This document shows, piece after piece, positions 1 to 64,000 of a DNA stretch of 64,000 bases. The notes under the pieces were generated by a model. The model searched no databases, had not been told where the DNA came from, and was given only the letters and a program-made list of their open reading frames with translations. Position 1 is the first letter of the stretch, and each line of letters begins with the position of its first letter. This stretch comes from Tsuneonella suprasediminis. GTDB taxonomy: Bacteria > Pseudomonadota > Alphaproteobacteria > Sphingomonadales > Sphingomonadaceae. The stretch covers positions 124,001 through 188,000 of the forward strand of contig NZ_RAHJ01000022.1 in the NCBI RefSeq assembly GCF_003605755.1. Reading direction: 5' to 3'. The position numbers and the translations under genes were made by a program.

Positions 1-801
1 CTCGCCAAATTTGGCCCAGTCGCGCGCGGTTCCCTGTATCACGCTGCCGCCGATCAGCGTGCCGCTTGCGTCGAATTCCGGCACCATCGAATCCATGCCC
101 AGCGGGCCGAACAGGCGGCTTTGTAGGTAATCGGCCACTGCTCTGCGCCGCGCATCGGGATCGTCCGAGCGGCTGAGAACCCGAGCGGCGATGTCAGCCA
201 GAATCACCGAGGTTGCGCTGGAGTATTCGAATTTGCTGCCCGGTTCTGCCTCTAGCGGCTGGCTCTCGGCGAAGTCGGCCATATCGTCGCGCCCGTCGAG
301 GAACAGCATCCGCACTTCGCTCGATTCGTAGGGCGGATTGCCCGCTTCGGTGTGGCGCAGTCCGCTGCGCATTTGCAGCAACTGGCGCAAGGTGATTTCG
401 CCGCGCGGATCGCCTGGGCGTCGCCAGCGCGGCACTGGCGGCGATTCATCGAGTCGCAGCCGCCCATCGGCTACTAGCATCCCGATCATCACGGCCGTTA
501 CGGTCTTGGCCATCGACCAAGATATGAAGCGGGTGTTCTTGTCATAGCCCGGTTCATATCGTTCGGCAGCGATGTAGCCGCCGTGCATTACCACGACCGC
601 GCGGGTTTCCCCCAATTGCGAATCGACGAACAGATTATCGACTGCACGAGCCAGTTGCGCGCGCGGAGCGCCGGGATTTTTGGCCACGGCGGACATTGCT
701 TCCTTGCTCAGCGGGGGAGGCGGTGCCTCCGCATCTGTGCCGCAGCCGGCAAGGGCTGGCAGGAAGGCGAGGCAAGCGATAAGGGGCGATAAATGGCGCA
801 T
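1..801 (-). CDS. Serine hydrolase of the class C beta-lactamase fold, lipoprotein (partial)
   Basis: The gene runs leftward off position 1, so only the first 267 residues are present. The N-terminus is a lipoprotein signal ending in LAGC with the acylated Cys at about residue 20, which predicts an envelope location. The catalytic Ser-x-x-Lys is SMAK at residues 96-99 and the second motif YSS is at 193-195, as in the CubicO / 6-aminohexanoate-dimer hydrolase group. The third motif would lie beyond the window. Family members are esterases, amidases or peptidases acting on small substrates, and the sequence does not show which. Its start codon is only 19 bp from the divergent start at 821, so the two genes share a promoter region. 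True beta-lactamase activity is unlikely for this subgroup. Confidence 0.85.
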   Translation of the reverse strand, partial: MRHLSPLIACLAFLPALAGCGTDAEAPPPPLSKEAMSAVAKNPGAPRAQLARAVDNLFVDSQLGETRAVVVMHGGYIAAERYEPGYDKNTRFISWSMAKTVTAVMIGMLVADGRLRLDESPPVPRWRRPGDPRGEITLRQLLQMRSGLRHTEAGNPPYESSEVRMLFLDGRDDMADFAESQPLEAEPGSKFEYSSATSVILADIAARVLSRSDDPDARRRAVADYLQSRLFGPLGMDSMVPEFDASGTLIGGSVIQGTARDWAKFGE

Positions 802-820
802 CGGTCGCGTCGCTTCTGGC

Positions 821-1195
821 ATGGGGGATTCCCGCTTGGCAACGCCAAAAACCCGTTCTCGCAAGGCAAATGCCGGTCCGCGGCGCGGCATACTGATCTG
901 GTTTGCAGTCATCGCGGTCGCAGGTCTGGCCCTATGGGCGGTGTTCGGCAATGCAGCACTTGGCTATGCGCGCGCCGGATCGGCTTACAGCGCGCGAGTG
1001 GCCTGTTCGTGCGTCTATATCGCAGGGCGCAGCCTTGACGACTGTGCCAAGGACAAGATCGCAGGGATGGAGCTGATCCGCCTGTCAAAAGACGCCGAAG
1101 CGAAAAGCGTGACGGCTCGTTTCCCGCTATTGGCCAGCGATACAGCGAGTTTCCGTAAGGGATATGGTTGTGTGTTGCAGAGGTGGGATCACTGA
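821..1195 (+). CDS. Small single-span membrane protein with conserved-looking cysteines, unknown function
   Basis: A 124-residue protein with a basic N-terminus, one transmembrane segment at about 23-43 and an extracytoplasmic C-terminal part. Cysteines sit at 62, 64, 75 and 117, in the context ACSC, DDC and GYGC, which suggests two disulfides outside the membrane. I do not recognise a named family. The ATG at 821 is chosen because it lies directly upstream of the membrane anchor. An in-frame extension further upstream would read back into the divergent hydrolase. The shared intergenic region suggests joint regulation with the hydrolase, perhaps as an accessory envelope protein; this is inference only. 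Confidence 0.6.
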   Translation: MGDSRLATPKTRSRKANAGPRRGILIWFAVIAVAGLALWAVFGNAALGYARAGSAYSARVACSCVYIAGRSLDDCAKDKIAGMELIRLSKDAEAKSVTARFPLLASDTASFRKGYGCVLQRWDH

Positions 1196-1224
1196 AGGCA
1201 ATTAAATATTGACTTAATATTATA

Positions 1225-1242
1225 AGATGACTCCTGTCATCT
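1225..1242. terminator. Possible bidirectional hairpin between convergent genes
   Basis: A perfect 7-bp stem (AGATGAC / GTCATCT) with a TCCT loop lies just after the stop of the 821-1195 gene and overlaps the stop codon of the convergent acetyltransferase gene. The left flank is AT-rich. There is no clean T-tract, so termination is uncertain. Confidence 0.35.
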
Positions 1243-1887
1243 GAGATATGGTGTGCCCTTTTTGCGAGACCGTACCTTTTTACACGGGCTTCCATAAGCA
1301 ACAATATTGTCATCAATTGTGGTATTAACATAGCTGTTTGCGCCAATTACCACATCTGATCCAATATTGATTCCGTGTTTAATATTCGCTCCGATGGACA
1401 CGGCAGATCGTGTACCAATGTGCACATTGCCTCCGCAAAATACACCGGGAGCGATAGATGAAAATGCATTCATGCGGCAATCGTGATCAATAGAAGATCC
1501 TGTATTCAGAATGCACCCGCTCCCCACAATAGAGTTGGGGCCAACGTTCGCGAAAGGCATGAGTATTGATCCGGCACCTATTTGTGCATTCCATCCCACA
1601 GCACTTGCTGAATGGATGAGAGACGGAAATCGCGCATTGGGCATCATCTTCTTAATTTCGGAAGATACTTTCTCTCGAATATAGTTGTCTCCGATGGCAA
1701 TAAATAAATTGTAATTATAAAATTGAGATAGGCAATCTTCAACTTTGATAATCGGAATGCCTGCAAATTCTGATGCATGATTTTTGTCGTCTACATAAGA
1801 TACGACTTCGTACCCGGAAGAGAGCGCGACATTCGTTGCGCTAACTGCGTGACCGCCAGTGCCAATAATAACCAGTGGGGTGGGCAT
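1237..1887 (-). CDS. NeuD/PglD-type sugar O- or N-acetyltransferase
   Basis: A 216-residue protein. Residues 1-80 form a Rossmann-like PglD_N domain (LVIIGTGGHA near the start), and from about 95 onward there is a left-handed beta-helix of hexapeptide repeats. SSIDHDC carries the His that acts as general base in PglD. Such enzymes acetylate nucleotide-linked amino sugars or sialic acids for surface glycans, using acetyl-CoA. The start at 1887 is preferred because AGAAGG lies 9 nt upstream; the ATG two codons earlier is only 3 nt from it. The gene is markedly AT-richer than its neighbours and no other glycan genes flank it, so it looks like an acquired or orphaned member of a surface-polysaccharide cluster. 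The substrate cannot be told. Confidence 0.85.
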   Translation of the reverse strand: MPTPLVIIGTGGHAVSATNVALSSGYEVVSYVDDKNHASEFAGIPIIKVEDCLSQFYNYNLFIAIGDNYIREKVSSEIKKMMPNARFPSLIHSASAVGWNAQIGAGSILMPFANVGPNSIVGSGCILNTGSSIDHDCRMNAFSSIAPGVFCGGNVHIGTRSAVSIGANIKHGINIGSDVVIGANSYVNTTIDDNIVAYGSPCKKVRSRKKGTPYLR

Positions 1888-1907
1888 GAGCATGAACCTT
1901 CTTGTTA

Positions 1908-1922
1908 TCAGGCAGTGCCTGA
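1908..1922. promoter_or_regulatory. Perfect 15-bp palindrome upstream of the acetyltransferase gene
   Basis: TCAGGCA-G-TGCCTGA, 7-bp arms around one central base, lies 20 bp upstream of the acetyltransferase start and between it and the end of mnmA. It could be an operator or the end of the mnmA transcript. No T-tract follows on either strand. Confidence 0.3.
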
Positions 1923-1964
1923 ATCACCATGCGTTCTTCGGGTTGTTTCGTAATTGCGTTATGA

Positions 1965-3125
1965 TCAGCCTTCCGTCCCATCTATCCAGCCGCCGCCCAC
2001 CACGCGGCCTCCGGCGTAGATCACTGCGGCCTGGCCAGGGGCCACGCCGAATTCGGGATTGGCGAAGTGGATCGTGGTGTCGGCATTGTCCCCCAGCGGC
2101 CCTTCGAGGCTGATCGGAACAGGCTTTGCCAGACTGCGAACCTTTGCTGTCAGCGGTTCGTCTGTCGGCAGGGGGCCGATGCGGTTGGTTTCGGTCAGGC
2201 GGGCGGCGCTGACGGCCAGCATTGCCTTCGGTCCCACGCGTACCTCAGCGCTGTCGGCATCGATCCCGATGACATAGAGCGGTTCGGGCTGGCCGCCGAT
2301 TTCCAGACCGCGCCGCTGGCCGACGGTGAAGTGAATCACCCCCGGATGCCGGCCCAGCGTTTCGCCGGTGGCCGCATGGACGATTGCGCCGGGTCGCGCG
2401 CCTTCAGGGCGCAGCTTGGTGACGATCCCTGCGTAATTGCCATCGGGGACGAAGCAGATATCCTGACTGTCGGGCTTGCCCGCCACACGCAGGCCCGCGG
2501 TTTCGGCCAGTGCGCGCACTTCGGACTTGGGAAGGCCGCCGAGCGGGAAGCGCAGGAAATCGAGCTGCTCTTCCGTTGTGCCGTAGAGGAAGTACGACTG
2601 ATCGCGCGCCGGATCGAGTGCGCGGTGAAGTTCCGGGCCCGCAGCACCTTCCACCCGCCGAACATAATGGCCCGTTGCCAGACAGTCGGCCCCAAGCTCG
2701 CGTGCCATACGCAGCAGGTCGGTGAACTTCGGTCCCATGTTGCAGCGGATGCAGGGCACCGGTGTGCGGCCCGACAGGTAATCATCGGCAAACCGCTCGA
2801 CGACTTCTTCGCGAAATGCGCTTTCGTGATCGAACACGTAATGCGCGATGCCCAGCCTGTCGGCCACGGCGCGGGCATCGCGGATATCGTCGCCCGCGCA
2901 ACAGGCGCCTTTGCGTCCGGTGGCAGCGCCATAATCGTATAGCTGCAGCGTAATGCCGATCGTTTCGGCCCCGCTGGCAGCGGCCAGCGCGGCGACGACC
3001 GACGAATCGACCCCACCCGACATTGCGACCACGATGCGGCATTCGCTGGCCGGGCGTGGCAGATCGAACAGCGCGGCGGCGGTTGCGGCGTCGATGGCCA
3101 TAGGGGGAATAACGGAGGTGTTCAT
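1965..3125 (-). CDS. mnmA: tRNA-specific 2-thiouridylase MnmA
   Basis: MnmA puts the 2-thio group on wobble uridine 34 of Lys, Glu and Gln tRNAs, taking sulfur relayed from cysteine desulfurase. The PP-loop SGGVDSS is at residues 36-42, the catalytic cysteine in CIRCN is at about 129, and the second catalytic cysteine is in DICFVPDG at about 225, matching C102 and C199 of E. coli MnmA. Length is 386 residues, normal with a short N-terminal extension. The reading frame stays open to 3242, but the stretch upstream of 3125 does not look like family sequence. No clear Shine-Dalgarno precedes 3125 or the alternative ATG at 3101. It reads away from the sciP side and is apparently monocistronic. Confidence 0.95.
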
Positions 3126-3293
3126 ATGGTGTTGCGGGCCCATACACGCACCGCGCGCCGCTGGCCAGCGGTTGGGGGCGGGGCACCCTGCGGCAAACCG
3201 CAGGTCAGGTGCAGGAAATCGGTAACTCATCCTAACCACCAATGAATTTGGATTTTACCGAATGTTGACCGGTGCTCGGCTAGACAATGGAGC

Positions 3294-3578
3294 ATGATCG
3301 AACGACACACCTTTGTTGATGCTTCCCCCGCTCCACCGTCCGGCGCGATGCGCCGCGTTGATTGGGGGGAACTCGTGGCGAGGCTAGCGGCTGCGCGTGA
3401 TCTGCATGACTCGCTGGCGCAAGCGAATGCCAGCGCCAGCTTTGCCCCGGCGATTGCCGGGCGAGATAATAGCGAAGAGCCCGTTAACCACTGTGTTTCA
3501 GGCGTTGGCAAAGGTGTTCCGGCAGATTGCCCGGCAACGAACATCAACACGGGCAAGAGTGACCGAGAAACCCCATGA
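3294..3578 (+). CDS. Small hypothetical protein translationally coupled to sciP
   Basis: A 94-residue soluble protein whose stop overlaps the sciP start (ATGA, 3575-3578). The overlap argues that it is a real gene co-translated with sciP. It contains a short predicted helix (RVDWGELVARLAAARDLHD), an Ala/Ser-rich middle and a polar tail. Sphingomonad genomes, as I recall them, often carry a short protein of this style ahead of the DUF1153 gene, but no biochemical function is known to me. A role in setting SciP level or activity is an inference from position only. Confidence 0.55.
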   Translation: MIERHTFVDASPAPPSGAMRRVDWGELVARLAAARDLHDSLAQANASASFAPAIAGRDNSEEPVNHCVSGVGKGVPADCPATNINTGKSDRETP

Positions 3579-3874
3579 TCGAGAACCAGAAAATCCGGCC
3601 GGCATCGGTAATCGGGCCGCTTGGCGAACCCCTTTCTCTGGGAGATTTGCCGAAGCCCGACACCAAACGCTGGGTCGTGCGCCGCAAGGCGGAAGTGGTC
3701 GCGGCGGTCAATGGTGGCCTGCTGACGATCGACGAAGTACTCGAACGCTATAACCTGACTCTCGAAGAGTTCGCTTCGTGGCAGCGCGCAGTCGATCGTT
3801 CGGGAATGCAGGGTCTGCGCGTCACCCGTATCCAGCACTATCGCGATCTCTACGAACGCCAGCTCAAGTACTGA
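3575..3874 (+). CDS. sciP: CtrA inhibitor SciP (DUF1153)
   Basis: A 99-residue DNA-binding protein of the DUF1153 family. In Caulobacter, SciP binds CtrA-dependent promoters and blocks CtrA activation, restricting it to one cell-cycle phase. The helix-turn-helix core is recognisable from about residue 30 (RWVVRRKAEVVAAVNGGLL) through EVLERYNLTLEEFASWQ to the C-terminal recognition region ending near 95. Length and sequence match the family closely. It is coupled by a 4-bp overlap to the small gene upstream. Its presence implies the CtrA cell-cycle circuit in this organism. Confidence 0.93.
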   Translation: MIENQKIRPASVIGPLGEPLSLGDLPKPDTKRWVVRRKAEVVAAVNGGLLTIDEVLERYNLTLEEFASWQRAVDRSGMQGLRVTRIQHYRDLYERQLKY

Positions 3875-4026
3875 TTGCGCTCAAGTTGCAGTCGGCCCGA
3901 TTTGCGGGCATCATCCTGCCTTCCGCACCGGAATTCCGGGCGGAGGGGAACGCACGGTCGTGTGCTTCGTTTGTTTGCCATGCGAAGCGTAGCATTTTCC
4001 GCGCGCTAAACAGGAGGATTACGGAA

Positions 4027-4287
4027 ATGGGCTGGATTGCAACGATCATTATCGGCGGTATCGCTGGCTGGCTGGCCAGCATGGTTATGAACCGCGATGC
4101 ATCGATGGGCATCTTTCTGAATATCATCGTCGGCGTGGTCGGCGGCCTGATTGGTAGCTGGATCGGCACAATGACCGGGTTCCTGACAACCAACGCCGGG
4201 TGGATCATGTATCTGATCACTGCATTTGTCGGGGCTGTCGTTCTGCTGGCCGTACTTAACCTCGTTCAGCGCGGGCGAGTTCGCTAA
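4027..4287 (+). CDS. GlsB/YeaQ/YmgE family stress-associated membrane protein
   Basis: An 86-residue, strongly hydrophobic protein with three transmembrane segments (about 3-22, 31-53 and 60-80). The glycine-rich pattern GGIAGWLAS and IVGVVGGLIGSW is typical of the transglycosylase-associated protein family. Members are induced in stationary phase or by stress in several bacteria, but their molecular activity is unknown. A strong Shine-Dalgarno (AGGAGG) lies 8 nt before the ATG at 4027. The gene is monocistronic and closed by a good terminator at 4318-4353. Confidence 0.9.
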   Translation: MGWIATIIIGGIAGWLASMVMNRDASMGIFLNIIVGVVGGLIGSWIGTMTGFLTTNAGWIMYLITAFVGAVVLLAVLNLVQRGRVR

Positions 4288-4317
4288 ACGGCGCGATATC
4301 CGCAAAGATATTATTGC

Positions 4318-4353
4318 AAAAGGGCGGGGGGGCTTGGCTTCGTCGCCCTTTTT
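4318..4353 (+). terminator. Rho-independent terminator of the GlsB-family gene
   Basis: A 9-bp stem (AAAAGGGCG / CGCCCTTTT) followed by the T-run, 30 bp after the stop codon. The A-rich 5' side means it could also work on the opposite strand for msrB transcripts. Confidence 0.85.
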
Positions 4354-4402
4354 CATTGCCCGATAGGTGTGCCGGTAGTGCCGCCACTGTAGGGCAGGCC
4401 GG

Positions 4403-4891
4403 TCAGGCAGGGTGGAACATCATCGCCGCGCCGTTCATGCAATAGCGTTTGCCCGTCGGCTTCGGGCCGTCATCGAACACATGGCCGAGATGCCCGCCGC
4501 ACCGCGCGCAGAGCACTTCTGTACGAGGGTAGCCGAGCTTGAAATCCCGGTCGGTCACGATGGCGCGAGGCAGGGGTTTCCAAAAGCTGGGCCAGCCCGT
4601 GCCGCTGTCGTATTTGGTTTTGGATGAATAGAGCGGGTGGGCGCAGCCAGCGCAGAGGAACGTGCCCGCGCGATGTTCTTTATTGAGAGGGGAGCTGTAT
4701 GCTCGCTCCGTCCCCGCTTCGCGCAGGATATGGTATTGCGCCCTGGTCAGCTTCCTTCGCCACTGTGCGTCGCTCATCGTGACGGGAAAGGTTCGCGCTT
4801 CGGCTTTCCCACCACATGCCGCCAGACCGGCGACGGCCACAGTCGCCCCCAGTAAAGACAGGAACGAACGACGGGAGGCGGAGCGAATCAT
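4403..4891 (-). CDS. msrB: Peptide-methionine (R)-S-oxide reductase MsrB, Tat-exported lipoprotein
   Basis: MsrB reduces methionine-R-sulfoxide in proteins. The zinc ligands are the CxxC pairs CAGC (80-83) and CARC (128-131), and the catalytic cysteine is Cys151 in RYCMNG. The N-terminus carries a twin-arginine motif SRRSFLSLLG (6-15), a hydrophobic stretch and a lipobox LAAC with Cys26, so the enzyme should be folded before export and anchored in the envelope. The start at 4891 is chosen because it gives exactly this signal. Most MsrB proteins are cytosolic, so this copy likely repairs envelope proteins. It needs an external electron donor that is not in view. It follows the P450 gene on the same strand by 58 bp. 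Confidence 0.93.
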   Translation of the reverse strand: MIRSASRRSFLSLLGATVAVAGLAACGGKAEARTFPVTMSDAQWRRKLTRAQYHILREAGTERAYSSPLNKEHRAGTFLCAGCAHPLYSSKTKYDSGTGWPSFWKPLPRAIVTDRDFKLGYPRTEVLCARCGGHLGHVFDDGPKPTGKRYCMNGAAMMFHPA

Positions 4892-4949
4892 CGCCCGATC
4901 GCCATGTTGGCGATAACCTGCGCTGAACGCCCGCCCCGTCGCGCCGGGA

Positions 4950-6287
4950 TCAAAATTCGGTGATTTCCACTTCCAGCTTGCGGAACCCGTGGACGAAGTT
5001 TGCCCGCACTCGTTCCACATCGCCTGCGACATGCACCCGCATCCGGCGCTTGTGCATTTCTTCGAGCAGGATGCGGAGCTGCATTTCGGCAAGCCGCGCG
5101 CCAACGCAGCGGTGGATGCCATAACCAAAGGCGAGGTGACGCCGGGCATTCTCGCGCGTGATATCGAGCTTGTCTGCGTTTTCGAACACCGTTTCGTCAC
5201 GGTTCGCGGAAAGATACCACAGGATCAGCTTCTCGCCCGCTTTCACAGTCTGGCCGAACAATTCGCTGTCTTCGGTGGCGGTGCGGCGCATATGGGCCAG
5301 CGGGGTCTGGTAACGGATGCATTCCTGCACTGCGTTGGGAATCAGACTGGGATCTTCTTCGAACAGTTTGCGCTGATCGGGGAATTTGTCGAAGGCATGA
5401 ATGATCCCGCTCATGGTGTTGCGGGTGGTGTCGTTGCCGCCCACGATCAGCAGCACCAGATTGCCCATGAATTCCTGCGGGTCCATCTGGTTCATCGCAG
5501 GGGAATGGATCATCATCGAAATCAGATCCGGGCCAGGCTCCTTGTTGGCGCGTTCGATCCACAACTGCTGGAAATAGGCGGCCATCTCGCGCAGGATATC
5601 CATCCGTTGATCGTCCAGTTCGCGAACCAGAGCGATTTCGGTGTCGCCTGCCCAGTCGGACCAGAAAGTGAGCAGCCGGCGATCCTTCCAGGGGAAGTCG
5701 AAAAGGATCGCCAGCATGCCGGTGGTCAATTCGATGGAGACTTTGTCCACCCAGTCGAAAACCTCGCCGCGTGGCAGCGAATCGAGCAGTTCGCCGGTGC
5801 GTTGGCGGATTTCATCGTCCATTCCGGCCATTGCGCTTGGCGTGAATTTGGGGGCAACGGTGCGCCGCTGGCCGGTGTGTTTGGGCCGATCCATCGCGAT
5901 GAACATCGGCAGTTCGAACCGTTCGCGGCCCAGCTCTTCAAGCTGGGCATCGTCCATCCGGTCGAGGATCGTGATGCCGCCATATTCCCAGCTTGAAGAA
6001 TACAGCTCAGGCAGCGCTTCGATATGCTGGATCGCCTTGTGGCTTACGACGTTCCAGTGCGGGCCGTATGGGCTGTTTTCGATCTTGTGCAGATCGCCTG
6101 CCGCGCGCATTTCGGCAAAGATCGGCTGCCAGCGATCTTCCACGTAGATATCGCTGCGGCTGACATCCCACTTTTCCGGGTGCACCGGCATTGCCTGCGG
6201 ATTGGCCTTGAGCGCTGCGTCGAGCGCATCGACCGCGCGCGGTTCGGTGCGCCATGTGGTGGGCTTTTCGGCTGCCTGAGTCGCCAT
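4950..6287 (-). CDS. Cytochrome P450, CYP153 family alkane/fatty-acid omega-hydroxylase
   Basis: A soluble 445-residue bacterial class I P450. Visible motifs are the I-helix GGNDTT (283-288), ExxR as ECIR (322-325) and the heme loop FGYGIHRCVG with the thiolate Cys394. The N-terminal third (NSPYGPHW, SSSWEYGGITI, FIAMDRPKH) matches the CYP153 group, which hydroxylates the terminal carbon of medium-chain alkanes and fatty acids. It needs a ferredoxin and a ferredoxin reductase. A matching reductase lies at 9686-10912, but no ferredoxin gene was seen in the window. The promoter region carries a large dyad (6365-6398) whose core recurs ahead of the acyl-CoA synthetase at 32324, suggesting shared control. 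Confidence 0.93.
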   Translation of the reverse strand: MATQAAEKPTTWRTEPRAVDALDAALKANPQAMPVHPEKWDVSRSDIYVEDRWQPIFAEMRAAGDLHKIENSPYGPHWNVVSHKAIQHIEALPELYSSSWEYGGITILDRMDDAQLEELGRERFELPMFIAMDRPKHTGQRRTVAPKFTPSAMAGMDDEIRQRTGELLDSLPRGEVFDWVDKVSIELTTGMLAILFDFPWKDRRLLTFWSDWAGDTEIALVRELDDQRMDILREMAAYFQQLWIERANKEPGPDLISMMIHSPAMNQMDPQEFMGNLVLLIVGGNDTTRNTMSGIIHAFDKFPDQRKLFEEDPSLIPNAVQECIRYQTPLAHMRRTATEDSELFGQTVKAGEKLILWYLSANRDETVFENADKLDITRENARRHLAFGYGIHRCVGARLAEMQLRILLEEMHKRRMRVHVAGDVERVRANFVHGFRKLEVEITEF

Positions 6288-6364
6288 CGCATTCTCTCCT
6301 GTCGGGCGACTCCATATCGGGACGCCTCTGTCGGAGCCTATCCTGCCGTTACTTACCGCACTGT

Positions 6365-6398
6365 CAATAGTCAGTTGCCGATTGCGACTGATCTATTG
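6365..6398. promoter_or_regulatory. 34-bp dyad upstream of the P450 gene, probable operator
   Basis: Outer arms CAATAGTCAGT and ACTGATCTATTG flank a core GTTGCCGATTGCGACT (6374-6389) that is itself a dyad (GTTGC / GCGAC). On the minus strand a perfect TTGACA (6367-6362) begins inside the gene-proximal arm, so a bound protein would cover the likely -35 element of the P450 promoter. This suggests repression, probably relieved by a hydrophobic ligand; no regulator gene is adjacent. The element also sits just after the ABC permease stop. Confidence 0.5.
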
Positions 6399-6404
6399 TC
6401 CGGC

Positions 6405-7625
6405 TTAGCGCGCGACCTTGCCGAAAAGACGGCGTTTTCCGCTCTGCTGCGGGCCGGATTTCATCACGCGGCGGCGGAACATGGCGGACCCGGCACGCAC
6501 GAAAAGCACCACCCACATCGCCTGCCATGCCAGTGCCACCAGGTGCGGCCACAGATCGGGCACCTGCGCCGCGCGCGAAATCATCGCATAAGGGGAGCTG
6601 GGCGGAAATATCACAGCGGCCAGCTCGACTGGCGATCCCAGATCGGTGCTGGCATATGTCGCCAGAAAGAACACGCCCAGTTGCAGCATCGTGGCCGGCA
6701 TCGACAAGGTCTGCACATCGCGCACAGTCGGGGCCATCGCACCGATAGCGAGGAAGACCGAACCGATAATCAGGTAAGCCATTGCGAAATACAGCAGGAA
6801 CAGCACGACGAACAGCGGCCAGCCAACCGCCGGAACGGGCAGGGATGCCGTCAATCCGCCTGTCGCCCCCATAATCGCCAGCCCGATACCGCCCCAGACC
6901 GCGATTCCCACAAAGCTGACCGCCAGCATAGCGAACAGCTTGCCGAGGAAAACCGCGTCCATCGGGATTGATGCGGCCAGCACTTCGATAATCTTGTTCG
7001 CCTTTTCTTCGACGAGGTTCGAGAGCACCATGCCTGCCAGCAACATCGTCAGCAGGAACAGCAGCGTCAGCGCGGCGGTTGCCGTACCCGCGCGCGCGCT
7101 TTTCTTGGCGGCACCGCTTGTCGTTGTCGATTCGGTGACGACCCGCGGGAAAGACTGCTGGTCCGCGCCCGATGCGGTGGCCGCCAGCAGCGCGACTTCG
7201 CCTTGCCATTTCCTGATCTGATCTTCTGTCCCGGTCAGCACCGGCTGCGTCAGCGAACCGGTCAGTACAGCGCCGTAGTTCTCGCCACTGCGCTGAAGCA
7301 ACGCGGCAGGGTCGCTGGCCTGGACCGGATCGACCAGCGTGATTGCGGGCAGCGACACCAGCGGATCGATGCGATCATGGGCAGCGGCGAAGGCGTGGGC
7401 CTGCTCTGTCGGCATTGCGACGGCGAGTTGCGCGGGATGGGCATTCTTCGCGGCCTTGGCACCGATCGCCCCGGCTCCCCCGCTGACTGCGATCAGGATG
7501 ATCGGGCCGAGCAGGAAGAAGAAAAACGCCTTCGACAGCAGGATCGCCAGAAAATCGCGTCGGGCGATAACGAAAGCAGCGCGTAACAGTGACAGGCGGG
7601 CAGCGGGTGCGGTCTGTCCGGTCAT
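6405..7625 (-). CDS. ABC-2 type transporter permease (NatB-like)
   Basis: A 406-residue membrane protein with one N-terminal transmembrane segment (about 30-53), a large extracytoplasmic domain (about 60-190) and a C-terminal bundle of five or six segments. This is the NatB/ABC-2 architecture with a split first helix. The start overlaps the ATPase stop by 4 bp (ATGA, 7622-7625), so the two form an operon and a transporter complex. NatAB exports sodium in Bacillus, but related systems export other substrates, so the cargo is open. The segment VEEKANKIIEVLAAS is the cytoplasmic coupling region typical of this family. Confidence 0.88.
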   Translation of the reverse strand: MTGQTAPAARLSLLRAAFVIARRDFLAILLSKAFFFFLLGPIILIAVSGGAGAIGAKAAKNAHPAQLAVAMPTEQAHAFAAAHDRIDPLVSLPAITLVDPVQASDPAALLQRSGENYGAVLTGSLTQPVLTGTEDQIRKWQGEVALLAATASGADQQSFPRVVTESTTTSGAAKKSARAGTATAALTLLFLLTMLLAGMVLSNLVEEKANKIIEVLAASIPMDAVFLGKLFAMLAVSFVGIAVWGGIGLAIMGATGGLTASLPVPAVGWPLFVVLFLLYFAMAYLIIGSVFLAIGAMAPTVRDVQTLSMPATMLQLGVFFLATYASTDLGSPVELAAVIFPPSSPYAMISRAAQVPDLWPHLVALAWQAMWVVLFVRAGSAMFRRRVMKSGPQQSGKRRLFGKVAR

Positions 7626-8605
7626 TGGTCTTGCTCCGCCGCATTGCCTTCTTCCAGAGCGCGTGCCGCCGCTTCGCCTGCGATATGGACAAAGGCATCG
7701 TGCAGCCCGGCCCGCTCGATCGATAGCGACAGGATGCCTGCTTCCCCTTCGATCAGTGCGCGCAGCAGAGGTTCGATCCCGCTGTCGGGCAGGGAGAAAT
7801 ACCAGTAATCGCCTTCGTGCCGGGCATCGGCAGGCAAGGCGGCGCGCCATGCCCCTTCGCGGGCGCGGGTTTCCAGCCGGACCTGCGCCGGAATACGGTC
7901 TCGCGCGGCATCGACACTGCCTGCATAGGGCACTTTGCCCCCGGCAATGATTGCCACCCCTTCACACAACCGCTCTGCATGGGCGATGACGTGGGTGGAG
8001 AAAATGACCGTGGTCCCGTCTTCCGCCAGGGCGCGGATCATCCGTTCCAGCTTGCCCTGATTAAGTGCGTCAAGCCCGCTGAATGGCTCGTCCAGCACGA
8101 CCAGTCTGGGCCGGTGCACCAGTGTGCCCAGCAATTGCACAGTCTGCGCCATGCCTTTCGATAGCTGGCGAATCTGCTTGTCGGCGGCGTGACCGAGGCC
8201 GTTTTCTTCCAGCAGCTCGCGCCCGCGCGCGGTCGCTTCCGCCAATGGCATTCCGCGCAAGGCACCCAGAAAACCGATGGCGTCCACCGCCTTCATCGCC
8301 GGATACAGCCCGCGTTCTTCCGGCAGGTATCCGATCAGGCGGCCGATATCGTGCGGGCGCGAATGGCCGAATACCTTGCGAACCCCTTCGTCGGGATCGA
8401 TAATCCCCAGCAGCATCCGCAAGGTCGTGGTCTTCCCAGCACCATTGGGGCCCAGAATGCCGTAGATCGCCCCTTCGGGCACAGAAATATCGACCCCGTC
8501 GACCGCAGTCGTACCGTCAAATCGCTTGACCAGCCCGCGTGCCTCAATCGCAAGCGGGCGCATGGCGTTTTCGGAAACGGGAGTTACGCTTGGCGCGGCG
8601 TCCAT
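7622..8605 (-). CDS. ABC transporter ATP-binding protein (NatA-like)
   Basis: A 327-residue ATPase. Walker A is GPNGAGKTT (52-60), the signature is LSKGMAQ (148-154, a variant of LSGGQ) and Walker B is LVVLDEP (168-174). A C-terminal extension past residue 235 is typical of the NatA/CcmA group. It powers the permease encoded immediately downstream. The start at 8605 is tentative: the internal ATG at 8563, 14 codons later, would also give a complete protein, and neither has a clear ribosome-binding site. The gene is divergent from queG, with only 27 bp between the two proposed starts. Confidence 0.9.
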
Positions 8606-8632
8606 GACGTGCGAACTAGCCGTGGATGGTGC

Positions 8633-9703
8633 ATGGGAGCAAGACCAAGTTTGGTTGAACGACTGGAAATCGACGAACTGCGTTCCCGCACAGCCGGGCG
8701 TGCGCGCGACGAAGGCTTCGTCGCGGTGGGGTTTGCCTCTGCCGACGAAGACCCGCTGCGCGCATGCCGCTATGCCGAATGGCTGGGCGAAGGACACCAC
8801 GGCGCGATGGAATGGATGGAGCGCCGTGCCGATGAACGGCGCTCTCCCCAAGGGCTGTGGCCTGCCGCGCGCAGCGTGATCGCGCTGGGCATGGCCTATA
8901 CTCCGCACCATGATCCGCTGGCGCTGGCCGAGCAGGCGGATCGTGCGCGGATTTCGGTCTATGCTCAGGGTCGCGATTATCACGACACCGTGAAGAAGGC
9001 CCTTAAGCGCCTTGCTCGCTGGCTGGTGGCCGAAGCGCCGGGGGCGGAGGTGAAGGTGTTTGTCGATACCGCACCGGTGATGGAAAAGCCGTTGGGGCAG
9101 GCCGCCGGAATCGGGTGGCAAGGCAAGCATACCAATCTGGTCAGCCGCGAACATGGATCGTGGCTGTTTCTTGGCGCGATCTACACCACTTTGCCGTTCA
9201 CGCCCGACGCGATGCATGACGATCGCTGCGGATCATGCTCTAGCTGTCAAACAGCGTGCCCTACCAGTGCATTTCCGAGACCCTATCAGTTGAATGCGCG
9301 CCGCTGTCTCTCTTACCTCACAATTGAACATGCCGGACCGATCCCGCATGAGTTCCGTAAGGCATTGGGAAATCGCATTTATGGCTGTGACGATTGCCTC
9401 GCAGTTTGCCCCTGGAACAAGTTTGCAAGCAGTGCAGCAACCCATCGTGCTTTCCTGCCTCGGGCCGAGTTGGTGGCGCCTAAGTTGCTGGAATTGCTGG
9501 CCTTGGATGACGCGGGATTTCGTGCGCTGTTTTCCGGCAGTCCGATCAAGCGGATCGGGCGTAATCGCTTCGTCCGTAACTGCCTGATTGCCGCAGGGAA
9601 TAGCAGCGATCAGGCACTTGGGCCGCAGGTTCGCGCTTTGACCGCCGATCCCGATCCGGTGGTGGCCGAAGCGGCGGAGTGGGCGCTAAACCAGCTCTTT
9701 TAA
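8633..9703 (+). CDS. queG: Epoxyqueuosine reductase QueG
   Basis: QueG performs the last step of queuosine synthesis on tRNA, reducing epoxyqueuosine with cobalamin and two [4Fe-4S] clusters. Cluster cysteines are seen at 199, 202, 205, 209 ([12 protein letters not shown]) and at 252, 255, 259 (CDDCLAVCP), with Cys225 as the extra ligand. VDTAP near 144-148 carries the catalytic Asp. Length (356) is normal and a short C-terminal HEAT-like tail is present. The 3' end overlaps the convergent ferredoxin reductase gene by 18 bp. With mnmA, it is the second wobble-base modification gene in the window. Confidence 0.95.
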
Positions 9704-10912
9704 AGGGATTTCCGGATTGGCCAGTACGTCGGGATCGGGGGAAATGCGGGCTTCCACCAGTTTGCGGCCCTGCACATAATCCTTGGTCGAATTCACGCAA
9801 TCGAGCGCAATTACACGACCATCTTTCAGATATATAACGGAAAATTTCCCATCTGCCGGATCGCCACGCAGCACTGTCGTGTCGTGACCGAGCGATAGCC
9901 CGGCGGTCTGCAACTTGAGATCGTGCTGATTTGACCAGAACCACGGCAGAGCGTTGTAAGGAACCGGCTCACCCATGATATCGCGGGCGGCGGTGGTTGC
10001 CATGTCATTGGCATTCTGGACAGATTCCAGCCGGATCACCGCTCCGTCTGCGAATGCATTGGCATGGGCCGCACAGTCGCCAATCGCATAGACGTCCTCC
10101 AGCGAAGTCCGGCAATGCTCGTCCACATCGACCCCGTTGGCCCCGGCTGCCCCCGCTGCGATCAGCGGGCCGACTGCGGGCACGATACCAATCCCGACGA
10201 CGACCATATCGCACTCGACACTGCTCCCGTCAGCCAGCACGACGCGGCGCACCCAGCCATTCTCACCTTCGAGCTTGTCGACCATTGCTTCGGTTCGCAG
10301 GTCGACTCCGCGGGCAGTGTGTTGTTGTTGATAGAACTGTGAAAGATCTTCGCCTGCGACCCGCGCCAGCACGCGAGGAAGCGCTTCGAGCAGGGTTACC
10401 TTGCATCCCAGTTTGGTCAGCACAGCGGCCGCTTCCAGCCCGATATAGCCGCCGCCGATTACAACGACACGCTTCGCACCGTCATCCAGCTCCGCCATCA
10501 TCCGGTCGACATCGGCGCGATCGCGTACTGCGTGGATTCCATTGAGATCGGCCCCCGCGCACGACAGGCGGCGCGGATCGCCACCCGCTGCCCAGATCAG
10601 CTTACCATAACCGATTTCCGTCCCGTCCATAAGCCTGACGGTGTGTGTTTGCGGATCGACGCCAGTTACCACATTGCCAAGTCGCAGAGTAACCTCGCGT
10701 TCTTCCCAGAACTGAGGCGGACGAATGTAGATGCGTTCGAACGGCTTGTCCCGCGCAAGGTATTCTTTCGACAACGGCGGCCGCTCGTAAGGCGGTTCAC
10801 TGTCGCGTCCGATCATCATGATCGAGCCAGTGAAACCCTGCTGACGCAAAGCGATAGCGGCTTGCGCGCCGCCGTGCCCTGCGCCGACGATGACGATGTC
10901 TGCACTCTCCAT
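9686..10912 (-). CDS. FAD-dependent ferredoxin reductase (rhodocoxin/putidaredoxin reductase type)
   Basis: A 408-residue flavoprotein. The FAD-binding motif [11 protein letters not shown] begins at residue 9, the NAD(P)H-binding motif [13 protein letters not shown] lies near 150, and the second FAD contact VYAIGDCA near 270. This is the family of reductases that feed [2Fe-2S] ferredoxins for class I P450s such as CYP101, CYP116-like systems and CYP153. It is the natural electron donor candidate for the P450 at 4950-6287, although the two are not in one operon and the ferredoxin is missing from the window. The start codon abuts a 42-bp inverted repeat (10913-10954) and no Shine-Dalgarno is visible, so expression may be controlled by RNA structure or an operator. 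Confidence 0.9.
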
Positions 10913-10954
10913 GCGCGCTTGACTTGAGGCAAATCGGCTTCAGGTCAAGCGCGC
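10913..10954. repeat. Long inverted repeat directly at the ferredoxin reductase start codon
   Basis: Arms GCGCGCTTGACTTGA and TCAGGTCAAGCGCGC are complementary at 14 of 15 positions around a 12-bp spacer. The repeat ends at the base before the start codon. It could be an operator (the TTGACYTGA half-sites) or an mRNA hairpin hiding the start. It is not followed by a T-tract, so it is a poor terminator for the upstream dehydrogenase gene. Confidence 0.6.
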
Positions 10955-10994
10955 TTGTGGATTCTGCAAGATGAATCGCCGGATAGGTGCGACG

Positions 10995-13900
10995 TCAGCG
11001 CCCCAACAGGTTGCGCGCCTGGCTTGCGATCTGGGCCAGCATGGCCGGTGAAACCGGGCTGTGAGCCTGCGCGCGTGCGATCATCGAACGGAATTGGCGA
11101 ATCCCGTCGGCGTGAGTCTCCGTCCACGCATCGACCGCTGCGGTTGGATTGGCCCTTGCATCTTTTCGGCGGGCGATGCGGCTAAGAAACTCCAGCCGCA
11201 TCTGCTGAAAATCGCGGGCTAGCCCGGCAACGAGCAGGCGTTCCCACACGTCGGACGGGTTCATCAGTGCCGCCACGCCTTGTGCCCAGTCGAGACCGAG
11301 TTGTGCGCCAAGGAGGGTAAAGGCGCCGGTCAGTTTGCGGGGGGCGATATCGACGTCCCGCGCGAGCTGGGCAAGGCCGACAGCGCCATCGAGATCGAAC
11401 AGGTGCGTAACTTCGCCCGCCAACGATTCGCTGGCACCTACCTCGATCAATTCGGCGCGCAATCGGGCCGAATGCTGGAGCGATTCGGCACCGAGCAACT
11501 CTTCCGTGTCTTTGGCCAGATGCTTCACACCTTTACCGATATCACCCACAAGCTTGCTGGGTGACAGCGGCCCGGCCCCGGCACGCAATAGGTCGGCCAT
11601 CTGGCTCCGCATAGCGACGGCGACGCGGTTGAACAGCACGATGCGGGCAATTTCCGGCATCCTGGCAGTTTCCAGCTGATCCCACAGCGCGTCGATAGCG
11701 AACAGGTGTTCAGCAGCGACAAACGCGCTGGCGATGTTGGCCAGCCCCGCTCCTTCCTCTTCCGCCAGTTCGAACGGATGGACCGGCCCCAGCCGGTTGA
11801 TGATCCGATTTGCCAGTTTGGTGGCGATGATTTCGCGCCGCAGGCGATGGCCTTCGATGAATGTACGGTACTTGCTACGCATCGGTTCGGGGAATGCGTT
11901 GAGCAACAGGGCCTCTACCTGCGGATCTTCGGGAAGATCGCTGCCTTCTATCGCATCCTGCAATGCCAGCTTGGCCGATGAAAGCAGAACGGCCAGTTCA
12001 GGCCGGGTAAGGCCTGCGCCATCGCTTGCTCTGCGGTTTAGTGTCTCGCTATCAGCCAGCCCCTCGGTCTTGCGATCGAGGTAGCCGCGATCTTCCAGAG
12101 ATTCGATGAGACGGATCTGAGCGGCCACTGCTTTGCTGCCTCCGCTCTCAGCGATAGACAATGCCAGCGCTTGCAAACGATTATCTTCCAGAACAAGCTG
12201 CGCCACCTCGTCGGTCATTTCGACCAGCAAGGCATTGCGGCTCTTTTCCGAAAGGCGACCGGCGCGACGGGCGGCGGCCAGCGCGATCTTGATGTTGACC
12301 TCGTTATCCGAACAATCGACCCCGGCGGAATTGTCGATGAAGTCGGCATTGATCCGGCCGCCATTCAGCGAAAACTCAATCCGCCCGGCCTGGGTGACTC
12401 CAAGGTTGGCACCTTCCCCGACGACGCGAACACGCAAATCTGCGCCGTTCACCCGCAATGCGTCGTTCGCCGGATCGCCAACCTCCGCGTTGCTCTGGGT
12501 CGAGGCCTTGATGTAAGTGCCGATCCCGCCGAACCACAGCAGGTCGACCGGGCTTTTCAGGATGGCGGAAATCAGTGCTTCCGGTTCCAGTTCGCTACTG
12601 TCGATACCGAGCGCCTCGCGAACCTGCTTGCTCAGTGGAACTTTCTTGAGCGAGCGAGCGAATACGCCGCCCCCTTTGGAAATCAGCGAGGGGTCGTAAT
12701 CCTCCCAGCTCGAACGGGGCAGATCGAACAGACGCTTGCGCTCTTTCCAGCTTGCCGCCGCGTCAGGGTCGGGATCGAGGAAGATGTGGCGGTGATCGAA
12801 CGCAGCAACCAGCTTGATCGATTTGGACAGTAACATGCCATTGCCGAACACGTCGCCCGACATGTCGCCACAGCCAACCACGCGCACCGGATCCTTCTGG
12901 ACGTCGATACCCATTTCGAGGAAGTGACGCGTGACGGAAACCCATGCGCCGCGGGCGGTGATGCCCATTGCCTTGTGGTCGTATCCGTTGGAGCCGCCGC
13001 TGGCGAATGCATCGTCGAGCCAGAAGTTCTGGCTCTCAGCAATGGCATTGGCAACGTCGGAGAACGAGGCAGTTCCCTTGTCCGCGGCAACGACGAAGTA
13101 AGGATCGTCACCGTCGCGAATCACAACTTCTCGCGGATGAACGACCTTGTCATCGACGAGGTTGTCGGTGATCGACAACAGAGTGCGGATAAACGCCTGA
13201 TAGCTGGCCTTGCCTTCAGCAGCCCAGCCTTCGCGGTCGCGCGTGGGATCGGGCAATTGCTTGGGATAGAAACCGCCCTTCGCCCCTGTCGGCACGATCA
13301 CCGCGTTTTTGACGCGCTGCGCTTTCATCAGACCAAGGATTTCGGTGCGGAAGTCGTCGCGCCGGTCGGACCAGCGCAAGCCGCCGCGCGCCACAGGCCC
13401 CGCGCGCAAGTGAATCCCTTCCAAACGGCGCGAATAAACGAAGATTTCGCGCCACGGAATCGGTTTGGGCAGGCCCGGAACGAGGTGTGAATCGATCTTA
13501 AAGGCCAAAGCTTCGCGCGCAGCGGGCGCGAAAGCGTTGGTCCGCAGAATTGCGCCGATCAGGGCTTGATAGAGCCGCAGCAGCCGATCGTCGTTGATCG
13601 CAGCGACATTAAGCAAGCCCTTGCGGATCGCTTCTTCCTGCATCTCTGCGGCTGCTTTGCGGTCCCCCGCGAATGCCGGATCGTGTTCGGCCGCGAACAG
13701 GCCGACCAGTGCGCGAGTAACGTCGGGCGCCCGTTGTAGTGCATCGACGACAGTGTAGATCGTGTAACCGATTCCCGCCTGACGCAGATAGCGATAGAAC
13801 GCGCGCAGCCAGTCAGCCTCGCGCGCTTCGAGCCCGGTGCCGACTACGAGGCGGTTGAATGGATCATCTTCCGCCCCGCCATTGAGTACGGCAGCGATTG

Positions 13901-15731
13901 CTTCCTCGATCTGTGGCGTGCGACCGAGAAGCTGTTCGGTATCATCCGCTTCGTTCAGTCCGAGCGTGAAATCATGGATGGTGCCCAGCTTTCCTTCATC
14001 GAGAAAAGTAGGCACTTCTTCCAATACGCGAAATCCGAAGTTTTCCAACGCCGGCACGGCATCGGAAAGAGCCAAAGCGCCTTCCGATTGATAGATTTTC
14101 AGGCGTAGTCGGTTCGACGGATCGTCTTCGTGGCGATACAGACGGACATCGCGCTGAGGGGCAGTGCTCGCAGTGGTGGGGCCATCCTCATGATGGGCGG
14201 CAAGCCGACGCAGACGGCGAATATCCTGTGCGGCCTCTGCCGGGCCATAATCGGCGCGGTAGGCAGTCGGGAAAGCATCGGCAAACCGAGTAGCGAGAGC
14301 AGCAGCGCGAGCGGGGTCTTCATCCGTCGCCAGTTCGCTTTCGACCGCTTCGCTCCAGCCGCGCAGCAAAGCCTGAATGCTCGCTTCGATTGCCGCGGCA
14401 TCGGGCGAACCTTCGCCCGAACGATAATCGAGCACATAGCGGATCATCGCCAGATTGCCGCCTTCGACCTGCAAGCTCCAGTCAAGCGCCACAGCGCCTG
14501 CGCCGGTTTCGAGCATTTCCTGAATGCGTGTGCGGACCTGCGTGGACAGCAGATCGCGCGGTAACCAGACGAATGCGAACAGATGACGGCTGAGCGGAGC
14601 TTCCACCAGAACGAGCCGCGGGCGCGGACGGTCGACCAGGCTCATCATCGTGGTTGCGACATGTTCGATGTCCGCGTCGGAAAAACCGATCAGCACATCG
14701 TGTGGCAGCATGGTCAGCGCGTGGACCAGCGATTTCCCTGCATGGCCGTTGGGATCGAACCCGAACTTGGCATTCAGCTCAGCGAGTTGAGTGCGTAGAC
14801 GTGGCACCGAGCCGGGCGCGGCGGCAAGCGCGGAACTGGTCCAGACGCCCGCGTGGATCGAAAGTGCGGTCACCTCATCGCCTTCGAGCACAGGCACGAT
14901 AAACAGATCGAGCGGGACCCGGCGATGAACATTGGAAATACGGTTCGCTTTAACAATCAGCGGGCTACGAGCTGTTTCGCGGCCACATCCATCGAACCAC
15001 GCGAAGGCGCGGTCAAATGATGCGTCTGCGAGGATTTCCTTTGCGCTTTTGCGGCAGATGCCCAGCATTGCCGAATGGCTGCCGTCGCGACGACGTGTGA
15101 CATGGCCGAGCTGTGTCAGCATGCCGCCTTCCAGCCAGCGCAGCAGAGCGGCACCTTCGGTATCGGTAACACTGGCTGCATCGTCCAGCATCGCGGTACG
15201 CATTTTTTGCCAGTCGGTTACCGCAGCGCGGACGTCTGAAAGCGTTGTCCGCAGATCTTTTTCGAGTGCCCGGCGCTGGCGTGCATCGACACGCGGTGTT
15301 TCGATATAAATCAACGACTCGTGCTGGCCGCCTTCAGCTTCACATGAAAGGATTTCCGCCAGTTCGCCTGAATCGGTCCGCTTCATGCGAACGACAGGGT
15401 GAACCAACTGATCAATCGAAATTCCGTGTGCCGCGATCGTGGCCGCAATCGAATCGACCAGAAACGGCATATCATCGTTGACCAGAGCCAGACGCATGAA
15501 TCGCCGGTCGCCCGATGCCGAATTGAGCGTGATAGACGGTTCGCCGGGTCCGCGCTGCGCCGCTGATTCGATCAGGAATTGCGCGACATCTTCCACGCGG
15601 GCTTTGCTCAGCGGTTCATCCCCCGGCAGCAACGAATCGCGAATGAGGCGGGCGAGAGACTTCGCCAGTGCGGCATCGGTCGATATGCGTGAAGTGGAAC
15701 CAGAAGTAGAATCAGCTGCTTCAGCGGACAT
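10995..15731 (-). CDS. gdhB: NAD-specific glutamate dehydrogenase, large (about 180 kDa) type
   Basis: A single 1578-residue frame. Large GDHs convert glutamate to 2-oxoglutarate and ammonium with NAD and mainly serve amino-acid catabolism. The N-terminal half holds ACT-like regulatory regions (for example FMRLALVNDDMPFLVDSI near 80). The catalytic half begins near residue 730, with GGLRWSDRRDDFRTEILGLM and the active-site lysine region VPTGAKGGFYPKQ. A conserved C-terminal helical domain follows. Length matches the L_180 family of alphaproteobacteria and pseudomonads, which are allosterically regulated enzymes. Its promoter region contains a perfect dyad (15780-15800). Together with gltBD and glnE in this window it frames glutamate flux in both directions. 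Confidence 0.95.
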   Translation of the reverse strand: MSAEAADSTSGSTSRISTDAALAKSLARLIRDSLLPGDEPLSKARVEDVAQFLIESAAQRGPGEPSITLNSASGDRRFMRLALVNDDMPFLVDSIAATIAAHGISIDQLVHPVVRMKRTDSGELAEILSCEAEGGQHESLIYIETPRVDARQRRALEKDLRTTLSDVRAAVTDWQKMRTAMLDDAASVTDTEGAALLRWLEGGMLTQLGHVTRRRDGSHSAMLGICRKSAKEILADASFDRAFAWFDGCGRETARSPLIVKANRISNVHRRVPLDLFIVPVLEGDEVTALSIHAGVWTSSALAAAPGSVPRLRTQLAELNAKFGFDPNGHAGKSLVHALTMLPHDVLIGFSDADIEHVATTMMSLVDRPRPRLVLVEAPLSRHLFAFVWLPRDLLSTQVRTRIQEMLETGAGAVALDWSLQVEGGNLAMIRYVLDYRSGEGSPDAAAIEASIQALLRGWSEAVESELATDEDPARAAALATRFADAFPTAYRADYGPAEAAQDIRRLRRLAAHHEDGPTTASTAPQRDVRLYRHEDDPSNRLRLKIYQSEGALALSDAVPALENFGFRVLEEVPTFLDEGKLGTIHDFTLGLNEADDTEQLLGRTPQIEEAIAAVLNGGAEDDPFNRLVVGTGLEAREADWLRAFYRYLRQAGIGYTIYTVVDALQRAPDVTRALVGLFAAEHDPAFAGDRKAAAEMQEEAIRKGLLNVAAINDDRLLRLYQALIGAILRTNAFAPAAREALAFKIDSHLVPGLPKPIPWREIFVYSRRLEGIHLRAGPVARGGLRWSDRRDDFRTEILGLMKAQRVKNAVIVPTGAKGGFYPKQLPDPTRDREGWAAEGKASYQAFIRTLLSITDNLVDDKVVHPREVVIRDGDDPYFVVAADKGTASFSDVANAIAESQNFWLDDAFASGGSNGYDHKAMGITARGAWVSVTRHFLEMGIDVQKDPVRVVGCGDMSGDVFGNGMLLSKSIKLVAAFDHRHIFLDPDPDAAASWKERKRLFDLPRSSWEDYDPSLISKGGGVFARSLKKVPLSKQVREALGIDSSELEPEALISAILKSPVDLLWFGGIGTYIKASTQSNAEVGDPANDALRVNGADLRVRVVGEGANLGVTQAGRIEFSLNGGRINADFIDNSAGVDCSDNEVNIKIALAAARRAGRLSEKSRNALLVEMTDEVAQLVLEDNRLQALALSIAESGGSKAVAAQIRLIESLEDRGYLDRKTEGLADSETLNRRASDGAGLTRPELAVLLSSAKLALQDAIEGSDLPEDPQVEALLLNAFPEPMRSKYRTFIEGHRLRREIIATKLANRIINRLGPVHPFELAEEEGAGLANIASAFVAAEHLFAIDALWDQLETARMPEIARIVLFNRVAVAMRSQMADLLRAGAGPLSPSKLVGDIGKGVKHLAKDTEELLGAESLQHSARLRAELIEVGASESLAGEVTHLFDLDGAVGLAQLARDVDIAPRKLTGAFTLLGAQLGLDWAQGVAALMNPSDVWERLLVAGLARDFQQMRLEFLSRIARRKDARANPTAAVDAWTETHADGIRQFRSMIARAQAHSPVSPAMLAQIASQARNLLGR

Positions 15732-15771
15732 CCGTAGTGCTCCGTCGGCCCGCCAAATGTCTTCGAGCCCT

Positions 15772-15800
15772 GTTATATTATTGCTGCACAGCGCAGCAAT
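15772..15800 (-). promoter_or_regulatory. Likely promoter and operator of the glutamate dehydrogenase gene
   Basis: On the minus strand TTGCTG (15799-15794) and TATAAC (15777-15772) are spaced by 16 bp, a plausible -35/-10 pair 41 bp ahead of the start codon. A perfect dyad ATTGCTGC-N5-GCAGCAAT (15780-15800) covers the -35 and most of the spacer, as expected of a repressor site. The regulator is unknown. Confidence 0.45.
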
Positions 15801-15923
15801 CTGGCTGTGATAGGCCCGTGCTTGCGCGACTGCAAGGCAGCAGTGACGTAGCGTTCGAGCGGCTCGCCCTCTCCCTTAGGCCGGAATGGGTGACGGGGGC
15901 TAGAGGGGACTGACGCCAAATTT

Positions 15924-16904
15924 TCAGGCCAGGGCTTCCATCGTTAATTCGAGCGAACGAACCCGTGTCGCCGGATCGAAGGTCGCACCGGAAACGACGA
16001 TTTCGTCTGCCTGTGTGCGTTCGATAAAACGCCCGATTGACGCGCGGACTGTGTCCGGTGATCCGATAGCGCTTGCCTGACCGATATTGGCCAGGATTGC
16101 CTGAGCCTGTGGAGGCAATGTGTCGATATACCCCTTTACCGGGGGTGGCAGTTTGCCCGGATTGCCGGTCCGCAAGCGAACAAAACTCTGTTGCTGCGAA
16201 CTGGCGATCAGCTCCGCTTCGGCATCGGTTTCGGCCGTAAATACGGTCATCGCCGCCATCGCATACGGTTTGTCCAGCCATTGCGATGGCTCGAACCGCT
16301 CGCGATACAGCGCCAGCGCCGCATCCAGATGGTCGGGCGCGAAATGGCTGGCGAAAGCATAGGGCATGCCAAGCTTCGCAGCGAGTTGGGCTCCGAAAAG
16401 GCTGGAGCCCAGCATCCACATCTCGACCTGCGATCCATAGCCGGGGGTGGCGCGGATTGGCAGTTCCGGTTCCCCTGTTAGCAAGGCGCGCAGTTCCGCC
16501 ACGTCGGTGGGGAACATTTCGGCGGCACGGTGCAGGTCTTTCCGCAGGGCGCGTTGCAGTTCTGGCCCTGCGCCAGGCGCGCGACCCAGTCCAAGGTCGA
16601 TGCGCCCGGGGAACAGAGCATCGAGGGTGCCGAACTGTTCGGCAATCACAAACGGATTATGGTTGGGTAGCATGATCCCGCCGGCACCGAGGCGGATCGT
16701 GTGCGTCGCGGCGCCGACATGGCCGATAACGACCGATGTTGCCCCGCCTGCGATCCCTTCCATCGCGTGATGTTCGGCGATCCAGAACCGCTTGTATCCC
16801 AATCGTTCGGCAGCTTGCGCCAATGAAACGGTGGCAGAATATGCCTCTGCCAATGTACCACCTTCGCGAACGGGGACGAGATCGAGGACCGACAGCGGAA
16901 TCAT
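15924..16904 (-). CDS. LLM-class flavin-dependent oxidoreductase (luciferase-like monooxygenase family)
   Basis: A 326-residue TIM-barrel protein of the bacterial luciferase-like superfamily, subgroup of small single-component-looking flavoproteins (MsnO8/YhbW type). Recognisable parts are the N-terminal [15 protein letters not shown], the [10 protein letters not shown] segment near residue 40, and the nucleotide-binding region [11 protein letters not shown] near 105. Such enzymes use FMNH2 or F420; the substrate is not known here. Its ATG overlaps the stop of the upstream TPR gene (ATGA at 16901-16904), so the pair is translationally coupled. Confidence 0.88.
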
Positions 16905-17725
16905 TGCGCGCCTTCTCCGATTTGAGCGAGATAATCTTTGGCGGTTTGCGCCTGTTCGCTGTCAGGTGCGGTTTCCATCACTGACTGCCACGACTTGCGG
17001 GCCGCTTCGCTGTGCCCTGCCAGTATGGCGATCACGCCCGCTTCCAGTCCGATGGCCGGATCTTGCGGATCGAGTGATACGGCCTTTTCGATTTGTGCCT
17101 GAGCAGTGGCAAGGTCGCCCGTTCGCCGGGCCAACGTAGCTGAAAGCAACCAGGCTTGCGGATCGCCCGGCATCGCAGCGCGCGCTTCGGCTAGCGCGGA
17201 AGTGGCGTCGTCGGCCCTGTCGAGCGCCACAAGGGCCGAGGCGCGATCAAGGGCGATGGCCCCTCTCACTGACGGATCGAGTGGGTCTTCGCTCTTCGCT
17301 GCATCGAGCAGTGCAAGAGCGCCTGCCGCATCCCCGGAAGCGAGCGCGGCGCTGCCTGCCAGTGCGCTCATTCGTGTGCGAAACGCGGCGTCTTCGGCAT
17401 CCGCACGGGCAGCGATGAAAGCTGCGCGGGCAGCGTCCCATTCGCCCATATTGCCTGCCGCGACTCCCAGACAATGTTCGCCTGCAGCGCGTTGCTCTCC
17501 GGTGGTTCGCTTGATCCATTCGACCGAGATGGCATGTGCCTTTTCCGGCGCGGTGCGCGCTGTGTCGAGGCAGGTTTCCAGAGCGCTGGGCGTGCGCTCC
17601 TGGGCATCTCGATTGGCGCGAGTGCGCGGCGGGCGATTGTTCATGTCGAGTTGTTCGATGGGGCTGAGGCCACCAGAAGGGTTCGGGCCGACCTGCATCA
17701 GAATTGGGAGGAGGAGAGTAAGCAT
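16901..17725 (-). CDS. Tetratricopeptide-repeat protein
   Basis: A 274-residue alanine-rich helical protein with at least four TPR-like units between about 80 and 255 (for example [31 protein letters not shown]). A short hydrophobic N-terminus ([11 protein letters not shown]) suggests export or membrane attachment. TPR proteins are scaffolds, and the partner here is unknown. The gene precedes and is coupled to the LLM oxidoreductase. Ten bases separate it from the alpha/beta hydrolase gene upstream, so hydrolase, TPR protein and LLM enzyme probably form one transcript. Confidence 0.8.
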
Positions 17726-17734
17726 GGCAAACCT

Positions 17735-18466
17735 TCAGATGGTGGCCACTGTCTGCAACAACAAGGCGATATCTTGTTCGCGCGACAGTCGATGGTCGCC
17801 ATCTTTGACAAGCGTCAGGTGAACGTCGGTCGAACGCAGCGCCTGTGCCAGTTGCAGCGAAATCTCCCACGGGACATCGTTATCTTGCTGCCCGTGCAGC
17901 AAGCGTGCCGGGCAATCGAGCGCGATTTCGCCGATAAGGCGCCGGTTAGCCTGCCCATCGGCCCAGAATGTAGCGTGAGTCGGCGTCGGCTCAGGGCCGT
18001 AGGGGTTCTCTTCGTACACCGTTTCCCCATGCAGAAGATTCGCTCTGGCGGCGGCGTCGATGCCCCATTCGGTGAAGTCCGGCGCCGCGGCGATACCCAC
18101 GAGCGTGTGCAAACGGTGGCCGATCGCTTCGCCCACCAACAACATCAACCAGCCTCCCATTGAAGATCCGACCAGAATAGCCGGATGACAGGTATAGGCA
18201 TCGATCAGAGTGGCGACCTCATCCCGCCACGTCGACAATGTACCATCGGCGAAGTCGCCGCTCGAACGGCCGCATCCAGAGTAGTCGAGCAGCAGGCATT
18301 CGCGCCCGTTCGCTTGCGCCCAGTCGAACAGCGCAGTGGCCTTGCTGCCGTCCATGTCCGACATATAGCCGGGCAGAAACACGATTGCCGGGCCGCTGCC
18401 GCTGCAATGGCGAAAAGCGAGCCGGCGACCGTCGTCGAAACTGTGGTATTGAATGTCGTGCATCAT
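17735..18466 (-). CDS. Alpha/beta-fold hydrolase
   Basis: A 243-residue cytosolic hydrolase. The nucleophile elbow is GSSMG with Ser102, the probable acid is Asp195 in HGQQDNDVPW, and the base is His225 in KDGDHRLS. The oxyanion region LPGYMSDMDG near 31-40 is typical of the BioH/YcjY-like carboxylesterase group. No signal peptide is seen. The substrate is unknown. It is likely the first gene of a three-gene transcript with the TPR and LLM genes. Confidence 0.88.
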   Translation of the reverse strand: MMHDIQYHSFDDGRRLAFRHCSGSGPAIVFLPGYMSDMDGSKATALFDWAQANGRECLLLDYSGCGRSSGDFADGTLSTWRDEVATLIDAYTCHPAILVGSSMGGWLMLLVGEAIGHRLHTLVGIAAAPDFTEWGIDAAARANLLHGETVYEENPYGPEPTPTHATFWADGQANRRLIGEIALDCPARLLHGQQDNDVPWEISLQLAQALRSTDVHLTLVKDGDHRLSREQDIALLLQTVATI

Positions 18467-18495
18467 GCCACAATGGTCCTATGCGGCCCCTGCGG

Positions 18496-18687
18496 TCAAT
18501 CGCGCAGGAAGATTGCCTCTATCGGTTGGCCGAACAGCTCCGCGATACGAAAAGCGAGGGGGAGAGAGGGATCGTACTTCCCTGTTTCGATGGCATTGAC
18601 TGACTGTCGACTGACTTCCAGCCGCTCAGCCAGATCCTGCTGGCTCCAGTCGCGCTCGGCGCGCAATACTTTGAGCCGGTTTTTCAT
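18496..18687 (-). CDS. Xre-family transcriptional regulator, minimal helix-turn-helix
   Basis: A 63-residue protein consisting of one Cro/CI-type helix-turn-helix (WSQQDLAERLEVSRQSVNAIETGKYDPSL at about 14-42) and a short hydrophobic tail. It resembles the YozG/YgzD group, which accompanies small membrane proteins. Its start overlaps the stop of the upstream membrane-protein gene (18684-18687). The arrangement suggests an autoregulated operon whose product senses or controls the membrane component. The likely operator is the near-palindrome at 19500-19510. Confidence 0.9.
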   Translation of the reverse strand: MKNRLKVLRAERDWSQQDLAERLEVSRQSVNAIETGKYDPSLPLAFRIAELFGQPIEAIFLRD

Positions 18688-19292
18688 TGATCGTTGCCTT
18701 TGCGGTCGCGCATCACCTGAAAGACATTGGCGAGACCCATGCCCATTGCCCACACCGGAACAACCCACCATGCATCGACATGCGGAACGACCTTAAACGC
18801 TTCGAGAAAGCCCCAGAACGTTCCAACGCCAAGCAGCAGCGCAAGCCCGAACAAGGCACTTAGTGTGTTGCGTAACCGCAGATACTCGTCTGTCTCTTCC
18901 TTCAGGTATCGCACCATTGCCCAGATGAAGAACAACATGGGCAAGCTGGGCAGAACTGCGATCAGCCATAGTAGCGGCCCTTGCGGGTCGAGATTGTGGC
19001 GGATCGACATCGCAATGCCGAGCAATACGATATACGAGACCGCCCATATCATCATCCGCCGGTTATATTGGCGCATGGCGGGCGTAAGAGTCCCACTGGC
19101 CGAGGCGCAATTGTTGGCTGATTTTGCCAGTGGAATCAGAAACAGGCAGCCTGCCGCTACAAACGGGAGGGAGCGGATGCCGCCAAGGACATGGCGGTGT
19201 TCGAACCATGCGACAATCCCCATCGCTCCGGCAAATGCCAGCGCCCACATCCAGGGCCGGCGACCCGCGATTTTATCCACGATCCCCGCCAT
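18684..19292 (-). CDS. Four- to six-span membrane protein of unknown function, paired with an Xre regulator
   Basis: A 202-residue integral membrane protein. Hydrophobic segments lie at about 14-31, 40-56, 80-98, 108-127, 145-163 and 172-190. A cytosolic loop RYLKEETDEYLRLRN precedes the fifth segment; this EETDEY-like motif is seen in small membrane proteins encoded next to YozG-type regulators. I do not know a function. It lies between the 60-residue membrane protein (3 bp upstream) and the Xre gene (4-bp overlap), so the three form one operon. Confidence 0.8.
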   Translation of the reverse strand: MAGIVDKIAGRRPWMWALAFAGAMGIVAWFEHRHVLGGIRSLPFVAAGCLFLIPLAKSANNCASASGTLTPAMRQYNRRMMIWAVSYIVLLGIAMSIRHNLDPQGPLLWLIAVLPSLPMLFFIWAMVRYLKEETDEYLRLRNTLSALFGLALLLGVGTFWGFLEAFKVVPHVDAWWVVPVWAMGMGLANVFQVMRDRKGNDQ

Positions 19293-19295
19293 CGC

Positions 19296-19478
19296 TCAGG
19301 ATTCCTTGCTCTTCCTCAGGCTGCATTGGCGCTGCCCTGACAGGGCCCACGGCAAAAACACCAGCAAACCGAGCGGTGTATATTCCGCAAACGCAGCAGG
19401 GATGATGTCGAAAACCGCAGCCAGTGCGGTCAAAAGCATGGCAGCGGCGAGTACAAGGCTTCTTTGGATGGTTGTCAT
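19296..19478 (-). CDS. Small two-span membrane protein, first gene of the Xre operon
   Basis: A 60-residue protein with hydrophobic stretches at about 7-25 and 33-46 and a basic tail (RQCSLRKSKES). The start at 19478 is supported by GAGGG 8 nt upstream; a longer frame upstream lacks support. Its stop is 3 bp from the next gene. No family is recognised. Because it is first behind a TTGACA promoter it may be the most highly expressed product of the operon. Confidence 0.65.
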   Translation of the reverse strand: MTTIQRSLVLAAAMLLTALAAVFDIIPAAFAEYTPLGLLVFLPWALSGQRQCSLRKSKES

Positions 19479-19499
19479 GTCAATGTCCCTCTTCAATAT

Positions 19500-19535
19500 G
19501 TAAAGCTTACTAGACATGCGAAGGCGATGTGTCAA
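19500..19535 (-). promoter_or_regulatory. Promoter and candidate operator of the Xre membrane operon
   Basis: On the minus strand a perfect TTGACA (19535-19530) is followed after 17 bp by TAGTAA (19512-19507). The near-palindrome GTAAGCTTTAC (19510-19500) overlaps the -10 and is a good site for autorepression by the Xre protein. The promoter points away from the divergent PhoD gene. Confidence 0.5.
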
Positions 19536-19613
19536 GTTTGCCATACATAATGTCGATGACGCTTGGCGATATTGTGTCTTCATTCCGTCGCTATCGGGGC
19601 TTAGCGTTGGCGC

Positions 19614-21272
19614 ATGACTGACCAGCCTAACGCGGCCTTGCCTGCCGCTTCGCCTCTGACCCGCCGCAGTTTTTTTGGAATGAGCGCTTTCTCGCTCGGG
19701 ACGCTCGCGGTTGCACCGCTGGCGGCACACACGGGTGCGCCGTTCGGCAGCGGCTTCACCCACGGAATTGCCAGCGGCGAACCCGCGGCGCGATCTGTCT
19801 TGCTATGGACCCGTTTCGTGGCCTCCCAACCAACAGCGCTACAGTTCGAAGTGAGCGATCGAGAGGATTTTGGAGCTATCGTTGCCGGTGGTTCCGTGGA
19901 GGCATCCCCTGAACACGATTGTTGCGCCAAGGCAGTGGCCACCGGGCTGGAGCCGCGCCGTTGGTATTTCTATCGGTTCGTCGCACCGAACGGAGCGACA
20001 TCCCCCGTTGGGCGAACCCGCACTTTGCCTGAAGGGGCCACAGACCGGTTCCGCATGGCGGTATTTTCCTGCTCCAACATGGGATTTGGCTGGTTCAATG
20101 CATATCGCCATGCCTGCGAACAGGATGCGTTCGACCTTGCCGTACATCTGGGCGATTACTTCTACGAATACGATTACGGCCACTATCCGGCCAAGTCGCA
20201 GGCCGTTGCTGGGCGCGTGCCCGAACCGCTGGGCGAAACGATACATCTGGCCGATTACCGGGCCCGCTATGCCAGCTATCGCCGTGATCCCGATTTGGCC
20301 CGCCTGCACCAGATCTATCCGACAATCACGGTGTGGGACGATCACGAAAGCGCCAACGATTCGTGGAAGGGCGGGGCCGAAAATCATCAACCCGACACCG
20401 AAGGACAATGGAGTGTTCGCAAGGCTGCCGCCATGCGCGCCTATCGTGAATGGATGCCGGTTAGCGATGCCAACTGGGCCAGCTACGACATCGGAGATCT
20501 GGCAACGCTGTTCCGGTTGGAGACCCGGCTGACCGGGCGTGACCAACAGCTCGATCTGGCCGCTGCGCTCAAAGGCACCGATCCGGCGCACATGCAGGCA
20601 GCGCTGGAAGCGTTCAAAACGCGCGACTGGGAAAATCCCGCACGTAATCTGATGGGAGCGGATCAACAGCAGTGGCTGTCATCCGGCTTGAAGCATTCCG
20701 TTGGTGCGGGCCGCAAGTGGCAGGTGCTGGTGCAACAGATTGTGATGGGTTCGCTGTTTCTGCCGCCTGAAGTTGCCGAAGGGTTGTCCGCAGATACGCC
20801 CGATTATGTGCGTCAGCGGCTCGCAGCGGGCGTTCTGGCTTCAAAAGTCGGCATCCCCTTCAATCTCGATTCCTGGGACGGTTATCCCGCCGCGCGGCAA
20901 CGTCTGCTGGATGCAGCGAAAGAGGCCGATGCGAATCTGGTGGTGTTGTCGGGTGACAGTCACAATGCATGGGCGTGCGAACTGGATGGAGCCGGGGTCG
21001 AATTCGCCGGACATTCGGTGACATCCCCTGGTGCCGAGGCATATCTGGGCTGGAAGAAACCGCAGGACACCGCCCGCGAACTGGTCGCCAGCAGCTCTGA
21101 CCTCAAATGGGCCGAAACCGCGAACCGCGGTTATATGGCGGTGGAACTCACCCCCGAACGGGCCAGTAGCGAATGGCGGTTCATGGATACGATCCGCAAG
21201 CGGTCGGATGTCGTGGCCAAAACCCACAGTATGAGCACGACTTACGGTGCGCGCCGTTTTACGGAGACGTAA
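19614..21272 (+). CDS. phoD: PhoD-family alkaline phosphatase, Tat-exported
   Basis: A 552-residue calcium/iron-type phosphodiesterase-phosphomonoesterase. The twin-arginine signal is LTRRSFFGMSAF (16-27) followed by a hydrophobic stretch and AHT cleavage region near 39. Metal-ligand motifs typical of PhoD are present: HLGDYFYEYDYG, VWDDHE, and VVLSGDSHNAWA in the C-terminal half. The enzyme should act in the periplasm to release phosphate from organic esters. No Pho box was recognised upstream. It is separate from thrS, which has its own promoter beginning about 40 bp after this stop. Confidence 0.93.
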   Translation: MTDQPNAALPAASPLTRRSFFGMSAFSLGTLAVAPLAAHTGAPFGSGFTHGIASGEPAARSVLLWTRFVASQPTALQFEVSDREDFGAIVAGGSVEASPEHDCCAKAVATGLEPRRWYFYRFVAPNGATSPVGRTRTLPEGATDRFRMAVFSCSNMGFGWFNAYRHACEQDAFDLAVHLGDYFYEYDYGHYPAKSQAVAGRVPEPLGETIHLADYRARYASYRRDPDLARLHQIYPTITVWDDHESANDSWKGGAENHQPDTEGQWSVRKAAAMRAYREWMPVSDANWASYDIGDLATLFRLETRLTGRDQQLDLAAALKGTDPAHMQAALEAFKTRDWENPARNLMGADQQQWLSSGLKHSVGAGRKWQVLVQQIVMGSLFLPPEVAEGLSADTPDYVRQRLAAGVLASKVGIPFNLDSWDGYPAARQRLLDAAKEADANLVVLSGDSHNAWACELDGAGVEFAGHSVTSPGAEAYLGWKKPQDTARELVASSSDLKWAETANRGYMAVELTPERASSEWRFMDTIRKRSDVVAKTHSMSTTYGARRFTET

Positions 21273-21284
21273 TCGTATGGCTCA

Positions 21285-21300
21285 TGGCAAAAGCTTGCCA
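21285..21300 (+). terminator. Weak hairpin after phoD
   Basis: TGGCAA-AAGC-TTGCCA, a perfect 6-bp stem 12 bp after the phoD stop. No T-run follows, so it is at most a weak terminator or 3'-end stabiliser. Confidence 0.3.
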
Positions 21301-21308
21301 ATCCACAC

Positions 21309-21448
21309 TCGACCGGATCGGATTTCGTGCCTATATAGCGGCGCAATGACGCAAGTGCGTGCCATCACGACTACTACCACTACCCCCGGGATCCGGGGGC
21401 GGGTGGTCGTGCGTTAGGTACGGCTCCTGCCGTCCGGGTTCGGGCGGC
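21309..21448 (+). promoter_or_regulatory. thrS promoter and threonine attenuator region
   Basis: TCGACC (21309-21314) and TATATA (21332-21337) with a 17-bp spacer form a good promoter. Transcription would begin about 21344-21346, almost on the ATG of the leader peptide. The Thr-codon run and following bases pair with downstream sequence: a 7-bp stem CCCCCGG-GAT-CCGGGGG (21383-21399) extended by ACCAC/GTGGT. Further on, ACGGC-TCCT-GCCGT (21420-21433) and GCCGTCCG-GGTT-CGGGCGGC (21429-21448) share bases and cannot form together. This is the logic of an attenuator. There is no T-run after the last hairpin, so Rho or translational control of thrS is more likely than intrinsic termination. Confidence 0.65.
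21346..21417 (+). CDS. Threonine leader peptide of thrS
   Basis: A 23-codon frame beginning [17 protein letters not shown] and ending with TAG. Seven of 23 residues are threonine and six are consecutive (ACG ACT ACT ACC ACT ACC), like the thrL peptide of the E. coli threonine operon but placed ahead of the threonyl-tRNA synthetase gene. A ribosome short of charged tRNA-Thr would stall exactly on the 5' arm of the first hairpin. There is no Shine-Dalgarno, and the promoter puts the transcription start on or 1-2 nt before the ATG, so translation is probably leaderless, as reported for the trpL peptide of Sinorhizobium. The peptide itself need not have a function. Confidence 0.8.
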
Positions 21449-21544
21449 GTGGCGTCACCTCCCGAATTCGCGAATCGTAATCCGACGCCTTCCGGTTTGC
21501 GCCTGCCTGTGTCATGGGCGCGCCATACCAAATGGACGGATACG

Positions 21545-23542
21545 ATGACGGAACTGCTCAAGATCGCTCTCCCAGACGGATCGGTGAAGGAAATGCCGGT
21601 CGGCTCTACGCCTGCCGATGTTGCGGCCTCTATCGGGCCCGGGCTGGCCAAAGCGGCGCTGGCGGCGCGAGTCGACGGCGAACTGCGCGATTTGACGCGC
21701 CCGTTCGATGGCGACGCTCAACTGGCGCTGGTCACCGCGCGGGACGAGGCGGATGCCCTCGAACTGGCGCGCCACGATTACGCGCACGTTCTGGCCGAAG
21801 CGATCCAGTCGCTGTGGCCGGGGACGCAAATCACGTTCGGCCCGGCAACCGATGACGGGTTCTACTATGATGTGAAGGCGCCCGACAGCCGTGATCCGTT
21901 CAGCATGGACGATCTGCCCGCCATTGAAGAAGAAATGCGGCGGATTATCGCAGCTGATAAGCCGCTGCGCCGCGAAGTGTGGAGCCGCGAAAATCTGATC
22001 GAACGGTGGCAGTCCGAAGGCGAAGTGTTCAAGGCCGAATGGGCCAAAGAACTGCCGGAGGGTGAAGATCTGACGGTGTACTGGTCAGGCGACGATTGGC
22101 TCGACATGTGCCGTGGTCCGCACTTGCCGAGCACCGGCAAGCTCGATCCGCAGGCGTTCAAGCTGATGCGCGTGGCGGGGGCATACTGGCGCGGCGATCA
22201 GAACAACGCCCAGCTGACGCGAATCTACGGGACTGGCTGGCTCAACAAGAAACAGCTCAACGAACATCTGCATCGCCTGGAAGAAGCCGCCAAGCGCGAC
22301 CACCGCAAACTCGGCCGCGAGATGGACCTGTTCCATTTGCAGGAAGAGGCGCACGGCAGTGTGTTCTGGCACCCCAAGGGTTTCCGCATCTGGCGCGAAC
22401 TGGAAGCGTATATGCGCCGGGCAATCGACGCGGCAGGCTATCGCGAAGTGAAAACCCCGCAAGTGATGGACGCGCGCCAGTGGGAGCAGTCCGGCCACTG
22501 GGGCAAATATCGCGAAAACATGTTCGTCATCCCCGACGAAGTGCCCAATGTGGAAGACGAAGGGCCGTTGGTGTCGGATGATGCCGCGTGGATGGCGCTG
22601 AAGCCGATGAACTGTCCGGCGCATGTGCTGATTTTCCGGCAGGGCATCAAATCGTATCGCGATCTGCCGATGCGGATTTACGAAAACGGGTGTTGTCACC
22701 GCAACGAACCGCACGGGGCGCTGCATGGTCTGATGCGCGTGCGCCAGTTCACGCAGGACGACGCGCACATCTTCTGCCGCGAAGATCAGATTGTCGATGA
22801 GGTTCGCAAGTTCTGCGAACTGGCCGACCGTATCTATCGCGATTTCGGTTTCACTTATTCGGTCAAGCTCGCGCTTCGGCCTGAGCAGCGGTATGGTTCC
22901 GATGCCGATTGGGACAAAGCCGAAGAGGAACTGCGTCAGGCCGTGGCCGATGCCGGTATGGCAACCGAAGAATACGGATGGGAAGAGCTCCCCGGCGAAG
23001 GGGCGTTCTATGCGCCCAAGCTGGAATGGCACCTGACCGACGCCATCGGTCGCACCTGGCAGGTCGGTACGATCCAGTCGGACCGCGTGCTGCCCGAACG
23101 GCTCGATGCCAGCTATGTCGGGGAAGATGGCGAGAAACATCGCCCGGTCATGCTGCACCGCGCGATCTTCGGTTCGTATGAACGGTTTATCGGCATTCTG
23201 ATCGAACACAATGCAGGCCGCCTGCCGCTGTGGCTGGCACCGACGCAGGCAGTCGTCGCTACGATTGTTTCCGACGCGGATGACTATGCCAACGATGTCG
23301 CCGCGCAACTGACCGCGGCGGGCATTCGTACCGAAACCGATCTGCGTAACGAGAAGATCAACTACAAAGTGCGCGAACATAGCCACGCGAAAGTTCCGCA
23401 CTTGCTGGTCGTCGGCAAGCGTGAGGCGGACGAGGGTACAGTCGCGATCCGCACTCTGGGTGAGCAGCAACAGAAAGTGCTCCCGCTCGCCGAAGCGATT
23501 GCCATGTTGAAGGGCGAGGCGACTCCGCCTGATTTGCGTTGA
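21545..23542 (+). CDS. thrS: Threonine-tRNA ligase
   Basis: A 665-residue class II synthetase. The TGS domain covers about 1-62, the editing (TGS-linked SAD) domain includes [12 protein letters not shown] near 80, and the catalytic core holds the zinc ligand Cys357 in MKPMNCPAH and the motif 2 region [18 protein letters not shown]. The anticodon-binding domain fills the last 100 residues. The start at 21545 gives the standard TGS domain; GGACGGA lies 4 nt upstream. The frame is open further upstream only because it runs through the leader region in another phase. Regulation by threonine availability is likely through the leader peptide at 21346-21417. Confidence 0.97.
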
Positions 23543-23558
23543 TTAGCCTGCCGGGGCT

Positions 23559-24311
23559 TTGCATGTGATCGCACTCGCCGGGTTTACCCTTGTTCAGATT
23601 GTCGCGGCGTTGGCGACTGCATTTGTTGCGGCGTTTGTTCGCGGGCTGGCCGGGTTCGGCATGGCGATCCTGCTGGTGCCGGTGCTGGCATTGGCGGTTA
23701 CCCCGGTGGAGGCGGTGCTGGTCACCAATGGCGTGTCCGTGCTGATCGGGTTGAGCGATGCGCGGTTCATCGCGCGCCATGCGGAGCGGTCTGCATTGGT
23801 CATCGCCGCATGGGTCCTTCTGGCAGTTGCACCGGGGCTGTGGCTGCTCTCGATCACGCCACCCGATATTGCCCGCGTGCTGATCGCGTTCGTCGCGCTG
23901 TCAGCGTTTGCCGCGATCCTGCTTCCGCAGCGCGCAGCGGATTTGCCAGGGCATTTGCATACTGGCGCAACAGGTCTTGCCACGGGTCTGCTGACCGGAT
24001 TTGCCGGGATGCCCGGTCCGCCTGTCGTACCGTACTATGTTGGCAGAGCTATCCCGCGGCAAGTGGCGAAGGCATCGATGCTGCTGATTTTCACCATCGC
24101 GTCGACCAGCAGCCTCGTATCCGGGGCGGCGCTGGGGGTGATGGAGTGGCACTATCTGGTGCTGGCGGCGCTGTTGTTCCCGGCGGTGCTGGTGGGCAAC
24201 TGGCTGGGTTCGCTGGCATTCGGGAAAGTCAGCGATAGGTTGTGGCGCAGCTTTGTCGCGCTGATGCTGGCTGCTGCGGCGGCTGTGGCGCTGGTGAAAC
24301 TGCTCAGCTAG
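23559..24311 (+). CDS. TauE/SafE family sulfite/sulfonate exporter-like permease
   Basis: A 250-residue membrane protein with about eight hydrophobic segments and the family's N-terminal FVRGLAGFGMAILLVPVLAL repeat half. A second glycine-rich half begins near LATGLLTGFAGMPGPPVVPYY. TauE/SafE proteins move organosulfur anions or sulfite, and the substrate here is unknown. The start is TTG at 23559 or GTG at 23565; no ATG fits. It follows thrS by 16 bp and may be read on the same transcript, without an obvious functional link. Confidence 0.88.
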   Translation: MHVIALAGFTLVQIVAALATAFVAAFVRGLAGFGMAILLVPVLALAVTPVEAVLVTNGVSVLIGLSDARFIARHAERSALVIAAWVLLAVAPGLWLLSITPPDIARVLIAFVALSAFAAILLPQRAADLPGHLHTGATGLATGLLTGFAGMPGPPVVPYYVGRAIPRQVAKASMLLIFTIASTSSLVSGAALGVMEWHYLVLAALLFPAVLVGNWLGSLAFGKVSDRLWRSFVALMLAAAAAVALVKLLS

Positions 24312-24312
24312 C

Positions 24313-24438
24313 TCAGAACGGCAACGCGCGACCTGCGAAGATCAGCGCCAGAGCGCAGCCACCAACGATCAGCGCACGCGCCATTGCGAATGCACGATGC
24401 TCCAGGGCTGTTTTTGCAAGGGCGATTGCCGTGGCCAT
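24313..24438 (-). CDS. Possible 41-residue hydrophobic protein
   Basis: A short frame starting ATG GCC ACG with a single hydrophobic segment from about residue 20 to 36 and a basic N-terminal half, a normal shape for a small membrane protein. It fills the space between the convergent TauE/SafE gene (stop 1 bp away) and the agmatine deiminase gene. No good Shine-Dalgarno is visible, and I recognise no family. It may be a chance frame. Confidence 0.35.
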   Translation of the reverse strand: MATAIALAKTALEHRAFAMARALIVGGCALALIFAGRALPF

Positions 24439-24495
24439 GCGCCCATTGTGCGCCCGGATTCCTAATGAGCGGTTAAGGCCCGAATGTCAGAGCGA

Positions 24496-25464
24496 TTACA
24501 GGCGCGGCATCTGCTGGCTGGCACAGTGGAACCCGCCGCCGCCCGCCAGCACGGCATCGCCCGACAGGCCGATGGTTGTTCGGTCGGGGAACAGCGCGGC
24601 AATCGCTGCAACCCCGTCTTCATCGTGCTGAGAGCCAAATGTCGGCACGACAACCAGATGGCTCGTGATCGCGAAATTGGCGTAGCTGGCCGGTTCGACC
24701 CAATCGCCGCGCGTAATCAGGCCGGGTGAGGGGATTTCACACACCTCCACTCCGAAGTCTTGCGCGCGCGCGCTGGCATCGGCGTAGATCGCGGCATTCG
24801 GGTCGTTCGACCCTGTGGGGCGTGGCAGAGCCAGCCTGTTAGGGCCAACGAAACGGGCCAGATTATCCACGTGTCCGTCGGTGTGATCGTTTATCAGTCC
24901 GTCACCCAGCCACAGCACCCGGTCGAACCCAAGGTCGCGGGCGAGCCGCGCTTCGATATCGTCCCGCGAAAGCTCCGGGTTGCGATTGGGGTTGAGCAGG
25001 CACTGTTCGGTGGTGGCAACCAGCCCGGTGCCGTCGCCATCGAGAGCGCCGCCTTCCAGAACCCAGTCGCTCTCCACCACGGGCAGGCCTGCATCGCGCG
25101 CCAGTTCCGCACCGATGGTCTGATCGCCATCCATCAGGTACTTGCCGCCCCACCCGTTGAAATGGCAGCGTAGCGCCGATCCGTCCTCGCGCACCAAGGG
25201 GCCGGTATCGCGCAGCCAGACATCGCCATACACACGCCGCTCCAGCGTGACGGCGGCAGACACCAGTGCCTTCGCCCGCGCTTCGTTGGCGCCGTCGCGC
25301 ACAAGCAGGCGCACGTCCTGCCCGCTTTCCGCCACGGCATTGGCGAATACAGCGATCTGTTCCTGCGCCGGTTCGAGGAAGCCGGGCCATTCGTCGGCAT
25401 CGTGCGGAAAACCGATCCACAGCCATTCCTGCGGAGCCCATTCGGGCGGCATACGTGCGGTCAT
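24496..25464 (-). CDS. aguA: Agmatine deiminase
   Basis: A 322-residue penta-beta/alpha-propeller hydrolase of the PAD-Porph family. It converts agmatine to N-carbamoylputrescine on the arginine-decarboxylase route to putrescine. Key motifs are VWLRDTGP near 85, NGWGGKY, NDHTDGHVDN near 200 and the nucleophile Cys314 in GGGFHC close to the C-terminus. The N-carbamoylputrescine amidase gene that often accompanies it is not adjacent. The stretch from 25465 to the M28 stop is only 22 bp, so it may share a transcript with the peptidase gene upstream. Confidence 0.93.
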   Translation of the reverse strand: MTARMPPEWAPQEWLWIGFPHDADEWPGFLEPAQEQIAVFANAVAESGQDVRLLVRDGANEARAKALVSAAVTLERRVYGDVWLRDTGPLVREDGSALRCHFNGWGGKYLMDGDQTIGAELARDAGLPVVESDWVLEGGALDGDGTGLVATTEQCLLNPNRNPELSRDDIEARLARDLGFDRVLWLGDGLINDHTDGHVDNLARFVGPNRLALPRPTGSNDPNAAIYADASARAQDFGVEVCEIPSPGLITRGDWVEPASYANFAITSHLVVVPTFGSQHDEDGVAAIAALFPDRTTIGLSGDAVLAGGGGFHCASQQMPRL

Positions 25465-25486
25465 CTGGCGTATCCGATGGGTGGGG

Positions 25487-27175
25487 TCAGCAACCGCCGG
25501 GATTGGCGGCGCAGGACTTGTCGCGAATGGCGCGGAATTCGTCTGTGGCGCGCCAGTTGGGCCATGTGTCGCCGTTGGCCAGCATCTGGCCCAGACGGTA
25601 ATACAGCGCCAGATCCTGCGTCAGCCCGGCCCAGTTCCAGTCGTCCGACCATTCGTCGCTCGGCGCGTGGTAGTGGTGTTTGGTGTATTCTTCCTCTGCG
25701 GCCTCGCCTGCTTCCTTGCCGCCATCGACCCAGTCGCTGCCACGTCCGGCGGTGAACATCGGCACCCCGCGCTTGGCAAAGCTGAAATGGTCGGAACGGT
25801 AATAGTGGCCCTTTTCAGGTGTGCCTTCAGGCGCTTCGAGCAGGCCCTGTTCTTTCAGAGCCTGCCGGAACAGGTCGTTGAGGTCCGATTTGTCGCCACC
25901 GGTCATCGCATAATCCCGCACCCGCCCGCCGGGCAGCAGTGCATCGATATTCACGCCGCCAACGGTGCGGTTGAGCGGATAGATCGGGTTCTGTGCGTAG
26001 TACTCCGAACCGAGCAGGCCCGATTCCTCCAGCGTCAGCGCGATGAAGACCTGACTGCGTGCCGCGCCGCCTGCGCGGTGGCTGGCGTCGGCCAGTGCGG
26101 TGATCGCGCCGACGCCGGTGGCGTTGTCGACCGCGCCGTTGCAGATGTCGTCGCCGGTCGCATCGGGGGTGCAGCGGCCCAGATGGTCCCAGTGCGCGGA
26201 ATAGAGCACATATTCGTCAGGCCGCGTCTTGCCCGGCAGAATGCCGACCACGTTATGCGATGTCGATTTGCGGATCGCATTGTCGAACCCGAAGCTGATG
26301 TTGAGGCCCAGCGGCACCGCCTTGAACCCTTTCTTCTGCGCGGCTGCGGTCAGCGTGGCGAGGTCCATCCCGGCATCTTTCAGGATCGCTTCGGCGGCAG
26401 GTTTCTGTATCCAGCCATTGGCCTGCGTCTGATCCATCGCGTTGTTCGGTTTCTGGACATAGTACTGCGCGCCGGTCCAGCTCGAATTGACGACGTTCCA
26501 GCCATAGGCGGCGGGAAACGTGTCGTGGACGATGATCGCAGCGGCGGCACCCTGACGCGCGGCCTCTTCGAACTTGTAAGTCCAGCGGCCGTAATACGTC
26601 ATCCGACGCCCTTTGAAGAGCCCGTCCTGACTTTCCATCGCATAGTCGGGATCGTTGACGAGGATGACGGCGGTTTTGCCCTTCATGTCCACCCCGGCAT
26701 AATCGTTCCACCCCAGTTCGGGGGCGTTGATGCCATAGCCGACGAAGACCAGCGGGCTGTTCTCGACACGGGTGTGCGGAGTGACGCGGTAACTGGTGGC
26801 GACATACTGATCGCCGAACGCGAACGACAACGGCTGCGAACCGCCGGTGATCGCCATCGGTGTATAATGGCCGCCGGTGATTTCCACTGTCGGTACTTCC
26901 TGCAACCACTGGCCATTGTTGCCCGGTTGCAAGCCTGCCCTTTTGAATTCGGCCACAATGTAATCAAGCACTTTGGGCTCTGTCGCGGTGCTGGGTGCGC
27001 GCCCTTCGAAATCGTCGGCGGAAAGGCGCTTGGTCATGGCCTTCATGATCGGGACAGACGGGGCCACCGCTTCTTCGGCACTGGTGAGCGATGCGGCGGG
27101 CGCTTCCGGTGCGGGTGTAGTGGCACATGCAGCAAGTGCGAGCGTGGCCGTTGCGGCGAACAGTGTGCGGATCAT
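25487..27175 (-). CDS. M28-family metallopeptidase with PA domain, lipoprotein
   Basis: A 562-residue protein with a lipobox ALAAC (Cys17), so it should be anchored in the envelope. A protease-associated (PA) insert occupies about 150-310, and the M28 zinc core follows: SAHWDHLG, GAVDNATGVGAI, LEESGLLGSEYY and YYRSDHFSFA supply the metal ligands and catalytic Glu. Members are aminopeptidases or glutamate carboxypeptidase-like enzymes that trim peptides outside the cytoplasm. The substrate is not identifiable. The gene is divergent from glnE with about 100 bp between starts. Confidence 0.92.
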   Translation of the reverse strand: MIRTLFAATATLALAACATTPAPEAPAASLTSAEEAVAPSVPIMKAMTKRLSADDFEGRAPSTATEPKVLDYIVAEFKRAGLQPGNNGQWLQEVPTVEITGGHYTPMAITGGSQPLSFAFGDQYVATSYRVTPHTRVENSPLVFVGYGINAPELGWNDYAGVDMKGKTAVILVNDPDYAMESQDGLFKGRRMTYYGRWTYKFEEAARQGAAAAIIVHDTFPAAYGWNVVNSSWTGAQYYVQKPNNAMDQTQANGWIQKPAAEAILKDAGMDLATLTAAAQKKGFKAVPLGLNISFGFDNAIRKSTSHNVVGILPGKTRPDEYVLYSAHWDHLGRCTPDATGDDICNGAVDNATGVGAITALADASHRAGGAARSQVFIALTLEESGLLGSEYYAQNPIYPLNRTVGGVNIDALLPGGRVRDYAMTGGDKSDLNDLFRQALKEQGLLEAPEGTPEKGHYYRSDHFSFAKRGVPMFTAGRGSDWVDGGKEAGEAAEEEYTKHHYHAPSDEWSDDWNWAGLTQDLALYYRLGQMLANGDTWPNWRATDEFRAIRDKSCAANPGGC

Positions 27176-27276
27176 ACCGGAAAATCTCCTTTGCCCGCAC
27201 TCTTATGCATTCGACGGGGCCAAGGGCAAGGGCAGGTTCTTGCGCCGCTGCGGGCAAACGGGCAGTGACGCAGGCG

Positions 27277-29973
27277 ATGAGCGGAGACTGGACAGCAGCG
27301 ATAGAGCGGGCGCGCAACCATGCGCCATTCCTTGCCCGTGCGCTTGACCGGCAGCCGGATCTGGCGGCCTTGCTGGCAGCGGGCGATGGCGAAGGGGCAC
27401 TGGCGCTGGCTAAGTCGGCGGGTGACGGGATCGAGGATACGGGCGTCGCGCTGCGCCGCGAACGACTGGCGCTGGCGACGGCGCTGGCGATTGGCGATCT
27501 GGCGGGTGCGTTTCCTTTGTTGCGGATTACCAGTGAGTTATCGGCGCTGGCGGACAGGGCGCTCGACCGCGCGATTGCCGCCACTATTCGCAGCCGCGTG
27601 CCCGACGCGGAGCCTGCCGGGATGATTGCGCTGGCATTGGGCAAGCATGGCGCGGGGGAACTGAACTACAGCTCGGATATTGACCCGATCCTGCTCTACG
27701 ACCCGGAAACCCTGCCGCGGCGCGAGCGGGACGAACCGGGCGAGGCAGCGCAGCGTTATGCCCGCGAGATCGTTCGCATGTTGAGCGAAAATACCGCCGA
27801 AGGCTATGTTTTTCGGGTCGATTTGCGACTGCGCCCGGCATCGGAAGTCAGCCCGCTGGCGATCTCGGTCAATGCGGCGTTGTCGCATTATGAAAGCTCC
27901 GCACTGGCGTGGGAGCGGGCGGCTTTTATCCGGGCGCGTGCCTGCGCCGGGGATGTCGTGGCGGGGGAGGATTTTCTGGCGGCGATCCGTCCGTTCGTCT
28001 GGCGGCGGAGCCTCGATTTCGGGGCTATCGTTGAAATCCGGCGGCTGACTGCGCGGATCCGCGCCAGCCATGCCGGGCCTACGGTGCCGGGGCCGGGCTT
28101 TAATGTGAAGCTGGGCCGGGGCGGTATTCGCGAAGTTGAATTTTTCGCGCAGACTCATCAGCTTATCCACGGGGGGCGCGATCCTTCGTTGCGGCTGCGC
28201 GGTACGCGGGCGACGCTGGATGCACTGGCGGCAGCGGGGCGGATCGGGCGCGAGGATGCGCGTGTTCTGGGCGAGAGTTACGACCGGCTGCGGACAATCG
28301 AGCACCGCTTGCAGATGGTGGAGGATCATCAGACCCATGTGCTGCCTGCGGGCGATGCGCTGGACAATGTCGCGCATCTCGATGGATTGGCGGACGGGGC
28401 GGCGCTGATCGCTGAACTGGAGGCGATTACGGGGCAGGTGGCGGAGCGATACGATGCCCTGATCGCGGACGATGCGGATAGCAGCCCGACGGGCGTGGTG
28501 GCTGGCGATGCGCTGGCCAACAAGCTGGAAATGCTTGGCTTTCCTCAACCGGTGCATCTGGCGCAGCGGATTGAAGGGTGGAGCGATGGCCGCATCCGCG
28601 CCTTGCGATCCGAAGCGGCGCGGGGTGCGTTCGAGGCGTTGTTGCCCGCCTTGCTGGAACGGTTCGCCAAGGCGCCCGATCCGGTGCAGGCGATCAACCG
28701 GTGGGAACGGGTGCTGGCCGCTGCGCCGAGTGCGCTGAATCTGTTCCGCCTGCTGGAAGCGCGCCCGGCTCTGCTCGATCAACTCGTGCGAATTCTGATA
28801 CTTGCGCCGCCGCTGGCCGATGCTTTGGGGCTGCGACCCGAATTGCTCGATGCGCTGATCGACAAGACCGCGCTCGATTTGCCGGGCAGTGTCGCGGACC
28901 TCGCTGCTGAGATGGAGCGGGGCGAAACCGGCGACGATTACGAACGCAAGCTCGACCGAATCCGCATCGTGACGGGGGAGGAACGCTTCGCTCTTGGCCT
29001 GCAAACCATTGCTGCGGTTCACGATCCTCTGGAAATTGCCACTGCGCTGGCACGGACGGCGGAAGCGGCGTTGTTGGTGGCGCAGGCGGCGGCGGAGGAG
29101 GAATTTGCCCGCGTTCATGGGCGGGTGCCGGGGCGCGAACTGGTTGTGCTGGGGCTGGGCCGGTTTGGTGGCGGGGCGCTGACATATGCCTCTGACCTCG
29201 ATGTTATCTATCTGTTTTCCGGTGACTTTGAGGGGGAGTCGGACGGGGGCAGGCCGCTTGGCGTCACGCTCTATTTCAACCGGCTGGCGCAGCGGGTCAG
29301 CGCTGCGCTGTCGGTGCCGACGGCGGAGGGGGCGCTGTACGAAGTGGATACGCGGCTGCGGCCTCAGGGCGCGCAGGGGCCACTGGCTGTCAGCTTCCAA
29401 AGCTTTGAACAATATCAGAAAAATGAGGCGTGGACGTGGGAGCATATGGCGCTCACCCGTGCCCGCCCGCTCACCGGATCGAACGAAGTTCGCCAGCAAT
29501 TACAGGCGATTATCGACAGTGTGCTGCATCAGGAACGCGACCCGGAGAAGCTGCGGACCGATGCGCTGAAGATGCGTGCGGAGATGGCGCGGCACAAACC
29601 GGCCAAGGGTCCGCTCGATGCCAAGCTGGCGCGCGGCGGGCTGGTCGATCTGGAATTCCTGATACATTACCTGCAGTTACGCGAGCGCACCGCCTTCAAT
29701 CCACGGCTGGGAGTTGCTGTTGAAGAGCTGGTGGAGCAGGGCCTGCTGCCGCCCGCCGTGGTGCAGGCGCGGCTGCTGATGACGCGCCTGCTGGTGGCGG
29801 GTCGGCTGCTGTCGCCCGACCTTGCCGAGCCCGGCGCGGACGCGGCGCAGGCATTGGCCGAGGCCTGTGGCGAGAGCGATTTTTCGGCGCTTTTACGCGC
29901 CTTTACGGCGGCGCGGCAGGAAGTGGCCGCCGCCTGGGCCGAGGCATTCGGAGAGAAACTGGAGACGATCTGA
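27277..29973 (+). CDS. glnE: Bifunctional glutamine synthetase adenylyltransferase / adenylyl-removing enzyme
   Basis: An 898-residue GlnE. It adenylylates glutamine synthetase when nitrogen is plentiful and removes AMP when nitrogen is short, under control of PII. Two nucleotidyltransferase domains are visible: the N-terminal deadenylylase with LGKHGAGELNYSSDIDPI near 125 and the C-terminal adenylylase with LGRFGGGALTYASDLDVIY near 630, each with the D-x-D metal site. The start is ATG 27277; an in-frame GTG at 27265 is possible. The stop is separated from the bcp start by one base, so glnE, bcp and the DUF455 gene are one operon. Confidence 0.95.
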   Translation: MSGDWTAAIERARNHAPFLARALDRQPDLAALLAAGDGEGALALAKSAGDGIEDTGVALRRERLALATALAIGDLAGAFPLLRITSELSALADRALDRAIAATIRSRVPDAEPAGMIALALGKHGAGELNYSSDIDPILLYDPETLPRRERDEPGEAAQRYAREIVRMLSENTAEGYVFRVDLRLRPASEVSPLAISVNAALSHYESSALAWERAAFIRARACAGDVVAGEDFLAAIRPFVWRRSLDFGAIVEIRRLTARIRASHAGPTVPGPGFNVKLGRGGIREVEFFAQTHQLIHGGRDPSLRLRGTRATLDALAAAGRIGREDARVLGESYDRLRTIEHRLQMVEDHQTHVLPAGDALDNVAHLDGLADGAALIAELEAITGQVAERYDALIADDADSSPTGVVAGDALANKLEMLGFPQPVHLAQRIEGWSDGRIRALRSEAARGAFEALLPALLERFAKAPDPVQAINRWERVLAAAPSALNLFRLLEARPALLDQLVRILILAPPLADALGLRPELLDALIDKTALDLPGSVADLAAEMERGETGDDYERKLDRIRIVTGEERFALGLQTIAAVHDPLEIATALARTAEAALLVAQAAAEEEFARVHGRVPGRELVVLGLGRFGGGALTYASDLDVIYLFSGDFEGESDGGRPLGVTLYFNRLAQRVSAALSVPTAEGALYEVDTRLRPQGAQGPLAVSFQSFEQYQKNEAWTWEHMALTRARPLTGSNEVRQQLQAIIDSVLHQERDPEKLRTDALKMRAEMARHKPAKGPLDAKLARGGLVDLEFLIHYLQLRERTAFNPRLGVAVEELVEQGLLPPAVVQARLLMTRLLVAGRLLSPDLAEPGADAAQALAEACGESDFSALLRAFTAARQEVAAAWAEAFGEKLETI

Positions 29974-29974
29974 T

Positions 29975-30445
29975 ATGACTTTCCCGCAAGTGGGCGACAA
30001 AATGCCCGATATCGCAATGGAAACCCCCGACGGCGGCACCATTTCACCATCATCTTTGACAGGAAAGAAGGCGGTTATCTGGTTCTATCCAAAGGACAAT
30101 ACCCCCGGATGCACCACCGAGGCGAAGGATTTCACCACATTGGCGGATGAATTCGCCGCACACGGGATCGCATTGCTTGGGGTAAGCAAGGATTCGCCGC
30201 AAAAACACCGCAACTTCATCGAAAAACAGGATCTGAAGGTGCCGCTGGCCACCGATGCGGAAGAAGGCGGCCTGTCCGATGCGCTGGGCGTGTGGGGCGA
30301 GAAGAAGAATTACGGCCGGACCTATATGGGCATGATCCGCAGCACCTATCTGCTGGCCGCCGATGGTACGATTGCCCGCATCTGGAGCAAAGTGCGGGTC
30401 AAGGGCCACGCGCAGGAAGTGCTGGAGGCAGCGAAGGCGCTTTGA
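29975..30445 (+). CDS. bcp: Thioredoxin-dependent peroxiredoxin, Bcp/PrxQ family
   Basis: A 156-residue peroxidase that reduces hydrogen peroxide and lipid hydroperoxides. The peroxidatic cysteine is Cys46 in NTPGCTTEA. The resolving cysteine found five residues later in E. coli Bcp is replaced by Lys51, so this is a PrxQ of the one-cysteine type, or it uses another reductant. No other Cys is visible in the protein. It follows glnE by one base and overlaps the next gene by 4 bp (TTGA), which indicates translational coupling. Confidence 0.95.
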   Translation: MTFPQVGDKMPDIAMETPDGGTISPSSLTGKKAVIWFYPKDNTPGCTTEAKDFTTLADEFAAHGIALLGVSKDSPQKHRNFIEKQDLKVPLATDAEEGGLSDALGVWGEKKNYGRTYMGMIRSTYLLAADGTIARIWSKVRVKGHAQEVLEAAKAL

Positions 30446-31323
30446 GCAATCCGCCATCCACGACCATTGTGTCTCAAGCTGTGGCAGACCCGGCCGCCAC
30501 AGATCTGACCACCGCCGGCCCAACTGCCGCGCCCGCCATTGTTGGGGCGGCGATCCGGGCCGCGTTGCTGACCGCCGATCCGCAGGCGAAGGTGTTCGCC
30601 GCGCGGCAGGTCGCGCGCGACTGGCGGCTGGGGCGGCTGGCGTGGGGGTTCGATGCGGCGATGCCCGACCGCCCGGCGCGGCCCGCAGCGCCGGAGCTGT
30701 TGCCACCCAACCGCATGCCCAAGCGCGGACGCGGGGGATCGGAACGGGCGCGCATCGCGCTGTGGCATTCGCTGGCGCATATCGAATTCGTCGCCATCGA
30801 TCTCGCGCTCGATATGGCGGGGCGGTTCGGCAGCGAGATGGGGGCGGAATTCGTCAGCGATTTTCTGGCGGTGGCCGCGGACGAGGCGATGCATTTCGCG
30901 CTGATCGACCGCAAACTGCGCCAGTTGGGCAGCCATTACGGCGCGCTGCCCGCGCACGACGGGCTGTGGCAGGCGGCGGAAGAGACGGCGCACGATGTTG
31001 CCGCGCGACTGGCGATTGTGCCGATGGTGCTGGAGGCGCGCGGGCTGGATGTCACCCCGGCCACGCGCGACCGGGTGCGGGCGCAGGGCGACGAATCGGG
31101 GGCACGCCTGCTGCAGCGCATTCTTGACGATGAAATCCGCCATGTCGCGATTGGCGCGCGGTATCTGGGCGCAATCGCTGAATCGCTTGGTGAATCAGCA
31201 GAAAATCTCTGGATTCGGCTGGTTCGACGGCACTTTAGGGGTGGGCTGAAGCCTCCGTTCAACGACTCAGCGCGTTCAGCAGCCGGTTTATCGCTGGAAG
31301 CGTGCGCTGCGCTTGCTTCGTAA
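30442..31323 (+). CDS. DUF455 ferritin-like protein
   Basis: A 293-residue helical protein starting at TTG 30442, inside the bcp stop (TTGA). No ATG fits. Metal-binding ExxH-type signatures of a diiron four-helix bundle are seen: LAHIEFVAIDLALD, ADEAMHFALI and DDEIRHVAIG. The family is often mislabelled as a rhamnosyltransferase. Related four-helix diiron proteins include the tRNA hydroxylase MiaE, but the reaction here is unknown. Operon position behind a peroxiredoxin suggests oxidative-stress or oxygen chemistry; this is inference. Confidence 0.85.
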   Translation: MSNPPSTTIVSQAVADPAATDLTTAGPTAAPAIVGAAIRAALLTADPQAKVFAARQVARDWRLGRLAWGFDAAMPDRPARPAAPELLPPNRMPKRGRGGSERARIALWHSLAHIEFVAIDLALDMAGRFGSEMGAEFVSDFLAVAADEAMHFALIDRKLRQLGSHYGALPAHDGLWQAAEETAHDVAARLAIVPMVLEARGLDVTPATRDRVRAQGDESGARLLQRILDDEIRHVAIGARYLGAIAESLGESAENLWIRLVRRHFRGGLKPPFNDSARSAAGLSLEACAALAS

Positions 31324-31476
31324 ATCTTTCAACGGTTAACCCATAATCCACGAGACGGCGGGGGGTTCCGTAAAGTCTCAGAAATTTTTCGCGAAGCGGG
31401 CCTTCGGGTTTGTTTCGCCGATACCTTCGGATCGTACCGCGCATTGCATGTGCGGCAAAAACAAGGACGGGATTTC

Positions 31477-32181
31477 GTGGTCGTAAGCAGTTTGCAACGC
31501 CGAATCTTCGCCGTGATCGCATCGGTTGCCGCTTTTTTCACTGCAGGGATGAGCCCGGCACTGGCCAATGCCAGCGCCGCCGCCGCTACCGACATTTCCG
31601 CCCCGGTGCGCGATGCCAAGGCATCGTCGATCTCCGGCGGGGACGAGCAGTTCAAGAAACTGTTCGCATCGTGGCGCTCGCTCGATCAGAACGGTCCGTC
31701 GGCACCGCCGGCAACATCCATCGCTGTATCGATCCCGTCGCAGATGCCGGTCGATGGCGCCCGCACCAGCAGCAATTACGGGATGCGCGAACACCCCGTG
31801 ATCGGTGGCCGCCGCGCGCACAAGGGCATCGATCTGGCCGCGCCGACCGGCACCCCGGTCTATGCCACGGCAGACGGTGTGGTGCAGCGCGCCGATCGTT
31901 TTTCCAGCTATGGCCTCTATATCGCGATCGATCACGGCGCATCGCTTCAGACCCGCTATGCCCACCTGTCGCGTCTGGCGGTTGCCGCTGGCGAGCGGGT
32001 GAAGAAAGGCGAAGTGATCGGCTACGTCGGCAGCACCGGCCGTTCGACCGGCCCGCACCTGCATTACGAAGTCCGCGTCGATGGCCAGGCAGTCAACCCG
32101 ATCCCGTATATGGTTGAATCGGATGCCCAGCGCCGCGTCATGCTGGCGGCGGACAGCACCGGCGGTCGCGGCGGCGAGTAA
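31477..32181 (+). CDS. M23-family (LytM-like) peptidoglycan endopeptidase
   Basis: A 234-residue exported protein. A signal peptide (SSLQRRIFAVIASVAAFFTAG) ends near the AxA at ALANA. The M23 domain starts at about 110 (SSNYGMREHPVIGG) and has the zinc ligands HKGID and HLHYEV, so it is likely an active endopeptidase acting on cell-wall crosslinks. GTG 31477 is preferred because GGACGGGA precedes it at the right distance; ATG 31444 in the same frame has no ribosome-binding site. A TTAACC half-site resembling a CtrA box lies at about 31336. A strong terminator follows. Confidence 0.9.
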   Translation: MVVSSLQRRIFAVIASVAAFFTAGMSPALANASAAAATDISAPVRDAKASSISGGDEQFKKLFASWRSLDQNGPSAPPATSIAVSIPSQMPVDGARTSSNYGMREHPVIGGRRAHKGIDLAAPTGTPVYATADGVVQRADRFSSYGLYIAIDHGASLQTRYAHLSRLAVAAGERVKKGEVIGYVGSTGRSTGPHLHYEVRVDGQAVNPIPYMVESDAQRRVMLAADSTGGRGGE

Positions 32182-32208
32182 CCCGCCCGCTTCGCAATCA
32201 CCGCGAAC

Positions 32209-32251
32209 AAGCAAAAAGGCGGCCGGGAGCGATCCCGCCGCCTTTTTGCTT
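32209..32251. terminator. Strong terminator after the M23 peptidase gene
   Basis: Outer arms AAGCAAAAAGGCGG and CCGCCTTTTTGCTT pair perfectly, and the inner CGGGA-GCGA-TCCCG continues the stem past one bulged C. The stem carries A- and T-runs, so it can work in both directions. Confidence 0.9.
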
Positions 32252-32256
32252 GCCCG

Positions 32257-32272
32257 GTTGCCGATTGCAACT
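32257..32272 (+). promoter_or_regulatory. Dyad motif upstream of the acyl-CoA synthetase, shared with the P450 gene
   Basis: GTTGCCGATTGCAACT lies 52 bp before the acyl-CoA synthetase start. Its core GTTGC-N5-GCAAC is a perfect dyad. The same 16 bases, with one change, occur at 6374-6389 ahead of the CYP153 gene. This is the best evidence in the window for a common regulator. Confidence 0.5.
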
Positions 32273-32323
32273 AGTCTCTCCGGGATCGAACTCCGCAAAA
32301 GGAGTCGCAATGGAGAGAGATGG

Positions 32324-33868
32324 ATGCACCCGGTAAGCCACGCGCAAACCCGTGCCGACCGCCCGGCGATTATCATGGCCGACAGCGGTGAAACGGTGAC
32401 CTATGCCGAAATGGACGCGACCGCCAACCGCTTTGCCCAATGGTTGCGCGCCAACGGGTTCGGGCGCGGCGATGCCTTTGGCGTGCTGATGGAAAACAAC
32501 GCGCTCTATCTGCCGCTGGTGTGGGGATCGCAACGTGCGGGCACGATGCTGGTGCCGGTTTCCACCCGGCTGACCGCGCCCGAGGTTGCCTATATCCTGC
32601 GCGATTCCGGGGCGAAGACGCTGATCACGACCCCGTATTTTGCCGATGTCAGTGCGGCGCTGCGCGACGAATGCCCCGATTGCCGCCAGATGATCGTAGG
32701 TGGCGACGGGGCGGACGATTTCTCCGCCGCGCTGGCACAACAACCGGCCACGCCGATCCCCGATCAGGCACCGGGCGCCTATATGCTCTACAGCTCGGGC
32801 ACGACAGGGCGACCCAAAGGCGTGAAGCCGCCGCCCCCGCCGAGCGAGGATATTCAGGAAACCAACGCGCTGGTCGGGCTGGCGGTGATGGGCGTGGGGA
32901 TGCCGGGCGATGGCGAGATGGTCTATCTCTCCCCCGCACCGCTGTATCATGCCGCTCCGCTGGCGTGGTGCTGCACGGTCCACCGGCTGGGCGGTACGGT
33001 GGTGATCATGGAGAAATTCGACCCCGAAGCGGCGCTGGCGGCAATCGAAAAATATCGCGTAACCGACAGCCAGTGGGTGCCGACCCATTTCATCCGAATG
33101 CTCAAGCTGGAGGAGGATGTTCGCACCCGTTACGATCTGTCGAGCCACCGCCGCGCGATCCACGCCGCCGCCCCGTGCCCGGTGCCGGTGAAGCAGGCGA
33201 TGATCGAATGGTGGGGGCCGATCGTACTGGAATATTATGCCGGGTCCGAAGGGATCGGCATGACATTGATCCGCAGCGAAGACTGGCTGACCCATCAGGG
33301 CAGCGTGGGCCGTGCGATTCATGGCAAGCTGCACGTCTGCGGGCCGGACGGAACCGAAGTGCCCGCGGGGACCGACGGCCTGCTCTATTTCGAAAACGAC
33401 GTTCTGCCCACGTATCATAACGACCCCGAAAAGACGGCGGAGGCGATGCATCCCGAAGGGTGGATGACGCTGGGCGATATCGGCCATGTCGATGAAGACG
33501 GGTTCCTCTATCTGACCGACCGCAAGAGCCACATGATTATCTCGGGCGGGGTCAATATCTACCCGCAGGAAATCGAGAACCTGCTGGTCACGCACGAGAA
33601 GGTGATGGACGCCGCGGTGATCGGCGCGCCCGATCCCGATATGGGCGAACGGGTGGTGGCGGTGGTGCAGCCGGTCGATATGGCCGATGCCGGGCCTGCG
33701 CTGGAGGAAGAGCTGCGCGCCTTCCTCGCCCCCAGTCTCGCCCGCATCAAGATGCCGCGCCAGATCGATTTCCGCGCGCAACTGCCGCGAGAGGCCAATG
33801 GCAAGCTCTATAAGCGCGAATTGCGCGATGAATATGCGGCGATGGCTGCACAGGGGGAGGATGCGTGA
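32324..33868 (+). CDS. Acyl-CoA synthetase (AMP-forming)
   Basis: A 514-residue adenylate-forming ligase that activates a carboxylic acid with ATP and CoA. The P-loop-like motif YSSGTTGRPKGV is near 156-167, and YYAGSEGIG near 305, LGDIG and the DRKSHMIISGG hinge near 395-405 complete the family signature, with the catalytic lysine region PREANGKLYKRELR at the C-terminus. The chain-length preference is unclear; the subgroup is common in hydrocarbon-using alphaproteobacteria. GGAGAGAG precedes the ATG at 32324. The upstream dyad shared with CYP153 suggests induction by the same alkane- or fatty-acid-derived signal. Confidence 0.9.
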   Translation: MHPVSHAQTRADRPAIIMADSGETVTYAEMDATANRFAQWLRANGFGRGDAFGVLMENNALYLPLVWGSQRAGTMLVPVSTRLTAPEVAYILRDSGAKTLITTPYFADVSAALRDECPDCRQMIVGGDGADDFSAALAQQPATPIPDQAPGAYMLYSSGTTGRPKGVKPPPPPSEDIQETNALVGLAVMGVGMPGDGEMVYLSPAPLYHAAPLAWCCTVHRLGGTVVIMEKFDPEAALAAIEKYRVTDSQWVPTHFIRMLKLEEDVRTRYDLSSHRRAIHAAAPCPVPVKQAMIEWWGPIVLEYYAGSEGIGMTLIRSEDWLTHQGSVGRAIHGKLHVCGPDGTEVPAGTDGLLYFENDVLPTYHNDPEKTAEAMHPEGWMTLGDIGHVDEDGFLYLTDRKSHMIISGGVNIYPQEIENLLVTHEKVMDAAVIGAPDPDMGERVVAVVQPVDMADAGPALEEELRAFLAPSLARIKMPRQIDFRAQLPREANGKLYKRELRDEYAAMAAQGEDA

Positions 33869-33933
33869 CCGGGGGGTGAGGGTGGCTGGGGCTGGCGGGG
33901 GCTGAGCGGGGGGCAAATGCCCCACTCTCCCAC

Positions 33934-34043
33934 GTCGCCCCGGACCTGATCCGGGGCCCAGCTTTTCTTGCGCGCCGCGTGGGAGGGAGCTGGACCCCGG
34001 CTCGGTGGCCGGGGTGACGGCGATGGTGGGGAAGTGCCACAAC
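33934..34043. repeat. Repeat R2, copy A1
   Basis: About 110 bp that starts GTCGCCCCGGACCTGATCCG and ends in GTGCCACAA. It contains two internal GC-rich dyads, CCCCGGACCTGATCCGGGG-like and CCCCGGCT-N4-GGCCGGGG. Closely similar copies occur at 34328, 37494 and 37930. Alphaproteobacterial genomes carry many relatives of this element between genes. In frame it reads VAPDLIRGPAFLARR, a well-known spurious peptide. It follows the acyl-CoA synthetase stop by 65 bp. Confidence 0.85.
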
Positions 34044-34062
34044 ATCCGCACCTCCCTCTCCC

Positions 34063-34185
34063 CTCGTCATTGCGAGGAGCCGCAGGCGACGTGGCAATCC
34101 ATCGACCGCCCTCACCCAGCCACAACCGGAGTAAGGGGAGGGACAGTCAGGCCATGGATTGCTTCACTGCGCTCGCAATGACGAG
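34063..34185. repeat. Repeat R1, copy A1 (REP-like long palindrome)
   Basis: About 123 bp with imperfect inverted ends: CTCGTCATTGCGAGGAGCCG on the left and CTGCGCTCGCAATGACGAG on the right, each with an inner ATGGATTGC. Related copies are at 34474, 37343, 37778 and, degenerate, at 53224. The element resembles REP/BIME units found after gene ends. Confidence 0.85.
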
Positions 34186-34327
34186 CAGAGGGCGGCGTGA
34201 ATTATCGCTGGCCTTGGCGCGGGTAGCGGGTGCACCGCGAACCCCCGTCAGCCTCGCGCTCCGGCCCCTACCCCGCCCGGAGTGCGCCAATACCGGCACC
34301 AGCGCCAACAAAAGCCCAAAGCACACC
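34186..34327. repeat. Repeat spacer S, copy A (with internal deletion)
   Basis: A non-palindromic block of about 140 bp beginning GGCGTGAATTATCGCTGGCC. An inverted copy is at 37604-37777. The A copy lacks about 30 bp present in the B copy, and a further degenerate piece lies at 37270-37336. No coding function is evident. Confidence 0.75.
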
Positions 34328-34437
34328 GTCGCCCCGGACCTGATCCGGGGCCCGGCTTTTCTTGCGCGCCGCGTGGGAGGAAGCTGGACCCCGGCTCGCA
34401 GGCCGGGGTGACGGCGATGGTGGGAAGGTGCCACAAT
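34328..34437. repeat. Repeat R2, copy A2
   Basis: Second R2 of block A, nearly identical to copy A1 over its length including the GTGCCACAA end. It directly follows S, giving the order R2-R1-S-R2-R1. Confidence 0.85.
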
Positions 34438-34473
34438 ACCCGCACCCCACACCCCGCGCTCCCACCGCTCCCC

Positions 34474-34597
34474 CTCGTCATTGCGAGGAGCCGCAGGCGA
34501 CGTGGCAATCCATGGCCCGCCCTCGCCCCGGCCACAACCAGAGTAAGGGACGGGAGAGTCAGGCCATGGATTGCTTCGCTACGCTCGCAATGACGAG
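34474..34597. repeat. Repeat R1, copy A2
   Basis: Second R1 of block A, with the same inverted ends CTCGTCATTGCG and CGCAATGACGAG. It ends 96 bp from the galU stop. The remaining sequence up to galU shows nothing recognisable. Confidence 0.85.
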
Positions 34598-34692
34598 TGG
34601 AGGGTGGCCGGGGGGCCGGGGCACTCTGGCCGGAGACTTACGCGGCCGAAAACCGAGCCGCGAATTTCGCCCCATCCCGCTGCCGCGATACG

Positions 34693-35571
34693 CTATTCCG
34701 CCAGTAACCGTTGCGCGATGGCGCGCACTTCATCGCCCATGTCTTCGCGTTGCAGGGCGAGGGCGAGGGTTGCCTCCACAAAGCCGGTCTTGCTGCCGCA
34801 GTCATAACGGTTGCCGTCGAATGTCACCGCGTGGAACGGCTGGCTGCCGATCATCCGGGCCATTGCGTCGGTCAGCTGGATCTCGCCGCCTGCGCCTTTC
34901 TCCTGATCTTCCAGCGTCCGCATGACTTCGGGTTGCAGGATGTAGCGGCCTGAAAGGATCTTGTTCGACGGGGCATGTTCCACCGGCGGTTTTTCCACCA
35001 GCCCGGTCACTTCGGTCAGCGTGTCGCACACGGTTGCGCCGGGTGCGATCACGCCATAGCTCGATACCGATTCCTGCGGCACTTCCAGCACGCTGATCAG
35101 ATTGCCGCCGACCTGATTATAGGCTTCCACCATCTGTTTCATGCAACCGGGCTGGCCGATCATCAGTTCATCGGGCAGCAGGATCGCGAACGGTTCGTCC
35201 CCCACGATGGCGCGGGCGCACCAGATCGCGTGGCCGAGGCCCAGCGGCACCTGCTGGCGCACAGTGATGATATCGCCGGGGGTGAAGCGCGTGGGGGCCA
35301 GCACGTCGAGCGATTTGCCGCGCTCGGCCATTGTCGTTTCCAGCTCGTAAGCGATGTCGAAATGTTCGACGATGGCGGTCTTGCCGCGCCCGGTGACGAA
35401 GATCATCTGTTCGATCCCCGCTTCGCGCGCTTCGTCCACGGCATACTGGATCAGCGGGCGATCGACGATCGGCAGCAGTTCCTTGGGAATGGCCTTGGTC
35501 GCGGGCAGGAAACGGGTGCCGAGCCCGGCGACGGGGAACACGGCTTTCTTGATCGGCTTGCGGTCGGTCAT
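34693..35571 (-). CDS. galU: UTP-glucose-1-phosphate uridylyltransferase
   Basis: A 292-residue nucleotidyltransferase making UDP-glucose for surface polysaccharides. The N-terminal nucleotide-binding motif AVFPVAGLGTRFLPATKAIPKE (about 9-30) contains the catalytic pattern, and ILLPDELMIG near 130 and the lysine of VEKPPV near 190 are as in GalU. Length is typical. The divergent murA start lies 76 bp away. The galU-murA segment is bounded by the two inverted repeat blocks. Confidence 0.96.
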   Translation of the reverse strand: MTDRKPIKKAVFPVAGLGTRFLPATKAIPKELLPIVDRPLIQYAVDEAREAGIEQMIFVTGRGKTAIVEHFDIAYELETTMAERGKSLDVLAPTRFTPGDIITVRQQVPLGLGHAIWCARAIVGDEPFAILLPDELMIGQPGCMKQMVEAYNQVGGNLISVLEVPQESVSSYGVIAPGATVCDTLTEVTGLVEKPPVEHAPSNKILSGRYILQPEVMRTLEDQEKGAGGEIQLTDAMARMIGSQPFHAVTFDGNRYDCGSKTGFVEATLALALQREDMGDEVRAIAQRLLAE

Positions 35572-35647
35572 GTACCAGCGATAAGCACTGCGCCGCCCCG
35601 GTGCAACCGCGACTTGCGAGCGTCCTGAAACACGCTAATGCCGCGCA

Positions 35648-36931
35648 ATGGACAAGATTATTATCGAAGGCGGCAAACGCCTGAGCGGCACGATCCCGAT
35701 TTCCGGCGCGAAAAACGCCGCGCTGACGCTGATCCCCTGCGCGCTGCTGACAGATGAACCGCTGACATTGCGGAACTTGCCGCGGCTGGCCGATATCGAC
35801 GGGTTCCAGCATCTGATGAACCAGTTCGGCGTCACCACCGCGATTCAGGGCAGCAGGCCGGAAGATTTCGGCCGGGTGATGACGCTGGAGGCGACCCGGA
35901 TCACCGGCACTGTCGCGCCTTACGATCTGGTGCGCAAGATGCGCGCTTCGATCCTCGTGCTTGGCCCGATGCTGGCGCGGATGGGCGAAGCGACTGTCTC
36001 GCTGCCCGGCGGCTGCGCCATCGGCAACCGCCCGATCGACCTGCATCTGAAAGCGCTGGAGGCATTCGGCGCGCAGATCGAACTGGCGCAGGGCTATGTC
36101 CGTGCCCATGCCCCCGATGGCGGGTTGCCGGGGGGAGAGTTCGATTTTCCCGTGGTTTCGGTGGGGGCGACGGAAAATGCGCTGATGGCCGCTGTGCTCG
36201 CCAATGGCACCTGTCGCCTGCGCAATGCCGCGCGGGAGCCGGAAATCGTCGACCTGTGCAACCTGCTGGTGGCGATGGGGGCGGAGATCGAGGGGATCGG
36301 CAGTTCCGAACTGACGGTGCACGGGGTGAAGCGGCTGCACGGTGCGACTTACCGCGTGATGGCCGACCGGATCGAGGCCGGGTCCTATGCCTGCGCCGCG
36401 GCGATTACCGGCGGCGAAGTCTATCTCGATGGTGCCAGGGCGGACGAGATGGAGGCCACGCTCCACGCGCTGCGTAACATCGGCGTGACGTACGATGCGG
36501 ATAAGAAAGGGGTGCGGATCGCCGCCGAGGGGCCGCTGAAGGCGACCAATCTTTCCACCGCCCCCTATCCCGGCCTCGCCACCGATATGCAGGCGCAGCT
36601 GATGGCTCTGCTGACAGTGGCCGAAGGCACCAGTGTGCTGACCGAAACGATCTTCGAAAACCGTTATATGCACGTGCCCGAACTGGCGCGCATGGGGGCC
36701 GATATCGAAACCAGCGGCCGCACCGCCATCGTCAAGGGCGTGCCGAAACTGCACGGGGCGGAAGTGATGGCGACCGATCTGCGCGCGTCGATGAGCCTGG
36801 TGATCGCCGGGCTTGCCGCCGAAGGGCAGACGCAGGTGCGCCGCCTCTATCACCTCGACCGGGGATACGAACGGCTGGAAGAGAAACTCGCTCTGGTCGG
36901 CGCACAAGTCGAACGGGTGGGCGACGACTGA
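35648..36931 (+). CDS. murA: UDP-N-acetylglucosamine 1-carboxyvinyltransferase
   Basis: A 427-residue enzyme catalysing the first committed step of peptidoglycan synthesis, transfer of enolpyruvate from PEP to UDP-GlcNAc. The substrate lysine is in SGAKNAAL near 19-26 (Lys22), and Cys123 in [12 protein letters not shown] is the residue attacked by fosfomycin. The inside-out beta/alpha barrel repeats are complete to the C-terminal [15 protein letters not shown]. It is transcribed divergently from galU and followed by a small conserved gene after 61 bp. Confidence 0.97.
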
Positions 36932-36992
36932 GGCAAAGCGCGGACCTTTCCGCCATCCTGCTCGTTGATGGGATGAGAAAGAGAGGTTTATC

Positions 36993-37223
36993 ATGGCTTT
37001 ACTGAAACTCGCCGCGCTCGGTGCCTTGGGTTATGCCGGGTACAAATATTTTGAAAAACGGCAGGGCAGCGACCGTGCGGCCTTTGCTGGAAATCAGGGT
37101 AATGTCGACGTTCGCGATGCCGGGCCATCGGCCATGCGCGACACCCCACGCCGCAAATGGAGCGCGGAGGACGAGACCAGCGACCAGAGCTTCCCGGCCA
37201 GCGATCCGCCTGCGAATTACTGA
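36993..37223 (+). CDS. Small protein with N-terminal hydrophobic helix, unknown function
   Basis: A 76-residue protein: a short hydrophobic stretch (LLKLAALGALGYAGYKYF, 3-20) and a polar tail ending DQSFPASDPPANY. The tail pattern (SAEDETSDQSFPASDPPA) is familiar from small uncharacterised proteins of sphingomonads. GAGAGG lies upstream of the ATG at 36993. It might be on the murA transcript. No function is known to me. Confidence 0.75.
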   Translation: MALLKLAALGALGYAGYKYFEKRQGSDRAAFAGNQGNVDVRDAGPSAMRDTPRRKWSAEDETSDQSFPASDPPANY

Positions 37224-37269
37224 CGCGCGGGTCGCCGTGCGAAGCCGTGGGAGATGGTACTCGCGGGAG

Positions 37270-37336
37270 CGCGCGTCTGACGTGATTCGCGGTGGACCTG
37301 CTATCCGCTGCATGGCCAGCGATAGTCCGCACCGCC
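37270..37336. repeat. Degenerate fragment of spacer S
   Basis: GAGCGCGCGTCTGACG onward resembles 37700-37770 of the S copy in block B (shared GGTTCGCGGTG-like and GGCCAGCGATA segments). It precedes R1 in block B and suggests an older copy of the same R1/S unit. Confidence 0.5.
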
Positions 37337-37342
37337 CCCCAC

Positions 37343-37465
37343 TTCGTCATTGCGAACGGAGTGAAGCAATCCATGGCCTGACTGTCCGCCCCTCACTTCG
37401 GTTGTGGCCGGGGCGAGGGCGGGTGATGGATTGCCGCGTCGCCTGCGGCTCCTCGCAATGACGAG
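37343..37465. repeat. Repeat R1, copy B1 (inverted relative to block A)
   Basis: Begins TTCGTCATTGCGAACGGAG and ends CTCGCAATGACGAG, the reverse complement of the A copies. The centre contains ACTTCGGTTGTGGCCGGGGC, the complement of the A-copy centre. Confidence 0.85.
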
Positions 37466-37493
37466 GGGAGCGGTGGGAGCGCGGGGTGTGGGT

Positions 37494-37603
37494 ATTGTGG
37501 CACCTCCCCACCATCCCCGTCGCCCCGGCCCCCGAGCCGGGGTCCAGCTCCGTCCCACGCGGCGCGCAAGAAAAGCCGGGCCCCGGATCAGGTCCGGGGC
37601 GAC
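37494..37603. repeat. Repeat R2, copy B1 (inverted)
   Basis: Reverse complement of the R2 element, running from ATTGTGGCACCTCC to GGTCCGGGGCGAC. The A-type dyads CCCCGAGCCGGGG-like and CCCCGGATCAGGTCCGGGG-like are present. Confidence 0.85.
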
Positions 37604-37777
37604 GATGTGCTTTGGGCTTTTGTTGGCGCTGCCGGTATTGGCGCACTCCGGGCGGGGTAGGGGCCGGAAGCGCTGGGGGTGGAGCGGGTTGACACGCGCC
37701 GGAGCGCGAGGCTGACGGGGGTTCGCGGTGCACCCGCAACCCGCGCCAAGGCCAGCGATAATTCACGCCACCCTCTG
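37604..37777. repeat. Repeat spacer S, copy B (inverted, full length)
   Basis: About 170 bp, the reverse complement of 34186-34327 plus about 30 bp (around 37670-37700) that copy A has lost. A short frame reading MCFGLLLALPVLAHSG on the plus strand looks like a signal peptide but leads nowhere and is best seen as repeat noise. Confidence 0.75.
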
Positions 37778-37901
37778 CTCGTCATTGCGAACGGAGTGAA
37801 GCAATCCATGGCCGGACTGCTCCGCCCCCTACTTCGGTTGTGGCAGGGGCGAGGGCGGGTGATGGATTGCCGCGTCGCCTGCGGCTCCTCGCAATGACGA
37901 G
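37778..37901. repeat. Repeat R1, copy B2 (inverted)
   Basis: CTCGTCATTGCGAACGGAG to CTCGCAATGACGAG, near-identical to copy B1 and complementary to the A copies. Confidence 0.85.
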
Positions 37902-37929
37902 GGGAGCGGTGGGAGCGCGGGGTGTGGGT

Positions 37930-38041
37930 ATTGTGGCACCTTCCCCGCCATCCCCGTCACCCCGGCCCCCGAGCCGGGGTCCAGCTTCCTCGAATGCGGC
38001 GCGCAAGAAAAGCTGGGTTCCGGATCAGGTCCGGGGCGACG
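37930..38041. repeat. Repeat R2, copy B2 (inverted)
   Basis: Closes block B, giving R1-R2-S-R1-R2 in inverted sense, the mirror image of block A. It is slightly diverged (GCTTCCTCGAATGCGGCG instead of GTCCCACGCGGCG). The RHH gene stop is 31 bp further on. Confidence 0.85.
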
Positions 38042-38071
38042 GCAGGTGTGGGTTTCGCAATCGCTACCGCA

Positions 38072-38344
38072 TCAGCGCGGCATATTTCCCGCCTCTGCTG
38101 CCTCGCCGCCATCACCGATGTGCCGTGCGACCAGCCATATGCGGATCGCGCCCGCCAGCCCGCACGGGTGTTCCGCCCGTATCCGCTCCTCATCGATCCG
38201 TGCGACGATGGCGGACAGCGGCACCTGCTCGCGCGCTGCCGCAGCGCGCAGCATGTCCCAGAACAGAGGTTCGAGGCTGATCGAGGTGCGGTGCCCGGCG
38301 ATGGCGACCGAACGTTTCACAGGGGGGTGGTAAGGTGCGTTCAT
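38072..38344 (-). CDS. Ribbon-helix-helix domain protein
   Basis: A 90-residue protein. The RHH DNA-binding region is VKRSVAIAGHRTSISLEPLFWDMLRAAAARE (about 9-39), in which beta strand and two helices are easily drawn. The family (RHH_4, PF13467-like) is widespread in alphaproteobacteria as a single-domain protein with unknown targets. ATG 38344 is preferred to a TTG two codons earlier; no clear ribosome-binding site is visible. It is divergent from the HTH/DUF4019 gene, and block B of the repeats lies after its stop. Confidence 0.8.
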   Translation of the reverse strand: MNAPYHPPVKRSVAIAGHRTSISLEPLFWDMLRAAAAREQVPLSAIVARIDEERIRAEHPCGLAGAIRIWLVARHIGDGGEAAEAGNMPR

Positions 38345-38429
38345 TGCCAACAGGGTATAGCCAAGGGGCAGACAGGCCTACGAATTTTTTGGGGTGGATC
38401 GTCGCCGGGCAGGGTCTTACCCACAATGG

Positions 38430-39203
38430 ATGGGCGATGGACTTGATGCACTGACCGACAAGGAGAAGCAGACTCTCCGCCTGATCGTGCGGGGATACGA
38501 TGCCAAGTCGGCAGCCCGCCACCTCGATATATCGGTGCATACCGTCAACGAGCGACTGCGCGGGGCGCGGCGCAAGCTGGAAGTGTCGAGCAGCCGCGAG
38601 GCCGCGCGGATGCTGATGGCGGAAGAAAGCGCGACCCCCGATTTTCTTGCCCGCAAGAATTTGGGGGAAGCCGAATCCGCCGCAACCGGCGAACCTGTGC
38701 CTCTCCCCGGAACTCGCCACGGTGGCGGGTGGGGCGTGGGGCGCACAGGCGCCTTGCTGATCGGAGGTATCGCGATGTCTTTGCTAGCTGCAGCTCTGCT
38801 GCTGTCCGCCCCCCTGATGACCAATGGCCCGATGGCCGATGGCGCAAGCCCACCATCGGCAGAAGATGCAGCGCGCGACTCTGCGGTGGAGGCTGCCGCT
38901 CGCAACTGGCTCGCGCTGGGCGATGCCGGTAACTGGCAGGGGGCTTTCGACAGTGCGGGCAAGAGCTTCCACGATGCCAATACGGTTGCAGGCTGGGCCG
39001 AAGCGTCTCAGCAGGTGCGCGTCCCGCTCGGTGCGGTGGTTTCGCGCGACCTGCAAACCATCCGCTACCTCAATGCGCCGCCGCACGGCTTTCAGGAGGT
39101 GCGGTTCAGGACCACGTTCGCTAACAAAGCCGACGTTATCGAGACAGTCACGCTGCAGAAGGAAGGCGGCGCGTGGAAGGTCGTCGGCATCCTGATCGAC
39201 TGA
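38430..39203 (+). CDS. Membrane-tethered HTH protein with extracytoplasmic DUF4019 domain
   Basis: A 257-residue protein with three parts. Residues 6-62 are a LuxR/sigma-region-4-type helix-turn-helix (LTDKEKQTLRLIVRGYDAKSAARHLDISVHTVNERL). A transmembrane helix follows at 107-128. A periplasmic DUF4019-like domain (about 148-257, ARNWLALGDAGNWQGAFDSAGKSFH to the C-terminal GAWKVVGILID) ends it. This is the layout of a one-component sensor whose DNA-binding part stays in the membrane. The ligand and targets are unknown. The start at 38430 gives a compact N-terminus; a GTG at 38394 is possible. It is divergent from the RHH gene. Confidence 0.82.
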   Translation: MGDGLDALTDKEKQTLRLIVRGYDAKSAARHLDISVHTVNERLRGARRKLEVSSSREAARMLMAEESATPDFLARKNLGEAESAATGEPVPLPGTRHGGGWGVGRTGALLIGGIAMSLLAAALLLSAPLMTNGPMADGASPPSAEDAARDSAVEAAARNWLALGDAGNWQGAFDSAGKSFHDANTVAGWAEASQQVRVPLGAVVSRDLQTIRYLNAPPHGFQEVRFRTTFANKADVIETVTLQKEGGAWKVVGILID

Positions 39204-39246
39204 GCCGTTGGGGGGCAGGGCGCCGGTGTCCGGCGTCCCAACCCGA

Positions 39247-39969
39247 TCAATACATATGCTGGCCGCCGTTGATGCTCATGGTCGATCCGGTGACGAAGCC
39301 GCCGTCTTCGCTGGTCAGGAAAGCGACCCCGCGGGCGATTTCTTCGGCATGGCCGAGGCGGCCCACCGGAATTTTGGCGACGATTTTCTCCAGCACCGTG
39401 TCCGGCACGGCGGCCACCATATCGGTGTCGATATAGCCGGGGGCGATGGCGTTTACTGTCACACCGAATTTAGCGCCTTCCTGCGCCAGCGCTTTCGTGA
39501 AGCCGTGAATCCCGCTCTTCGCAGCGGCATAGTTGACCTGGCCATACTGGCCCGCCTGCCCGTTGATGCTGCCGATATTGACGATCCGGCCCCAGCCACG
39601 TTCGCGCATTCCGGGGAAGCAGGCCTTGGCCATATTGAAGCAACCACCCAGATTGACGCGCATCACGTCGTTCCAGTCGTCGAAGGTCATCTTGTGTAAA
39701 GTACCGTCGCGGGTGATCCCGGCGTTGTTGACGACGATATCGACATCGCCAAAATCGGTGGTGATCTGTTTGCAGCCTTCGATGCAGGCATCGTGATCGC
39801 CCACATCCCACTTCATCACGGCGATGCCGTGCCGATCGGCAAATTCTTTCGCCTTCGTGTCGTTGCCTGCATAATTGGCGACGACTGTGCGGCCCTGTTC
39901 TTTCAGCGCAAGGCTGATCGCTTCCCCGATCCCGCGGGTGCCCCCGGTAACGATTGCAACGCGTGTCAT
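39247..39969 (-). CDS. phaB: Acetoacetyl-CoA reductase
   Basis: A 240-residue short-chain dehydrogenase that reduces acetoacetyl-CoA to (R)-3-hydroxybutyryl-CoA with NADPH for polyhydroxyalkanoate synthesis. The cofactor motif TGGTRGIG is at 8-15, NNAG at 81-84, and the catalytic triad is Ser134, Tyr147 and Lys151. The match to PhaB/PhbB (for example GWGRIVNIGSINGQAGQYGQVNYAAAK) is close over the whole length. phaA and phaC are not in the window. The gene has its own promoter space of about 75 bp behind the terminator of the upstream gene. Confidence 0.95.
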   Translation of the reverse strand: MTRVAIVTGGTRGIGEAISLALKEQGRTVVANYAGNDTKAKEFADRHGIAVMKWDVGDHDACIEGCKQITTDFGDVDIVVNNAGITRDGTLHKMTFDDWNDVMRVNLGGCFNMAKACFPGMRERGWGRIVNIGSINGQAGQYGQVNYAAAKSGIHGFTKALAQEGAKFGVTVNAIAPGYIDTDMVAAVPDTVLEKIVAKIPVGRLGHAEEIARGVAFLTSEDGGFVTGSTMSINGGQHMY

Positions 39970-40043
39970 AATTACTCCCGTGCCTGTTCAGGTTGTCTCG
40001 ACTCTCCAAAGTCGAACCTAGGCGAACAGTCGCCGGGGACAAA

Positions 40044-40069
40044 GAAAAACCCCGCTGGCAGCGGGGCTG
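40044..40069 (-). terminator. Terminator of the 40131-40910 gene
   Basis: On the minus strand an 8-bp stem CCCCGCTG / CAGCGGGG with a 2-nt loop is followed by TTTTTC. It lies about 60 bp after the stop codon. Confidence 0.85.
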
Positions 40070-40130
40070 TTCATACGAATTCGCTATATTCGGCACGAAC
40101 AAGTGCCAGCGATGCGGTTAAACGATGCGA

Positions 40131-40910
40131 TCAGAAGCGGAACTGAGTGCCGACATAGACCGCCTGATTATCCTGAACCGAATCGGTCAGCGGCGCCAGG
40201 CGGTCGCGATCCTGCGACAGGCGGACGCCCGCTGTCACGTCGAGGTTGCGCGATACGCGGAATGCACCGCCGACATCGACCGATTGCTGGCCGGCTGCGC
40301 CCAGAGTGCGCGGTGCGCGGCCAACGTTTCCGTCGCGCTCCACCGAAATGCGCGCCTGCAACCGGCTGGGTTTGTCGTCTTTTTTGTCGCCTGAATCGAA
40401 TGTAGACAGGTCGGCCATCGGCGTATCCGATATGTCGAGCTTGACCGGATCGGGCTTCGCGAAAGACTGGTATCCGCGGGCGATGCCCAGATTGTACCGC
40501 GTTGACGCCAGGCTGGCGATCGACGGGCCGTTGCCCGCTTCGCCCTTGGCGGAAGCGATGGCGTTGTGCACCGAAATGGCGCGGGCGCTGTCATCGTCGA
40601 TGCGGATGGCGACGGTTACCGTGCGGGCGTCGCTGGCGGGCGATGCCGCAGGGGTGAAGCGCAGCGATTTGCCGCTTGCCGCGATCTTGGCGGCCAGCCG
40701 CCGGGCGATTGCCGGATCGACATTGGCAGGCGTGAACGTGGCGATCGAGCCGAGCGGGCGTTCGCCCCCGGCAGTCTGCGAACCGACTGCGGTCACTGCA
40801 AGCCCTGCGGTGGGGACGGCCAGAGCGGCCGCGGCGGCAGCGCCCAGAACAGCAGGCGTGCCGAAGCGTTTGAACGCCTTGCTGCCGATGCTGTTGCCAC
40901 GCCTGCCCAC
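40131..40910 (-). CDS. Exported protein with beta-barrel-like C-terminus, unknown function
   Basis: A 259-residue protein with a signal peptide (about 14-45, alanine-rich) and a C-terminal half of alternating strands (LQARISVERDG, SVDVGGAFRVSRNLDVTAGVRLSQ) ending QAVYVGTQFRF. A terminal Phe after amphipathic strands is the outer-membrane insertion signal of BAM substrates, but the barrel would be small. The middle part (about 60-150) is soluble. I know no function. It is monocistronic with a good terminator. Confidence 0.7.
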   Translation of the reverse strand: MGRRGNSIGSKAFKRFGTPAVLGAAAAAALAVPTAGLAVTAVGSQTAGGERPLGSIATFTPANVDPAIARRLAAKIAASGKSLRFTPAASPASDARTVTVAIRIDDDSARAISVHNAIASAKGEAGNGPSIASLASTRYNLGIARGYQSFAKPDPVKLDISDTPMADLSTFDSGDKKDDKPSRLQARISVERDGNVGRAPRTLGAAGQQSVDVGGAFRVSRNLDVTAGVRLSQDRDRLAPLTDSVQDNQAVYVGTQFRF

Positions 40911-41295
40911 GGTAAAACCCTGTCTCGTCCCTTATGCGACCGGCCCTATTACGGGCGGCGTACTATTCAACGCCTGCCGACCTTAACCTTCAATGAGCGA
41001 CTCGGTTACCGGCCACCCCTTGCCCCGTTCGCGATGGCGGTTGAAAAATCGACTCGCCTCCGGATCTGGGTTAATTCGAACGATAACGAAAACGCGCCAG
41101 TTTTTACAAGTTTTTCGATGCACCGCGTGGCTTTGCCGGTTTACCTGTTGCCTCTTTTCCACAACCGGTCCACCGAATAGAGGTTCAGCGGCCATTCACC
41201 GCCAACAAACGCATTTACTGCGCGACACCTTGCTTGCCGGAGCCGCGCGCTCTAGAGGCTCGACAGAGACTTATCGAGGACGATCGACCCCCATC
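40911..41295. other. Intergenic region, 385 bp
   Basis: Divergent space between the exported-protein gene and the DUF3576 gene, holding promoters for both. A TTAACC lies at about 40983. A purine-rich AT-richer patch (GAACGATAACGAAAACGCG, near 41078) may mark a promoter. No RNA gene or frame is convincing. Confidence 0.5.
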
Positions 41296-41745
41296 ATGAC
41301 CGCCAGTTCGACCACCACCCGTATCGCCCGCGCCGCCATTGCCGTTGCGGCCATCGCCACCCTCGCTGCCTGCGGCGGTCGTGACCGGCCCAAGGCGGAC
41401 CTTGCCGCTGCCAATGTGACGACGATCGGCGTCAATTCATATCTCTGGCGCGCGGCGCTGGAAACGGTCAGCTTCGCACCGCTGCTTCAGGCGGACAGCA
41501 ACGGCGGCGTGATCGTGACCGACTGGTATTCCAACCCGCAGAACCCCGGCGAACGGGTGAAGGTGACCGTGTCGATCCTCGATCAGGATCTGCGCGCCGA
41601 TGCCATCCGCGTCGCCGCCAGCCGTGAAGTGAACCAGAACGGCGCCTGGGTCGATGCTCCGGTGCAGGCGGCCACTGTGCAGAAACTGGAAGATATCATC
41701 CTGACCAAGGCGCGCGAACTGCGCCGTCAGGCCATCGCGGGCTGA
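41296..41745 (+). CDS. DUF3576 lipoprotein
   Basis: A 149-residue protein with a lipobox LAAC at about residues 23-26 and a DUF3576 domain (about 40-145: TIGVNSYLWRAALETVSFAPL, then VIVTDWYSNPQNPGERVKVTVSIL). It is an envelope lipoprotein of unknown activity found in many alphaproteobacteria directly ahead of leuS. The start ATG 41296 follows CCCCC without a clear SD. The gap to leuS is 22 bp, so it heads the operon DUF3576 - leuS - lptE - holA. Confidence 0.88.
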   Translation: MTASSTTTRIARAAIAVAAIATLAACGGRDRPKADLAAANVTTIGVNSYLWRAALETVSFAPLLQADSNGGVIVTDWYSNPQNPGERVKVTVSILDQDLRADAIRVAASREVNQNGAWVDAPVQAATVQKLEDIILTKARELRRQAIAG

Positions 41746-41767
41746 TTTCCCAGCCGGAGGATAGTAC

Positions 41768-44290
41768 ATGACCGATCAGCGTTTCGATCCGTCGGCGGCG
41801 GACGGGCGCTGGCAGCGTGCCTGGGAACAAGCCGGGACGTTCACTGCCGACAGCGACAGCAGCAAACCCAAAAGTTACGTGCTTGAGATGTTCCCCTATC
41901 CATCGGGGCGCATCCATATCGGGCACGTCCGCAACTATACGATGGGCGACGTGCTTGCCCGGTATAAACGGATGACCGGGCACGAAGTGTTGCACCCGAT
42001 GGGGTGGGACGCGTTCGGCATGCCCGCCGAAAACGCGGCGATGGAAAAGGGCGTGCATCCCGGTGGGTGGACGCGCGACAATATCGCCAACATGAAAGCG
42101 CAGCTGAAACGGATCGGCTTCGCGCTCGACTGGACGCGGGAATTCGCCACGTGCGATCCCGAATATTACGGCCACGAACAGGCCCTGTTCCTGCGCCTGT
42201 ACGAAGCCGGGCTGGTCTATCGCAAGGAAAGCGAGGTCAACTGGGATCCGGTCGATATGACCGTGCTGGCCAACGAACAGGTGATCGACGGCAAGGGCTG
42301 GCGTTCGGGTGCCGAAGTCGAAAAGCGCAAGCTGAGCCAGTGGTTCCTCAAGATCACGCAGTTCGCGGAAGAGCTGCTCGATGGATTGGGCACGCTCGAC
42401 AAATGGCCCGACAAGGTTCGGCTGATGCAGGAAAACTGGATCGGCAAGAGCCAGGGCCTGCAATTCCGTTTCGATCTCTCCGATGGCAATCAGGTGGAGG
42501 TCTATTCCACCCGGCCCGATACCATTTTCGGCGCCAGTTTCGTCGCGGTCGCGCCCGATCATCCGATCGCGCAAGGTGTCGCCGCCAACAATTGCGATGC
42601 TGCGAAGTTTATCGACCAGTGCAAGCGCGGGGCGACCACCGCCGCGGCGCTGGAAACCGCGGAAAAGCTCGGCTTCGATACCGGGATCGGTGCGGTGCAC
42701 CCGTTCACCGGGCAACATCTGCCGGTGTTCATCGCCAATTTCGTGCTGATGGATTATGGCACCGGCGCGGTGATGGGTGTGCCGGGGCACGATCAGCGCG
42801 ATTTCGAATTCGCCACTAAATACGAACTGCCAATCACCCGCGTCGTCGCCAGAAGCGCGGACGACGCCGATGCGCCGTTCGCGGGCGAGGCCGAAGCGGG
42901 CGACGGGGTTCTGGTCCATTCCGATTTCCTCAACGGGATGGCGGTGGAGGAAGCGATTGCCGCAGTGATCGTTCGCGCCGAAGCCGGTGGCTGGGGCGAA
43001 GGACAGACAGTGTGGCGCCTGCGCGACTGGGGCGTTTCGCGCCAGCGGTACTGGGGCACGCCGATCCCGTTCATCCATTGCGACGCCTGCGGGATCGTGC
43101 CGGTGCCCGAAGATCAGCTGCCGGTGACGCTGCCAGACGATGTCGATTTCAAGACGCCGGGCAACCCGCTCGAACGTCATCCCACGTGGAAGCATGTCGA
43201 TTGCCCGCAATGCGGCGCGGCGGCGCGGCGGGAAACCGACACGCTCGACACGTTCGTCGATTCGAGCTGGTATTTTCTGCGTTTCGCCAGCCAGCCCGCG
43301 GATAAACCGTTCGACCGCGATGAAGTGGCCAAATGGCTGCCGGTGGAACAGTATATCGGCGGGATCGAACACGCGATCCTGCACTTGCTCTATGCCCGGT
43401 TCTGGACCCGCGCGTTGCAGCATTGCGGGATGATCGACTTTGCCGAACCGTTTGCCAGCCTGTTCACGCAAGGGATGGTGACGCACGAAACCTATTCGCG
43501 CCGCGAAGGCGACCGCGACATATGGTACGGCCCCGAAGAGATCGAACGCAGCAGCGATGGCGCGGTGCTGGTGGCCGATGGCCAGCCAGTCGATATCGGC
43601 AAAGTCGTCAAAATGTCGAAATCGAAGAAGAACGTGGTCGATCCCGATGCGATGGTCGATCGCTTCGGGGCCGACGCGGTGCGCTGGTTCATGCTCAGCG
43701 ACAGCCCGCCCGAACGCGATCTGCCGTGGTCCGAAGCGGGGATCGAGGGCTGCGGGCGTTTTGTGCAGCGGTTGTGGCGCATCGTCGCCAATGGTGCGCC
43801 CGATGCAGCGGGCGATGCCAATCCGGCACTCGCCAAGCTGATGCACCGCACGATTGCCGGGGTCGCCGCCGATATCGAGGCGTTGCAGTTCAACAAGGCG
43901 GTGGCCAAGATCTACGAACTGACTGGCGCGGTGGAGAAAGCCGGGCCTTCGCCCGAACGCGCCGAAGCGGTCGCTACGCTGCCGCGTCTGGTATCCCCGA
44001 TGATGCCGCATCTGGCCGAATCGATGGCCGAAGCGCTCGGCACCGGCGGGCTGGTGGCGGAAGCGGACTGGCCCACGGTCGATCCGGCGCTGCTGGTCGA
44101 TGACGAAGTGACCATCGCCGTGCAGGTGAAGGGCAAGCTGCGCGATACGCTGACCGTTGCCAAGGGGATGCCCCGCGAAGAACTGGAAGCGCTTGCACTC
44201 GCCAGCGAGAAGGTTCAGCGTTCGCTCGATGGTGCGGAGGTACGCAAAGTGATCGTGGTGCCCGACAGGCTGGTGAATATCGTCGCATGA
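41768..44290 (+). CDS. leuS: Leucine-tRNA ligase
   Basis: An 840-residue class I synthetase. HIGH is seen as [15 protein letters not shown] near 40-54 and KMSKS as [10 protein letters not shown] near 612-621. Between them are the CP1 editing domain (about 220-420) and zinc-type cysteines CDACGIVP and CPQCGAA. Length is normal. GGAGG lies 8 nt upstream of the ATG. The stop overlaps the lptE start (ATGA). No leader peptide with Leu codons was found, unlike thrS. Confidence 0.97.
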
Positions 44291-44787
44291 TGGCGACGCT
44301 GCGCCTCCTCGCCGCCGGGATGCTGCTGGCCGGGCTGTCTGCCTGCGGGTTGCAGCCAATGTATGCCGGTGGCTCCAGCGGAGCGGTTGCGCGCGGTCTG
44401 GCGGCAGTGGAAGTGCCCGCTATCGAAGGGCAGGCGGGCTGGCTGGTCCGCAATGCGCTGACCGACCGGCTGGAAGCGGGCGGCAAGGAAACCCCGCAAT
44501 ACCGGCTGGTGGTGCGGCTCGACGATCAGCTCGAAGGGCTGGGCGTGTTAAGTGACGATACCGTGGGCCGCGAACGGCGCACTTTGCGCGCACGCTATCA
44601 GCTTGTCAGCCTCGCCAATGGCGAAATCCTGCTCGACGCAACCGCGGGATCGGATGCCGGTATCGATGTCGTCTCCAGCGAATATGCAACGATTGCCGCT
44701 GAACAGACTGCGCTGGAAAACCTCGCCAAAGTGGTTGCCAGCCAGATCGCTACGCAAGTCGCGCTGACGCTGCGCGAGCGGCGATGA
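44287..44787 (+). CDS. lptE: LPS-assembly lipoprotein LptE
   Basis: A 166-residue outer-membrane lipoprotein with lipobox LSAC (Cys20) followed by GLQPMYAGG, the typical opening of alphaproteobacterial LptE. LptE plugs the LptD barrel and helps deliver LPS to the cell surface. The gene lies between leuS and holA with 4-bp overlaps on both sides, a widely conserved order. LptD is not in the window. Confidence 0.93.
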
Positions 44788-45830
44788 AGGCGACACAGCG
44801 GGATTTTGCCGCCGCCGCCCCACGGGCCGCGCGCTCTGCACGGGTTTTCTTTTTCTGCGGGCCGGACGAAGCCGGGGCCAACGCCGCCGCACAACGGATC
44901 GCCGCGATGCTGGATGATCCGGGGGAACGGGTCGATCTGGCAGGTGGCGATTTGCGCCGCGATCCCGTTCTGCTCGACGATGAAGCCCGCTCGACTTCGC
45001 TGTTCGCGGGCAGCCGTCATATCTTCGTGCGCGCCAGTGGTGATGAGGCGCACGATGCCGTCGCCAATCTGCTGGCGGCGATCGACAGCGGGGAAGGCGA
45101 TCCGTGCCCGGTGCTGATCGTGGCCACATCCGCCACCGACAAGGCGCGCACGGCCAAGCTGCTGGAAAAGCGCGACGATGCGCTGGTGGCGATGTTCTGG
45201 CCGCCCGATCTCAACCAACTGCGCGATATGGTTCGCACGATGGGCGATGAAGCGGGCTTGCGCCTCAGCGGGCCGATGGCCGAACGGATCGCCCGCGCCA
45301 CCGGGCTGGACGTGCGGCTGGCGCAGTCCGAAGTGACCAAGCTGGCGCTCTATCTCGATGCCGGTCCCGAAGCGCCGGTGACGGTCGATGCCGAAGCGCT
45401 CGACCTGATTGGCGCGCGGACCGAGGAAGACGGGTTCATGCCGTTGGTCAACGCGGTGCTGTCGGGCCGCGCGGCGGAGCTGGCGGGCGAATTGCACCGG
45501 ATGCGGGAGATGAACCTCAACCCCGTTGGCTTGCTGCTCGCGTTCGAACGGCGCGCGGCACAACTGGCGCAGCTCGATTCGCGGTTGGCGCCGGGACAGA
45601 ATCCGCGCCAGTTCGTGCAGGCGGAGACGAAGGCGCGGCGGGTGTTCTTCAAGGACGCGCCCGACCTGTCCGATCAGCTATCGGTATGGCGCGGCAAGCG
45701 GCTGGATCGGCTGGTGTCGCGTCTGGTCGAACTGCATCGCGCGCTGCTGGCGAATAGTTCGGCCAGCGAAACGCTGCTGACGCAGGCGCTGGCGGGTATT
45801 GCGCGGGTGGGCGCTGGCGCCCGTAAGTGA
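44784..45830 (+). CDS. holA: DNA polymerase III subunit delta
   Basis: A 348-residue clamp-loader subunit that opens the beta sliding clamp. The N-terminal AAA+-like part includes VFFFCGPDEAGANAAAQRI (about 20-38) with a degenerate Walker A, and the C-terminal helical collar includes DSRLAPGQNPRQFVQAE. Length is normal for HolA. It ends the DUF3576 - leuS - lptE - holA operon and converges on lptA, with 48 bp between stops. Confidence 0.94.
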   Translation: MKATQRDFAAAAPRAARSARVFFFCGPDEAGANAAAQRIAAMLDDPGERVDLAGGDLRRDPVLLDDEARSTSLFAGSRHIFVRASGDEAHDAVANLLAAIDSGEGDPCPVLIVATSATDKARTAKLLEKRDDALVAMFWPPDLNQLRDMVRTMGDEAGLRLSGPMAERIARATGLDVRLAQSEVTKLALYLDAGPEAPVTVDAEALDLIGARTEEDGFMPLVNAVLSGRAAELAGELHRMREMNLNPVGLLLAFERRAAQLAQLDSRLAPGQNPRQFVQAETKARRVFFKDAPDLSDQLSVWRGKRLDRLVSRLVELHRALLANSSASETLLTQALAGIARVGAGARK

Positions 45831-45878
45831 GGTATTCGCGCCCGGTGCATTGTGCCGCAGCGCACCGTGGCCAGCGGT

Positions 45879-46454
45879 TTACTTCCCGCCGTCTTTCGGC
45901 ACGGAGAACGATCCGCTGACGCGCCCGTTGCCGCTGCTCTTCACCGCGCCGGTGATCGGGGCAGATCCGCTGGCATTGCCATCGACGCTGGAAACACCGC
46001 TCCGCAAGTCGATCACCAGCCGCCCGCCGTTGAGCGTATCGGTGCCGCGCAGCAGCCGCACATTGCCCGCCATCGTGATGATCCGGCGATTGAAATCGTA
46101 CACCGCCACATCGCCCGATGCGCGTTCGTTGCCGCGCGTCACCGTCACCCCACCAGTGGCCATGATGCGCTGAATTTTCAGCGATCCCGCATCGGTATAG
46201 TTGATGATCGTGCGGGCGGCGCGCAGCCGCAGCCCAGCCTGCGTCACATCGACATTGCCCGACAGCACCACCCGCTTTTCCCGATCCTGCAGCTCGATCC
46301 GGTCGGCGGCATAATCGACCGGCGCATCGGAATTATGCCCGGCAATCGCCTGCGCGCCTGCCTGTATCCCAGCGAACGCCGCACAGGTCAGCACAAAGCC
46401 CAGCGTGGCATTACGCAGCGCGGTGCGGGCATTGAAGGGGGAACGAGAGGTCAT
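45879..46454 (-). CDS. lptA: LptA (OstA-like) periplasmic LPS transport protein
   Basis: A 191-residue secreted protein with a signal peptide (about 15-32) and an OstA/LptA beta-jellyroll (about 48-160: PVDYAADRIELQDREKRVVLSGNVDVTQAGLRL). LptA forms the bridge across the periplasm that carries LPS from LptC to LptDE. Its start overlaps the lptC stop (ATGA, 46451-46454). The usual next gene, lptB, is not here; the convergent holA follows instead. Confidence 0.93.
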   Translation of the reverse strand: MTSRSPFNARTALRNATLGFVLTCAAFAGIQAGAQAIAGHNSDAPVDYAADRIELQDREKRVVLSGNVDVTQAGLRLRAARTIINYTDAGSLKIQRIMATGGVTVTRGNERASGDVAVYDFNRRIITMAGNVRLLRGTDTLNGGRLVIDLRSGVSSVDGNASGSAPITGAVKSSGNGRVSGSFSVPKDGGK

Positions 46455-47146
46455 GGAGTTGGCTTTCTGGTCTGGCTGATCTGAGGCATCTGGAGTTTGC
46501 CCGGAACCATGCGAAGGCGCGCATTGCCATCCAGCAGGATGGTACGCGCGGCGAGGTCGGCCTCCAGACGGTTGGCAGAGAACGTGCCGCCCGGGATCGC
46601 ACCGGATACCCCGTTGCTGCCCACCAGTGTCTGTTTGGCAAGGTTGATTTTTACACCGCGCGCCAGCACATTGTATCCATCGGCGGCGGTAAAGTGGACA
46701 TCGCCGTCGACATCGACCACCTGACTACGCAAGTCGAACTGGCCTGCCGGGGCAACGATCTGCGCGGGGCCATCGGGCAACAGCATCCGGCCGACAAGAT
46801 CGTTCATCCGCACGATCCCTTCCTTGCTGGATTTCTGCACCGCGCTGCCTGCAGTGAGCGAGAACGGCCGCCGGTTATCGTCCAGCCCGCGATACATCGC
46901 GTTATCCACCCGCAGCCGTTCGTGGACCACGGCAACCTTGTTCTTGTCGAGCAGGAAGCTGACTTCGCCGCGCGGCGACAGCGGGGTAATCACCATCAGC
47001 GCGGCGACAACGCCCACCGCCATCGGCAATGCCTTGGCCAGAAACCCAACCAGCCGATCGTGCGAACCACCGGGCGCGGCAAAGTGTTGCCGCGTGCTGC
47101 GCAGCTGCCTCGCCTGTTCGGTTTCGATCTCTTCGACGCCTGTCAT
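46451..47146 (-). CDS. lptC: LPS export protein LptC
   Basis: A 231-residue bitopic inner-membrane protein. A transmembrane segment at about 38-58 (ALPMAVGVVAALMVITPL) is followed by a periplasmic beta-jellyroll with VHFTAADGYNVLARGVKINL. LptC accepts LPS from LptBFG and passes it to LptA. It lies between rnd (27 bp upstream) and lptA (4-bp overlap), the standard alphaproteobacterial order. Confidence 0.93.
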   Translation of the reverse strand: MTGVEEIETEQARQLRSTRQHFAAPGGSHDRLVGFLAKALPMAVGVVAALMVITPLSPRGEVSFLLDKNKVAVVHERLRVDNAMYRGLDDNRRPFSLTAGSAVQKSSKEGIVRMNDLVGRMLLPDGPAQIVAPAGQFDLRSQVVDVDGDVHFTAADGYNVLARGVKINLAKQTLVGSNGVSGAIPGGTFSANRLEADLAARTILLDGNARLRMVPGKLQMPQISQTRKPTP

Positions 47147-47173
47147 TGCCTGTTGTCCTGAGCGGGGGCGGCC

Positions 47174-47794
47174 CTACTCGTGGCTGAATATGTCCTTGTC
47201 CGCCCATCCGGCCATGTCGAGCCGGGCGCGGGTGGGCAGAAAATCGAAGCATGCCTGCGCGATTTCGGTGCGGCCTTCGCGTTCCAGCCGCCCGGCCAGC
47301 ACATCGCGCAGGCGGTGGAGATAGCGCACGTCCGACGCGGCATAGTCGCGCTGCGCCTCGGTCAGTTCGGGGGCGCCCCAGTCGCTCGACTGCTGCTGTT
47401 TGGAAATTTCCCCGCCGAGCAGTTCGGTGACGATGTTCTTCAGCCCGTGGCGGTCGGTATAGGTGCGGGTCAGCTTGCTGGCGATCTTGGTGCAGAACAC
47501 CGGCGCGGCCATCGTGCCGAGGTAGTATTCGATAGCAGCCAGATCGAACCGGGCGAAGTGATAGAGCTTCAACCGGTTCGGATCGCCCAGCAATGCCTTG
47601 AGGTTGGGCGCGTCGTAATCGCTGCCCACCTTGAACCGCACGAGATGTTCGTCCGGCCCGCCATCGCTCAGCTGCACCACGCACAGCCTGTCGCGATGCG
47701 TCACCAGACCCATCGTTTCGGTATCGACCGCGATCGGCCCGTCGCCTGCCAGCACACCGGCGGGCAGATCCTCTTCATGGAAATGTACAGTCAT
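47174..47794 (-). CDS. rnd: Ribonuclease D (short form)
   Basis: A 206-residue DEDDy 3'-5' exoribonuclease with only the catalytic domain. The four acidic residues are in IAVDTETMG (about 21-29), in YHFARFDLAA near 80 and in YAASDVRYLHRL near 155. It lacks the HRDC domains of E. coli RNase D, as is usual for the short alphaproteobacterial form found next to lptCA. ATG 47794 begins the domain directly; upstream frame does not look like family sequence. Confidence 0.93.
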   Translation of the reverse strand: MTVHFHEEDLPAGVLAGDGPIAVDTETMGLVTHRDRLCVVQLSDGGPDEHLVRFKVGSDYDAPNLKALLGDPNRLKLYHFARFDLAAIEYYLGTMAAPVFCTKIASKLTRTYTDRHGLKNIVTELLGGEISKQQQSSDWGAPELTEAQRDYAASDVRYLHRLRDVLAGRLEREGRTEIAQACFDFLPTRARLDMAGWADKDIFSHE

Positions 47795-47873
47795 CGCAGG
47801 TGTCCTTAGGGCGATTGGGGATAGAGGGAAAGAGGCGCTGGCGAGCATCGGTCGCGCAGCGTAGCGAGAAAGT

Positions 47874-48578
47874 ATGGCAAGCGAAGCAATCCCCGATAGC
47901 TGGCGCGCGGTGCTGGAGCCCGTGCTGGCCACGCCCGAAGCCCGCAAACTGGGCGGTTTCCTGCGCGCGCAGGAGGATGCGGGGCACGCCATCTATCCCC
48001 CGCGCGGCAGTCGTTTGCGGGCGCTGGAACTGACCCCGCTCGATTCGGTGAAAGTCGTGATTCTGGGGCAGGATCCCTATCACGGGCCGGGGCAGGCGAT
48101 GGGACTGTGCTTTGCCGTGCCCGACGGGGTGCAGGTGCCGCCCAGTCTGGTCAATATCTACAAGGAACTGGAGGGCGATCTGGGAATCGCGCCGCCGCGG
48201 CACGGCGATCTGTCGCACTGGGCGCGGCAAGGCGTGCTGTTGCTCAACAACACGCTGACGGTGGAGGCCGGCAAAGCGGGCAGCCACGCCGGGCGCGGAT
48301 GGGATGCGATTACCGATGCCTGCGTCGCTGCCGTGGCGGAGCGGCCCGAACCGAGCGTGTTCATCCTGTGGGGCAGCCACGCGCAGAGCAAGGCTGCGCG
48401 TATCCCGGCGCTGCAGGGCGACACCCCGCATCTGATCCTGCGCAGCCCGCATCCCAGCCCGCTGTCGGCCTATCGCGGGTTTTTCGGATCGCGCCCGTTC
48501 AGCCAGACCAATGCCTTTCTGGAACAGCACGGGCGGGGCGGAATCGACTGGGACATGGACCGCTCCTTGCAGTTTTGA
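47874..48578 (+). CDS. ung: Uracil-DNA glycosylase
   Basis: A 234-residue family 1 UDG that removes uracil from DNA. The water-activating loop GQDPYHG has Asp67, the uracil-binding LLLNNTLTVE is near 125, and the minor-groove loop HPSPLSAYRGFFG with its catalytic His lies near 195. The start MASEAIPD at 47874 is 79 bp from the divergent rnd start. The following 243 bp before gmhB contain only weak direct repeats (TGTGACTTT twice) and a hairpin GCTACGG-TTTTT-CCGTGGC at about 48601. Confidence 0.95.
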   Translation: MASEAIPDSWRAVLEPVLATPEARKLGGFLRAQEDAGHAIYPPRGSRLRALELTPLDSVKVVILGQDPYHGPGQAMGLCFAVPDGVQVPPSLVNIYKELEGDLGIAPPRHGDLSHWARQGVLLLNNTLTVEAGKAGSHAGRGWDAITDACVAAVAERPEPSVFILWGSHAQSKAARIPALQGDTPHLILRSPHPSPLSAYRGFFGSRPFSQTNAFLEQHGRGGIDWDMDRSLQF

Positions 48579-48821
48579 AATCTGTGACTTTTGCGGGAAA
48601 GCTACGGTTTTTCCGTGGCTTGTGTGTGACTTTCCGCGGCCTGCTGTGGACTTCGCCAAATCGCGGTTTGCCACACCCTGCGGCGCGACCAGGCGACACC
48701 GCAAATGAGCCATCTGGCGCATAGCGTAGCAGCACAAAACCATGCCACCCGCTCAAGCATAGCGCGGCGGGTGTAGGGAAGTGTTTTGCGGATACGGGTG
48801 CCCCCCTGCGTCCCCCGTGCG

Positions 48822-49370
48822 TCAGCATCCCACCGTCACGTCCCCCGCAGCAATGGCGGCGGCGCAAGTGGCCAGATCGGGGAAGCGCGCGGTCGCGCCG
48901 TCTTTCGCGCCGATTGCCTTGGGGCCGACCCGGAATGTCGCGCCCAGTTCGGCGGCGCGCCCGGCGGTGATATCGCCTAGCTTGTCGCCCACCATGAACG
49001 ATGCGGCGCGGTCGATCCCCAGTTCGGCAATTGCCCGTTCGATCATCCCCGCGCGGGGTTTGCGGCACGTGCACGGTGGCCGACGGCCGGGCGCGTGGGG
49101 GCAGTGATAGACTTTGCCAATCGTCACGCCGGCATCGGCCAGCGCGGCGCACATCCGTTCGGTCAGTGTGCGATAGTCGGCTTCGCTGAAATAGCCGCGC
49201 TCAATACCCGATTGATTGGTGACGACCACTGGCAGATATCCCGCATCCTGCAACCGCGAGATCGCCTCCACTGCACCGGGCAGGAAAGCGAAATCGCGCC
49301 ATGTCGAAACATAGCCGCGATCTTCGTTGATCACCCCGTCGCGATCGAGAAAGGCCGCCGGGGTCAACAT
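48822..49370 (-). CDS. gmhB: D-glycero-beta-D-manno-heptose-1,7-bisphosphate 7-phosphatase
   Basis: A 182-residue HAD phosphatase removing the 7-phosphate in the ADP-heptose pathway. The nucleophile motif is FLDRDGVINED with Asp9 and Asp11, and the zinc site is Cys90, His92, Cys100 and Cys102 in CPHAPGRRPPCTC. The start overlaps the hldC stop by 7 bp. It is the last gene of hldA - hldD - hldC - gmhB. No gmhA (sedoheptulose isomerase) is in the window. Confidence 0.95.
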   Translation of the reverse strand: MLTPAAFLDRDGVINEDRGYVSTWRDFAFLPGAVEAISRLQDAGYLPVVVTNQSGIERGYFSEADYRTLTERMCAALADAGVTIGKVYHCPHAPGRRPPCTCRKPRAGMIERAIAELGIDRAASFMVGDKLGDITAGRAAELGATFRVGPKAIGAKDGATARFPDLATCAAAIAAGDVTVGC

Positions 49371-49894
49371 GGCGCGGCACGGGTGCGGGCGATCAGCGCG
49401 GTGGTCGAATAACCGCTCTCAAACGGCAGGGCATAGGCCTGCCCGCCCCAGCCGCGCACCATCTCTGCTTCCGGCAGGGCATCGATGTCGTAATCGCCGC
49501 CCTTCACATAGATATCGGGGCGGATGCGGGCGATCAGTTCGCACGGGGTATCTTCGCCAAACAGCAGCACCGCATCGACCGAAGCGAGCGCGGCGATCAC
49601 CAGCGCGCGGTCGGCCTGCGGGTTGATCGGCCGGTCGGCCCCTTTGCCCAGCCGCCGCACCGAATCGTCGCTGTTCAACCCTACCACCAGCGATGCGCCC
49701 AACGTGCGCGCCGCTGCCAGATAAGTGACGTGGCCGCGATGGAGGATGTCGAACACGCCGTTGGTGAAGACCAGCGGGCGGGGCAGCGCCAGCGCCCCGC
49801 TGGCCATTCGGGCCGGGGCCAGCTTTTCCTGCAGCCGCGCAGTGCCGGCGGTGCAGATGCGGCGGATATCGGGTGAGGTGAGCGGGGCGGTCAT
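49364..49894 (-). CDS. hldC: D-beta-D-heptose-1-phosphate adenylyltransferase (separate HldE domain 2)
   Basis: A 176-residue cytidylyltransferase-fold protein with [21 protein letters not shown] (about 42-63) containing the HxGH nucleotide-binding motif. It adenylylates heptose-1-phosphate. In E. coli the same activity is the C-terminal half of HldE; here kinase and adenylyltransferase are separate genes in one operon. The start overlaps the hldD stop by 4 bp. Confidence 0.93.
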
Positions 49895-50904
49895 GCCGTT
49901 TGCTCCGCTGCAATCGAAGCGCCCGCATCGCGGGCATAGGCGCTGACGCCTTCCTCCACCGTTGCGAAGGGCGCATCATATCCCACAGCGCGCAGGCCCG
50001 ACAGGTCGGCTTGCGTAAAGCACTGATACCTGCCCTTCAGCGCGTCGGGAAAATCAACATAGCGGATCAGCCCCTGCGCGACCTGTTCGGCCAGCGTCAG
50101 CGGTGCCTGCCCACTGGCCGCCCGCTCGACATTGATGACCGCGCTGGCCACGGCATTGAACGGTTCGGCCTGCCCGGTGCCAAGGTTGAAAATGCCCGAC
50201 GCCTGCGGATTGTCGAGAAACCACAGCTTGGCCCGCACGATATCGCTGACAGCGATGAAATCGCGCCGCTGTTCGCCCGCCGCATAGCCGCCATAGGGGC
50301 CGAACAGGCGGACGTGCCCTTCATTCCGCAACTGCTGCATATGGTGCCACGCGACCGACGCCATGCGCCCCTTGTGCTGTTCGTGCGGGCCATAGACATT
50401 GAAGTATCGGAATCCCGCGATCTGCATCGGGGCACCTTCTGCCAGATGGCGGCGCACGACATTGTCGAACAACAGCTTGGAATAACCATAGACATTCAGC
50501 GGGCGCTCGTTCGCCGGATCGACCGCGAAGCCCGTCGATCCGCCATAGACCGCTGCGGAGGAGGCATAGAGCAGGCGTATCCCGTCGCGCAGGCAGATAT
50601 CGAGCAGATCCTTCGACCAGCGATAATTGTTGGCCATCATGAATTGCCCGTCGTGTTCCATCGTATCGGAACACGCGCCTTCGTGAAACACCGCCTCCAC
50701 CCGGCCCAGTTGCCCGGTGGCGAGCCGGTGCAGAAAGTCGCCCATGTCGAAATAATCCGCGAGGTGGCGGTCGGCCAGATTGGCGAATTTGCCCGGCTGG
50801 CGCAGATCGTCCACCGCCACGATATCGCTGCAGCCGCGCTGGTTCAGCCCTTTGACGATATTGGCGCCGATAAATCCGGCGGCTCCGGTGACAATCACTG
50901 TCAT
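49891..50904 (-). CDS. hldD: ADP-L-glycero-D-manno-heptose 6-epimerase
   Basis: A 337-residue extended SDR. NADP binding is in [12 protein letters not shown] (5-16), and the catalytic Tyr-x3-Lys is [11 protein letters not shown] near 140. HldD inverts C6 to give the ADP-heptose used in the LPS inner core. The gene overlaps its neighbours by 4 bp on both sides (hldA and hldC). Confidence 0.95.
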
Positions 50905-52046
50905 GAGAAGAGATCTTCGTATGCAATCGCGGTCGTACCGAAACGACCGACGACGATCCCGGCGGCGCGATTGGCAATCCCCACCGCATCGCGCAAGGGC
51001 ATGCCGCTGGCGATCAGCGTTGCCAGCGTGGCGATCACGGTGTCGCCCGCGCCAGTCACATCGAACACTTCGCGCGCGGCGGCGGGCACCCGCAAATGCC
51101 CCTCGTTGTCGAACAGCGACATCCCTTCGTGCGAGCGGGTGACGAGCACGGCGTCGAGCGCGAGATCGCGCCGCATCGTTTCCGCCCGTTGCTCCAGTTC
51201 CGCTTCGCTATCGCAGCGGCCTGCGGCCAGTTCGAATTCGGCGCGGTTGGGTGTGATGACCGTGGCCCCGCGATAATGGGTATAGTCGCCACCCTTGGGA
51301 TCGATCAGCACTGGCTTACCCGCTTCGCGGGCTAGCGCGATCATCGCCTGCACATGGGCCAGGCTGCCTTTGCCGTAATCCGACAGGAGAACTGCATCGA
51401 ACCGGTCCAGCAGAGTGCGGAACCGCGCCAGCTTGCGGTCGAGCACGTGTGTACCGGGCGCATGTTCGAAATCGAGCCGGATCAACTGTTGCGCCCGGCC
51501 GCTGACGCGCAGCTTGACCGTTGTCGGCAGCGTCGGATCGCTTTCCAGCAGCGGCTCGATCCCGGCATCGTGCAACAGGGCGCGCAGCCGGGCGGCGGCA
51601 TCGTCTTCCCCGATGATACTCATCAATGCGGCCTGCGCGCCGAGCGATGCGACATTCAGCGCGACGTTCCCCGCGCCGCCGAGGCGGTATTCCTCACGCG
51701 TGACATGGACCACGGGCACCGGCGCTTCGGGCGAGATCCTTTCGACATCCCCGAACCAATACCGGTCGAGCATGACATCGCCCGCGATCAGAATGCGCGT
51801 GGTGGCGATTTGGGCGCCGGTGATTTGGGCAGCGCTGATCTGGGTGGCAGGAATCTGCAGCTTGCTTCCCCTGGAAGAAGTCAGATCCCAGTTCCCTATA
51901 GCGCGCTGTCGTACAAAGTTCCAGCCGGGCGATTCACCGATTCGCGCTGCGGTACTGCCGGGGGAGGGCAAGAGGCGGTGCGCCGTGCTTATCTTTTGGG
52001 AGGATCGGCCCGGCGCACCTCTGCCATCGGGGCGACCCGAGGGCAT
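50901..52046 (-). CDS. hldA: D-glycero-beta-D-manno-heptose-7-phosphate kinase (separate HldE domain 1)
   Basis: A PfkB-type sugar kinase. The family core starts near residue 84 ([21 protein letters not shown]) and ends with the ATP/anion-hole motif GAGDTVIAT near 330. It phosphorylates heptose-7-phosphate at C1. From the only ATG in frame (52046) the product has 381 residues with an unusual 80-residue extension, rich in Gln-Ile-x-x repeats just before the core ([15 protein letters not shown]). A TTG lies at about 51971, and a CTG preceded by AGGGG lies at codon 63. The true start is therefore uncertain. First gene of the ADP-heptose operon. Confidence 0.88.
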
Positions 52047-52162
52047 TGCAACAGCCCCCTAGTTTAATCTTAGAATGCCATCATGTACCTTAATTACCCG
52101 ACAAGGCGGCAATTAGGGTACATGATTAAGCGCGAAAGGCAGCAGGCCACTGCGAAGAGCGG
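52047..52162. other. Short intergenic region with a 14-bp inverted repeat
   Basis: Between luxR and hldA. CATGTACCTTAATT (52082-52095) and AATTAGGGTACATG (52111-52124) match at 13 of 14 paired positions around a 15-bp spacer. It may be an operator ahead of hldA or a 3' hairpin of the luxR transcript; no T-run is present. Confidence 0.5.
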
Positions 52163-52927
52163 CTATAGCCGCCCGCTATGCGACTGTTTGGGGAACCTGC
52201 CGGTGACAACCAGCCCCATAGCCAGCGCCCGCACCGATGCCGATGTCCGATCGGCCACCCCCATCTTGGTGAAAATCCGTTTTACATACACATCGACCGA
52301 ACTGGGCGAGATATCGAGGAGCTGAGCGATCACAGCGTTGCTCTTCCCTTGCGCGATCAGCGAGAGAACTTCGATTTCCCGGTCGGACAGGCTGGGCGGG
52401 CCATTAGGGAACGGATCGATCAGCCGCAGGTAACGCTGATGCGCCAGTCGCGCGGCAACCTCTACCATCAGGATCGAACGACGATCGATTGCGATGCCTG
52501 AACGGGGCAACCCGACACCGACAAAGCCGGTGCGCGCGAACGGACCGAAAGAGGCCAGGCCCACTCCGCGTTCCATTCCGTAATCGGCCAGCAGCGCAAG
52601 ATAGTCGCGCTCTGCCGGTTTGAGTGGAGTTTCTGCCAGATCGTCGGGCCAGCAGAAGGCGCCGCGCCGGGTAATCGCGTGGGTTGCGATTGGATCGATC
52701 AGATAGAATTCTGCGCGATAGCGCTCCTCCCATTCGCGCGGGAAACCGACATTGGTCAGCACTCGCCCGACACGCGCATCGGATACCACGGGAGCAAGGA
52801 AATAGGCTGCAGTAAAGCCGACATACGAGAAAGCCGCCAACAATGTATCGCGCAGGCCCGATATCGTTTCCGCCCGGTCGATTGCTTCGACCCAGGGCCA
52901 GAAACCGGTTTCATCGCCACTCGCCAT
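52163..52927 (-). CDS. LuxR-family quorum-sensing-type transcriptional regulator
   Basis: A 254-residue protein with an autoinducer-binding domain (about 15-165) and a C-terminal LuxR helix-turn-helix (LSDREIEVLSLIAQGKSNAVIAQLLDISPSSVDVYVKRI, about 184-222). Residues that line the acyl-homoserine-lactone pocket in TraR/LuxR can be aligned: the Trp and Tyr of REWEERYRAEFYLIDP, Asp-Pro, and the later Trp of AFCWPDD. No luxI-type synthase is in the window, so it is either a solo receptor or its synthase is elsewhere. An inverted repeat GTGTCC-N16-GGACAC lies at 53013-53040, about 86 bp upstream. Confidence 0.88.
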   Translation of the reverse strand: MASGDETGFWPWVEAIDRAETISGLRDTLLAAFSYVGFTAAYFLAPVVSDARVGRVLTNVGFPREWEERYRAEFYLIDPIATHAITRRGAFCWPDDLAETPLKPAERDYLALLADYGMERGVGLASFGPFARTGFVGVGLPRSGIAIDRRSILMVEVAARLAHQRYLRLIDPFPNGPPSLSDREIEVLSLIAQGKSNAVIAQLLDISPSSVDVYVKRIFTKMGVADRTSASVRALAMGLVVTGRFPKQSHSGRL

Positions 52928-53012
52928 CCAGTTCTCCGATTGCGTTCGCTCTGCGATTCGCCATTGACAGTATGCATAGGAGCGACGCGCAGCGCCAAGT
53001 TTACGCGGTTTT

Positions 53013-53040
53013 GTGTCCTATGTGTATCATTTTGGGACAC
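53013..53040. promoter_or_regulatory. Inverted repeat upstream of the LuxR-type gene
   Basis: GTGTCC (53013-53018) and GGACAC (53035-53040) form perfect 6-bp arms with a 16-bp spacer. It is longer than a classical 20-bp lux box, so autoregulation is only a possibility. Confidence 0.3.
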
Positions 53041-53130
53041 TAGATGGCGCGGAATTTCGAACGGTATGGTGAGTGCAACTGCACCTCACCGCTCCATCCC
53101 TCCCGCTGCGAAAGGCGGAACCTTCAAGTC

Positions 53131-53346
53131 ATGGACTGCGTCACGGCGTTCGCAACGGCGGACGGGCGGGTGGGAGCCGGGGGCGTGCAGGGTGTCATGG
53201 CCCTACCGACCATCGCCCACCCTTCGTCATTGCGAGGAGCGAGGCGACGCGGCAATCTATGGACTGCCCGCTTCGTCCACCGCAAACGCCGCGATGGGCG
53301 AAACCCTGACCCCATGGATTGGGTTACTGCGTTTGCGGTGACGGAC
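53131..53346. repeat. Degenerate R1 repeats between luxR and gltD
   Basis: A right-arm-like stretch (ATGGACTGCGTCACGGCGTT, from 53131) is followed by a near-complete R1 at 53224-53346: left arm TCGTCATTGCGAGGAGCGAG and right arm CCATGGATTGGGTTACTGCG. It is the same element as in blocks A and B but more diverged, and it lies after the gltD stop. The rest of the 52928-53386 gap shows no gene. Confidence 0.7.
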
Positions 53347-53386
53347 AGGCGGTTGGGTGCGGCACGAATGCCAATGGCTGCTGCCC

Positions 53387-54823
53387 TTAACGCGGCAGTT
53401 CGCTGACCCCCATCAGCGCTTCGTCCACTGCGCGGGCGCACTGGCGACCTTCGCGGATGGCCCACACCACCAGGCTTTGCCCGCGACGCATATCGCCGCA
53501 CGCGAAGACACCCGGCTCGCTGGTGGCATAGCTGACCGTATCGGCGGCGACATTGCCGCGATCCGTCAGTTCCACGCCCGCCTGTTCGAGCAGGCCCGCC
53601 TTCTTCGGCCCGACGAAACCCATCGCCAGCAGGATCAGGTCGGCCGGAATGGTGAATTCGCTGCCTGCGATTTCTTTCATCGTGCCGCCCTCCCATTCGA
53701 GACGGACGCATTCGAGGCCAGTCACTTTGCCGCCTTCGCCCACGACCCGCTTGGTCAGGACAGAGAAATCGCGCTCCACCCCTTCTTCATGGCTGGAGGA
53801 GGTCCGCAGCTTCAGTGGCCAGTGCGGCCAGGTCAGCAGCTTGTTTTCCTTCTCCGGCGGTTGCGGCATGATTTCCAGCTGCACCACGCTTTCGGCGCCT
53901 TGCCGGTTGGATGTGCCGACACAGTCGCTGCCGGTGTCGCCGCCGCCGATCACGACCACCTTCTTGCCCGTGGCGGTCAGCGTGCCGCGCGGGGCGGCGC
54001 GGACTTCGTCGTCGCCCGCATTGCGCTTGTTCTGCTGAGTGAGGAATTCCATCGCCATTCGCACACCGGGCAACTCCGCGCCGGGAATACCCAGCGGGCG
54101 CGCATCTTCCGCCCCGCCCGACAGCACCACCGCATCGAAGTTTTCTTTCAGCGATTTGAAGGATACATCGACCCCTACCTCGGTGCTGGTGCGGAAATTC
54201 ACGCCTTCCGCTTCCATCTGCACCGCGCGACGATTGATGAGGTGCTTTTCCATCTTGAAGTCGGGAATACCATACCGCAGCAACCCGCCGACGCGGTCGT
54301 TCTTTTCGAACAGCGTTACCGTATGGCCCGCCCGCGCCAGTTGTTGCGCACAGGCCAGTCCGGCGGGGCCGGAACCGATCACGGCGACCGACTTGCCGGT
54401 CTTGCTTGCCGGAACCTGCGGCTCGATCCACCCTTCCTGCCAGCCGCGATCGACGATGGCGCATTCGATCGATTTGATCGTCACCGGTTCATCGGTGATG
54501 TTGAGCGTGCAGCTCGCTTCGCACGGAGCGGGGCAGACACGGCCGGTGAATTCGGGGAAATTGTTGGTCGAATGCAGTACTTCCAGCGCGTTCTTCCAGT
54601 CCCCTTCGTAGGTCAGGTGGTTCCAGTCCGGGATCAGGTTGTTCACCGGGCAACCATTGTGACAATAGGGGATGCCGCAATTCATGCACCGCGCGGCCTG
54701 CAGGCGCAGGTCCGGTTCGGTGTGCGGGATCACGAATTCCTTGTAGTGCTTCAGCCGTTCCGCCGGGTCCGCATAAGTGCGGTCCTTGCGTTCGTATTCG
54801 AGGAAGCCTGTTTCCTTGCCCAT
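53387..54823 (-). CDS. gltD: Glutamate synthase (NADPH) small subunit
   Basis: A 478-residue flavoprotein that passes NADPH electrons to GltB. Two N-terminal cysteine groups, [14 protein letters not shown] near 46-59 and CPAPCEASC near 96-104, bind [4Fe-4S] clusters. The FAD site is [14 protein letters not shown] near 146 and the NADPH site [13 protein letters not shown] near 290. The start at 54823 gives the standard N-terminus [15 protein letters not shown]. It is 11 bp downstream of the gltB stop, in one operon. Confidence 0.96.
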
Positions 54824-54834
54824 TGTCCTGACCC

Positions 54835-59475
<4,641 letters not shown>

Positions 59476-59632
59476 TCAATTCCTATCCTGTCACTGGCCG
59501 TTAACCGCCGACATGCGGCGTTCGCGGCAATGAAGCGCGATTCGCAGCGCGTTTTCGCGCAGCAAAGTTATCGCAAGTCTGACCAATGCAGACAGGATCG
59601 AATTATTGCAACCGCGAAGGCGATTGAGTCGG

Positions 59633-59653
59633 CTAAAGTCCGGCTTTACTCAC
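59633..59653 (-). CDS. Possible six-codon upstream frame before gltB
   Basis: GTG AGT AAA GCC GGA CTT TAG has a perfect GGAGGT ribosome-binding site 8 nt upstream (59667-59662), unusual for this window. It lies 157 bp before the gltB start, just after the acidic membrane-protein gene. It could be a regulatory upstream frame or chance. It carries no Glu or Gln codons. Confidence 0.25.
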   Translation of the reverse strand: MSKAGL

Positions 59654-59683
59654 GAGGGGTTACCTCCGGGTAGCAGGGACAGC

Positions 59684-61135
59684 TCAGGCGGCCCCGCTCA
59701 TTCTCTGCAGTTTCTCCAGCGCTTCGCGCAGGCGTTGTTCGGTTTCGGCGGCGTCGTGATGGCGGGCCGTTGCCACAGGGCTGGCATCGCTGTCGTCCTC
59801 ATCATCGACCCGCACTGTTTCGCGCGGCAGAGTGAACGGGCTCTTCATCGTCAGCAACGATGAATATTCGTCGCCGTTCTCGCTGTCGTCATAGTCGCTG
59901 TCGGTTTCGTCTTCCGGCACGGCAAACGTATCGCGCGCGATAGCGAACGGCACGGGTTTGGTGGCCTGATCGACGCCTGAGCGATCTTCCGCATAACCCG
60001 CAGAATATGTCGGCCGGGCAAGGCTAGACGTCAGATCGAGATCGGGCACATGCTCGTCCTCAAATCCTTCATCGTCGCCATCGATTGCGATGGGGCGCAG
60101 TGCGCTCGGCACATACGGCGGCGGTGGAGCCAGGGGCGCAGATTCGCGACAGGCCGCCGATTGGGGTGCTTCGTTCGCGGAATCGGGCGTGTGGCCGGAA
60201 TATTCCGGTGCGGGCGCACCATTCGCCTGCGCCGCGACCGATGTACGGTGGGTTTCCAGCGCATGCGCGAACCGTTCGACCAGTCCGGCAATCGACAACT
60301 CTTCCAACGGCCGGTTCAGAATGTTGTCGGTGGGATGCGTGGCAGACACTTCCTGGGTTTGTGCGGAGGCTGGTAGGTCGTCTGCGTCGGTGGCAGCAAA
60401 CGGCGTGGCCTGGGTGTGGTCGGCCATCGCCTCCTCCTCGCTTGCCAAAGGGGCGGTTTCTTCGTCTGACCCGGCGATTGAGGCATACGCGATGGGAGCC
60501 TGCGGGTCCGCGGGCGGAATGCCATATTCGTCAATGGGCGCGTCCTCGATAGCGACGATCTCGTCCCCGCTTCCGGTGAATGTCGCCAGTTGGGGCGCAT
60601 CGTCATGCACTTCATCGCTTTGCAGAGCAGTGTGAAAGCGGTGCGCGTCGCTCTCGGCATCGCTCCCGGTGTCGGTCGCGACTGACATCACCCCATCTTC
60701 ATCATCGTCGAATGGAGCGTCGAACCGGTCACTCCCCAGTTCTTCATGCGCGGAAATGGGTTTTTTGGTCGAAAGAGGATCGGCGGCGCTTTCGGCTTTC
60801 TCTTCCGGGCCTGACGCGATCGAACGGCTGCGGGCCGGAGTGGTGTTGCCTTGCGAAGCGGCAACCTTGCGAGCAACGAACAGGCCCGCGACAACACCGA
60901 TGCCCGCTGCCGCCAGTGCGATCAGAATGCGCGCGGTCGTACCCAGTGGCGGTGCAGCTGCAGGAATGACGGCAGAAATACCCGTCGACGCGACGACTTT
61001 TTCGAGCAATGCCGCCGGCAGAACCATGCTGCCAATGCCGAACAGGGCGCAGAACCACAACGCCACGATAACGGGAAACGCCGGGTGGGCGCTGACCGGC
61101 GGTTTAGCCGCTTGCTTCTTGTTCGTGGGTTGCAC
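59684..61135 (-). CDS. Membrane-anchored acidic low-complexity protein, unknown function
   Basis: A 483-residue protein. The N-terminus has two hydrophobic segments (about 19-42 and 66-90) ending in a positively charged turn (VARKVAAS), and the remaining 390 residues are disordered-looking, very rich in Asp, Glu, Ala, Ser and Pro. The end REALEKLQRMSGAA is a short amphipathic helix. It resembles scaffold or polar-localisation proteins more than an enzyme, but I recognise no family. It lies between the XrtA glycosyltransferase (45 bp upstream) and gltB, so it may be read with the glycosyltransferase. Confidence 0.7.
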   Translation of the reverse strand: MQPTNKKQAAKPPVSAHPAFPVIVALWFCALFGIGSMVLPAALLEKVVASTGISAVIPAAAPPLGTTARILIALAAAGIGVVAGLFVARKVAASQGNTTPARSRSIASGPEEKAESAADPLSTKKPISAHEELGSDRFDAPFDDDEDGVMSVATDTGSDAESDAHRFHTALQSDEVHDDAPQLATFTGSGDEIVAIEDAPIDEYGIPPADPQAPIAYASIAGSDEETAPLASEEEAMADHTQATPFAATDADDLPASAQTQEVSATHPTDNILNRPLEELSIAGLVERFAHALETHRTSVAAQANGAPAPEYSGHTPDSANEAPQSAACRESAPLAPPPPYVPSALRPIAIDGDDEGFEDEHVPDLDLTSSLARPTYSAGYAEDRSGVDQATKPVPFAIARDTFAVPEDETDSDYDDSENGDEYSSLLTMKSPFTLPRETVRVDDEDDSDASPVATARHHDAAETEQRLREALEKLQRMSGAA

Positions 61136-61179
61136 TCGTTTACCCCATGCTTACGAGCTGTTCTATGTGCATCCGCGCC

Positions 61180-62412
61180 TCAGGCGGCAACACTCAGCCC
61201 CTCATCAACCGCTGTGCCTAACAGGTGATGGTAAACGACTTGATAACGATGGACGTTGCGCGCCCAGTCGTGCCGTTCGGCCACGATCGCGCGGGCGCGT
61301 TTGCGCTGGCATTCCCATCCGTCGCTGGCATCGATCAGGTCGGCCAGCGCGTCGGCACAGGCGGCGGGATTGTCGGGCGCGAACAAAGTGCCGGTCTCGC
61401 CATCGTCGATCAGTTCGCGATGGCCGCCGACATCGCTTGCGGCGACGATCCGGCCCTGTGCCATCGCCTCCAGCGGCTTGAGCGGTGTGACCAGATCGGT
61501 CAGGCGGCTGGCCTTGCGCGGATAGGCAAGAATATCGATCAGCGAGTAATACCGTTCGACTTCGCTGTGCGGTACGCGCCCGGTAAACACGATCGCATCG
61601 GCCGCGGGTGACGCAGCGGCTTGCGCGCGCAATGCCGCATCCATCGGCCCGCCGCCGACCAGCAACAGGCGGGCATCGCTGTGGCGCTGGCGCAGGCGCG
61701 GCATGGCCGCGATGAGATCGTCCAGCCCTTCGTAATCGTAAAAACTGCCGATGAAGCCGATCACCGGCGCCCCTGCAGGGATGCCCAGTTCGGTGGCCAG
61801 TGCATCATCACGCGCGGGGGGATCGCCGAACAGCGACAGGTCCACGCCGTTGGGCGAAATGCCGATCCGCCCACCGTCGAAACCGCGCGCGATCAGATCG
61901 TCGCGCAAACCGTTGCAGATCGTGAACACGGCGGCGGCCTCACCGACAACGCGGTTTTCCATCGCCCGCGTTAGCCGGTATTTCACCGATCCGGCGCGCC
62001 CGGTGCCGTTGCCGACAGCGGCATCTTCCCAGAAGGCGCGGATTTCATACACCACCGGGATGCCCAGCTTGCGCCCGGCGCGCAGCGCGGCCAGCCCGCA
62101 CAGTGCGGGCGAATGCGCGTGCAGCACATCGGGGCGCCAATCCTGCGCCACGCGCTCGATAGCTTCCGCCAGCCGAGCGACTTCGCGCAGTTCGCGCAGC
62201 CCAACGGGGCCACCGGCATCGCCTGTGGCCCGGTGGAACAGCAACCCGTCGGCCACTTCGGCTGGTGGCCCATCCGCCTTGTGCCTTAGCCCGGTGATAC
62301 CGCGCACTTCCAGCCCGCTGGCAGCCTGCGCGGTCATGATCGCGCGTGTGCGGAAGGTATAGCCGCTGTGGAGCGGCAATGAATGGTCGAGGACATGTAG
62401 AACTCTGGTCAT
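61180..62412 (-). CDS. XrtA/PEP-CTERM system-associated glycosyltransferase (GT4 type)
   Basis: A 410-residue GT-B glycosyltransferase. The N-terminal half (MTRVLHVLDHSLPLHSGYTFRTRAI, DVLHAHSPALCGLAAL) and the C-terminal donor-binding region (RKASRLTDLVTPLKPLEAMAQGR near 300) fit the subgroup annotated TIGR04063, found next to exosortase A. It should add a sugar in an exopolysaccharide exported with this system. It is divergent from the ligase operon with about 120 bp between starts, consistent with a shared locus. Confidence 0.88.
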   Translation of the reverse strand: MTRVLHVLDHSLPLHSGYTFRTRAIMTAQAASGLEVRGITGLRHKADGPPAEVADGLLFHRATGDAGGPVGLRELREVARLAEAIERVAQDWRPDVLHAHSPALCGLAALRAGRKLGIPVVYEIRAFWEDAAVGNGTGRAGSVKYRLTRAMENRVVGEAAAVFTICNGLRDDLIARGFDGGRIGISPNGVDLSLFGDPPARDDALATELGIPAGAPVIGFIGSFYDYEGLDDLIAAMPRLRQRHSDARLLLVGGGPMDAALRAQAAASPAADAIVFTGRVPHSEVERYYSLIDILAYPRKASRLTDLVTPLKPLEAMAQGRIVAASDVGGHRELIDDGETGTLFAPDNPAACADALADLIDASDGWECQRKRARAIVAERHDWARNVHRYQVVYHHLLGTAVDEGLSVAA

Positions 62413-62533
62413 GGTCAGACTATCTCACGATAGCCTTAACGCCGCGTCAACTGCCTGCTGTTATCGGGTGCGACAATGGACCGGAATCGTCCCGTCCACA
62501 TTGCGAGAAGTCCAGGGAGCAGTTGATAACAGC

Positions 62534-62680
62534 ATGATCGACCTGTTCGCTCTGGCGCTGACGCACGGTCTGCTGCTGCTGATGGGTTTGCGGCTGGCGA
62601 TGCGCGACGATCTCGATGCCGATCCGCCGCCGCCATCGCTTCCGCAAGACGACGGGCCGGAAGAGAGCGCCGCGCCGTGA
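62534..62680 (+). CDS. Small single-span membrane protein of the XrtA locus
   Basis: A 48-residue protein with one hydrophobic helix (LFALALTHGLLLLMGLRLAM, 4-23) and an acidic proline-rich tail. GGGAG lies 12 nt before the ATG at 62534. Its stop overlaps the GTG start of the ligase gene (GTGA, 62677-62680), which supports it as a real, coupled gene. No function is known; a partner or assembly factor of the ligase is a guess. Confidence 0.65.
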   Translation: MIDLFALALTHGLLLLMGLRLAMRDDLDADPPPPSLPQDDGPEESAAP

Positions 62681-64000
62681 CCGACCTCGCGCTGCTGCTG
62701 TTCATCGTCGCGTTTCTGGTGCTGGGGCTGAAACGCTCCTTCATCTGGGTGCTGCTCTATATCTATATCGATACACTGGCGCCGCAGACGATTGGCTGGC
62801 GCTTCGTCGCGGCGCTGCCGGTGTCGCTGATCGCGTTCTGTGCTGCGTTTGGCGGGTGGCTGCTGGTCGATAACAAGAAAGGCGCGCAGTTCGCGTTTCG
62901 CCAATGGTTGCTGGTGGCGCTGCTGGCCTATTGTGCGTTCACTACGTTCGGGGCCGATTTCCCGGCAGAGGCCGCGCACAAGTGGAGCTGGGTGTGGAAG
63001 GCGCTGCTGTTCGCGATATTCGTGCCGCTGACTCTGACGACACGCCTGCGATTCGAAGCGGTGCTGTTGACGATGGTCCTGACAGCCGGAGCGATCATCA
63101 TCGACGGCGGGATGAAAACCGCAACCGGCGGCGGCGGATATGGCGTGCTATCGCTGTTCGTGAACGACAATTCGGGGATGTACGAAAGCTCGACCATCTC
63201 CACCGTTGCCATCGCTATCATCCCTACGATCCTGTGGCTGGTGAAATACGGCACGATCTTCCGGCCCGACTGGCGAGTGAAGACCTTTGCCGGGGCGCTG
63301 ATCTTTTCCTGTCTGTTGATGCCCATCGGCACGCAGGCGCGCACCGGTCTGCTGTGCATCGCGCTGCTCGGCATACTGATGCTGCGCGATACCAGGCGGC
63401 GGTTCCTCTATATCGCCGGGGCCGGTCTGCTGGGCATGGCGGCATTGCCGTTCGTGCCGCAGAGCTACTGGGACCGGATGAACACCATCGAGGATCACAA
63501 GGAAGATGAATCCGCGTCCACCCGACTGGCGGTGTGGCAGTGGACTATCGACTATGCCGCCGAACATCCGCTGGGTGGCGGGTTCGATGCCTATCGCGGC
63601 AATTCGTTCACCTATCGGATGCCGCAAAGAGTCGACGATGGCACCGGCGAATCGGTGCGGATGACGACCGTGACCGACAAGGGCCGCGCCTATCACTCTG
63701 CGGTGTTCGAAATGCTGGGAGAGCAGGGGTATCCTGGCATTACCCTGTGGCTGTGGATTCACGCGCTCGGCCTGTGGCAGATGGAACGCATCCGGCGGCG
63801 CTGGCGCGGGCGGACGGCAGAGCATGAAGCATGGCAGGCGCCGCTGGCCGTGGCGTTGCAGTTCGGGCAGGCGATCTATCTGCTCGGCTCCCTGTTTCAG
63901 GGGATCGCCTATCAGCCGTTTATCCTCACGCTGGTGGGGGTGCAGTGTGCTTTGTGGACATATTGCAAACGCACCGATTCGCAGAAACCCGAATCGCCCC
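62677..64000 (+). CDS. Putative O-glycosylation ligase, exosortase A-associated (Wzy-like; partial)
   Basis: A polytopic membrane protein with at least nine hydrophobic segments, running off the window after 441 codons. It fits the TIGR03097 / DUF5935-Wzy_C group found in XrtA loci, which resembles O-antigen ligases and polymerases. The characteristic region NSGMYESSTISTVAIAIIPTIL is near 165-187, the large periplasmic loop with STRLAVWQWTIDYAAEHPLGGGFDAY starts near 276, and Arg and His residues typical of ligases are in it. The start is GTG 62677, overlapping the small gene. The remaining XrtA genes are expected to the right of the window. Confidence 0.88.
   Translation, partial: MTDLALLLFIVAFLVLGLKRSFIWVLLYIYIDTLAPQTIGWRFVAALPVSLIAFCAAFGGWLLVDNKKGAQFAFRQWLLVALLAYCAFTTFGADFPAEAAHKWSWVWKALLFAIFVPLTLTTRLRFEAVLLTMVLTAGAIIIDGGMKTATGGGGYGVLSLFVNDNSGMYESSTISTVAIAIIPTILWLVKYGTIFRPDWRVKTFAGALIFSCLLMPIGTQARTGLLCIALLGILMLRDTRRRFLYIAGAGLLGMAALPFVPQSYWDRMNTIEDHKEDESASTRLAVWQWTIDYAAEHPLGGGFDAYRGNSFTYRMPQRVDDGTGESVRMTTVTDKGRAYHSAVFEMLGEQGYPGITLWLWIHALGLWQMERIRRRWRGRTAEHEAWQAPLAVALQFGQAIYLLGSLFQGIAYQPFILTLVGVQCALWTYCKRTDSQKPESP

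Follow-up and report, generated by a model that had tools for sequence, protein, structure and literature searches.

A threonine-codon leader and a chain of exclusive RNA helices as a probable ribosome-mediated attenuator of thrS in sphingomonads

The DNA upstream of thrS in Tsuneonella suprasediminis raises the question of whether this synthetase gene is controlled through translation of a short threonine-rich frame and, if so, by which RNA structures and by which final step. In the window, i.e., the whole stretch of 64,000 nt that was analysed, the proposed controlled gene thrS (threonine–tRNA ligase; TIGR00418, 642.6 bits) occupies positions 21545-23542, and its leader, promoter and RNA segments all lie with it on the plus strand. 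A phoD-like gene (NF058638, 245 bits, below the cut-off) ends at 21272, and the gap between the two genes holds a leader peptide frame of 23 codons (21346-21417), within which six consecutive Thr codons (21367-21384) would form the sensor. Frame reading and a run scan bear out the claim of an earlier note that such a frame precedes thrS, and the run is the sole one of at least six ACN codons on both strands of the window. A short frame with regulatory codons for the very amino acid that the downstream gene's product handles is what a leader-peptide attenuator would have. Rfam families, including T-box and Thr_leader, gave no match over the window at gathering scores, and nothing convincing, neither T-box nor Thr_leader, appeared at E values up to 10 over 21300-21580, where the only two matches were weak ones to a KDPG-aldolase RNA (E 0.16) and a frameshift element (E 3.9).

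The Thr run was compared across 210 thrS upstream regions (30 + 80 + 100 loci), nearly all from sphingomonads (L108-L111 fall outside), some genomes being present under two records and one region (L054) offering only 101 nt of upstream DNA. Frames having four or more Thr in eight residues were inspected by eye, and leaders were accepted from among them. Conserved tandem Thr codons in Erythrobacteraceae and their relatives, which had been set beforehand as a refutation test, are present in 94 of the 210 regions (89 of them distinct), with the accepted frames at −119 to −233 before thrS, mostly at −190 to −233; the regions without an accepted leader, 116, are more numerous than those with one. 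One accepted frame (L121) continues to the thrS start, likely through a one-base gap in segment 2 of the RNA described below. Many of the peptides follow the pattern M(T/A)xxxTTTTTTTPxxRGRxVxx. Among the relatives, the entropy at codon positions 1-2 of Thr codons 3-6 is 0.09–0.39 bit, and that at codon position 3 is 1.20–1.44 bit, with the last codon as the exception (0.37); conservation is lower at Thr codons 1 and 2 than at codons 3-6. With positions 1-2 fixed and position 3 drifting, selection seems to act on the peptide and not on the RNA alone, and the frame is thus likely translated.

Transcription is predicted to start at or next to 21346, downstream of a −10-like element (CCTATATA, 21330-21337) that contains a conserved [GC]CTA, its CTA lying about 15 nt upstream of the leader ATG. 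This motif occurs at −19 to −13 of the leader ATG in 58 of the 89 distinct relatives, compared with 4.8 expected from shuffles, and the best TATAAT-type hexamer ends 6–7 nt upstream of the ATG in 46 of the 89. However, a generic sigma-70 consensus scan (threshold 9 of 12) does not list this promoter, P1, and TATAAT-type scoring of the 89 relatives does not exceed shuffles (mean 6.76 vs. 6.49), so that the case for P1 rests on position and conservation. The earlier description of a good promoter with its start on the ATG is therefore upheld for the placement of the promoter but not for its match to consensus. Shine–Dalgarno-like 4-mers are found before the leader frame in 6 of the 89 relatives; since they are also uncommon before thrS (17 of 89), their scarcity at the leader says little in favour of a leaderless start. 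The leader frame is probably leaderless, with the transcription start at the leader AUG.

Within and beyond the frame, the RNA can be divided into neighbouring segments with alternative pairings, i.e., 1:2, 3:4 and 5:6 versus 2:3 and 4:5. Segment 1 (21376-21389), made of Thr codons and CCCCGG, forms the 5′ arm of stem 1:2 in the ribosome-free fold of the window's leader, where the stem that had been predicted to arise from the Thr codons themselves does appear. Segment 2 (21393-21410), placed by the duplex test and pair counts, would pair with 1 in the off state or with 3 in the on state; segment 3 (21429-21436), placed by covariation as well as by duplex tests and pair counts, would pair with 2 (on) or 4 (off). 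Segment 4 (21436-21448) contributes the arm 21441-21448 to the off-state helix with 3 and the arm 21436-21444 to the on-state helix with 5b. Segment 5 comprises 5a (GGCGTC, 21451-21456), whose partner is segment 6 (GACGCC, 21484-21489), the two being placed by duplex tests and pair counts, and 5b (CCCGAATTC, 21461-21469), whose pairing with 4 is also marked by covariation. Segments 7 and 8 (21494-21524), identified by duplex tests, would form a hairpin close to the thrS start region in transcripts from P1. Two mutually exclusive hairpins had been noted earlier, and both can be read in the letters; the one at 21429-21448 is conserved, but the one at 21420-21433, a pairing of the linker with segment 3, finds no support, falling outside the 14 best of 55 and the 30 best of 91 segment combinations. 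The conserved alternatives to 21429-21448 are instead 2:3 and 4:5b (21436-21444 with 21461-21469), and the hairpin set of the earlier note, while right about 21429-21448, overlooked 5a:6, 7:8 and the probable second promoter.

These pairings were examined in an alignment (A1) of 83 of the 89 distinct leaders, which omits near-copies (L022, L028, L114), a leader without segments 3-6 (L036) and two diverged ones (L088, L091). In the duplex test, each segment is paired with the partner from its own species and with that from another species, and the resulting p-values ignore relatedness. By duplex energy, the own partner was better in 70 of the 83 sequences for 5a:6, 68 for 3:4, 63 for 4:5b and 58 for 2:3, and it was likewise favoured for 7:8 over all 83 leaders. 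In a subset of 34 sequences below 70% identity, 4:5b, 3:4, 2:3, 7:8 and 5a:6 were the five best of 55 combinations, with one-sided p-values of 0.00029 to 0.0036. The ungapped version of the test again gave an own-species advantage for 3:4, 4:5b, 5a:6 and 7:8, and none for 2:3 (47 of 83, p 0.45). Pairing of 1:2 exceeds shuffles; this helix hardly varies, which leaves the test uninformative about species-specific pairing in it. A 6:7 pairing reached p 0.001 in all sequences and 0.049 in the subset of 34. Another candidate, between the leader start and the linker, looked good in all 83 sequences but was lost in the subset (p 0.18) and was rejected. An all-pairs covariation scan with a tree-based null yielded no single pair at E < 0.05; four nested pairs of 4:5b and one of 3:4 are among its twelve highest, while some of its top scores are misalignments around segment 6, and the scan lends weak support to 4:5b and 3:4. 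Taken over the relatives, covariation supports 2:3, 3:4, 4:5 and 5:6 but not 1:2.

Twenty-four sequences (of 35 listed, the A2 seed), the window not among them, served to build a covariance model, R1, with the off-state helices. An alignment matched with this model (A3) has 92 rows from 93 sources; L192 and L205 gave no match, and L003 contributes two rows, the second being a match on the opposite strand (21.4 bits) that is probably due to chance. The on-state helices, absent from R1 and drawn for the pair counts from a single row (L030), are paired in 93.1% of cells compared with 35.6–61.8% when slid along the alignment, and 63 cells are changed on both sides versus 18.0 after shuffling. The off-state helices, toward which the alignment leans, are paired in 87.3% of cells and show 164 double changes versus 54.4. 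Compensatory changes, proposed beforehand as the thing to look for in the leader hairpins, are thus found in the helices of both states.

Constrained folding was used to model the position of the ribosome in 82 leaders (L121 omitted), with a helix counted as formed when it had at least four expected pairs. In the stall model the ribosome is masked at the Thr codons and all bases on its 5′ side are also held unpaired. Under these settings, the stalled ribosome left 2:3 formed in 82% of the leaders, 4:5b in 49% and 3:4 in 23%, and a ribosome at the stop codon left 3:4 in 88% and 2:3 in 5%, so that the stall-dependent exchange of helices postulated earlier is reproduced. In the window's own leader, the stall gave 11.3 pairs for 2:3 and 7.7 for 4:5b, and the stop position gave 8.4 pairs for 3:4. 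When transcripts were cut near the conserved CTT that follows helix 5:6, 5a:6 was favoured by more than one pair at the stop in 44 of 82 leaders and at the stall in 11; at two other cuts it was higher at the stop in 37 and 35 of 82 and at the stall in 15 and 18. The window's own 5a:6 is absent from full-length folds and hardly forms in shortened ones. Covariation and constrained folding agree in pointing to mutually exclusive helices that are chosen by ribosome position, as in an attenuator.

From comparison and folding, we consider it very probable that thrS is controlled here by a ribosome-mediated attenuator that responds to charged tRNA-Thr. Transcription from P1 would begin at the leader AUG. 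When charged tRNA-Thr is plentiful, the ribosome would reach the leader stop and cover segment 2, allowing 3:4 to form and leaving 5 free for 6; this off state (3:4, 5:6) would keep thrS expression from P1 low. Under a shortage of charged tRNA-Thr, the ribosome would stall on the Thr run and cover segment 1, so that 2:3 and then 4:5b form and 5:6 is disfavoured; this on state (2:3, 4:5b) would give high thrS expression and hence negative feedback on ThrRS supply. Threonine starvation is accordingly predicted to raise thrS expression, a direction that follows from the order of the segments.

The output step is less clear-cut. The predicted absence of a T-run after the hairpins is confirmed in the window, where no U-tract follows 5:6, and a terminator scan over 20900-21800 found no intrinsic terminator in the leader, its one terminator-like site (21060-21079) being on the opposite strand; the leader thus lacks the G+C-rich hairpin with U-tract of a classical transcription attenuator. 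A C-rich, G-poor stretch made of the 5:6 loop and segment 6 (21456-21492) is a possible site of Rho loading. From the end of 5a to just past CTT (about 39 nt), C exceeds G in 83 of 83 relatives, at fractions of 0.41 and 0.16, respectively, and this stretch is shorter than a typical Rho-loading site. C also exceeds G in the leader frame of 82 of the 83 (G 0.29), which means that the C excess alone is not specific. The C-rich loop would stay exposed in the off state, whereas in the on state 4:5b would cover part of it, and this suggests a Rho-dependent output, most likely Rho termination, as the last step, ahead of translational control. The complete scheme, in which a leaderless peptide sets at least six and perhaps eight exclusive segments, a Rho-loading loop is exposed or hidden, and a second promoter keeps thrS on, is put forward tentatively, with somewhat less than even confidence.

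The same Thr sensor might instead have a translational output, with the off-state hairpins hindering 30S binding or the on state opening the start site. Two genomes with a gene inserted before thrS (G102 and G244) speak for it, as segment 6 there abuts, by eye, the ribosome site of the inserted gene with no CTT tract between, and segment 8, when defined as the stretch that forms the strongest duplex with 7, has its 3′ end a median of 20 nt (interquartile 18–22) upstream of the thrS ATG. However, that spacing may reflect a promoter, and duplex tests of the segments against the thrS Shine–Dalgarno and start region gave no clear species-specific pairing; pairing of the start region is also the same in both folding states (0.51 vs. 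0.525). Sequestration of the start site was rejected on these two grounds, and a translational output of any kind appears unlikely, though not negligible.

A third possibility for the output is a weak intrinsic terminator composed of 5:6 and a short pyrimidine stretch (CTTCC, or CTCTTTTC in some Sphingomonas). The CTT after 5:6 is strongly conserved and some relatives (L091, L103, L106) have TTTT; yet just two T follow 5:6 in the window, whose 5:6 loop is about 27 nt, the two genomes with an inserted gene have no such tract, and CTT also occurs in leader-free relatives, as expected of a promoter element. The same genome does have a hairpin with six T before ilvB, and these points together make a weak terminator at thrS rather improbable. 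This ilvB structure (L231, G000:C18), a strong G+C hairpin with six T at about −100 to −65 from the match start, indicates that terminator-like sites with T-runs exist in the window's genome. In the same genome, a candidate Leu-codon leader, MMNWLALQLIRLTRP with its stop, lies before leuA (L234, G000:C18, frame at −192 to −144 from the match start); the apparent hairpin after it ends in GGGCTTCAA and has no T-run, and together they may form another attenuator that lacks a U-tract.

The preferred Rho-dependent scheme includes a second promoter, P2, which probably lies directly before thrS (CTTCCG, 17 nt, TCATGG; 21489-21517) and probably gives basal expression. It was recognised as a conserved block at near-fixed distance before the gene, with the consensus CTTCCGG..GCGCGC....TTGTGCCATGGCGC, the interquartile distance from its CTT to the thrS ATG being 56–60 nt over 83 leaders. 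In the set of 111 distinct regions without an accepted leader, 12 exceed the 99th percentile of shuffles (7.6) on the block profile, and 11 of these score at least 13.8; one region without a leader that carries the block (L119) has phoD ending shortly upstream. By eye, −35/−10-like sequences occur at a similar place in other relatives that have no leader. With hexamer-like blocks at 17-nt spacing and similar sequences in relatives lacking the leader, a promoter is the simplest reading.

The covariation of 7:8 indicates that the P2 block may also fold as the 7:8 hairpin in longer transcripts, which raises a different reading in which 7:8 is a ThrRS-binding operator, as in Escherichia coli thrS, and the leader peptide is secondary. 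The species-specific pairing of 7:8, its conserved loop with TGTG and the presence of the block in some relatives without the leader would all agree with an operator. Nevertheless, UGU of the anticodon-like loop is missing in some relatives (L007, L123, L043, L044), the block has the spacing of promoter hexamers, and the conserved Thr run and relay would be left unexplained; we regard an operator as very unlikely. That the Thr run and hairpins are an artefact of chance or codon composition without function is hardly credible, for although the G+C-rich segments pair easily, conservation holds for the Thr residues but not for most third codon positions, the places with the switch adjoin thrS, and compensatory changes occur in on- and off-state helices alike.

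The proposed Thr-sensing attenuator can be followed through the order with R1, which scores 108.7 bits on the window even though it was built without it. In a search of 247 Sphingomonadales genomes, R1 matches 82 places; these are spread over 80 genomes, every one of which belongs to the window's family. Of these places, 72 lie 14–47 nt upstream of thrS on the same strand, two lie 538 and 543 nt before thrS with an extra gene between, and three (G216, G183, G229) are upstream of a thrS-like frame. For the remaining five (G125, the second places of G172 and G145, G246 and G138; E 0.0017–0.0087), proximity to thrS was not established, and they were treated as chance matches. Three additional leaders (L220-L222) were obtained through R1. 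A search of 386 genomes of the class, in which few candidates were scored per genome under strict filters, so that distant forms may be missed, returned five matches, four from the window's family and one (G563, E 3.2e-4) that was rejected because it has no four-Thr run in any frame and no thrS was recognised at the locus. A quick ThrRS tree of 107 rows requires 11 changes of the leader label, compared with 34.0 after shuffling; the leader is present in 34 of the 37 rows of the window's clade, with scattered carriers elsewhere. Both a single origin with many losses and transfer fit this history. One related thrS (L217, IMGVR_UViG_2879167038_000004), 75% identical to the window's, is on a contig filed as viral, which may be host flank.

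Several natural variants of the locus were seen. Two further leaders are situated farther upstream of thrS (L016 in G102 and L219 in G244), and in both a frame of about 165 aa (MRYYIDTEFNGTG...) is inserted between attenuator and thrS and may be co-regulated. The inserted frame of L016 has no Pfam match, so the name "exonuclease-like" (3′–5′ exonuclease) rests on reading of the sequence by eye. In L036 (1382-1500), the leader and a 7:8-like hairpin are kept, again by eye, and segments 3-6 are missing; as an even number of segments is gone, the logic of the chain would be kept.

Several known systems resemble parts of this arrangement. The his operon leader of enterobacteria is a six-segment ribosome-mediated attenuator and shares with the thrS leader a peptide with a run of regulatory codons and a chain of helices 1:2, 3:4, 5:6 versus 2:3, 4:5; in contrast, the sphingomonad leader precedes a synthetase gene, its frame probably lacks a 5′ UTR, and its last helix is not followed by a U-tract. 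In the thrABC leader peptide (thrL, Rfam Thr_leader), Thr and Ile codons sense charged tRNA. Thr codons in a short leader frame thus sense charged tRNA-Thr there as is proposed here, whereas the gene is different, the regulatory codons here are Thr only, and no Rfam leader family matches. A leader-peptide attenuator also stands before the synthetase gene pheST of E. coli. Feedback on thrS itself is achieved in E. coli by ThrRS binding to an operator and in Gram-positive bacteria by a T-box that binds uncharged tRNA. These share the feedback on thrS but use binding of ThrRS or uncharged tRNA, in contrast to the translated leader proposed here, which has no T-box match.

Leader-peptide attenuators have been predicted for trpS and leuS in Streptomyces (PMC1262725) and for hisS and hisZ (hisS paralogues) in bacilli (PMC2965389). 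These resemble the thrS leader, as the pheST leader does, in that a synthetase gene is controlled via codons for its own amino acid; they differ in that other synthetases and mostly other phyla are concerned and that the predictions have intrinsic terminators. A published leaderless attenuator, trpL of Sinorhizobium meliloti, has an RNA that begins at the ATG of the small frame (PMC7298713, PMC10117765). It is, like the probable case here, an alphaproteobacterial leaderless leader peptide, but its codons are for Trp, it precedes trpE(G), and it has a transcription terminator. Mycobacterium Cys-codon leaders (PMC1262725) also have no obvious terminators, and the authors weakly propose Rho; they likewise combine a leader peptide with the lack of an intrinsic terminator, but no conserved terminator hairpins were found in them, whereas the thrS leader has a conserved hairpin chain. 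No leader peptide for thrS was seen among the literature matches listed, and Lopatovskaya et al. 2010 (doi 10.1134/S0026893310010164) and Vitreschak et al. 2004 would be two likely places for any earlier prediction.

Comparison of the relatives' DNA thus strongly supports the sensor and the relay of a thrS attenuator in sphingomonads. R1 permits annotation of the switch in many sphingomonad genomes, and the natural variants, i.e., those with no leader, with an inserted gene or without segments 3-6, make the output step directly testable. If the attenuator is real, alphaproteobacteria would use Thr codons to control a synthetase gene, and the sphingomonad leader would join the E. coli operator and the T-box of Gram-positive bacteria as a further way of matching ThrRS supply to need.
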